Assembly (NCBI GenBank): GCA_040754315.1
Contig: JBFMCS010000005.1
Coordinates: 1 to 32,361, forward strand
From: Bacillota bacterium
GTDB taxonomy: Bacteria; Bacillota; Sulfobacillia; DUSP01; JBFMCS01
Direction: 5' to 3'
DNA length: 32,361 nt
A model generated the notes under the pieces. It was not told where the DNA came from. It ran no database searches and saw only the letters and a program-made list of their open reading frames with translations. This document shows positions 1 through 32,361 of the stretch, in pieces. A program made the translations under genes and the position numbers. Positions within the stretch are counted from its first letter, which is position 1; every line of letters begins with the position of its first letter.

Positions 1-2
1 AC

Positions 3-65
3 AGTCTCTTGAGCGCTTTCGGGTTCAAACCGATCACGTTCTATGCTGCCTACGATACCTCCTGA
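3..65 (+). CDS. Possible 3' end of an upstream gene cut by the window edge
   Basis: The third forward frame is open from the window edge to a TGA at 63-65 and encodes about 20 residues ending in FGFKPITFYAAYDTS. A C-terminal 'GF.P..FY..YD' pattern is seen in some small SAM-dependent methyltransferases, but the piece is far too short to assign. A second frame is open to position 86, so even the reading frame is uncertain. Confidence 0.2.
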   Translation, partial: SLLSAFGFKPITFYAAYDTS

Positions 66-713
66 CCAATTATGCCCACACGTAGCGGCTTGCTTAGAAG
101 AACATACCTGATGTGCGGAAAATCGGTACTCATGTGGTCTTACCCGCTAGAAGTCCCAGGCCCTCACGTCAAGCGCAAATGCTTGATAGAGCCATGGATG
201 GAGCTACCATACCCTCCAGAAGGGCAGGATGCCTAGATGGCGGCGAGTGGTTAACCGGAGAATGCTTGGCGATAAGATCCTTATCCCCCACGTAGCCTGG
301 TGGCGGGCCATACCGGCAAGAAGCGTGGAGGTCAGAATAAGAACAGCCGTCACCGTGAAACCATGGGGGGCTAGGGGGCCTCCCCGCATGTTGACCAGGC
401 CTGGGCGGGAACTTGAGTGCTTCAATCTGAAGTGCGTCTCTGAAGGCGGCACCGGCGTGCATGGCTGGGGCTATCAGGTTGACCTTGCCCTAAGAAGCGG
501 TGGGCTGCCAGGGTGCGCCCCGAGACGGTGTATGGCACACCGGGACTCGATCGATAAGGGCCCGGAGTGCATCACTATCGCACAGTGACCCTGTGCTTCC
601 GGAAGGTACTATGGGTTATTGTCCCGAAAGGTTACAAGGTGTTGGGGAAGGGTATCCCGTACCTTTCAAGGGACGACGAGACTTGCTCAAGTAAGAAGGA
701 ACCCGGGTCATAA
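66..713. other. Gene-poor stretch of about 650 bp
   Basis: No convincing gene is visible on either strand. The open frames here are short, overlap one another, lack a ribosome binding site and show no family motif. One base-paired element is visible: GAAAGGTTAC (about 627-636) can pair with GTACCTTTC (about 659-667), with one bulge. Because a tnpB tail follows at 714, this may be the decayed body of a mobile element, but I could not read a transposase sequence in it. Confidence 0.4.
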
Positions 714-848
714 AGGCACGGCGAAAACCCCGGGACAAGATGCGGTTTCTGGTCAGGAAGTCTGAGATGCCCTGAGTGCGGAGCCATTCACGACCGGGAC
801 GAGAATGCAGCGTGGAACATCGATGCGGAGGGGTTTTGGGCTCGTTGA
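714..848 (+). pseudogene. tnpB: Decayed 3' end of an IS200/IS605-type tnpB gene
   Basis: Only the last 40 or so codons of a TnpB-like RNA-guided nuclease/transposon accessory protein can be read. They contain the second half of the C-terminal zinc finger and the RuvC-III region: CPECGAIHDRDENAAWNI, then EGFWAR and a TGA at 846-848. The family signature CPxCG-x-xHDRDxNAAxN is unmistakable. Upstream the frame is blocked by a TAA at 711-713. The first zinc knuckle (normally CSxCG) is compressed to TRCG. The +1 frame carries the expected VRKSE just before the finger, which points to a frameshift near 765. No N-terminal half is visible in 1-713, and no intact tnpA is in the window. It is therefore a relic, not a working nuclease. 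Identity is seen directly; the history is inference. Confidence 0.75.
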
Positions 849-905
849 CCTTTCGGCCGGGCAGGCCTGGGCCACGGGACACTCAGGAAGTGGGAGGATG
901 TCAAC

Positions 906-2147
906 TTGTCAAGAGTGCTTCCTTTCCGGGGCGTCCGCTACTCATACCGCGACCCAGCCGTGCTGGGGAGGGTCATAGCCCCTCCCTATGATGCCGTGGA
1001 TACGGAGACCCAGTCATTGTGCTACCGGAGTCACCCGCACAATGTGATTCGCCTGGAACTGGCGGAGACGCTCCTAGGGGATGACGAGAAAGACAACCGT
1101 TATACCAGGGCAGCCGAGCACTACAGGCGGTGGCTTACCGAGGGCATCCTCATTCGAGATGAGACACCCCTGGTCTACCTCTACCGCCAGACCTTCCCCG
1201 GTGGCTTCCCTGAACGCTGGGGGCTGTTCGCCTCCGTGGGACTGTCGCGCTACAACGGAGGTGAGATCTTCCCTCACGAAGAGACCCAGTCCTCTGCCCT
1301 GGAGGACCGGCTGAGGTTACTCCGGGCAACAGGAACCAACGTGAGTCCCATCTTCGCTCTATACCCGGATGAGGAAGACCGGGTGCTCAGGGTGCTCAGG
1401 GATGCCGCATGCACAACCCCGGAGGTGAGCGCCAGGAAGGAAGACGGCAGCGCTCATGCCGTCTGGCCCGTGGGGGGCGCCGCGGCCGAAGGGATAAGCC
1501 ATCTTATGAGGAGCATGCCACTTTTCATCGCTGACGGGCACCACCGTTATGAGACGGCCCTCCTCTATCACCAGGAACGGGATGACGAGGCCTCCGGCCG
1601 GGTGATGATGGGGCTGGTGAACCTGTTCGACCCCGCGCTGGCGGTACTGCCCACACACCGCTTGGCCACGAACGTTCCCGTGGAGGTCATGTACCAGCTC
1701 AAGGAGGGGAGGGCCCAAGGGTTCTTCGGCGAGAGACTAGCCAGCCTTGATGATACCCTGAAGGCGCTCAAGGAGGCCCAGGGACCCGCCTTCGGGCTTT
1801 ATGTCCAGGGCAGGTTCTTCCTCATGAGCCTCACTGATGCCGGTGAGCGGGACATGGAGGCGCTGGTGCCGCTCAGGTCAAGGGCGTGGCGGTCTCTGGA
1901 TGTCAGCGCCCTGCACGTACTCCTGCTGGATAAAACCATGAGTGGGGCGACCCTGGGCTTTAGCCATGATGCACCCAGGGCCGTTTCCCAGGTCGACGCC
2001 CGGCGGCGGCAGGCGGCCTTTCTCGTAAGGGCGTGCACGCCCACCGCCGTGCGCAACATCGCGTTGAAGGGTGAGAGGATGCCCCAGAAGTCCACATACT
2101 TCTATCCCAAACTCCCCACAGGCCTGGTGCTGCACCCCTTGGATTAG
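906..2147 (+). CDS. DUF1015 family protein
   Basis: The protein is 413 residues, the usual length for DUF1015 (PF06245), a conserved family of unknown biochemical function often found near serine-biosynthesis genes in anaerobes. Recognisable parts are the N-terminal 'PFRGVRY' and 'APPYDAVD' segments, a central 'FPHEET' block near residue 118, and the family's hallmark 'FIADGHHRYETALLYH' at about residues 206-221. The TTG start is chosen because GGGAGGA lies about 8 bases upstream and the family's N-terminal motif begins at once. The gene lies 57 bp after the tnpB relic and 26 bp before the sigma-54 activator. No serA or serC homologue is adjacent. Family membership is firm; function is unknown. 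Confidence 0.9.
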   Translation: MSRVLPFRGVRYSYRDPAVLGRVIAPPYDAVDTETQSLCYRSHPHNVIRLELAETLLGDDEKDNRYTRAAEHYRRWLTEGILIRDETPLVYLYRQTFPGGFPERWGLFASVGLSRYNGGEIFPHEETQSSALEDRLRLLRATGTNVSPIFALYPDEEDRVLRVLRDAACTTPEVSARKEDGSAHAVWPVGGAAAEGISHLMRSMPLFIADGHHRYETALLYHQERDDEASGRVMMGLVNLFDPALAVLPTHRLATNVPVEVMYQLKEGRAQGFFGERLASLDDTLKALKEAQGPAFGLYVQGRFFLMSLTDAGERDMEALVPLRSRAWRSLDVSALHVLLLDKTMSGATLGFSHDAPRAVSQVDARRRQAAFLVRACTPTAVRNIALKGERMPQKSTYFYPKLPTGLVLHPLD

Positions 2148-2173
2148 CGGGTCAAGTCCCAGGAAAAAGAACG

Positions 2174-4159
2174 GTGGTGAGACCCTTGGAGTCACTGCCT
2201 GGAGACACAGGTTCCCGGAACCTCTACGGTGCCTGGCTCAGGTTCACCTCCGGGCAGACTCTCGATGCCGGTACGGTGCGTGATGTGGTGGTCGCCTCAT
2301 GGAGGCGGTGCCGTGACCTCGGGGTCAAACCGGATGAACCCACTGTATACCGGCTGTCCGATTCCCATCTCTCCTACAGGCTGTCGCGACGGCTTGAGAT
2401 CATCGAAGCCACAACCCCTTTCATGAAGAGCCTGTACGATCTGGTGAAGGGGTCTGGCTTTGTGGTAACCCTCTGCGATGAGGAGGGCTTCCTCCTGGAG
2501 ATCCTGGGGGACGCCGAGGTGCTGGAGGATGCGGGCAACATCAGCCTCGTCAATGGTGTCAACTGGTCCGAGGAGTACTTCGGCACCACCGCCATAGGTG
2601 TTACCCTGGCAACCGGGGCTCCCGTACAGGTATGCGCGGCGGAGCACTTCTGCCGGATGTGCCATTCATGGACCTGTTCCGCCGCACCCATCCGGGATCC
2701 TGATGGAAGGCTCTTGGGAGTGCTCAACATGTCCGGGCACTGCCGGAGGGCCCATCCCCACACCCTGGGCATGGTGGTGGCTGCCGCTGGCGCTATTGAT
2801 AACCAGATCCGGGCCCAGAAGATCTCCCGGGACCTCCTGGTCACCAACCGGTACCTGCTGGCCCTCATGGGGTCCATGCCCGATGGCCTGGTATCGGTGG
2901 ATACCAATGGCCGGATCACCCACATGAACATGGCAGCCGGGAGGATGCTGGGGGTTGACCCGGAAAAGGCCACCGGGAGGTCCTTTCCCAAGAACATAGG
3001 CCGGGAGATTGGGATCCCCGAGGTTCTTGGAAGGAACATAACGGTGCTCGACAGGGAGGTCGAGGTGGACGGCCCCGCCGGGCGCGCTCAGGTCAGCGTG
3101 TCGGCTCGCGCCATATGGCAAGAGGCTGGGTCCGCCGCAGGCTGTCTGGTGACCCTCAGGGAGATGAAGAGCGTTCGCCGCCTTGCCCAGCGGATGGTTG
3201 GAGCCAAGGCCATTTTCACCTTCGAGGATATTGTGGGGCGCTCCGGGAGCCTCAGCAAGACCGTAGATCTGGCACGGATGGCGGCCGGGAGCTCCTCCAA
3301 CGTGCTCTTGGAGGGACAGAGCGGCACCGGCAAGGAGATGTTTGCCCAGGCCATCCACAATGCAAGCCCACGATGCAGGGGGCCCTTTGTGGCCATCAAC
3401 TGCGCGGCCCTGCCCAGGGACCTGGTGGGCAGCGAACTCTTCGGCTACACTGAAGGGGCGTTCACCGGGGCCCGGCGGGAGGGTAGGCCGGGCAAGTTCG
3501 AGCTGGCCGACGGTGGGACAATACTCCTTGATGAGATCGGAGACATGCCCCTTGACATGCAGGTGGCCCTTCTCCGGGTGCTTGAGGAGAAGACCATCGT
3601 GAGGATAGGTGGGCAGCGGGTGATCCCTGTGGACGTGCGGGTGATAGCCTCCACGAAGAAGGATCTCAAGGACGAGGTGGCCCGCGGGCACTTCCGCGAT
3701 GACCTGTACTACCGCCTGCACGTGCTGACCATCAGCATCCCTCCCCTCAGGGAGCGGGTGGGAGACGTGCCCTACCTTGCCCATCATTTCCTGGAGAGGC
3801 TGGGGGAGAAGATGGATAGGAGGGGGGCGGCCTTCACGACCGAGGCCATGCGGGCACTTGAGGCATACCACTGGCCAGGCAACGTCCGGGAGCTTCAGAA
3901 CGTTGTGGAACAGGCCATCAACCTGGTCCAGGGTAGCCTGATCGGAATTGCGCACCTGATGCTGCCCCGGTCCTCCGAGGGCTCCCAGACCTCCCTGAGG
4001 GAGGCCGAGGAGCGTGCCATAGCCGAGGCCTTGGAGACCACCGGGGGCAACGTTACGGCTGCCGCCCGGTTGCTGGGTGTCAGCCGGAATACGATATACC
4101 GGAGGGCCGGGCGGCAAAGGGGGTATGGGGGACTGCGCCGCGATGAGCGGCCGGTGTGA
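2174..4159 (+). CDS. Sigma-54-dependent transcriptional activator (AcoR-like, GAF-PAS-AAA-Fis)
   Basis: A 661-residue enhancer-binding protein that would activate RNA polymerase carrying sigma-54. A GAF-like sensor region lies at about residues 60-215 and a PAS domain at about 225-330 ('GSMPDGLVSVDTNGRI'). The AAA+ domain has Walker A GQSGTGKE near residue 380, the sigma-54 contact loop GAFTGA near 428 and Walker B 'GTILLDEIGDM' near 450. The C-terminal Fis-type helix-turn-helix reads 'NVTAAARLLGVSRNTIYRR'. The domain order matches AcoR-type regulators, whose GAF domain senses a small metabolite. The GTG start at 2174 follows AGGA at moderate spacing; another GTG is next in frame. Its stop codon overlaps a GGTGTGACA half-site, and the next gene has a -24/-12 promoter, so that gene is the likely target. 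The inducer cannot be read from the sequence. Confidence 0.93.
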   Translation: MVRPLESLPGDTGSRNLYGAWLRFTSGQTLDAGTVRDVVVASWRRCRDLGVKPDEPTVYRLSDSHLSYRLSRRLEIIEATTPFMKSLYDLVKGSGFVVTLCDEEGFLLEILGDAEVLEDAGNISLVNGVNWSEEYFGTTAIGVTLATGAPVQVCAAEHFCRMCHSWTCSAAPIRDPDGRLLGVLNMSGHCRRAHPHTLGMVVAAAGAIDNQIRAQKISRDLLVTNRYLLALMGSMPDGLVSVDTNGRITHMNMAAGRMLGVDPEKATGRSFPKNIGREIGIPEVLGRNITVLDREVEVDGPAGRAQVSVSARAIWQEAGSAAGCLVTLREMKSVRRLAQRMVGAKAIFTFEDIVGRSGSLSKTVDLARMAAGSSSNVLLEGQSGTGKEMFAQAIHNASPRCRGPFVAINCAALPRDLVGSELFGYTEGAFTGARREGRPGKFELADGGTILLDEIGDMPLDMQVALLRVLEEKTIVRIGGQRVIPVDVRVIASTKKDLKDEVARGHFRDDLYYRLHVLTISIPPLRERVGDVPYLAHHFLERLGEKMDRRGAAFTTEAMRALEAYHWPGNVRELQNVVEQAINLVQGSLIGIAHLMLPRSSEGSQTSLREAEERAIAEALETTGGNVTAAARLLGVSRNTIYRRAGRQRGYGGLRRDERPV

Positions 4160-4240
4160 CATCCTGGAACACACAAAACGGCCAGAATGCCCCGTATCTT
4201 GTACCACCGCCACATTATGACACACCACCCCTGTCACACC
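4153..4240 (+). promoter_or_regulatory. Putative upstream activator sites for the sigma-54 regulator
   Basis: GGTGTGACA at 4153-4161 and TGTCACACC at 4232-4240 are exact reverse complements. A related TGACACACC lies at 4218-4226, 14 bp from the last copy. They sit roughly 65-155 bp upstream of the -24/-12 promoter at 4307, the normal range for enhancer-binding protein sites. Seen directly: the repeats and spacing. Inferred: that the AcoR-like protein binds them. Confidence 0.5.
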
Positions 4241-4306
4241 CCCTATTCCCGTGGAGACTCCCTGACAAGTGACCTGCTCCGTGCCGATTCGGCAACCCCT
4301 CCCTCC

Positions 4307-4322
4307 TGGCAGGGTTCTTGCG
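4307..4322 (+). promoter_or_regulatory. Sigma-54 (-24/-12) promoter
   Basis: TGGCAGGGTTCTTGCG matches the consensus TGGCACG-N4-TTGCW at 14 of 16 positions, with the invariant GG and GC exactly 12 bases apart. Transcription would begin near 4334 and give a leader of about 100 nt before the ATG at 4434. The adjacent sigma-54 activator gene supports the call. Confidence 0.72.
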
Positions 4323-4404
4323 TAAGGTCCATGGCTAAGCGCGGCCGCGAAGGAGGTGGAGAGTGCCAGGCCATGCCCGTACTTCCCAAGCCAGGAGGTG
4401 AGAA

Positions 4405-4427
4405 CTTCGCGCTTCTAGGGCGCGAAG
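4405..4427 (+). promoter_or_regulatory. Hairpin overlapping the ribosome binding site of the TPP-enzyme gene
   Basis: CTTCGCGC (4405-4412) pairs perfectly with GCGCGAAG (4420-4427) across a 7-nt loop. The 3' arm runs into the Shine-Dalgarno GAAGGAGG (about 4424-4431) just before the ATG at 4434, so folding would hide its 5' half. A near copy of the same GCGAAGGAGG motif lies upstream at about 4347. Translational control is an inference from the base pairing. Confidence 0.4.
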
Positions 4428-4433
4428 GAGGCC

Positions 4434-6212
4434 ATGACGGAGTATCGCGGATGCGAGATCATCGTCGAGTATCTCATCAAGCAGCGGATCCCTTACATGC
4501 TGGGCTACCCCGGTCACGGGGCCATCGGGCTCCTGGACGGGGTGTACGACCTCACGGACAGGATCAAGCCGATCTGGGCCCGGGTTGAGCAGGCGGCCGG
4601 CTTCATGGCCGATGCGTACTTCCGCCTGACGAAGGTTCCCCTGCCGGTGTTCGCCTCCACGGGGCCGGGTCCCGCCAACCTCGCCATCGCCACTGCCAAT
4701 GCGTTCTTCGATTCCTCGGCATTCCTTCTCATCACGGGCCAGGTTGCCACCGATCAGTTCGACACCGGGGCACTGCAGGAGCCCTACCGGCATCACCCGG
4801 CGGAATTCCCCGTCGTGATGAGACCCTACACAAAATTCAGCTGGCAGGTACACAAGGTACGCCAGCTGGCCAGCTACCTTCCCAAGGCCTATAAACTCAT
4901 GAGAACGGGCAGGCCCGGGCCTTGTCACCTTGATATACCCTATGACTTGTACATCAAGAAGGCGGATGTCACCATCCCAGACCCGGACAGGTGGGCTGAC
5001 CCCGTGGCTTGGCGGGGCAAGGCCCCGGAGGGCATAGTGGAGAAGGTCCTGGAGGCGCTGCTGGCGGCCAAGCGCCCGCTCGTCCTTGCGGGCGGAGGCG
5101 TCATGGTGTCAGAGGCCTGGGGGGAACTGAAGGCCGTGGCGGAACACCTGAACATCCCGGTGTACACCAGCCTCATGGGCAAGGGTGCCCTCCCAGAGGA
5201 CCATCCCCTGTACCTCGGGGTGACTGGCTGCTGGGGATACTACCCTGCGGTCGAGGCTTGCCGCAACGCCGACCTCATACTCGCCATGGGATGCAGGTTC
5301 TCGGACCTCCACACCGCCAGCTGGCTGCCCGGCTACGCCTACAACATCCCGCCCACCCGTCTTATCCAGGTGGACATCGACGCCTCGGAGATAGCCCGGA
5401 ACTACCCGGTCGAGCTGGGGGTGGTGGCGGACGCCCGGGCCTTCCTCGAACAGCTCCTGAACGCGGCCCGTTCCAACGCCGGGCCCCGGCCCCGCTACCC
5501 GTGGCTTGACGAGGTGGACCAGTATAAGGCGGAATGGGAGCAGTTCACACGTCCCTTCGAGACCGCCAGCGACATCCCCATCGACCCCAGGCGGGTGTTC
5601 GCCGACATGAGGCGGATCGCCCCCGCCGATACCATCATGGTGGTAGATGTGGGCAACAACCAGGCCTGGGCCGAGCAGTACTGGAAGACCCCTATGCCCC
5701 TTACCCACATCAGCCCCGGCGGGTTTGCCGCCATGGGGTTCGGTGTCTGCGGTGTGCTTGGAGCGAAGCTGGCAAGACCCGGCTCCCCCTGTGTGTGCCT
5801 GTGCTCCGATGGCGGGTTCATGATGACCCCCCATGCGGTGGCCACCAGCGTGGAATACGACCTGCCGGCCGTATGGGTGATCCTGAACAACTATTCCATA
5901 GGCTGCATCAGGGACCTGCAGCGGTTCTACCTTGATGGCCGTGAGATCCTCACCAGCTTCCGGATCGATAAGACCCAAGAACTCTGGAACCCTGACTTTG
6001 CAAAGATGGCCGAGTCCATGGGCGCCCTGGGCTACAGGGTGGAAGATCCCGGGGATTTCGGCCAGGCCTTCGAGGATGCCTTGAAGTCAGGGCGGCCAGC
6101 GGTCATGGATGTGATCATCCAACGGGATACACCAGTCCCGCTGATCAGCACCTGGCAGATGCCGCCCATACCCGCCGCCGAACCCACCTTCGGCCGGAGA
6201 AAGACCCTTTAG
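4434..6212 (+). CDS. Thiamine-diphosphate-dependent enzyme, acetolactate synthase-like
   Basis: At 592 residues this is the full three-domain length of the acetohydroxyacid synthase/benzoylformate decarboxylase superfamily. These enzymes use thiamine diphosphate to cleave or join 2-keto acids. The N-terminal domain has the catalytic glutamate E52 in 'RVEQAAGFMADAY' followed by 'STGPGPANL'. The central domain is the nucleotide-binding-like fold. The C-terminal domain has 'VVDVGNNQAW', 'HISPGGFAAMGFG' and the cofactor-metal motif SDGGF at about 457 with NN at about 485; the usual GDG here begins with serine. The ATG at 4434 follows GAAGGAGG. No ilvN regulatory subunit or other ilv gene is adjacent, so valine or isoleucine synthesis is unlikely. 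Control by the neighbouring sigma-54 activator suggests an inducible catabolic role; the substrate is unknown. Confidence 0.9.
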   Translation: MTEYRGCEIIVEYLIKQRIPYMLGYPGHGAIGLLDGVYDLTDRIKPIWARVEQAAGFMADAYFRLTKVPLPVFASTGPGPANLAIATANAFFDSSAFLLITGQVATDQFDTGALQEPYRHHPAEFPVVMRPYTKFSWQVHKVRQLASYLPKAYKLMRTGRPGPCHLDIPYDLYIKKADVTIPDPDRWADPVAWRGKAPEGIVEKVLEALLAAKRPLVLAGGGVMVSEAWGELKAVAEHLNIPVYTSLMGKGALPEDHPLYLGVTGCWGYYPAVEACRNADLILAMGCRFSDLHTASWLPGYAYNIPPTRLIQVDIDASEIARNYPVELGVVADARAFLEQLLNAARSNAGPRPRYPWLDEVDQYKAEWEQFTRPFETASDIPIDPRRVFADMRRIAPADTIMVVDVGNNQAWAEQYWKTPMPLTHISPGGFAAMGFGVCGVLGAKLARPGSPCVCLCSDGGFMMTPHAVATSVEYDLPAVWVILNNYSIGCIRDLQRFYLDGREILTSFRIDKTQELWNPDFAKMAESMGALGYRVEDPGDFGQAFEDALKSGRPAVMDVIIQRDTPVPLISTWQMPPIPAAEPTFGRRKTL

Positions 6213-6256
6213 GCCATGGTTGGCCAGGTTAGGCCCCTCCAGGAGCGCGGAAGGGT

Positions 6257-6976
6257 ATGATACCGGGGGTGAGGCATGTGGGAGACGGGGACATTAAGGC
6301 AATGGACGCTGCGACCAGGGGGCTAGCGGAACTCCTGCTCATCGCTGGGAAAGACGGCCTTGACGTGAATGCGGCGAGGCACGAGTTCACCCAGATGGGG
6401 CTGGATTGGAGCGCGGCCCAGGGGCGCCTGAGCGCGCTCGGCTGGTGGGAGGCAAGCGATGGCCGCGCCAGGGTGCCTCGGGCACTGGGGTCACAGGCCG
6501 CGGCATGGCTCAGGCGAAGCAAGGCCGAACGCGTGTGGCCCAGTCTCCAGGGCCCGGTGAAGTCGGCCGGCCTTTTCCAGCGTCTCATTGAGGCGCTCTC
6601 CACAGAGTGGCAGCGATCCCCCAGCGCTGGCTGGGATGAGGCTGCCTTCGCTGTGGATGGGACCCGCGTGACCGTGTGCCTGCGGGAGGTGCCATTGATG
6701 CTGGGTTCAACGCCAGGGGTCACGTGTGTCATCCTGGGCGACCCCGAGGGATGGCCTGTAAGCGCGCTGGCCACCCGTCTTTCGCAGGATGAGGCCAGCA
6801 GGAGGCGCTTGGCCCTCTATGGCATGGGAGCAGGCCTGAAGATGAACCTCACCGGCTGCCCACTGACGGTGTCCTTGGAGAGACACCTCAGGGAGCATCA
6901 CGGTTGGCGCTTCGGGCCCTCGACCCATCTCACCCAGGCGCTGATCCGGGAGGGAATCTTACACTTGGAGACATAA
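6257..6976 (+). CDS. Hypothetical protein
   Basis: The open frame encodes 239 residues, or about 224 if translation begins at the ATG near 6302. I do not recognise the family. The sequence is soluble-looking, with no signal peptide or membrane segment. An N-terminal stretch rich in helix formers ('GLAELLLIAGKDGLDVNAA') may be a winged-helix-like fold, and a more beta-rich middle follows ('TRVTVCLREVPLML'). GGAAGGG lies very close to the first ATG, so the start is uncertain. It begins 44 bp after the TPP-enzyme gene in the same direction and may be co-transcribed with it. It converges on the antiporter pseudogene. Codon composition resembles its neighbours, so it is probably a real gene. Confidence 0.6.
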   Translation: MIPGVRHVGDGDIKAMDAATRGLAELLLIAGKDGLDVNAARHEFTQMGLDWSAAQGRLSALGWWEASDGRARVPRALGSQAAAWLRRSKAERVWPSLQGPVKSAGLFQRLIEALSTEWQRSPSAGWDEAAFAVDGTRVTVCLREVPLMLGSTPGVTCVILGDPEGWPVSALATRLSQDEASRRRLALYGMGAGLKMNLTGCPLTVSLERHLREHHGWRFGPSTHLTQALIREGILHLET

Positions 6977-6992
6977 GGCCGTGATTCGCGCT

Positions 6993-7730
6993 CTAGCAGC
7001 GCAATGCCCCGCCCTTCCACGTATAGGGCGCAGGTGGCGAACAAGATCCCATCCTCCCAGCGGTCCAGCCTGCGCGAACCCGGGCAGGAGTGTCGTGGAC
7101 ACGAACATGGCCGGGTGATGCAGCACCAGGAGGCGCTGGAGAGGGGGACGCCCCAACTACCGTGACCAGCTCAGGCAACAAGGTGCCCATCGCGATCACG
7201 GTGAGGCTGAGGAAAACCTCAGAAAGACCCAGGGCCAAGACTAGGTTGATGCCGGAGTTCACCGGGAGGCGGCTGCCTAACCCTGCCATGATGCCGCCCG
7301 GCACGAGCAGGCCCACCCGGACCCCAGTGGCGGGCCTGGCGTCGCCCACATCATCAAGGCGGCCGCCTCCGCCGCACGGATTCGCGACAGCGTACCGGCA
7401 ACGGCCAACGCCCTGTAGGTGGCAACCAAGGCCAGCAAGACCTCCCCTTGCCACCGTCCAGCGCCATTGCCGCGATGAGGGCCGCCGCGACAAGCATGAA
7501 GAAACAGCCTCCTGTCGACGAGAGACCCCCTCATCAGAACGCTTCCTCCAAGGATAGGGCCGGCACTACACAGCACCGAACCCAGGGTGGTTCCCAGAAG
7601 CCATGCTGGTATGCCCCTTCAGGGCTCGAACGTGGAGACCGAGGGCTCCGGCAGCGTCGTGGCCAGGCTAGCGATGTTGCGTGACCTAGATGGCAGTAAC
7701 TGGGCAAACCCAGCGCGGGTGAAGTAAAGA
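6993..7730 (-). pseudogene. Decayed copy of a Ca2+/Na+ antiporter gene
   Basis: Read on the minus strand in several frames, this stretch matches the intact antiporter at 12779-13732 piece by piece. Pieces include 'SLATTLPEPSVSTFEP' (intact SLATTLPEFSVSTYAAL), 'GPILGGSVLMRGSLVDRRLF' (GLIFGGSVLARGFLTDRRLF), 'LPVNSGINLVLALGLSEVFL' and 'MGTLLPELVTVV'. The end has 'PAMFVSTTLLPGFAQ' and a tryptophan-glycine piece like the intact C-terminus. An in-frame stop follows FEP, several frameshifts separate the pieces, and about 40 codons of the second repeat's loop are missing. The first 20 or so residues cannot be traced past about 7730. It cannot encode a transporter. It is either an old duplicate or a relic of a horizontally acquired homologue. 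Confidence 0.85.
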
Positions 7731-7974
7731 TGCAAGTGATCCACCCGCACTTAGAGTAAAAGGGTTTCCCGGGAAATAATGGCAGGCGGGTACGGAAGGC
7801 CTTCGCTGGCCGGGCTTTGCCACCCCCGCCCTGCTCCAGCCTCTCTTCAGGGCCCATTCCCCAAGGCATGCCCCCTGGGTGGCCAGCGCCTAGACGTGAG
7901 ACTTGCCTGTATGGGTGAGGTGCGCTGTCCACGGGTATCCTAGTACCGGCACGCACCTTGAGGGAGGACTGACC
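7731..7974. other. Intergenic stretch with no recognised gene
   Basis: No motif-bearing open frame is seen here. A TATCCT at about 7937-7942 could be a weak -10 box for the small open frame that follows, but no matching -35 is evident. Confidence 0.4.
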
Positions 7975-8148
7975 ATGACGCCAAAGCACAGGAACCTCGT
8001 GAAGACGGGCAGCCCGGACCGCCGGAGCCCCCCTGGCAAGAACCCAAGGGCGCCCCGGACGCTAGTGACCGTTGACAGCCCTGACGATCCCCCCGAGCCC
8101 GGGGAGCACTCGCGGCCTAGCCGAGAGCCTGCTCCAGGTCGGCGATGA
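7975..8148 (+). CDS. Possible small protein, 57 residues
   Basis: An ATG at 7975 is preceded by GAGGGAGGA at good spacing. It opens a 57-residue frame rich in proline, arginine and serine ('SPDRRSPPGKNPRAPR'), with no hydrophobic core, signal peptide or known motif. It converges on and overlaps the last 32 bp of the PLP-enzyme gene on the other strand. The ribosome binding site is the only real support. It may be an intrinsically disordered small protein or a chance frame in GC-rich DNA. Confidence 0.25.
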   Translation: MTPKHRNLVKTGSPDRRSPPGKNPRAPRTLVTVDSPDDPPEPGEHSRPSREPAPGRR

Positions 8149-9286
8149 GGTCTAGGGGATCCTCGATCCCCACAGAGAACCTTACCAGTGAAGGTGTAAT
8201 GCCCGCCAAGCGGCGTTCCTCCTCGGGCATGCCCCTGTGAACACAGACAACGGGCTGGGTTATGAGGGATTCCACGGATCCCAGGCTGACTGCGCGGGTA
8301 AATACCTTCACCCTGTCGATAAGGGCATCCACGCCAGGCTGTCCTCCCCTTATATCCGCGCTCAGCAGGCCGCCGTAGCCGGGGGCCATTTGCCGCTTAG
8401 CCAGCTGATGGCCGGGATCCTGGGGCAGGCCTGGGTAGTATACCCTCTGGATCCTTGGGTGATCCTGGAGGTACTCAGCCACCCGCTGGGCGTTGGAGTT
8501 GTGCTTTTCCATCCTCAGCCCGAGGGTCTTTAGTCCTCGTACCAGGAGCCATGCATCGAACCCGTTGATGGTGGCCCCCATCTTCCTGGCGAGGTCCAGG
8601 CAGTCGCTGATGTAGGCTCGGGAGCCCACCACTGCTCCTGCCACCACGTCACTGTGGCCGTTCAGGTACTTGGTGCAACTGTGAACCACAGCATCGGCGC
8701 CGAGGGCGAGCGGGCGCTGGTTGTAGGGTGAGGCAAGGGTGTTGTCCACGATGACTCGCACTCCCCTGGGGCGGGCAATCCGGGCCATGTCGGCGATATC
8801 ACATACCAACAGTGTGGGATTGCTGGGGGTCTCCAGGAGCAGCGCCCTGGTGTTGGGCCGTATCGCCGCCTCCACCTCAGCCGGGTCTAGAGTGTTCACC
8901 AGGGTGTACTCGATGGCAAGACGGGGGAACACCGAATGCAGCAGGTTGAAGGTGCCCCCGTAGGTGCCCCGCTGGCACAGCACGTGGTCTCCGGAGGTGG
9001 CCAGCGCAAGCAGGGCAACTGAGATTGCGGCTATGCCTGACGCCAGCACCAGCCCGGCCTCGCCCTCCTCAATGTGGGCGATCTTCTCCTCAGCCATAGC
9101 GGTGTTGGGATTGCCGTGGCGGGCGTAGATGAAGCCCGGGCCTTCGCTGGCCATGTGCCGTTCAAGACTGTCATTGTCCGGGAAGGCGAAGGTAGAAGAG
9201 GTGTAGATTGGAGGCACTACCGCTCCAGTGGCAGGGTCTGGTTTCTCGGCAGTATGAACCAGTCTGGTGTTGAACCCATCTGTCAA
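8117..9286 (-). CDS. Trans-sulfuration family PLP-dependent enzyme (cystathionine gamma-synthase/lyase-like)
   Basis: The 389 residues are typical of the Cys/Met metabolism PLP family (PF01053), which carries out beta/gamma elimination or replacement on sulfur amino acids. Visible features are YAR at 54-56 (phosphate contacts from the partner subunit), 'ETPSNPTL' near 152, cofactor D181 in DNT, and the Schiff-base lysine K206 in 'SCTKYLNGHSDVVAG'. The position that is cysteine in methionine gamma-lyase is G111 ('TYGGTF'), which favours cystathionine gamma-synthase or gamma-lyase, though exact specificity cannot be decided. The TTG start follows GGAGGGGAG. It lies 75 bp downstream of the FAD oxidoreductase gene on the same strand and is probably co-transcribed. 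No metA or metE homologue is adjacent. Confidence 0.9.
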   Translation of the reverse strand: MTDGFNTRLVHTAEKPDPATGAVVPPIYTSSTFAFPDNDSLERHMASEGPGFIYARHGNPNTAMAEEKIAHIEEGEAGLVLASGIAAISVALLALATSGDHVLCQRGTYGGTFNLLHSVFPRLAIEYTLVNTLDPAEVEAAIRPNTRALLLETPSNPTLLVCDIADMARIARPRGVRVIVDNTLASPYNQRPLALGADAVVHSCTKYLNGHSDVVAGAVVGSRAYISDCLDLARKMGATINGFDAWLLVRGLKTLGLRMEKHNSNAQRVAEYLQDHPRIQRVYYPGLPQDPGHQLAKRQMAPGYGGLLSADIRGGQPGVDALIDRVKVFTRAVSLGSVESLITQPVVCVHRGMPEEERRLAGITPSLVRFSVGIEDPLDLIADLEQALG

Positions 9287-9361
9287 GGCTTCTCCCCTCC
9301 AGTGTCTCGTCCTGGAGTCATCTTCTTCCCAAGACCCGTATCCCCTGCAAGGTCATCCCCT

Positions 9362-10642
9362 CTAGCGCAGGGGTTCTGAAAATACGCCCTGAACCCCTGA
9401 CTCCCTGACCCGGCGCTCTATCGTGTCAAGGTCAGTGGAGTACAGTCCCCGTTCCTTCATGGCATCAAAGAGGAAGGAACCTGAGAAGGTGTACTTCTTC
9501 CGGATCCCCTCCTCGGTTTCCATTTCACGCCCTACCATCCAGACAGCAAGGCCCACAGCAAGGCCTTGCGGGATCTTCAGCAGCTCCTCGCCGTAGGCCA
9601 GCCTCGCGGCGTTGTGGCCAGCCAGGCTTCCCGTGGCGATGGCCTCAGTGTGCCCGACGTATGGGCCGCACTTCTCTCCTGCACAAAAGAGGTTTGCAAG
9701 ACCCTCGACCCGCAAGGTGCTGTCACGGGGGGCCATGCTGAAGTAGCGCATGGAGTTTCCTCGACCCGCCGCGTAGGGGTCTTCGTACCGGGCATTCTCC
9801 AGGCCTGGCACGCTCCTGAGGAACTCCAGGGGGAAGTAGCTGGTCATCATCTTGGCGTGGCCAGTATCCAGGAGAACCAGGTTGTCGGAGAACTCCGGGA
9901 GGGCATACTGCTGGCATGCCTTCATGGGAAGTTTCTCTTCCGCCCGCAGGTGGCGTGGGAGGGCCAAGACCCACACGCCCCGGTCGTCCAGGACCTGCCG
10001 GACCTCCGTGGACAGCGAGTCCTTCAAGAGCTTGCACGAGCCGCTCATTGAACCCAGGGTGCCCTTGGATGTGATGCCCACCCTCTCGGGCACACCAGCC
10101 TTGGCGGCCAGGCTCACCCTGGGGCCAAAGGCTGGGCACCTGAGGATGCACATGACACACCCGTGGCCGTAGCGAAGGCAGTTGCCCTGGGGGCCAGCCG
10201 TTCCTGTTGTCTCGACGAAGGCGTCCCCTGGAAACTCCCGGCCCCCCTCAGCCACCACTGCCTCCAGGTGCCCGCCAGACCGCCGGAGGTCTACCGCCCG
10301 GGTCTCCAGGAAAACCTCGACTCCGGCGCTTGTAAGGAGGGCGCGCACGCCCGGCTCCACCAGGCTGACATCGTACAGCGTGGCATGGTTGTGACCGGGA
10401 AACCTGACTTCCCGGTGCCGCGCTACGGAATCCGTGAGGTCAATCAGCTCGGGCGCTCCAAGGCACCGCAGCTCCTCCGCCGCCGTGAAACGCCCGTTAT
10501 TGCGCATAATACCTCCAACCAGCCCCGTGCCCAGGAGCTGATCTGTCTTTTCTAGGAGCGCCACCCTGGCTCCCATCTTTCGTGCGGCCAGGCTAGCGGC
10601 ACAGCCTGCCCAGCCCCCTCCTGCCACCACAACGTCGGGCAA
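9362..10642 (-). CDS. FAD-dependent oxidoreductase with a cysteine cluster
   Basis: About 426 residues, soluble. The N-terminus is a Rossmann dinucleotide fold (VVVAGGGWAGCAASLAAR, then the acidic 'ALLEK'). Near the C-terminus is a second FAD contact, 'LFCAGEKCGPYVGHTEAIAT', similar in style to GidA/TrmFO and FAD_oxidored (PF12831) proteins. A central cluster 'CLRYGHGCVMCILRC' puts four cysteines within 15 residues and could bind an iron-sulfur cluster or act in thiol redox chemistry. I prefer the TTG at 10642, because GGGAGGAG lies just upstream; the ATG at 10660 would place that site inside the coding region. The substrate is unknown. Downstream is the trans-sulfuration enzyme; upstream is an AT-rich possible operator. 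Confidence 0.85.
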   Translation of the reverse strand: MPDVVVAGGGWAGCAASLAARKMGARVALLEKTDQLLGTGLVGGIMRNNGRFTAAEELRCLGAPELIDLTDSVARHREVRFPGHNHATLYDVSLVEPGVRALLTSAGVEVFLETRAVDLRRSGGHLEAVVAEGGREFPGDAFVETTGTAGPQGNCLRYGHGCVMCILRCPAFGPRVSLAAKAGVPERVGITSKGTLGSMSGSCKLLKDSLSTEVRQVLDDRGVWVLALPRHLRAEEKLPMKACQQYALPEFSDNLVLLDTGHAKMMTSYFPLEFLRSVPGLENARYEDPYAAGRGNSMRYFSMAPRDSTLRVEGLANLFCAGEKCGPYVGHTEAIATGSLAGHNAARLAYGEELLKIPQGLAVGLAVWMVGREMETEEGIRKKYTFSGSFLFDAMKERGLYSTDLDTIERRVRESGVQGVFSEPLR

Positions 10643-10689
10643 TGTGGCTCCTCCCTTCATGGGCCCCTGGGCGTCGCTGGCCCGAGTTA

Positions 10690-10721
10690 CCTGCCCATAT
10701 ATAGTAATATAATAAGGCAGG
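10690..10721 (-). promoter_or_regulatory. AT-rich promoter/operator region for the FAD–PLP genes
   Basis: A 20-bp block made almost only of A and T (10696-10715, minus strand reading TTATTATATTACTATATAT) is framed by the inverted repeat CCTGCC/GGCAGG. In such GC-rich DNA this is striking. It lies just upstream of the FAD gene and downstream of a terminator, as expected for a promoter with an operator. No clear -35 box is seen. Confidence 0.4.
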
Positions 10722-10761
10722 GACTCCGGATTTGTTCATGTCTCCCGGCAGCCCCTGGTGG

Positions 10762-10783
10762 AAAAAGGGAAGGCAGGTTCCCT
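10762..10783 (-). terminator. Probable intrinsic terminator after the ATC-hydrolase-like gene
   Basis: On the minus strand AGGGAA, a 6-nt loop and TTCCCT are followed by a run of T. The stem begins at the stop codon of the gene ending at 10782. The stem is short at 6 bp, so efficiency is uncertain. It would separate the 12584-10782 unit from the FAD–PLP unit. Confidence 0.45.
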
Positions 10784-11285
10784 AGGCGGAACTCCCTGGC
10801 TCCTCAATCCTCATGACGCACCACTCGTCCCCGTCCAGCACGTTCCTGGGGTGCGAGCACTGGATTCCCTCTTTGTACGCTGAGTACTTGGAGGGGTCCA
10901 CGAGGCAGTAGAGCCTGCCCAGGCTGGCGCAACCCTGGGCTATCCAGTACTGTGCCAGCGGGCACCGGCTAATCTTCACCTCCCGGATCCCCGGCTCGTC
11001 CCGGGTGACCTCCAGGCTCCAACCCACCGATGGGAGGTCCTTGCCGAGGGCATAGTTGGCGATACTCAGATCCTCACCCATACTCCCTACCTTGGAGCGG
11101 ACCTTCGTGCCGCATTCCTGCCCGTAGGCTGTGACTGCCTGGGATACCAGGGCCCTTCCCCGCTCCTCTCCCAGCTCATCCACGATTGCCTGGGCGAAGT
11201 GGCGGTATAGCATGGCCAGGCGCTCCGCCAGGATTTCCACGTCCCTCTCATGCTCTGGCGATACAGTCGGGCTCACAGGTTTCAC
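10782..11285 (-). CDS. L-2-amino-thiazoline-4-carboxylic acid hydrolase-like protein
   Basis: A 167-residue protein of the ATC_hydrolase type (PF14196), named for the Pseudomonas enzyme that opens the thiazoline ring on the way to L-cysteine. The family signature lies in the C-terminal half: 'RCPLAQYW', 'CASLGRLYCLVDPSKY', 'IQCSHPRNVLDGDEWCVM', with several conserved cysteines and a Cys-Ser-His. Most family members in anaerobes are uncharacterised, so thiazoline hydrolysis should not be taken as given. The GTG start at 11285 follows AGGGG closely; a GTG at 11276 has better spacing to the same site. It begins 36 bp after the unrecognised gene upstream and is surely co-transcribed with it. A sulfur-amino-acid enzyme lies two genes downstream, which fits a thiol-related role. 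Confidence 0.75.
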   Translation of the reverse strand: MKPVSPTVSPEHERDVEILAERLAMLYRHFAQAIVDELGEERGRALVSQAVTAYGQECGTKVRSKVGSMGEDLSIANYALGKDLPSVGWSLEVTRDEPGIREVKISRCPLAQYWIAQGCASLGRLYCLVDPSKYSAYKEGIQCSHPRNVLDGDEWCVMRIEEPGSSA

Positions 11286-11321
11286 CCCTCAGGTGATGTG
11301 CCGTTCCCAGGTGCCCCTGGT

Positions 11322-12584
11322 CTAGCGCCGGTGCAGCCTCCTGGCGCCTACGAAAGAGAGGCCGCGCTCGGTGAGTGCCCTGGCAGTCCGGTTCACAGCA
11401 TCATGCTTATCCAGGTAGTTGATGAGCATCCTCTCCATGTCGCCGCCCTGGACTATTTCATCCTTGAACCGGAAGTAATCAAGGATGTCCGAGGGGTGTT
11501 CCCGGGTGGCTTCCACCTCGGGATCGCCCCCTTCATGCTTGGCAGAGATGTTGGGCACCTCCCGGGCCACATCAAGAAGCTCATCCCTGCGGTTGTAGGG
11601 CTGGCGTACGATGCTCTTGGCCGTCTCGGTGATGTGGTGCTCGATGCGGACCTGGTCCTCCAGGTCGAGCCTTCTCCTTATCTCCGAGCTCAGGCGGATC
11701 GTACTGTTGTCAACTGAATTGCTCAGGTTGAACCCCTCCAGGGGGGTTGAGCCATCCTCGCGGCCCAGGAGCCGGGCCATCATGAGCGTCCAGAGCACTG
11801 AGTAGGGATTGTCGTTCCCCATGAATACGGAGATCTTGAACTTCACATCGATGCCCAGCCTGTACAGCATGTACCCCAGGAGCACGGTTCCAGGGTTGAT
11901 GTTTAGAACCTGGTCAATGCCGTACTGGGTGTAGTAATAAAGGTACTCGTCTACCCACGCCAGGGCATGGTCGTTGGGCTGGCCCACCCCACCGAAGTAG
12001 CCGGTGATGCACTCGGGGCCCCCCAGGTGGAGGTTAGAGCCGTCAGTACCCCGGGTATCCAGTGTCTCAACGTAACTGGCGCCGATGATCTGCATAGCTG
12101 CGGCCACCGCCAGGGTGTCTCCATCATCCCGTTCCTGCTCCCGCATCTTGCGAACGCGAATGTACCTGCCTGGCATGATCTCCTGGGCGTCGATGGCCCT
12201 CTGGGCCTCAGCGATGAGCCAGGGGAAGTACTGCAGGGCGCTGATCTCAAGGGTGACGGCCTTCCCCTCGTCAAAGCACATGGCGGGGTTCTCCCGGCCC
12301 AGCACCCCCTGGCGGTAGTCGCCGATGCTCACGAAGGCCCCCCGGTCCCTTTCCGCCGCCAGCCATTGCAGGTCCCTTAGATAGGGGGAACCCATGTTGG
12401 TGAGGCGCTGGAGAAGATTGGGAAGGTTCCGGGCCTCCCGGGCCCGGGCGTTGATCTGTTCAGGGGTTCCATGCTTCGCTACCACCCGGAGAACATCGCT
12501 TACCAGCGGGTTACAGGGGTCCTGGAGGAAGCTATTGATGTCGCTAATGGCCTTTGTGTCTAGGCTAATCTGACCTGTGGGCAT
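11322..12584 (-). CDS. Conserved-looking protein of unknown function, first gene of the minus-strand operon
   Basis: I do not recognise the family. The chosen start (ATG at 12584, after AAGGAG) gives 420 residues; an in-frame ATG at 12623 has no usable ribosome binding site. The protein is soluble, with no signal peptide, membrane segment or cysteine cluster. The middle looks like an alpha/beta barrel: alternating strands and helices with 'GASYVETLDTRGTDGSNLHL', 'GGPECITGYFGGVGQ', 'GIDQVLNINPGTVLLGYML' and 'KFKISVFMGNDNPYSVL'. Aspartates, asparagines and histidines cluster at strand ends, as in barrel active sites. The C-terminal quarter is helical and charged. It overlaps no neighbour and is followed at 36 bp by the ATC-hydrolase-like gene, suggesting a shared pathway. 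An enzyme is likely; the reaction is unknown. Confidence 0.75.
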   Translation of the reverse strand: MPTGQISLDTKAISDINSFLQDPCNPLVSDVLRVVAKHGTPEQINARAREARNLPNLLQRLTNMGSPYLRDLQWLAAERDRGAFVSIGDYRQGVLGRENPAMCFDEGKAVTLEISALQYFPWLIAEAQRAIDAQEIMPGRYIRVRKMREQERDDGDTLAVAAAMQIIGASYVETLDTRGTDGSNLHLGGPECITGYFGGVGQPNDHALAWVDEYLYYYTQYGIDQVLNINPGTVLLGYMLYRLGIDVKFKISVFMGNDNPYSVLWTLMMARLLGREDGSTPLEGFNLSNSVDNSTIRLSSEIRRRLDLEDQVRIEHHITETAKSIVRQPYNRRDELLDVAREVPNISAKHEGGDPEVEATREHPSDILDYFRFKDEIVQGGDMERMLINYLDKHDAVNRTARALTERGLSFVGARRLHRR

Positions 12585-12724
12585 GATCCAACTCTCCTTC
12601 GGCAGTATTCGTCCCAAGTTCATCGACTCCCAGGACTATTACGTCTCAGGGCCCCTATCCTCCTGCCAGTGCCGGGCGGTTTTACTGTGTGGGGTGCCAC
12701 TACCCGAACACCCACGCCGGGGTG

Positions 12725-12730
12725 TATAAT
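12725..12730 (+). promoter_or_regulatory. Possible -10 box for the antiporter gene
   Basis: A perfect TATAAT lies about 48 bp upstream of the ATG at 12779, in the divergent gap between the minus-strand operon and this gene. No good TTGACA-like box is found 16-18 bp upstream, so only the -10 half is supported. Confidence 0.35.
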
Positions 12731-12778
12731 CAACCTGGAGCCGGACAAGCCCGAAGCCATACCAGAAGGGGGTCACCA

Positions 12779-13732
12779 ATGCTCTCGCTTGACCTTGCCC
12801 TGTTCGCGGTTGGGGTCATAGTCGTGATCAAAGGGGCGGACTACTTCACGGATGGAGCCATCTGTCTTGCCAGGGTGACCGGTATCTCGGAGGTTATCAT
12901 CGGCGCCACCGTGGTAAGCTTGGCCACGACCCTCCCGGAGTTCTCCGTGTCCACGTACGCTGCCCTGAAGGGCCACACCGACATGGCCGCCGGCAACGCC
13001 CTGGGTTCCGTGTTGTTCAACACAGGACTCATATTCGGCGGTAGCGTCCTGGCCAGGGGTTTCCTCACGGACCGGAGGCTTTTTAGGCAAGAGGGTGGGT
13101 TCATGCTGGGCGCGGCAGTGCTTACCCTGGCCATGGGGCTGGACGGTACGATTACCAGGGGGGAGGGCGGGATCTTACTGGCTGTGTTCGTCCTGTACAT
13201 GGCGGTGGCCACCTTCAATGCCGTGGCCCAGAGTCGTGCCTCGGAGGTAGCAGCTGGGGATGACAGCTGGGCCAAGCCCGCGCTGCGCGGGAGCACAGGG
13301 CTCTTTGTCTTGGGGGGACTCATGGTGGCGTTTGGCAGCCGTCTCCTGGTTAATTCGGGGATTAGCATAGCCGTTACCCTGGGCGTGTCCGAGATGTTCC
13401 TGGGTCTTACCCTTGTCGCTGCGGGTACGTCCCTCCCGGAGCTGGTCACGGCTGTGGTGGCCCTGGCAAAGGGGCACCAGGCTCTCTCGGTAGGCAACAT
13501 ATTGGGGGCGAACTTCTTGAACCTTACGTGGGTCATGGGAATGGCCGCGGTCGTCCGGGGGGTTCCCTTCTCCACCGTCACTACTGGTCTTGATCTCCCG
13601 GCCGTGCTTGTCTCCTTGGTGATGTTGCTTTGGTTTGCCAGGACCACTGAGAGGTTGGACAGGTGGGAGGGCGGGGTTCTCCTTGGCACCTATGTGCTGT
13701 ATGTGGCCTACAGGGGCATTTCCCTCCTGTGA
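12779..13732 (+). CDS. Ca2+/Na+ antiporter family membrane protein (YrbG type)
   Basis: A 317-residue inner-membrane protein with about ten hydrophobic segments and two inverted halves, as in the sodium/calcium exchanger family (PF01699). Each half carries an alpha-repeat: 'ATVVSLATTLPEFSVSTYAA' in the first and 'LVAAGTSLPELVTAVVALAKGH' followed by 'SVGNILGANFLNL' in the second. The acidic residues in 'LPE' coordinate the cation. It exchanges cations across the cytoplasmic membrane; ion preference cannot be read. The ATG at 12779 is chosen because AAGGGGG lies at good spacing and the first membrane helix starts at once; the frame upstream to 12689 has no membrane or family sequence. A ruined homologue lies at 6993-7730. 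Confidence 0.9.
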   Translation: MLSLDLALFAVGVIVVIKGADYFTDGAICLARVTGISEVIIGATVVSLATTLPEFSVSTYAALKGHTDMAAGNALGSVLFNTGLIFGGSVLARGFLTDRRLFRQEGGFMLGAAVLTLAMGLDGTITRGEGGILLAVFVLYMAVATFNAVAQSRASEVAAGDDSWAKPALRGSTGLFVLGGLMVAFGSRLLVNSGISIAVTLGVSEMFLGLTLVAAGTSLPELVTAVVALAKGHQALSVGNILGANFLNLTWVMGMAAVVRGVPFSTVTTGLDLPAVLVSLVMLLWFARTTERLDRWEGGVLLGTYVLYVAYRGISLL

Positions 13733-13805
13733 TCAGGTCGCCCGGGATCTGTGGAGGGAAAACCGCCTCCCGGAGAGCGCCGTGAAAGAGGAGGCAACGT
13801 TCAAG

Positions 13806-14417
13806 GTGAGCCTGCGCAAAGCAGCTCCCTGCTGACCTTAATGGTATCGAGGCCAAAATGCAGGTTCCCACGGGTCGAACCGCGGTTTTGCACGACCCCG
13901 CGACTCATGGAAATTGTGAGAGGGCAGGCCTGGGGGTGTTTCACACGGGAAAGGGAGAACCCTGTGGGACACCTGAACTGGGTACACCAGGAAGCAAGTA
14001 CCCGAGGCTAAGTCCAGGGAGGAGACACCTTCCATCAAGAGTGGCCTGGAACTGGAGAAGAGAGCCTCAAAGCGTGGGCACTCCGGTATGAGCAGGTAAT
14101 TTGCCTCCGCGGGACCTCCTGCGACCCCAATGTGCCGGCGAAGCACCTGCCATGATAGAAGAGAGATCACTCAAAAAGCGGTAATGCTGCCCAAAAAGCC
14201 GTGACAAGGCTAGCCTGCCAGCGGAAAAGCTGTAGAGAGTGACGGATCGCCAAGATGAAAGAACTGATAGCAAGGGGGAAGCCGGTACGACTTGGGCTTC
14301 CCCCTGTATGTGGTCATGCGCGATGGATCCGAGCCGCCTGGCACGGTCCCGCAGGCAGTGCCGTCTTTGGGGAAGGGGAGGATGAGACTACAGGCCCGGG
14401 AGCACTGGAATCCCTAC
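13806..14417 (+). ncRNA. Possible ORF-less, damaged group II intron
   Basis: No gene is readable here, yet the strand is rich in stems: ACTGGAG pairs with CTCCGGT (about 14050-14096), GCAGGT with ACCTcCTGC (about 14092-14121), and an 11-bp perfect hairpin lies at 14273-14305. The text resembles my recollection of group II intron domain I (a stretch around 13978-14026 with 'GAAGCAAGTACCCGAGGCTA'), then 'GCGGAAAAGCTGTAGAGAGT' as found just before domain IV. The 14273 hairpin would replace the usual reverse-transcriptase ORF. Downstream, GAGCCG at 14331 and 'GCCGTCTTTGGGGAAGGGG' at about 14360 resemble a broken domain V and the start of VI. The usual GTGCG 5' end and an intact 34-nt domain V are not seen. 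Boundaries are guesses. Confidence 0.42.
14273..14305 (+). repeat. Perfect 11-bp inverted repeat
   Basis: AGGGGGAAGCC (14273-14283) pairs exactly with GGCTTCCCCCT (14295-14305) across an 11-nt loop. No T-run follows, so it is not a standard terminator. It would be the shortened domain IV if the surrounding region is a group II intron. Confidence 0.7.
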
Positions 14418-14628
14418 GGAAATCCCAGAGGGGCGGCGCTGCCGGGTGTGGTGGCGGCTCCCTCATTGGAGGAGATTCAAATCCTGGGATTGGCTGGCGG
14501 TTCCAGGAAACGACCTCCTGGCCCCTGGGGCAGGGAATGGATCCTGACTGCCTGGAAAGGCCCAGCGAAAGGAAAGGCAGGACTTTTGGAGAACATACAA
14601 ACACACCGAAGAGCGGGGAGGGGCGTGG

Positions 14629-15393
14629 ATGGCCCCGGAGCGGCTCCAGAACGTCCTTAGTGGCGCAGGTTTGGCCTCCCGGCGACGAGCTGCCGCCATA
14701 ATCCGGGAGGGCCGGGTGGCAGTAAATGGCATCACCGTCAGCGAGCCCGGGTACCGGGTTGAGGGTGGGGACGTAGTCACCCTGGATGGCGAACCGGTTG
14801 GAGCCAGGGAAAACACCATATACCTTCTTCTGCACAAGCCGGTGGGCTACGTCAGCACAGTCCGGGACCCGCAGGGACGGAAGACGGTGATGGACCTGGT
14901 TTTTGGGGTGTCCCAGCGGGTCTATCCTGTGGGCCGGCTTGACCTTGACTCCTCAGGGCTCATTCTCATGACCAACGATGGTGACCTCGCGGCCAGTCTT
15001 GCTCACCCCAGGTACCAGGTGAGCAAGACCTACAGGGTGCGAGTCATTGGCGTGCCGTCGTCCCGGGCTCTGGCCTGCCTCAGGGAGGGCGTGTCCCTGG
15101 AGGATGGCGTCACCGCACCCGCCGAGATCCGCCTTGCCGGCCGCTGGGCCAAAGGGGCCGAGATGGAGTTCGTTCTGCGGGAGGGGAAGAAACGCCAAGT
15201 GAGACGCATGTGCCAGGCTGTGGGACACCCGGTCTCAGCGCTGTGCCGCACAGCCCTGGGCCCCCTGGAGCTGGGGGACCTGGCGCCGGGAGCCTGGCGG
15301 CCGTTAGGACCGGCAGAGATCAGGGCGCTGAAACAGGCGCCAAGGAGGTGGAGAAGTGAGAGAGGCCCTGGTGGTCGTGGACATGCTCGCTGA
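14629..15393 (+). CDS. rluB: RsuA/RluB-family 23S/16S rRNA pseudouridine synthase
   Basis: A 254-residue enzyme that isomerises a specific uridine of ribosomal RNA to pseudouridine. An S4 RNA-binding domain covers residues 3-50 ('RLQNVLSGAGLASRRRAAAII'-type start and the 'GRVAVNG' turn). The catalytic domain has 'LLLHKPVGYVST' and the active-site aspartate D105 in GRLDLDSSGLILMTNDG. A late 'EGKKRQVRRMCQAVGHPV' motif is diagnostic of the RsuA/RluB/RluE/RluF branch. RluB is the likeliest member because Clostridia usually carry it near cmk, but RsuA cannot be excluded. The ATG follows GGGGAGGGG. Its last 38 bp overlap the nicotinamidase gene, so the two are probably translationally linked. The C-terminal tail is arginine- and glycine-rich. 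Confidence 0.9.
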   Translation: MAPERLQNVLSGAGLASRRRAAAIIREGRVAVNGITVSEPGYRVEGGDVVTLDGEPVGARENTIYLLLHKPVGYVSTVRDPQGRKTVMDLVFGVSQRVYPVGRLDLDSSGLILMTNDGDLAASLAHPRYQVSKTYRVRVIGVPSSRALACLREGVSLEDGVTAPAEIRLAGRWAKGAEMEFVLREGKKRQVRRMCQAVGHPVSALCRTALGPLELGDLAPGAWRPLGPAEIRALKQAPRRWRSERGPGGRGHAR

Positions 15394-15883
15394 TTTTTTG
15401 GATCCCACAGGCACTCTGTACTGTGGAGACGCGGCCAGGGGCATCATCCCAGCGGTCCACGAGGCCGTGGAGAAGGCCCGGGCGCGGGGCATACCTGTGC
15501 TTTATGTGGCGGACACCCATGATCCGGATGACCCGGAGTTCCAGGTGTTCCCGCCCCACTGTGTTGCCGGGACTTGGGGATCCGGGGTCATACCCGAGAT
15601 ACTCCCCCAAGAGGGCGAACCCGTTATAGCAAAGAGGCGCTTCAGCGGTTTCTACGGGACCGACCTGGACCTCCGTCTCCGGGAGAGGGGCATCGACTCC
15701 CTGGTGCTTGTGGGAGTCTGCACCAACATATGTGTGCTGTATACAGCCGCGGATGCCCGCATGCGCAACTATGGCGTCACAGTGCCCAGGGATTCCGTGG
15801 CCTCCTTTGACCCGGAGGCAGGGGGGTTTGCCCTGGGGCAGATGGAGAAGGTCCTAGGTGTCCAGGTGGTATCCTCCTGGTGA
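15356..15883 (+). CDS. pncA: Nicotinamidase-like cysteine hydrolase (isochorismatase superfamily)
   Basis: A 175-residue single-domain hydrolase, the normal size. The catalytic triad is visible: D9 in 'VVVDMLADF', K93 in 'IAKRRFSGF' and C126 in 'GVCTNICVLYTAADA'. A metal-binding pattern follows strand three ('ADTHDPDDPEF', then 'FPPHC'), as in nicotinamidases that convert nicotinamide to nicotinate. The GTG start at 15356 is preceded by AAGGAGG and lies inside the end of the pseudouridine synthase gene. The next gene, 22 bp on, is nicotinate phosphoribosyltransferase, which uses nicotinate directly. That pairing makes nicotinamidase far likelier than other isochorismatase-family activities. 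Confidence 0.85.
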   Translation: MREALVVVDMLADFLDPTGTLYCGDAARGIIPAVHEAVEKARARGIPVLYVADTHDPDDPEFQVFPPHCVAGTWGSGVIPEILPQEGEPVIAKRRFSGFYGTDLDLRLRERGIDSLVLVGVCTNICVLYTAADARMRNYGVTVPRDSVASFDPEAGGFALGQMEKVLGVQVVSSW

Positions 15884-15905
15884 GCGCGACTGAAAGAGGG
15901 GTGAC

Positions 15906-16940
15906 TTGGCAGCCTTGCGAAGCTTGAAGGAGGCCGGGGAACTGGAGATCCGTCCAGACCGGCGGCTGTTCTCAGCCACGCACGAGGAGATCATTGACGG
16001 AGAAACCACAGACGTTTACTTCATGAAGACCTACGACCTCCTAGACCATCTAGGACTTCTGGATACACCAGTAGCCGCAGAGGTCTTCACCTCGGGATCG
16101 GGCACTTGCTGTGGCATCCAGGAGTGCCTTAACCTCCTGGAGGGACACGCCTGCGAGGTCTGGGCCCTGGACGAGGGGGAGGAGTTCGGGCCCAAGGAAC
16201 CCATCATGCAGGTGCGGGGGCCCTACGGCGCCTTCGGCTTCTACGAGACGGCCATCCTGGGGATCCTCGCCAGTTCCAGCGCCTGGGCCACTGCGGCCCG
16301 GGAGTGTCGCAATGCAGCCAAGGGGAAGCCCTTCATCTGCTTTGGAGCCAGGCACGTGCACCCGGCGGTAGCCCCCGTCATGGAGCGGGCTGCGGTTCTC
16401 GGGGGGGCCACTGGTGCCAGCTGCGTCCTGGGGGCCAGGCTGGCCGGCCTGCAACCCACAGGGACCATCCCCCACGCGGCCATTCTCATAGCCGGGGACA
16501 CAGTGAGGGTGGCCCAGGCCTATCACGAGATTATGCCGGAATCATCCCCCAGGATCATACTCGTGGATACCTTCAAGGACGAGGCCGAGGAGACACTCAG
16601 GGTGGCCCGGGCCCTGGGGCGCCACCTCGAGGGGGTGCGCCTGGACACCCCAGGGGAGAGGGGCGGTGTCACTGAGGCACTGGTGGCCGAGGTCAGGGCC
16701 CGTCTCGACGGCGAGGGCTTCTTCCATGTCAAGGTTTTCGTATCTGGAGGGCTTAACCCCGAACGAATTAATGCCCTGGGAAGGGCAGGAGCTGATGCCT
16801 TTGGGGTGGGCAGCTACATCTCAGGTGCCAAGCCCATAGACATGACCCTGGACCTGAAGGAGATCAATGGCAAGCCCGTGGCCAAGCGAGGACGCATTCC
16901 GGGCCTCCGGCCTCCCTCAAGGCTACGCCGGCGACTGTAG
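15906..16940 (+). CDS. pncB: Nicotinate phosphoribosyltransferase
   Basis: A 344-residue enzyme joining nicotinate to PRPP to form nicotinate mononucleotide, the committed step of NAD salvage. This is the short form found in many Firmicutes and archaea. Family features are 'DGETTDVYFMKTYDLL' near residue 27, 'EVWALDEGEEFGPKEPIMQV', the substrate-loop 'ARHVHPAVAPVMERAA', 'PTGTIPHA', 'VDTFKDEAEETLRVA' and the C-terminal phosphate-binding 'VFVSGGLNPERI' with 'GVGSYI'. The TTG start follows GAAAGAGGGG. It works directly after the nicotinamidase encoded upstream, and the two form a salvage module inside the rluB–cmk run. The C-terminal tail is arginine-rich. Paralogous quinolinate phosphoribosyltransferase is excluded by length and motifs. 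Confidence 0.92.
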   Translation: MAALRSLKEAGELEIRPDRRLFSATHEEIIDGETTDVYFMKTYDLLDHLGLLDTPVAAEVFTSGSGTCCGIQECLNLLEGHACEVWALDEGEEFGPKEPIMQVRGPYGAFGFYETAILGILASSSAWATAARECRNAAKGKPFICFGARHVHPAVAPVMERAAVLGGATGASCVLGARLAGLQPTGTIPHAAILIAGDTVRVAQAYHEIMPESSPRIILVDTFKDEAEETLRVARALGRHLEGVRLDTPGERGGVTEALVAEVRARLDGEGFFHVKVFVSGGLNPERINALGRAGADAFGVGSYISGAKPIDMTLDLKEINGKPVAKRGRIPGLRPPSRLRRRL

Positions 16941-16958
16941 TCGAAGGGAGACCGGAGG

Positions 16959-18263
16959 ATGCCCAAGGCCCTCATAAGCATCATGGGAGTCACATGCACC
17001 TACGGAAGCACACCTGCCCTTGAGGGCGTATCCTTCGAGGTGTCCCGGGGCGAGAAACTGGGGATCATTGGCCCTAACGGGTCAGGGAAGTCAACCCTGC
17101 TCAAGGCAATGAGCAGGGTGTTGCCCCCCCACATGGGCCAGGTTGTGTTGAGTGAGAGGGACCTGTACACCCTCCCTCCCCGCGAGGTCGCCCGCAGGCT
17201 GGCCGTGGTTGGGCAAGAATCCCGTGTGGACTTCGAGTTTACCGCCCTTGAGGTGGTGCTTATGGGCAGGTTGCCGCACCTAGGCCGCTTCGAAAGGGAG
17301 TCTGACCGGGATGTGGACAAGGCGTGCGAGGCCATGAGGCTCACAGCGACCAGGCACCTAGCCAGAAGGGCCGTGACGGAGCTGAGCGGGGGTGAGCGCC
17401 AGCGCGTCCTGATTGCCCGGGCTCTGGCCCAGGACCCGGAGATCCTGCTCCTGGACGAGCCCACATCCCACCTGGACATCGGGCACCAGGTTGAGATACT
17501 GGACCTCCTGGAGGGCCTTAACCGTGAAAAGGGTCTCACCCTGATATCTGTGTTCCATGACCTCAACCTCGCCGCACGGTACTGTACTTGCCTGCTCCTG
17601 CTCTCCCGGGGCAAGATCCACGCGCTGGGCACGCCAGATGAGGTCATGACCGCCGGCAGCATACGCCAGGTATATGGCAGCGAGGTGCTGCTCACACGGC
17701 ATCCGGTTGAGGGGACACCCCACGTCATCCTGCTGTCGCGAGGCAGGCAACCCCGGGCTAAGTTCAACTTCCGGGTTCACGTCATCGGCGGCGGGGGCAT
17801 GGCCTCGGCACTCCTTGAGAGGCTCTCCCTGGAGGGGTTCAAGGTTACCAGTGGGGCACTCAACAAGGGGGACGCGGACTGGCAGAAGGCCATGGACCTG
17901 GGACTTCCAGTGGTTGAGGCGGCGCCCTTCTCTCCCGTGTCCATCGCGGAGGCGGCCGAGGCCGGCAGGCTCATGCTCCAGGCAGACCTGGTGATCATAG
18001 GGGCGGTCCCCTTCGGCCCCGGCAACCTTCCGAACCTGGAAGCAGCGGCAAAGGCCAGGGACCAAGGTGTTCCCGTGATGGCTGTGGCTCGGGGGCCCAC
18101 CAGGGAGCGAGACTACACTGACGGCGCCGCCACCCGGCTGTTCCAGCACCTGGAGGGCTGTGGCATGGTGACGGTGCCTGATGACGAGGCAGCCCGCAGG
18201 GCCGCGGTATGCATGGCCCAGGGGAAGAAGGAGGGGAACGTGGATGGACCCTTCCTACCTTAG
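16959..18263 (+). CDS. ABC transporter ATPase (FecE/BtuD type) with an extra C-terminal domain
   Basis: A 434-residue protein, much longer than the roughly 260 usual for this type. Residues 5-245 are a standard ABC ATPase: Walker A GPNGSGKST at about 38-46, signature LSGGERQ near 142, Walker B 'ILLLDEPTSHLD' near 162 and switch histidine in 'SVFHDLNLA'. The Walker-signature details resemble ATPases for iron-siderophore, haem or cobalamin import. From about residue 270 a second domain starts with 'RVHVIGGGGMASALLERL' and includes 'ADLVIIGAVPFGPGNLPNL', a Rossmann-like alpha/beta fold; similar tails occur on some clostridial and archaeal cobalamin/iron ATPases. No permease or binding protein lies in the window, so the partner is elsewhere or the role differs. 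It starts 18 bp after pncB with GGGAGACCGGAGG upstream, and overlaps the next gene by 20 bp. Confidence 0.9.
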   Translation: MPKALISIMGVTCTYGSTPALEGVSFEVSRGEKLGIIGPNGSGKSTLLKAMSRVLPPHMGQVVLSERDLYTLPPREVARRLAVVGQESRVDFEFTALEVVLMGRLPHLGRFERESDRDVDKACEAMRLTATRHLARRAVTELSGGERQRVLIARALAQDPEILLLDEPTSHLDIGHQVEILDLLEGLNREKGLTLISVFHDLNLAARYCTCLLLLSRGKIHALGTPDEVMTAGSIRQVYGSEVLLTRHPVEGTPHVILLSRGRQPRAKFNFRVHVIGGGGMASALLERLSLEGFKVTSGALNKGDADWQKAMDLGLPVVEAAPFSPVSIAEAAEAGRLMLQADLVIIGAVPFGPGNLPNLEAAAKARDQGVPVMAVARGPTRERDYTDGAATRLFQHLEGCGMVTVPDDEAARRAAVCMAQGKKEGNVDGPFLP

Positions 18264-19158
18264 GCTTCTGCAGACGGGGAGTCTCTCTCGCCTGGCGGCT
18301 AGACTCCAGGCAGGGCTTGAGGATTGCCGGCTATGCCCTCACGAGTGCGGTGTCAATCGTCTCCGGGGTGAAACGGGTTTTTGCCGCACTGGAGGCAATG
18401 CACCGCTTTGCAGCTATGGCCCTCACCACGGCGAAGAGGAGGTTCTCGTGGGCCGGGGGGGTTCAGGTACGGTATTTTTGGGCAGATGTAACCTCAGGTG
18501 CATCTACTGCCAGAACTATGAGATCAGTCACGGGCAGGACAGCCGGCCCGTGAAGGCCCGGGAACTGGCCATGGTGATGCTGGCCCTGCAGGCGGGAGGG
18601 GCACACAACGTGAACTTCGTGACACCGACCCATGTGGTGCCCCAGATCATAGAGGCACTGGTCCTGGCAGCTCAGGAAGGCTTCAGGCTTCCCTTGGTGT
18701 ACAACTCCGGGGGATACGAAAAACATGAGACCTTGCGCATCCTTGAGGGTGTGTTCGACATCTACATGCCTGACTTCAAGTACTGGGATCCCGGTATAGC
18801 CCAGGAGCTCTCCGGGATCCGGGACTACCCTGAGGTGGCCAGGCGGGCTCTAAAGGAGATGCACAGGCAGGTAGGGGACCTGGAAGTCAAGGAGGGCCTG
18901 GCCAAGAGGGGCCTCCTTGTGCGGCACCTGGTGCTCCCGGGGAACCTAGCCGGAACCGCCAGCATCCTGGAGTACCTTGCCAGGGAGGTGTCCCCTGGCA
19001 CCTTTGTCAATGTCATGGACCAGTATCGCCCTGCATACCGGGCCAAGGAGCGGCCTCCCCTGGACCGGAGGCCCAGTCCGGGGGAGATCCGGGAAGCCAT
19101 GGAGGCGGCCAAGAGGCTTTCTCTGAGAGGCCCTGCCCACAACAGTGCAACTGGCTAG
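18244..19158 (+). CDS. Radical SAM protein, PflX-type (COG1313)
   Basis: About 304 residues. The radical SAM cluster-binding motif CNLRCIYC lies at residues 82-89. The N-terminal 'CRLCPHECGVNRLRGETGFC' is the additional cysteine-rich segment typical of PflX/COG1313, homologues of pyruvate formate-lyase activating enzyme. Further on are 'NVNFVTPTHVVPQI' and 'VYNSGGYEKHETL', also typical. The ATG at 18244 is chosen for the AAGAAGGAGGGG before it; the frame is open upstream but only inside the ABC gene. The substrate is unknown; a glycyl-radical partner is not encoded nearby. It overlaps the ABC ATPase gene by 20 bp, so it is likely translated together with it. There is a 132-bp gap before cmk. 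Confidence 0.88.
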   Translation: MDPSYLRLLQTGSLSRLAARLQAGLEDCRLCPHECGVNRLRGETGFCRTGGNAPLCSYGPHHGEEEVLVGRGGSGTVFLGRCNLRCIYCQNYEISHGQDSRPVKARELAMVMLALQAGGAHNVNFVTPTHVVPQIIEALVLAAQEGFRLPLVYNSGGYEKHETLRILEGVFDIYMPDFKYWDPGIAQELSGIRDYPEVARRALKEMHRQVGDLEVKEGLAKRGLLVRHLVLPGNLAGTASILEYLAREVSPGTFVNVMDQYRPAYRAKERPPLDRRPSPGEIREAMEAAKRLSLRGPAHNSATG

Positions 19159-19290
19159 GCGGTACCTGGAGGGACGAGGCAGACTTGGCCATGGATAAAA
19201 GGAAATACTCAGGCAATGTCGAATGGGACTAGGAACAGGTAAAGTGCAAGTCCGGTTAGGGCGGACCTGGGAAAGAGAGCGCGACGGCCA

Positions 19291-19977
19291 ATGACTAAAG
19301 GACCCGTGATAGCCATCGATGGGCCTGCGGGGGCTGGCAAGAGCACAATAGCGAGGCTTCTGGCAAAGGAACTGGACTTGGTGTACGTGGATACGGGAGC
19401 CATGTACAGGGCGCTGACCCTGAAGGCCCTGGAAGAGGGAAGAGACTTCACGGATGAAGGGGACATGGCTGGACTCCTGGAGTGCACCAAGGTAGAATTT
19501 CGTCCAGGGCTGGCGGGCCAGGCGGAAATATGGCTTGACGGCCGGGAGGTTTCCCAGGATATCAGGAGCCCCAGCGTCAACCGGTGGGTGTCTCAAGTGG
19601 CAATGCACCCGGCCGTGAGGAGGCAAATGGCCCGCCTCCAGCGGGAGATCGCACTGAAGGGCGGCGTCGTGCTGGACGGGCGTGACATAGGCACCTATGT
19701 CGCGCCGGAGGCCGACGTTAAGTTTTTTCTTACGGCGGATTTCGCCGAGAGGGTCCGCAGGAGGCACAAGGAACTCAACGAGAAGGGGTTTGACTTGTCG
19801 CTGGAGGAGGTTTCCAGCGAGATGGCCCAGAGGGACCAGATAGACTCGGGCCGGGCCCTGGCGCCCTTGCGCCAGGCACCTGGCGCTGTCCTGGTTGACA
19901 CCACAAACCTCGGGGTGGAGGAAGTGCTGCACCTGGTGCTTGCCCGGTCCAGGGAGGCCCTTTCCCATGTGGTATAG
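19291..19977 (+). CDS. cmk: Cytidylate kinase
   Basis: A 228-residue kinase that phosphorylates CMP and dCMP with ATP. The P-loop 'AIDGPAGAGKSTIARLLA' occupies residues 8-25. It is followed by the CMP-binding 'YVDTGAMYRALTLKAL', then 'VVLDGRDIGTYVAPEADVKF' and the lid 'RVRRRHKEL'. Length and motif order are standard. The ATG at 19291 has only a weak upstream purine stretch, but it places the P-loop correctly. Its 3' end overlaps the plsC-like gene by 11 bp, and cmk–plsC–ispH is a common clostridial order. Confidence 0.95.
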   Translation: MTKGPVIAIDGPAGAGKSTIARLLAKELDLVYVDTGAMYRALTLKALEEGRDFTDEGDMAGLLECTKVEFRPGLAGQAEIWLDGREVSQDIRSPSVNRWVSQVAMHPAVRRQMARLQREIALKGGVVLDGRDIGTYVAPEADVKFFLTADFAERVRRRHKELNEKGFDLSLEEVSSEMAQRDQIDSGRALAPLRQAPGAVLVDTTNLGVEEVLHLVLARSREALSHVV

Positions 19978-20557
19978 ATTGTGCCGCGGCATCCTAAAGG
20001 TGTTTCTCTTCGCGTTCTACTGGCCAGATATCCGCGGCCGTGAACTGGTACCCGCCTCGGGGCCGCTAATCCTGTGCTCGAACCACATCAGCTGGTGGGA
20101 CCCCGTGATAATCGGGTGCCTCTTGGACAAGCCTGTGCACTTCATGGCCAAGGAAGAGCTCTTCAAGGGACCCCTGGGCCTCATCCTCCCGGCCATCAAC
20201 GCCTTTCCGGTGAAGCGCGGGACACCTGACCGCAAGGCAATACGCAGGGCCCTCCAGGTGCTGGAAGAGGGAGGCATCCTGGGCCTGTTTCCTGAGGGAA
20301 CCCGGAGCAAGGCCATGGTACTGCGCAAGGCAGAGCCAGGGGCGGCTCTCCTCGGGGCCAGGAGCAACGCGCCCCTTGTCCCCGTGGGTATCCGGGGCCC
20401 ATACAGGCTGGGGCGCAGGGTCAGGGTAAGGGTGGGCTTTCCCTTCCACCTGAAGGACCGGGACTATGAGACTGGCTCGGCCCTCATGATGGACGCCATC
20501 GCTTCCCTCCTGGAGGAGGGCGACAGCACTGCGAGGCCCCGGGGGGAAGCCTCGTGA
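19967..20557 (+). CDS. plsC: 1-acyl-sn-glycerol-3-phosphate acyltransferase
   Basis: A 196-residue membrane-associated acyltransferase that adds the second fatty acid during phosphatidic acid synthesis. The catalytic HX4D motif is NHISWWDP. The later 'FPVKRGTPDRKAIRRAL' and 'LGLFPEGTRSK' blocks are the substrate-binding motifs of the family. A short hydrophobic N-terminus ('GILKVFLFAFYWP') would anchor it to the membrane. I chose the ATG at 19967, which has GGGAGG upstream and gives the expected N-terminus; the open frame before it is inside cmk. Its TGA overlaps the GTG of the next gene (GTGA), implying coupled translation. plsY and gpsA further downstream supply the preceding steps of the same pathway. 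Confidence 0.92.
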   Translation: MWYRLCRGILKVFLFAFYWPDIRGRELVPASGPLILCSNHISWWDPVIIGCLLDKPVHFMAKEELFKGPLGLILPAINAFPVKRGTPDRKAIRRALQVLEEGGILGLFPEGTRSKAMVLRKAEPGAALLGARSNAPLVPVGIRGPYRLGRRVRVRVGFPFHLKDRDYETGSALMMDAIASLLEEGDSTARPRGEAS

Positions 20558-22827
20558 GGGTTGTTGTAGCAGATATGGCAGGTTTCTGCCCGGGGGTGCG
20601 GCGGGCTGTGGCCATGGCCGAGGAGGCCTGCAGGGACGGCGGGGTTGTATGGTCCCTGGGACCCCTCATCCACAACGCCTCCGAGGTGGACAGGCTCCAG
20701 AAGCAAGGGGTCCGGACGGTGAGACACATGGGGGAGGTACCTGGGGGAGCTGTTCTGTTCAGGGCCCATGGCGTGTGCCCGGAGACCTTCAGGCAGGCTC
20801 AGACGGCAGGTCTCCAGGTCATAGACGCCACGTGTCCCTACGTGGCCCGGGCCCAGCGGGCGGCCCAGCGGCTCAAGGCCGACGGGCGTGATATCGTCAT
20901 AGTGGGAGAGAGGGAGCACCCGGAGGTCCGGGCCCTGGTGGCTTGGGCCGGGGGCGATGCCCGGGTGGTGGAAAGCCCCGAAGAGGCTGCAGGGCTTCCG
21001 GAAGCCGAGAGGGTTGGTGTCATAGCCCAGACAACCCTCTGCCCGGGAGACCTGGAGGAGACCGTGCGGGTGATCGCTGGCAAGGTCAGGGACCTGGTGG
21101 TCACCGACACCCTGTGTTCCGCAACCCACATGAGGCAAGAGGCCACCAGGAGGATGGCCAGGGGTGTTGACATAGTGCTGGTGGTGGGTGGGCGCGATAG
21201 CGCCAATACACGGAGGTTAGTAACGGTGGTCGAGGACGAGGGGACTGAGGTCCATCACATCCAGACCGCCGATGAGATAGAGGAGGGCTGGTTCCGGGGC
21301 AAGACTAGCGCAGGCGTAGCCGCCGGAGCGTCCACGCCCGAGTGGATCATAAAGGAGGTCATAAGCAGGATGGAAGAGCTTAAGCCGATGGAAAGCGAGG
21401 AGGGCACAGAGGAAAGGGCAGAGCCCACCCCCGGGGAACCCGGCCAGGAGGGGGCCAAGCCCGCCAGTCCCTGTGAGACCCAGGGGGTTTCACAAGAGGA
21501 GGCTCCCCTCCCCCCAGAGGCACCTCCGGCAGGCGGCGACACCCCAGTGGAACCCCCTGAGGCACAGGAAGAGGTGTACGAGGAGACCCTGAAGGCGCTG
21601 TCGCCCGGAGACCGGGTCAAGGGTAAGGTGGTCAGGGTTTCCCCTGAGGGCGTCCTGGTGGATGTGGGATACAAGACCGAGGGGATCATAGCCATTCAAG
21701 ACCTTGCCGTGCGGTATGTCCAGTCGCCACAGGAGGTTGTGAGTGAGGGTCAAGAGATAGATGTTGTTGTCAAGTCCGTCGACGACCAGGATGGCACACT
21801 TCACCTGTCCAAGCGACTGGCGGACGAGGAGATCGCCTGGGAACACCTCCAGAAGGCCATGGAGGAACGGGGTAACGTGGAGGGTGAGGTTATCCAGGAG
21901 GTCAAGGGCGGGCTCATGATGGATGTGGGACTCAAGGCCTTTGTGCCGGCCTCCCAGGTGGAGAGGGGCTACGTTAGCGACCTTTCGGTGTACGTTGGGC
22001 GGACCCTCACACTGAAGGTGCTGGAGCTAGACCGCAACAAAGAGAGGGCCATTCTTTCCCGGCGCCAGGTACTGGAGGAGGAGGCAGAGGCCCTGCGCCA
22101 GCTCACCTGGTCCACCATACACGAGGGTGAGGTGCGCCACGGCGTAGTCAAGGGGATCACTGACTTCGGCGCCTTTGTGGACGTGGGTGGTGTGGACGGC
22201 CTTTTGCATGTGTCTGAGCTCTCCTGGGGTAGGGTAGACCACCCGTCTCAGGTGCTGAAGGAAGGCGAAGAGATAGACGTCAAGGTGCTCAGGGTAGACC
22301 ACGAGAAGGGCAAGATCTCCCTGGGACTGAAGCAGATACTCCCGGATCCCTGGAACAAGGTGGGGGAGAGGTACCAGGCGGGAGCGGTAGTCACCGGGAA
22401 GGTCACGCGGCTTGCGCCCTTCGGTGCCTTTGTCCAGTTGGAGCCAGGTGTGGAGGGACTCGTTCATATCTCGGAACTGGCGGACCGCAGGGTGGAGAAG
22501 CCCGAGGAGGTCCTGAGCGCAGGGGAAGAGGTCAAGGTGAAGATACTCAGGGTCAGGCAGCAAGACCGCCGTATCAGCCTCAGCGTCAAGGAAGCCGAGC
22601 AGGAAGGCGAGCGGGATGTCATGAAGCGCTATATGGGGGACAAGAACCCCGGCGCCGTGACCCTGGGGGATGTCTTCGGCAATCTCCTGGAGGAGAGGAA
22701 GGCAGAGGCCGAGGCCCGTGAGAAGGCAGAGGCCAAGGTGGAAGAGGAGACCCCGGAGGAGCCCTTCTCCGAACCCGATGGCGGCTTGAGTGAGGACGGG
22801 CACGAGGCTAAGAAAGAGGGAGAGTAA
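20554..22827 (+). CDS. ispH: IspH–ribosomal protein S1 fusion
   Basis: A single 757-residue frame joins two proteins. Residues 1-280 are 4-hydroxy-3-methylbut-2-enyl diphosphate reductase, the last MEP-pathway enzyme. Its three iron-sulfur cysteines are visible (C12 in FCPGV, C94 in ATCPYV, and one in 'DTLCSATHMRQ' near 190), with the active-site histidines in 'LIHNASEV' and 'RAHGV'. A proline- and glutamate-rich linker spans about 285-345. Four S1 RNA-binding repeats then begin near 351, 439, 524 and 610; the last two have the classic 'FGAFV' and 'GLLHVSELSW'/'GLVHISELAD'. An acidic tail follows. This fusion is known from several Clostridia. The GTG start overlaps the plsC stop. The gene ends the run, with a terminator 28 bp downstream. 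Confidence 0.95.
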   Translation: MRVVVADMAGFCPGVRRAVAMAEEACRDGGVVWSLGPLIHNASEVDRLQKQGVRTVRHMGEVPGGAVLFRAHGVCPETFRQAQTAGLQVIDATCPYVARAQRAAQRLKADGRDIVIVGEREHPEVRALVAWAGGDARVVESPEEAAGLPEAERVGVIAQTTLCPGDLEETVRVIAGKVRDLVVTDTLCSATHMRQEATRRMARGVDIVLVVGGRDSANTRRLVTVVEDEGTEVHHIQTADEIEEGWFRGKTSAGVAAGASTPEWIIKEVISRMEELKPMESEEGTEERAEPTPGEPGQEGAKPASPCETQGVSQEEAPLPPEAPPAGGDTPVEPPEAQEEVYEETLKALSPGDRVKGKVVRVSPEGVLVDVGYKTEGIIAIQDLAVRYVQSPQEVVSEGQEIDVVVKSVDDQDGTLHLSKRLADEEIAWEHLQKAMEERGNVEGEVIQEVKGGLMMDVGLKAFVPASQVERGYVSDLSVYVGRTLTLKVLELDRNKERAILSRRQVLEEEAEALRQLTWSTIHEGEVRHGVVKGITDFGAFVDVGGVDGLLHVSELSWGRVDHPSQVLKEGEEIDVKVLRVDHEKGKISLGLKQILPDPWNKVGERYQAGAVVTGKVTRLAPFGAFVQLEPGVEGLVHISELADRRVEKPEEVLSAGEEVKVKILRVRQQDRRISLSVKEAEQEGERDVMKRYMGDKNPGAVTLGDVFGNLLEERKAEAEAREKAEAKVEEETPEEPFSEPDGGLSEDGHEAKKEGE

Positions 22828-22854
22828 GGGACTGGTCTGGTCGTAGAAACAACC

Positions 22855-22896
22855 GGCGAGGGGAGGGCCCGGTGCCCATCCCCTCGCCCATCTTTT
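22855..22896 (+). terminator. Intrinsic terminator after the ispH-S1 gene
   Basis: GGCGAGGGG (22855-22863) pairs perfectly with CCCCTCGCC (22880-22888), followed by CATCTTTT. It lies 28 bp past the stop codon and marks the end of the rluB–ispH run. Confidence 0.8.
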
Positions 22897-23026
22897 CTGA
22901 AGGCGAAATGCCCGGGGCATCCTGATATACTGGCCAGCCCTGTGGAAACCGCTTCGTGCCCTCTCGCATAAGGGTCCTGCCGGCACCAAACACTAGAGGA
23001 AACACGGGAAAGGGGAATGGGATCAC

Positions 23027-23737
23027 ATGCCGGTAGGACTGATAGCCCTGATCATCGTGGCCATCCTGGTATACTTCGGCCTGCTCCACAGGGCACTTGA
23101 CCGCATGAGGCTCAGTGACAAGGGTGCGCTTGCCGTCATCCTGGCCATTGTGGTGGGCAGCATAGCCAACATCAGGCTAGCGGGACCCCCCAACGAGTTC
23201 CTGGTGAACGTGGGAGGGGCCCTGGTGCCCATTGGCATAGTTGTGTACCTCCTGGTCACAGCGGACGAGACCCGTGAGAGACAAAGGGGTGTATTCGCCG
23301 CCCTGGTGTCGGGTATCGCCATCTATGCCGCGTCCCGGTTGCTCCCGGCGGGTCCTGAACAGCCCGGGACCATCCTGGACCCAGTCTTCGTGTTCGCCCT
23401 CATCGCGGGGACCGTAGGCTACCTCACGGGGCGCTCCCGGCGGTCTGCCTTCATCGGAGGCACCATGGGGATCATCCTTGGCGATGTACTCCACTTCATT
23501 GAGTCCAGGGGAGCGGGGGCGCCCTCCCGCACCTGGGTGGGGGGAGCGGGGGGCTTCGACACGGTAATCCTGGCTGGTGTCATAGCTGTGGGCCTGGCCG
23601 AGATCGTCGGGGAGATCCTGGAACGGGTGCACAGAGAGTCCAAGGCAGGAGGCACCGAGGTGGCTAGCCTGCTAGTGGATGAAGCCGGGGCTGAGGGGCA
23701 AGCCTCAGAAGGCGGGGGTGAAGAAAGTGAACAGTAG
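23027..23737 (+). CDS. DUF1614-like multi-pass membrane protein
   Basis: A 236-residue membrane protein with about six or seven hydrophobic segments, starting with 'GLIALIIVAILVYFGLL'. Glycine-rich turns between helices include 'GTVGYLTGRSRRSAFIGG' and 'GFDTVILAGVIAVGLAEIVG'. The tail from about residue 200 is charged and lies in the cytosol or intermembrane space. Size, topology and position just before spoIIP fit the DUF1614-type membrane proteins seen in this place in Clostridia, but I assign the family with moderate confidence only. The ATG follows AAAGGGGAA. It is first in a new run after the terminator, and its end overlaps spoIIP by 20 bp. A link to sporulation is inferred from position. 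Confidence 0.75.
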   Translation: MPVGLIALIIVAILVYFGLLHRALDRMRLSDKGALAVILAIVVGSIANIRLAGPPNEFLVNVGGALVPIGIVVYLLVTADETRERQRGVFAALVSGIAIYAASRLLPAGPEQPGTILDPVFVFALIAGTVGYLTGRSRRSAFIGGTMGIILGDVLHFIESRGAGAPSRTWVGGAGGFDTVILAGVIAVGLAEIVGEILERVHRESKAGGTEVASLLVDEAGAEGQASEGGGEESEQ

Positions 23738-24857
23738 GCTCACAGCATCCGTCCTTGCGGCGGTGATGCTTTCCCTTCTCCCTCAAGGGGCCTTCGCCCA
23801 TGAGGAACGTGGGGACCTGGGCTACTTTACCTTGGTGGCGGAGGACAAGACGGAGGTCTTCAAGACGGGCATCGCTATAAAGGTCGGCGACCGCTTCATC
23901 TGCCCCGAGAACCGGGAGTATGAGGTTATAGAGGTAGTTGGTGATGAGGCACGGCTTGTAAGCCGTGGAGAGGCAGCCATGGAGCCTAAGGTTACGGGCA
24001 TGTGGGACAGCTTCCTGGGACTGGTCAGGTCCATACAGGTTCAGGGCGAGGGAAAGCCCACCGTGGGCATATACCACACCCACTCGGACGAGTCCTACCA
24101 ACCCACCGACGGTTCCCCCAGTATACGCGGGAAGGGCGGCGTCCTGAAGGTTGGAGCGCGGTTCAGCCAGGCGCTGGAGGACGAGGGGCTGGCGACAGAA
24201 CATGACCGAACCCCCCACGACCCTCACGACGCTGGGGCATACGAGCGATCTAGGAGGACCGCCATGAGGCTGAACAACCTGAGGCCCGCTGCCATCTTCG
24301 ACGTTCACAGGGATACCCCCCCGAGGGAGGTTTACCTGGGCCGGGTGGGAGGTAAGGAGGTAGCCCAGATCCTGATAGTCCTTGGTCGCCAGAACCCTCA
24401 GCTCCAGTCCAACATGGCCTTCGCCAAGCGAGTCAAGGCCCGGGCGGATGAGGAGACTCCTGGTCTCATGAGGGGGATCCTGGTCGCCGCCGGGAAGTTT
24501 AACCAGGACCTTCACCCAAGAAGCCTCCTTTTGGAGGTGGGTTCCTTCGAGAACACCCGGGAAGAGGCAGAACGGGGCATCACTGCCCTGGCCGGTATCG
24601 TGCCGAGCCTCCTGGGGGCAGATGCCCCGGGGGCAGGTGCCCAGGGCAGAAGCGGGATTGGTGTCATCGGCGGGATCCTGCTGGCGGTGGTCCTGGGGGG
24701 CGCTAGTTACCTCTTGATCTCCACGGGTAGCCTCAAGGAGGCTCTAGCCAAGATGAAGAGAATGGTCACGGAGGAGTTCACCAGCTTCCTGGGCAAGCGC
24801 CCCCGTGACGGTGGACCCGGTGACACCCAAGGGGGAGGCCAAGACAACGATTCATGA
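23718..24857 (+). CDS. spoIIP: Stage II sporulation protein P (peptidoglycan amidase/endopeptidase)
   Basis: SpoIIP cleaves septal peptidoglycan with SpoIID during engulfment of the forespore. The catalytic segments are all visible: 'IYHTHSDESY' near residue 115, 'IFDVHRDTP' near 194 and 'LLLEVGSFENTREEAERG' near 270. I chose the GTG at 23718 (379 residues), which has a purine-rich stretch upstream and opens a signal peptide ending 'SLLPQGAFA'. A second membrane segment, 'GVIGGILLAVVLGGASYLLI', lies at about 314-333, followed by a charged tail. Bacillus SpoIIP is instead held by an N-terminal membrane anchor, so this form seems to be tethered at its C-terminus. The stop overlaps the next gene (ATGA). 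Confidence 0.92.
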   Translation: MKKVNSRLTASVLAAVMLSLLPQGAFAHEERGDLGYFTLVAEDKTEVFKTGIAIKVGDRFICPENREYEVIEVVGDEARLVSRGEAAMEPKVTGMWDSFLGLVRSIQVQGEGKPTVGIYHTHSDESYQPTDGSPSIRGKGGVLKVGARFSQALEDEGLATEHDRTPHDPHDAGAYERSRRTAMRLNNLRPAAIFDVHRDTPPREVYLGRVGGKEVAQILIVLGRQNPQLQSNMAFAKRVKARADEETPGLMRGILVAAGKFNQDLHPRSLLLEVGSFENTREEAERGITALAGIVPSLLGADAPGAGAQGRSGIGVIGGILLAVVLGGASYLLISTGSLKEALAKMKRMVTEEFTSFLGKRPRDGGPGDTQGGGQDNDS

Positions 24858-25708
24858 GGGTGGTCTACCACTGCTACGGCGGAACCCACTCGTCAGTGCT
24901 GGGCGCCGCCCTGCACCTGGGTTTGGTACAAGAGGGAGCAGCGCCAAGCGGTGAAGAACTCGGGGCGCTGCCCTTCTTTGACAAGGCAACCCCTATTGAC
25001 GCAGGGCGGCTTCGTCTCATGGGATTGGATGACCGGGGAAACCGCGTATTCTTTGTGGGAAGGCGACGGAGGGCAGCCTCCATCATCGAGGCACTTAGGG
25101 CCTTCGGCACTGCCTGGGGCGTGGGTGACTGGCTCTTTGCCAGCACCAGCATGGCCGTGGGCCCTTCCCTGAGGCTGGGCGGGTACCTGTCCCGCAGGCT
25201 TGGCGCTGCCAGGCTGGGAGGCCGCTTCCTGGTGCGGGGGGCTGGGATGGCGCTGCCAGTCCTGGCTAGGCTGGTGGCCAAGTGCAGGCGCGAGGCCTTG
25301 CAAGGAAGCCAAGGTCGCGACCTGCCCGGGCTGCCTCGATGCGTGTTCTACGTATCCTCCCGGGTCGCCGTCTCCCAGGCGGCAGCCAGGTCTCACCTGA
25401 ACGGCGTAGTTGACCCTGTGCAGCTTCACCCGTGGCTCGCGCGCGTGGGTCTAGACGCGGCGGGAAACCTGGTGCACGCTGCAACCCTGCCCGGTATCCT
25501 GGAGGTAAGGTCGGTGGAATCCTGGCTCTCCGAGGAGGGCCTAAGGGTCAGGTCAAGCCCCCCCTTCACCGACTGGGACGTGGCGCTCATAAGGCTGGGA
25601 ACGGGATGGAGGCGGGCGGCGACCCAGGCAAGAAGGGCTCTAGAAGCGCAAGGAGAAGGAACTCCCCGAGAACTGGCGAACATAGCAAAGACAAGCGGCG
25701 GGTCTTGA
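24854..25708 (+). CDS. DUF3189 family protein
   Basis: A 284-residue protein starting 'VVYHCYGGTHSSVLGAALHLG', the hallmark of DUF3189, found almost only in spore-forming Clostridia and of unknown role. The usual domain is about 150 residues. Here a second segment from about residue 157 ('CVFYVSSRVAVSQAAARSHL', then 'ATLPGILEVRSVESWL') resembles the beginning of another copy without the cysteine-glycine-glycine motif, so it may be an internal duplication. There is no membrane segment or signal peptide. ATG overlaps the spoIIP stop by 4 bp, and the DUF512 gene follows 17 bp on. Family call is firm for the N-terminal half. Confidence 0.85.
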   Translation: MRVVYHCYGGTHSSVLGAALHLGLVQEGAAPSGEELGALPFFDKATPIDAGRLRLMGLDDRGNRVFFVGRRRRAASIIEALRAFGTAWGVGDWLFASTSMAVGPSLRLGGYLSRRLGAARLGGRFLVRGAGMALPVLARLVAKCRREALQGSQGRDLPGLPRCVFYVSSRVAVSQAAARSHLNGVVDPVQLHPWLARVGLDAAGNLVHAATLPGILEVRSVESWLSEEGLRVRSSPPFTDWDVALIRLGTGWRRAATQARRALEAQGEGTPRELANIAKTSGGS

Positions 25709-25725
25709 GGAGAAGGGGTGGGTTC

Positions 25726-27117
25726 GTGGGTAATGGGGGCATAGTTGCCGCGGTTTCCCGGGGCGGCTTAGGCTGGGATCTTGCGCTTAGGCCGGGGGAC
25801 AGGGTGCTAGCGGTCAACGGTTCTGAGCCCCAGGATGCCATTGACCTGCACTACATGACCTGCGCCGAGCACTTGGAACTCCACGTGCTGAAGCCATCCG
25901 GGGAGGAAGTGCTCTTCGATATAGAGAAGGATGCAGACGAGGCTCTCGGCATCGAGTTTGACGAGCCGCTCTTCGATGGTGTCAGGCGCTGCTGCAATCG
26001 CTGCCTCTTCTGTTTCGTGGACATGCTGCCCCGGGGCCTCAGGGACGACCTCTACGTGAAGGATGACGACTACAGGCTGTCATTTCTTCATGGCAACTTC
26101 ATCAGCCTCACCAACATGGAGCCAGGAGACCTGGAACGCATAGCCAGGCAGGGCCTGAGCCCGCTGTACGTCTCGGTCCACTCTACGGCACCCGAGGTAC
26201 GGGCCAGGATGATGGGCAATCCCAGGGCTGCCCGGATCATGGAGGACCTTTCGGATTTGGTCTCACGGGGGATCCGGGTGCATGCCCAGGTAGTGCTCGT
26301 CCCGGGCGTGAATGACGGGGCTGGACTTGAGAAGACCGTCAGGGACCTGGCCTCCCTCCACCCGGGCCTCGCCAGTGCCGGAATAGTGCCGGTGGGCCTG
26401 GGGAGGAACCTTCCCAGGGGGCTCCGTTCCCTTACCCAGGATGAGGCCGCCCGCCTGGCCGCATGGGGACGCGGGGTTCAGGAAGAGTTTCACGAGGTTA
26501 TCGGGTATCCCTTCGTCTTCCTGGCTGATGAGGTCTACATAAGGGCGGGACTTGACTTCCCTCCTGCATACACCTATGCGGACTACCCCCAGCTGGAGAA
26601 CGGTATCGGGCTCGCCTCGCGTTTTCTCAAGCCCGTCCGGCGGCATGGGCTCGTTCCTCCAGCCAATGCCAGGGAATGCACGCTGCTGACCGGTGTGGGC
26701 GCGGAGGGCATCCTGCGAGGGGCAGTGAAGGCCCTGTGCGGTTCCCAGAGTGGAAAAGTTGAGATAGTAGTCGCCAGGAACAGCCTCTTCGGAGAAGGGG
26801 TGACGGTGGCAGGGCTCCTGGGAGGCGGGGACATCCTGCAAGCCCTGCACAGCCGAAAGGGCAGTGGCCGTGTGCTGGTGCCGTCGGTGGCCCTGAGAAG
26901 CCAGGGGGACCTGTTCCTGGATGGCATGACCCCGGAGGAGCTCGAGAGGCGATTGGGCTCCCCAGTGGAGATCGTTGACCCCACTGGCCGTGGCCTGATC
27001 AACGCACTATGTGGAGGTGGCAGGCTTGGAGGCGCTCGTCGCCATCGTGGGACGGCCAAACGTAGGCAAGTCCACGCTGTTCAACAGGATATGCCAGAGA
27101 TCCAGGGCCATAGTTGA
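25726..27117 (+). CDS. DUF512 radical SAM-like protein (PDZ domain at N-terminus)
   Basis: About 463 residues. The N-terminus is PDZ-like ('GGIVAAVSRGG' then 'LRPGDRVLAVNGSEPQDAID'). The central cluster motif CCNRCLFCFVDMLPRG is CxxxCxxC, and 'DLYVKDDDYRLSFLHGNF' is the family hallmark. Further on are 'LSPLYVSVHSTAPEVR' and 'GRNLPRGLRSLTQDEA'. The role is unknown. The GTG at 25726 is chosen for AAGGGG at good spacing and for position 17 bp after DUF3189; the frame is open further up only inside that gene. The family normally ends soon after a motif like 'SPVEIVDPTGRGLINAL'. Here the frame runs on for about 34 basic residues inside the der gene, overlapping it by about 92 bp. Confidence 0.9.
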   Translation: MGNGGIVAAVSRGGLGWDLALRPGDRVLAVNGSEPQDAIDLHYMTCAEHLELHVLKPSGEEVLFDIEKDADEALGIEFDEPLFDGVRRCCNRCLFCFVDMLPRGLRDDLYVKDDDYRLSFLHGNFISLTNMEPGDLERIARQGLSPLYVSVHSTAPEVRARMMGNPRAARIMEDLSDLVSRGIRVHAQVVLVPGVNDGAGLEKTVRDLASLHPGLASAGIVPVGLGRNLPRGLRSLTQDEAARLAAWGRGVQEEFHEVIGYPFVFLADEVYIRAGLDFPPAYTYADYPQLENGIGLASRFLKPVRRHGLVPPANARECTLLTGVGAEGILRGAVKALCGSQSGKVEIVVARNSLFGEGVTVAGLLGGGDILQALHSRKGSGRVLVPSVALRSQGDLFLDGMTPEELERRLGSPVEIVDPTGRGLINALCGGGRLGGARRHRGTAKRRQVHAVQQDMPEIQGHS

Positions 27118-28339
27118 GAGCATCCCGGGCGTCACCCGGGACCGGATCTACCAGCCTGCGGAATGGTGCGGGCACCGGTTCACCCTGGTGGACACCGGGG
27201 GCATACTCCCTGCCGCCGAGGATGGCATAGAGGCTGAGGTGACCCGTCAGGCTGAGGTCGCCATCGCTGAGGCCGACGTGGTCCTCTTCGTGGTGGACAC
27301 CAGGATGGGCCCCAGCCCCGGTGACAGGGAAGTGGCCCAGATGCTACGGGAGAGCCACAAGAGGGTAATTGTAGTGGCCAATAAGACGGAGGGCGACAGG
27401 GCTAGGGCCGCTGCCCTGGAATTCTACTCCCTGGGGCTTGGGGATCCTCTGGAGGTCTCTGCCCAGCACGGCCTGGGCATAGGGGACCTCCTTGACCACA
27501 TAGTGGAGGGCCTGCCCCCTGCTCAGCCCGAGGAGAACCTGGAGGCTATAAGGGTCGCCCTGGTAGGCCGGCCCAATGTGGGGAAGTCCTCGCTCCTCAA
27601 TGCCTTGGTGGGCCAGGAGCGTTCCATAGTCCATGAGGCGCCTGGCACAACCCGGGACGCTGTGGACACCATATGGGAATCAGAAGAAGGAAGGTTCGTG
27701 TTCACAGACACTGCGGGCATGAGGCGCCGCACCCGGGTGAAGGAACCCGTAGAACGCTACTCGATTATACGGTCCATAAGGGCCATGGGGCGGTCCGACG
27801 TGGTGCTCTTGGTGCTGGACGCCCTGGAGAGCGTCGCGGACCAGGAGCGGAAGATAGCGGGACAGGCTAAGGAATCTGGCAAGGCCTTGGTGATCGTGGT
27901 GAACAAGTGGGATGCCGTGGAGAAGGATGCCAGTACAGCCTTGCGTGTGGAGGAGCGGATCCGCCAGACCCTCTACTTCGTGGACTACGCGCCCGTGGTG
28001 TTCACCTCAGCCCTGACAGGGAGGCGGGTTGACCGGCTCCCGGGACTCATATCCAGTGTTTACGCTGAGGCCTCCAAGGAGGTCCCGACCCCTGCCCTGA
28101 ACAGGGTGCTGGAAGGTGCCACACAGGTCTTCCCGTCCAGGACATCCAGGCCCGGTCGCCCCTTCCGGCTTTACTACACGGTCCAGGCCGGGGTCAGGCC
28201 ACCCACGTTCCTCCTGTTCTGCAACGACCCTGGCGAGGTGAAGGAGACCTACCTGAGGTACCTTGAGGGGAGACTGAGGGCGGAGTTCGGCTTTGCCGGG
28301 ACCCCGCTGAGGTTCGTGCCGAAGAGCCGGAAACGGTGA
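27026..28339 (+). CDS. der: Ribosome biogenesis GTPase Der (EngA)
   Basis: A 437-residue GTPase with two G domains and a KH-like C-terminus, required for 50S subunit assembly. The first domain has G1 GRPNVGKSTLFN at residues 8-19 and 'VDTGG'; its G4 motif is NKTE rather than the usual NKxD. The second has GRPNVGKSSLLN near 182, 'DTAGMRRRTRV' and a normal NKWD near 293. The C-terminal 'RPGRPFRLYYTVQAGVRPPTFLLFCN' is typical. The TTG at 27026 (giving MEALVAIVGRPN) is preferred because GGAGGT lies 7 bases upstream; a GTG at 27011 would precede that site. It is followed by plsY at 26 bp. Confidence 0.95.
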   Translation: MEALVAIVGRPNVGKSTLFNRICQRSRAIVESIPGVTRDRIYQPAEWCGHRFTLVDTGGILPAAEDGIEAEVTRQAEVAIAEADVVLFVVDTRMGPSPGDREVAQMLRESHKRVIVVANKTEGDRARAAALEFYSLGLGDPLEVSAQHGLGIGDLLDHIVEGLPPAQPEENLEAIRVALVGRPNVGKSSLLNALVGQERSIVHEAPGTTRDAVDTIWESEEGRFVFTDTAGMRRRTRVKEPVERYSIIRSIRAMGRSDVVLLVLDALESVADQERKIAGQAKESGKALVIVVNKWDAVEKDASTALRVEERIRQTLYFVDYAPVVFTSALTGRRVDRLPGLISSVYAEASKEVPTPALNRVLEGATQVFPSRTSRPGRPFRLYYTVQAGVRPPTFLLFCNDPGEVKETYLRYLEGRLRAEFGFAGTPLRFVPKSRKR

Positions 28340-28365
28340 GAATGCCCTAGGAAAGGGGGATAGCC

Positions 28366-28962
28366 TTGAGCCTTCTGATTGTCATCATCCTATCCTATTT
28401 CGTTGGAGCCATCCCCGTGGGCTACCTGGTAGGCAGGGCCAGGGGTGTTGACCTTACTGCCATGGGCAGCGGCAGCACGGGAGCCACCAACGTGTTCAGG
28501 GCGGTAGGCCCTGGACTGGCCATCCTAGTTCTTGCCCTGGACATGGCGAAAGGCGTGGGAGCCGCAGCCCTGGGCTGCTACTACTCCGGAATATCACCTG
28601 ACTGGGGGAGCGTAGTCTCAGGCATGGCCGCGCTGGTGGGTCACGTCTACTCGGTGTTCCTCCGGTTCCGGGGCGGCAAGGGCGCAGCAACCGGGGCTGG
28701 TGTCCTCCTGTTCCTTACGCCCAGGGTCATGGCCCTGGCGGCAGGCTCTTACGCCCTGGTGCTGGCGACCACCCGTTACAGCTCCCTGGGTACACTGGTG
28801 GGCACTGCGATGGCCGTCATATCGGTCTTCCTACTGCAGCACCCCATAGCCCACCGGGTGGCAGTTGTTGCGGCCACAGCCTTTATTGTCTACAAGCACC
28901 GCCAAAACATATCGCGGCTCATTTCCGGCCAGGAGCTGCGCCTGGGAAGGAAACGCCGGTGA
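28366..28962 (+). CDS. plsY: Acyl-phosphate:glycerol-3-phosphate acyltransferase
   Basis: A 198-residue polytopic membrane enzyme that transfers an acyl chain from acyl-phosphate to glycerol-3-phosphate, the first step of phospholipid synthesis in most Gram-positive bacteria. The N-terminal 'SYFVGAIPVGYLVGR' and 'GSGSTGATNVFRAVG' motifs and the 'FRGGKGAATGAGVLL' motif are catalytic signatures. Several membrane helices are evident. The TTG start follows AAAGGGGGA. Its stop overlaps the gpsA GTG by 4 bp (GTGA), so production of the enzyme and of its glycerol-3-phosphate supplier is coupled. Confidence 0.95.
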   Translation: MSLLIVIILSYFVGAIPVGYLVGRARGVDLTAMGSGSTGATNVFRAVGPGLAILVLALDMAKGVGAAALGCYYSGISPDWGSVVSGMAALVGHVYSVFLRFRGGKGAATGAGVLLFLTPRVMALAAGSYALVLATTRYSSLGTLVGTAMAVISVFLLQHPIAHRVAVVAATAFIVYKHRQNISRLISGQELRLGRKRR

Positions 28963-29981
28963 AGGGGGAATGGGCAGTCCTAGGTGCCGGGTCCTGGGGC
29001 ACAGCCTTGGCGTGCCTCTTAGCGATGAGCGGCTTGCCTGTAAGACTCTGGGCCCGCAGGCCAGAACTGGCCCGGGACATTGACATTTCCCGGCAAAACG
29101 TTCACTACCTTCCCGGCATCCACCTGCCAGAGCAACTACTTGCCACCGCCGATCTAGGCATCGCCCTTGAGGGCCGGTCCCACGTCATCGTTGCCGTGCC
29201 TTCCCAGCACCTACGTGTCGTTGGCCGGATGGCACTCTCCTGCATGTCCCCAGGTACACTTGTTCTCACCGCCAGCAAGGGCATCGAGGTGCCCACACTC
29301 ATGAGAATGAGCGAGGTGCTATCCGAGGAGCTCCAGGGCTTGGTTGCCGGCGTGGCCGCCATCTCGGGACCGAACTTCGCGGAAGAGGTAGCCCGCCAGG
29401 TGCCCACGGCCACCGTTGTTGCCTCCCCGGACCTCGAGGTGGCACGGACCTTCCAGAGGTCCCTCATGGCTCCTCACTTCAGGGTGTACACCAACACCGA
29501 TATCGTCGGGGTGGAGATAGGGGGGGCGCTGAAGAACATCTACGCCATCGGCGCCGGCCTCATTGACGGCATGGGGCTGGGACACAATACCCGGGCGGCC
29601 TTCATGACCAGGGCCCTGTCAGAGCTCGTGCGCTTGGGACTTGCCCTGGGTGCCAGGCCTTCGACCTTCTCGGGCCTCTCCGGCATGGGTGATCTCGTCC
29701 TGACGGCCACTGGAAACCTGAGCCGGAATCGCCAGTGCGGGATGGAACTGGGCAAGGGACGGAGGCTCAGGGACATCCTGGAGAACAGCCGCATGGTAGT
29801 GGAGGGCGTTGAGACTACCAGGGCTGCATCTAGCCTAGCCCGGCGGCACGGGGTGGAGATGCCCATTGTGCAGGGGGTCTATGCCATCCTCTTTCAGGAC
29901 GCGGACCCCGCCAGCGTCCTCCAGGACCTGATGACCCGGGACCCCAAGGCTGAGATGGAGGACCTGCCGGCAGAACACTAG
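28959..29981 (+). CDS. gpsA: Glycerol-3-phosphate dehydrogenase [NAD(P)+]
   Basis: A 340-residue cytosolic enzyme reducing dihydroxyacetone phosphate to sn-glycerol-3-phosphate, the substrate of PlsY. The N-terminal Rossmann fold has 'VLGAGSWGTALACLLA'. 'VPSQHLR', 'ASKGIE' and 'SGPNFAEEVA' follow. The catalytic lysine is in 'GVEIGGALKNIYAIGAGLIDG', and the substrate site in 'GLSGMGDLVLTATGNLSRN' is normal for the family. The GTG start overlaps plsY. A terminator follows 20 bp after the stop. Confidence 0.96.
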   Translation: MKGEWAVLGAGSWGTALACLLAMSGLPVRLWARRPELARDIDISRQNVHYLPGIHLPEQLLATADLGIALEGRSHVIVAVPSQHLRVVGRMALSCMSPGTLVLTASKGIEVPTLMRMSEVLSEELQGLVAGVAAISGPNFAEEVARQVPTATVVASPDLEVARTFQRSLMAPHFRVYTNTDIVGVEIGGALKNIYAIGAGLIDGMGLGHNTRAAFMTRALSELVRLGLALGARPSTFSGLSGMGDLVLTATGNLSRNRQCGMELGKGRRLRDILENSRMVVEGVETTRAASSLARRHGVEMPIVQGVYAILFQDADPASVLQDLMTRDPKAEMEDLPAEH

Positions 29982-30000
29982 GGCGCGGAACAAAGGGCGT

Positions 30001-30030
30001 GGGCGCGGGATACCGTGCCCATTTGTTATT
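30001..30030 (+). terminator. Intrinsic terminator after gpsA
   Basis: GGGCGCGG (30001-30008) pairs with CCGTGCCC (30013-30020), with one G-U, around a GATA tetraloop, followed by ATTTGTTATT. It separates the der–plsY–gpsA run from spoIVA. Confidence 0.8.
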
Positions 30031-30048
30031 GGTTTACTGAATCCCCCT

Positions 30049-30077
30049 GCATATCGGATCCAGCTTGACCATATAAT
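30049..30077 (+). promoter_or_regulatory. Sigma-E-type sporulation promoter of spoIVA
   Basis: GCATATC (30049-30055), exactly 14 bp, then CATATAAT (30070-30077) closely match the Bacillus sigma-E pattern (-35 KMATATT-like, -10 CATACAAT-like). It lies 37 bp upstream of the spoIVA start, and spoIVA is a classical sigma-E gene. A housekeeping reading of the same AT-rich -10 is possible, but the spacing and gene identity favour sigma-E. Confidence 0.65.
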
Positions 30078-30114
30078 GTAGCGAACTTCCATGACACTGA
30101 AGGAGGAGAGAGAT

Positions 30115-31593
30115 GTGGAGGAGTTCGACGTCTTCCAGGACATAGCCGAACGAACGGGAGGCGACATATACATAGGCGTCGTCGGCCCTGTCCGCACTGG
30201 AAAGTCTACCTTCATCAAGAGGTTCATGGACCTTCTGGTGCTCCCGAACATAGGCGATCCCCACGACCGCGAGCGGGCCAAGGACGCACTGCCCCAGGCT
30301 GGGGCCGGCCTAACCATCACGACTACCGAACCGAAGTTCATCCCCGATGATGGAGTAGAGGTGATGTTGAACGACAACATAGCCCTCAGGGTGAGGCTTG
30401 TGGACTGTGTCGGCTTCACCGTGGACGGAGCCCTGGGTTACTCCGAGAGCGACGGGCCCAGGATGGTGAGGACGCCATGGTTTGACGAGGAGGTTCCCTT
30501 TCAGGAGGCCGCGGAGGTGGGTACCAGAAAGGTCATGAAGGAGCACTCCACTATAGGGGTCCTGGTTACTACGGACGGCACAATAACCGAGCTAGGGCGG
30601 GAGGGCTACGTGGAGGCGGAGAGGCGGGTTGTGCAGGAACTCAAGAGAATCGGCAAACCCTTCATAATCGTCCTCAACACCATGCTCCCCGACGACCCAG
30701 AAACCCTGGGCCTGGTAGCTGGTATGGAAGAGGACTACGACGTGCCTGTGATCCCCATGGATTGTCTGCAGATGAAGCTGGATGATGTCTACCTGACACT
30801 GGAGCAGGTGCTCTATGAATTCCCGGTGAAGGAGGTATCCATAGGGCTCCCGGACTGGGTGGAGGAGCTCGATGCCAGCCACTGGCTCCGCCAGAGGCTG
30901 GAGCAAGCTGTGCAGGAATGTGTTAGCCAGATCAAACGGGTAAGAGACATAGAGAAGGCCGTAGAAAGATTGTCCTCATACGATTTCTCCGAGAAGGTGA
31001 GCCTGAGCCGGATGGACATGGGGCTTGGGCTTGCAAATGTGGACCTGGCGGCCAAGGAGAACCTGTTCTTCGATGTGCTCGAGGAGATCTCGGGTTACGT
31101 CATCGAAAACAGGTCGGACATTATCAGGAACGTCACAGAAATGGCTACGGCGAAGCGGGAGTATGACAGGATGGGCAAGGCTCTGGTAGAGGCAAGGGAG
31201 GCGGGCTATGGTATGGTGGCGCCAGCGGTGGGCGAGATGGTCTTCGAGGACCCCGAACTGATCCGGCAGGGAAGCCGTTTCGGGATCAGACTCAAGGCCC
31301 ACGCGCCGTCCTTGCACTTCCTCAGGGCTGACGTGCACACTGAGATAACGCCACTGATGGGCACGGAGAAGCAGTGTGAGGAACTGGTAGAGTACCTCCT
31401 GGAGCAGTTTGAGGACAACCCGAGCAAGATATGGGAATCAGACATATTCGGGAAACCCTTGGCCGAGCTCGTGCGGGAGGGCATTAACAACAAGCTGTAC
31501 AGGATGCCCGACAACGTCCAGGTGAAGCTCCAGGAGACCCTGGAACGCATTGTAAACGAGGGCAGTGGAGGGCTGATCTGTATAATCATCTAA
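30115..31593 (+). CDS. spoIVA: Stage IV sporulation protein A (spore coat morphogenetic ATPase)
   Basis: SpoIVA polymerises with ATP on the outer forespore membrane and forms the base layer of the spore coat. The GTG at 30115, after AAGGAGG, gives 492 residues beginning 'MEEFDVFQDIAERTGGDIY', which aligns with the start of the Bacillus protein and equals its length; the ATG at 30091 would put the ribosome binding site inside the gene. Walker A is GPVRTGKST near residue 22, Walker B-like 'RLVDCVGFTVDGALGY' near 97. 'PWFDEEVPFQEAAEVGTRKV' and 'EHSTIGVLVTTDGTI' follow. The C-terminal 'ETLERIVNEGSGGLICIII' is the conserved membrane-localising end. Its presence is strong evidence for a spore-former. 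Confidence 0.97.
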   Translation: MEEFDVFQDIAERTGGDIYIGVVGPVRTGKSTFIKRFMDLLVLPNIGDPHDRERAKDALPQAGAGLTITTTEPKFIPDDGVEVMLNDNIALRVRLVDCVGFTVDGALGYSESDGPRMVRTPWFDEEVPFQEAAEVGTRKVMKEHSTIGVLVTTDGTITELGREGYVEAERRVVQELKRIGKPFIIVLNTMLPDDPETLGLVAGMEEDYDVPVIPMDCLQMKLDDVYLTLEQVLYEFPVKEVSIGLPDWVEELDASHWLRQRLEQAVQECVSQIKRVRDIEKAVERLSSYDFSEKVSLSRMDMGLGLANVDLAAKENLFFDVLEEISGYVIENRSDIIRNVTEMATAKREYDRMGKALVEAREAGYGMVAPAVGEMVFEDPELIRQGSRFGIRLKAHAPSLHFLRADVHTEITPLMGTEKQCEELVEYLLEQFEDNPSKIWESDIFGKPLAELVREGINNKLYRMPDNVQVKLQETLERIVNEGSGGLICIII

Positions 31594-31617
31594 CTGTCTA
31601 ACTATGTGGTGCTGTCT

Positions 31618-31661
31618 TTGCCGGTACCACGGCAAGCGTCAGGGCGGCCTGAGCCGCCCTG
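31618..31661. terminator. Two hairpins between converging genes
   Basis: TTGCCG/CGGCAA (31618-31623 with 31630-31635) is followed by the stronger CAGGGCGGC/GCCGCCCTG (31640-31648 with 31653-31661, tetraloop CTGA). They lie between the ends of spoIVA and the rubredoxin gene. Neither is followed by a clear T-run on either strand, so termination is plausible but unproven. Confidence 0.45.
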
Positions 31662-31690
31662 CTTCCACCTGGCGCATGAAGGGCACCCAT

Positions 31691-32233
31691 TTACCCCGCC
31701 GGGCTGAAGGCGTCTTTCCCGGCTCCACACACCGGGCACGTCCAGTCGTCCGGGAGGTCTTGAAACGCGGTGCCGGGCTTCACACCGCTCTCGGGGTCCC
31801 CCTTCTCAGGGTCGTAGACATAACCGCAGACGGAACAGGTGTGGGATTGCCCCTTCCCTGGAGGGGTATAGGTTGGGGCAGCCTTAGGAACGCCACCGCG
31901 CTTGACCTGGCGGTAGTAGGCATAGGTCATGGGAGGCCCGTCCCGGAGGACTTGCCCCTCGGTGACCTCACCGAGGAAGATGGTGTGGGTGCCGGCATCC
32001 ATTTCCTGCACTACCCTGGCCTCCATGTAAGCTAGGGTGTTCGCCTGGGTAAATGGGCTGCCGCTGGAAGTAAGACCGTAATCCACCCCCGCGAACTTCT
32101 CCACCTCCCGGCCGGACTTGAAACCAAACCTGCCTATGAAGTCCAGTGGTGTGTCCTCGGACAGGACGCCTACGGTGAAGAGCCTTGAGCTGGTGACGAA
32201 CTCGTGGGTGAGATTCATCTTGTTGAGGCTCAC
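31691..32233 (-). CDS. hrb: Flavin reductase–rubredoxin (high-molecular-weight rubredoxin), apparently 5'-truncated
   Basis: The readable 180 residues combine a flavin reductase-like domain ('[21 protein letters not shown]', '[16 protein letters not shown]', '[19 protein letters not shown]', '[12 protein letters not shown]') with a C-terminal rubredoxin whose iron ligands are in '[10 protein letters not shown]' and 'WTCPVCGAG'. Such proteins (Hrb in Moorella) pass electrons from NADH or FMN to flavodiiron oxygen reductases in anaerobes. Family members are about 220-230 residues and start roughly 45 residues earlier with a segment needed for FMN binding. Here the frame meets a TAG just upstream of 32240 and the expected sequence is absent. 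The GTG at 32233 has no ribosome binding site. It is likely a disrupted gene, cut by an insertion or rearrangement near 32240-32250. Confidence 0.85.
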
Positions 32234-32239
32234 GGTGTT

Positions 32240-32361
32240 GGTACCGGCCTAATTTGACGGCGAGTGTCCACGAATAGATGACGGCTTTTCCAATTTTGTG
32301 CTGGCTGCTGTTACACCCTCCAATTGACTCTGACTACCCTGTTGACTCAGGTAGGTAGCGG
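32240..32361. other. Foreign-looking end segment replacing the 5' end of the rubredoxin gene
   Basis: About 120 bp, richer in A and T than the rest, with no gene. It carries TTGACTC at 32324-32330 and again at 32342-32348, 18 bp apart. Repeats near an edge that breaks a gene would fit the terminus of an insertion sequence, but I cannot name a family because the window ends here. Confidence 0.3.

Follow-up and report, generated by a model that had tools for sequence, protein, structure and literature searches.

Ketopantoate hydroxymethyltransferase, PanB (PF02548), a set of barrel enzymes comprising class II fructose-bisphosphate aldolase, methylisocitrate lyase, PEP mutase and methylenetetrahydrofolate reductase, and glutamate mutase E (PF06368), the barrel subunit of a coenzyme B12 enzyme, are the described systems closest to the protein analysed here. 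In PanB, positions 212 and 214 line the substrate pocket. We analysed a window of 32,361 nucleotides (the whole stretch of DNA under study, from a Bacillota bacterium), in which a gene of 420 codons, Q420, lies on the minus strand at 11322..12584. Its product is predicted to be a (beta/alpha)8-barrel enzyme and belongs to a conserved family that has no name. The gene downstream belongs to the L-2-amino-thiazoline-4-carboxylic acid hydrolase (ATC hydrolase) family (PF14196), of which Q420 is not a member.

The Q420 gene starts with an ATG at 12584 on the minus strand and has GGAGAG just 5' of the start. An alternative in-frame ATG at 12623 would give a protein of 433 residues; we favour the start at 12584 because matches to homologues begin only at residues 13-24 of the longer form. 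The open reading frame is far beyond chance, since the frame is kept in hundreds of homologues at 60-75% identity. The ATC_hydrolase-family gene (10782-11285, minus strand; PF14196, 62 bits against a cut-off of 28.1) follows 36 bases downstream of Q420, and is itself followed by genes for an FAD enzyme with a Cys cluster, GCVMCILRC (9362-10660, minus strand; GIDA/FAD_oxidored, a GidA-like oxidoreductase), and for a PLP enzyme of Cys/Met metabolism (8117-9286, minus strand; PF01053, 462 bits), the best NCBIfam match of which, methionine gamma-lyase, is below cut-off. A preliminary description of this DNA, made from its letters, had read the 420-residue frame and the order of its operon genes correctly; the frame, the PF14196 gene, and the FAD and PLP genes were all found as described there. 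An intact Na/Ca exchanger gene (12689-13732, plus strand) lies divergently upstream of Q420, and a broken exchanger remnant (6993-7618, minus strand) is found on the downstream side of the block 8117-12584. Insertion or duplication between the exchanger copies may have brought this block to its place. In genome G002, which belongs to the same order as the window, an exchanger gene comes after the FAD enzyme (locus L191). Elsewhere in the window (15356-16940, plus strand), genes for an isochorismatase-family hydrolase and a nicotinate phosphoribosyltransferase adjoin and are likely an NAD salvage pair.

Q420 had no match in Pfam or NCBIfam at a meaningful E-value and passed no curated cut-off; no family from either collection was matched consistently by 57 homologues, and a sequence search of the PDB with Q420 gave no match. 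Moreover, no literature on the family, or on a PanB paralogue with another function, was found among open-licence papers. In a scan of about 85,000 GTDB species genomes, we found at least 247 relatives and retained 80, which are 60-74% identical. The carriers are mostly anaerobic Bacteria together with some Archaea, from about 15 phyla, and include Anoxynatronum buryatiense Su22, the Synergistota strain L-13 and a Polaromonas plasmid, the copy on which is 60% identical and annotated as 'hypothetical protein'. Identity is still >60% when the protein of a spore-forming bacterium is compared with that of an Asgard archaeon. Closer to the window, Q420 was found in the window's genome and in 12 of 60 relatives (one marginal partial match was left out). 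Among 299 genomes of the phylum, 12 including the window's own contain it; every match was below 1e-220, and the profile search of these genomes gave no intermediate or paralogous relatives between that level and no match.

The Q420 tree covers 15 phyla, including Thermoplasmatota and one Asgard archaeon, and several phyla are split in it; the homologue from G002 sits in the other half of the tree from the window's protein. The split phyla and the position of the G002 homologue suggest horizontal transfer of Q420, with binning errors in metagenome-assembled genomes as an alternative. One homologue (genome G092, locus L167, C66:121510-122751) contains a single in-frame TGA at a non-conserved position. 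Selenocysteine was rejected for this codon, the alignment column being Y/F/L, and the gene is probably broken or carries a sequencing error.

The AlphaFold2 model of Q420, built on an alignment of 58 sequences (A1), had a pLDDT of 90.2 and a pTM of 0.90. In it, a helical region some 100 residues long precedes an eight-strand (beta/alpha)8 barrel with strands at residues 110-117, 140-143, 170-173, 225-228, 248-251, 282-286, 313-319 and 346-350, so that the predicted fold is that of a (beta/alpha)8 (TIM) barrel. The barrel, residues about 106-353 with strands b1-b8 (11525..12269, minus strand, with codons counted from the start at 12584), holds most of the invariant positions: 126 columns of A1 are conserved at 98% or more, and 104 of the 126 are inside it. 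The conserved polar columns sit on or just after strands and are, strand by strand, E113 and Q118; R140, R145 and E149; E173, D176, D181, N184 and H186; N228 and N230; K250, S252, N257 and D258; N286 and N289; E315, H316, H317 and E320; and K349, H350 and E351. The only low-confidence segment of the model (pLDDT < 50) is the largely invariant loop after strand b3, residues 179-190 (G.DG.N.HLGG.; 12015..12050, minus strand). Low confidence would fit a loop that becomes ordered when substrate binds, and the modelled loop is probably such an active-site lid. With Foldseek, the model matched only generic barrels in the PDB; the best matches had E-values of 6.5e-4 and weaker, and the best TM-score on the query was 0.36. 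Altogether, the view that this is an otherwise unplaceable, barrel-like enzyme recurring in anaerobes holds on each point: Pfam, NCBIfam and PDB sequence matches are lacking, the carriers are mostly anaerobes, the model is a confident (beta/alpha)8 barrel, and Asp, Glu, His and Lys are conserved at the strand ends, in model and alignment, where Asp and His had been looked for.

Clustering of the neighbours of Q420 across about 90 loci identified a PanB paralogue (PF02548), here termed PanB2, that is its immediate neighbour in about 42 of them. PanB2 lies within 2.5 kb of Q420 in 42 of 98 loci and in none at 5-9 kb, in a distance control with 433 kb of sequence in the near zone and 454 kb in the far zone. 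Both gene orders occur, PanB2-Q420 in 28 of 40 pairs and Q420-PanB2 in the remaining 12. The distance matrices of the two proteins correlate (r = 0.61, with 0 of 2000 permutations as high), a correlation to which shared species history contributes. In maximum-likelihood trees, all Q420-adjacent PanBs fall into one clade (support 100/98 in the first tree and 91/99 in a larger one), and PanBs beside PanC stand apart from it. Moreover, a gene of the PanB2 clade was present in each of the 24 Q420 genomes that were examined near the window, and in the window's class in 13 of 13 genomes with Q420 as opposed to 10 of 48 without it (Fisher p = 1.7e-7, genomes treated as independent).

We also examined 28 Q420 genomes from other lineages that were picked for lack of an adjacent PanB2. 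Some PanB was present in 21 of them and a PanB2-clade copy, as placed by a quick FastTree, in 11; PanB is missing altogether from the other seven, among which are two Methanomassiliicoccales and a further member of the Thermoplasmata. Because seven Q420 genomes lack PanB and only 11 of the 28 have a PanB2-clade copy, Q420 does not strictly depend on PanB2. In total, we conclude that the link between Q420 and PanB2 is strong but not obligatory, and that neither protein has a strict requirement for the other. The window's own genome carries its PanB2-clade gene on a different contig, C36, and this gene belongs to a subclade that comes mostly from genomes without Q420. It is followed there (L128, G000 C36:57000-67069) by genes for an M20 deacylase of the ArgE/DapE type and a DoeA/EutD-like ectoine-hydrolase homologue, and then by arginase-family and aminotransferase genes, possibly an amide or amino-acid degradation cluster; the ectoine-hydrolase-type peptidase scores 480 bits, below the cut-off of 613. 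In some relatives the number of PanB homologues rises to between three and six, and several of these fall within the PanB2 clade (G138: L225-L228 and L189; G168: L229, L230 and L184; G092: L222-L224). Judged by these sequences, PanB has diversified in the window's phylum.

PanB2 proteins match PF02548 with E-values down to 1e-114 and are thus members of the PanB family. Compared with an E. coli PanB reference sequence, they are about 40-45% identical and retain D45, S46, D84, K112, E114, H136 and E181, i.e. seven of the seven catalytic positions checked (E. coli numbering). The residues at positions 212 and 214 are replaced by the bulkier Leu and Ile, from which we infer that the substrate of PanB2 is probably a 2-oxo acid smaller than 2-oxoisovalerate. 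Q420 itself bears no sequence relation to PanB (no PF02548 match; hhalign probability 0.1%).

Beyond PanB2, a dehydrogenase of the Glu/Leu/Val type occurs near Q420 in 12 loci and in none in the far zone at 5-9 kb. These loci come from Chloroflexota, Thermodesulfobacteriota, Cyanobacteriota, Coprothermobacterota and Bacillota, and the dehydrogenases differ in subtype; the two Coprothermobacterota copies lie about 1.8 kb from Q420 on the opposite strand. DapA-family aldolase genes are found near Q420 in three loci (L037, L071 and L080), and the Polaromonas plasmid has one at a distance of about 3 kb. By comparison with the 5-9 kb zone, aminotransferases, M20 deacylases, TRAP binding proteins, ACT-sigma54 regulators and ABC/transport genes were not clearly enriched near Q420. 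A gcvT gene was discarded as neighbour evidence because glycine riboswitches lie between it and Q420 in Tindallia. No Rfam riboswitch or other cis element was found upstream of Q420 in the window or in 25 loci.

Individual loci show further neighbours. In Syntrophomonadaceae (L056, L061 and L067), a U32-peptidase-like protein of about 317-320 residues is encoded directly behind Q420; it has a weak match to Pfam U32 and none to an NCBIfam family, and is also present in L049. On the Polaromonas P1-6 plasmid (L268, CP087967.1 99384-128631), a divergent sigma-54 regulator and SDR, DapA-like and TRAP genes surround Q420, together with genes for Ldh_2, Fe-ADH and succinate-semialdehyde dehydrogenase and, about 3 kb away, a gamma-lyase-type gene. 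In a deltaproteobacterial metagenome-assembled genome (L037 14130-17494), altronate/galactarate-dehydratase, IlvD/Edd-family and DapA-family genes lie near a row of PanB2, an FGGY kinase and Q420, hinting at sugar-acid chemistry.

The dehydrogenase or gamma-lyase neighbours, the PanB2 or DapA-type neighbours and the acid/base-rich pocket of the barrel are most economically read as parts of a 2-oxo-acid pathway. In the reading we favour, to which we give slightly less than an even chance, Q420 represents a so far unnamed family of soluble enzymes with a (beta/alpha)8 barrel that serve the metabolism of amino-acid-derived 2-oxo acids (or hydroxy acids), acting at a lyase or isomerase step adjacent to that of PanB2 as a folate-dependent 2-oxo-acid hydroxymethyltransferase. 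A Glu/Leu/Val-type dehydrogenase or a methionine-gamma-lyase-type enzyme would connect an amino acid with a 2-oxo acid, PanB2 would shift a one-carbon unit between methylene-tetrahydrofolate and the 2-oxo acid, and Q420 would carry out the adjacent lyase or isomerase step on a 2-oxo or 4-hydroxy-2-oxo acid, while its loop 179-190 shuts over the bound substrate. In loci that lack PanB2, the DapA-family aldolase that is sometimes found near Q420 may perform an analogous aldol step. Together these steps would amount to a pathway of catabolism or interconversion, with Q420 either forming or consuming a 2-oxo or 4-hydroxy-2-oxo acid. More tentatively, and with the probability well on the lower side, Q420 and PanB2 could be the core of an undescribed, widespread pathway, mainly of anaerobes, that passes a one-carbon unit in either direction between tetrahydrofolate and a 2-oxo acid derived from an amino acid (e.g. 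2-oxobutanoate from methionine or threonine, or 4-hydroxy-2-oxobutanoate/pyruvate). Q420 would then be a barrel enzyme of a new type that produces or uses up a hydroxymethyl-2-oxo acid.

Several other explanations bear on the same observations. Q420 could have a pathway of its own, with the PanB2 link reflecting co-regulation or co-transfer, e.g. of interchangeable parts of one-carbon and amino-acid metabolism; the existence of Q420 genomes without PanB, the 10 of 48 genomes with PanB2 and without Q420, and the variety of the other neighbours are consistent with this, whereas the near-versus-far distribution of PanB2, the two gene orders and the correlated distances argue for a closer connection, and we regard the idea as rather unlikely. 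A role of both proteins in pantothenate/CoA synthesis, with Q420 as a non-homologous replacement of PanC or ketopantoate reductase, would agree with the complete PanB catalytic set of PanB2 and with the lack of PanC in 11 of 24 Q420 genomes (the search covered PanC). However, PanC is present in the other 13, several genomes (such as G046 and G193) have a canonical PanB beside PanC in addition to a separate PanB2-Q420 pair, and the seven Q420 genomes without any PanB also speak against such a role, which we therefore consider improbable. PanB2 did not occur consistently together with PanC and the pathway as a pantothenate-synthesis enzyme would, and since 11 of the 24 genomes lack PanC, PanB2 in those genomes is probably not for pantothenate. 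A distant relationship to glutamate mutase E, in which Q420 would rearrange carbon skeletons together with a separate B12-binding subunit, seems equally improbable. The order of motifs in Q420 resembles that of glutamate mutase E by eye, and the sole hhalign segment between them pairs the same helix (WVDEYLYYYTQYGID with WQYVDRLVGYYEENGVS); yet that comparison reached a probability of only 0.2% (E 0.36, with both alignments low in diversity, which could hide a very remote relation), PF06368 had no match at E <= 1 in any of 58 Q420 members, and glutamate mutase was absent from the best 50 Foldseek matches listed for Q420. Moreover, no B12-binding gene was noticed as a recurrent neighbour of Q420, and no cobalamin riboswitch was found in the 26 sources searched.

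The preliminary description had instead paired Q420 with the ATC-hydrolase-like gene as partners in a thiazoline or sulfur amino-acid pathway, with the FAD enzyme and the trans-sulfuration enzyme as further operon members. The short distance and common strand of the first two genes in the window, the FAD enzyme and methionine-gamma-lyase-like gene that follow them, and the recurrence of gamma-lyase-type genes near Q420 in G138, where the match is above the NCBIfam cut-off, and on the Polaromonas plasmid are in line with that pairing. By contrast, although PF14196 is present in 13 of 24 Q420 genomes, the window's genome is the only one where the two share a contig, and PF14196 was not found near Q420 in any of about 90 other loci; the adjacency is thus confined to the window's genome and the linkage is not conserved. 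The FAD enzyme, present in 27 of 61 relatives, did not adjoin Q420, the PLP enzyme or the ATC hydrolase in any locus examined outside the window and so falls away as an operon partner, while the trans-sulfuration enzyme keeps some weak support from the gamma-lyase-type genes of two other lineages. In total, the four window genes do not form a conserved unit, and we consider a thiazoline or sulfur amino-acid partnership very improbable. Of the proposed undescribed sulfur or amino-acid pathway, the amino-acid part is supported by the neighbourhoods of Q420; evidence for thiazoline or sulfur chemistry was not found, and the conserved partner is a PanB paralogue.

The Q420 family is a real annotation gap, having no model in Pfam, NCBIfam or the PDB despite its occurrence in hundreds of genomes. 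As for PanB2, a PanB copy that is kept by genomes with incomplete pantothenate synthesis, its link with Q420 suggests a second role in metabolism for folate chemistry of the PanB kind, chiefly among uncultured anaerobes.

In comparison with known systems, Q420 shares the general fold with class II fructose-bisphosphate aldolase, methylisocitrate lyase, PEP mutase and methylenetetrahydrofolate reductase, which were the best Foldseek matches. It differs from these metal-dependent aldolases and lyases and from the reductase in that all TM-scores on the query are 0.36 or less, and hence none is >0.5, in that identities are 6-15%, and in its extra N-terminal helical region of about 100 residues. 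With glutamate mutase E it has in common a barrel with an N-terminal extension and a loosely similar order of motifs by eye, while the profile similarity is not significant. As modelled, Q420 is a new family within a known fold. Its partner PanB2, by contrast, is a full homologue of PanB with the seven checked catalytic positions identical, and differs from it in forming a clade of its own, in the larger residues at positions 212 and 214, and in occurring in genomes without PanC.
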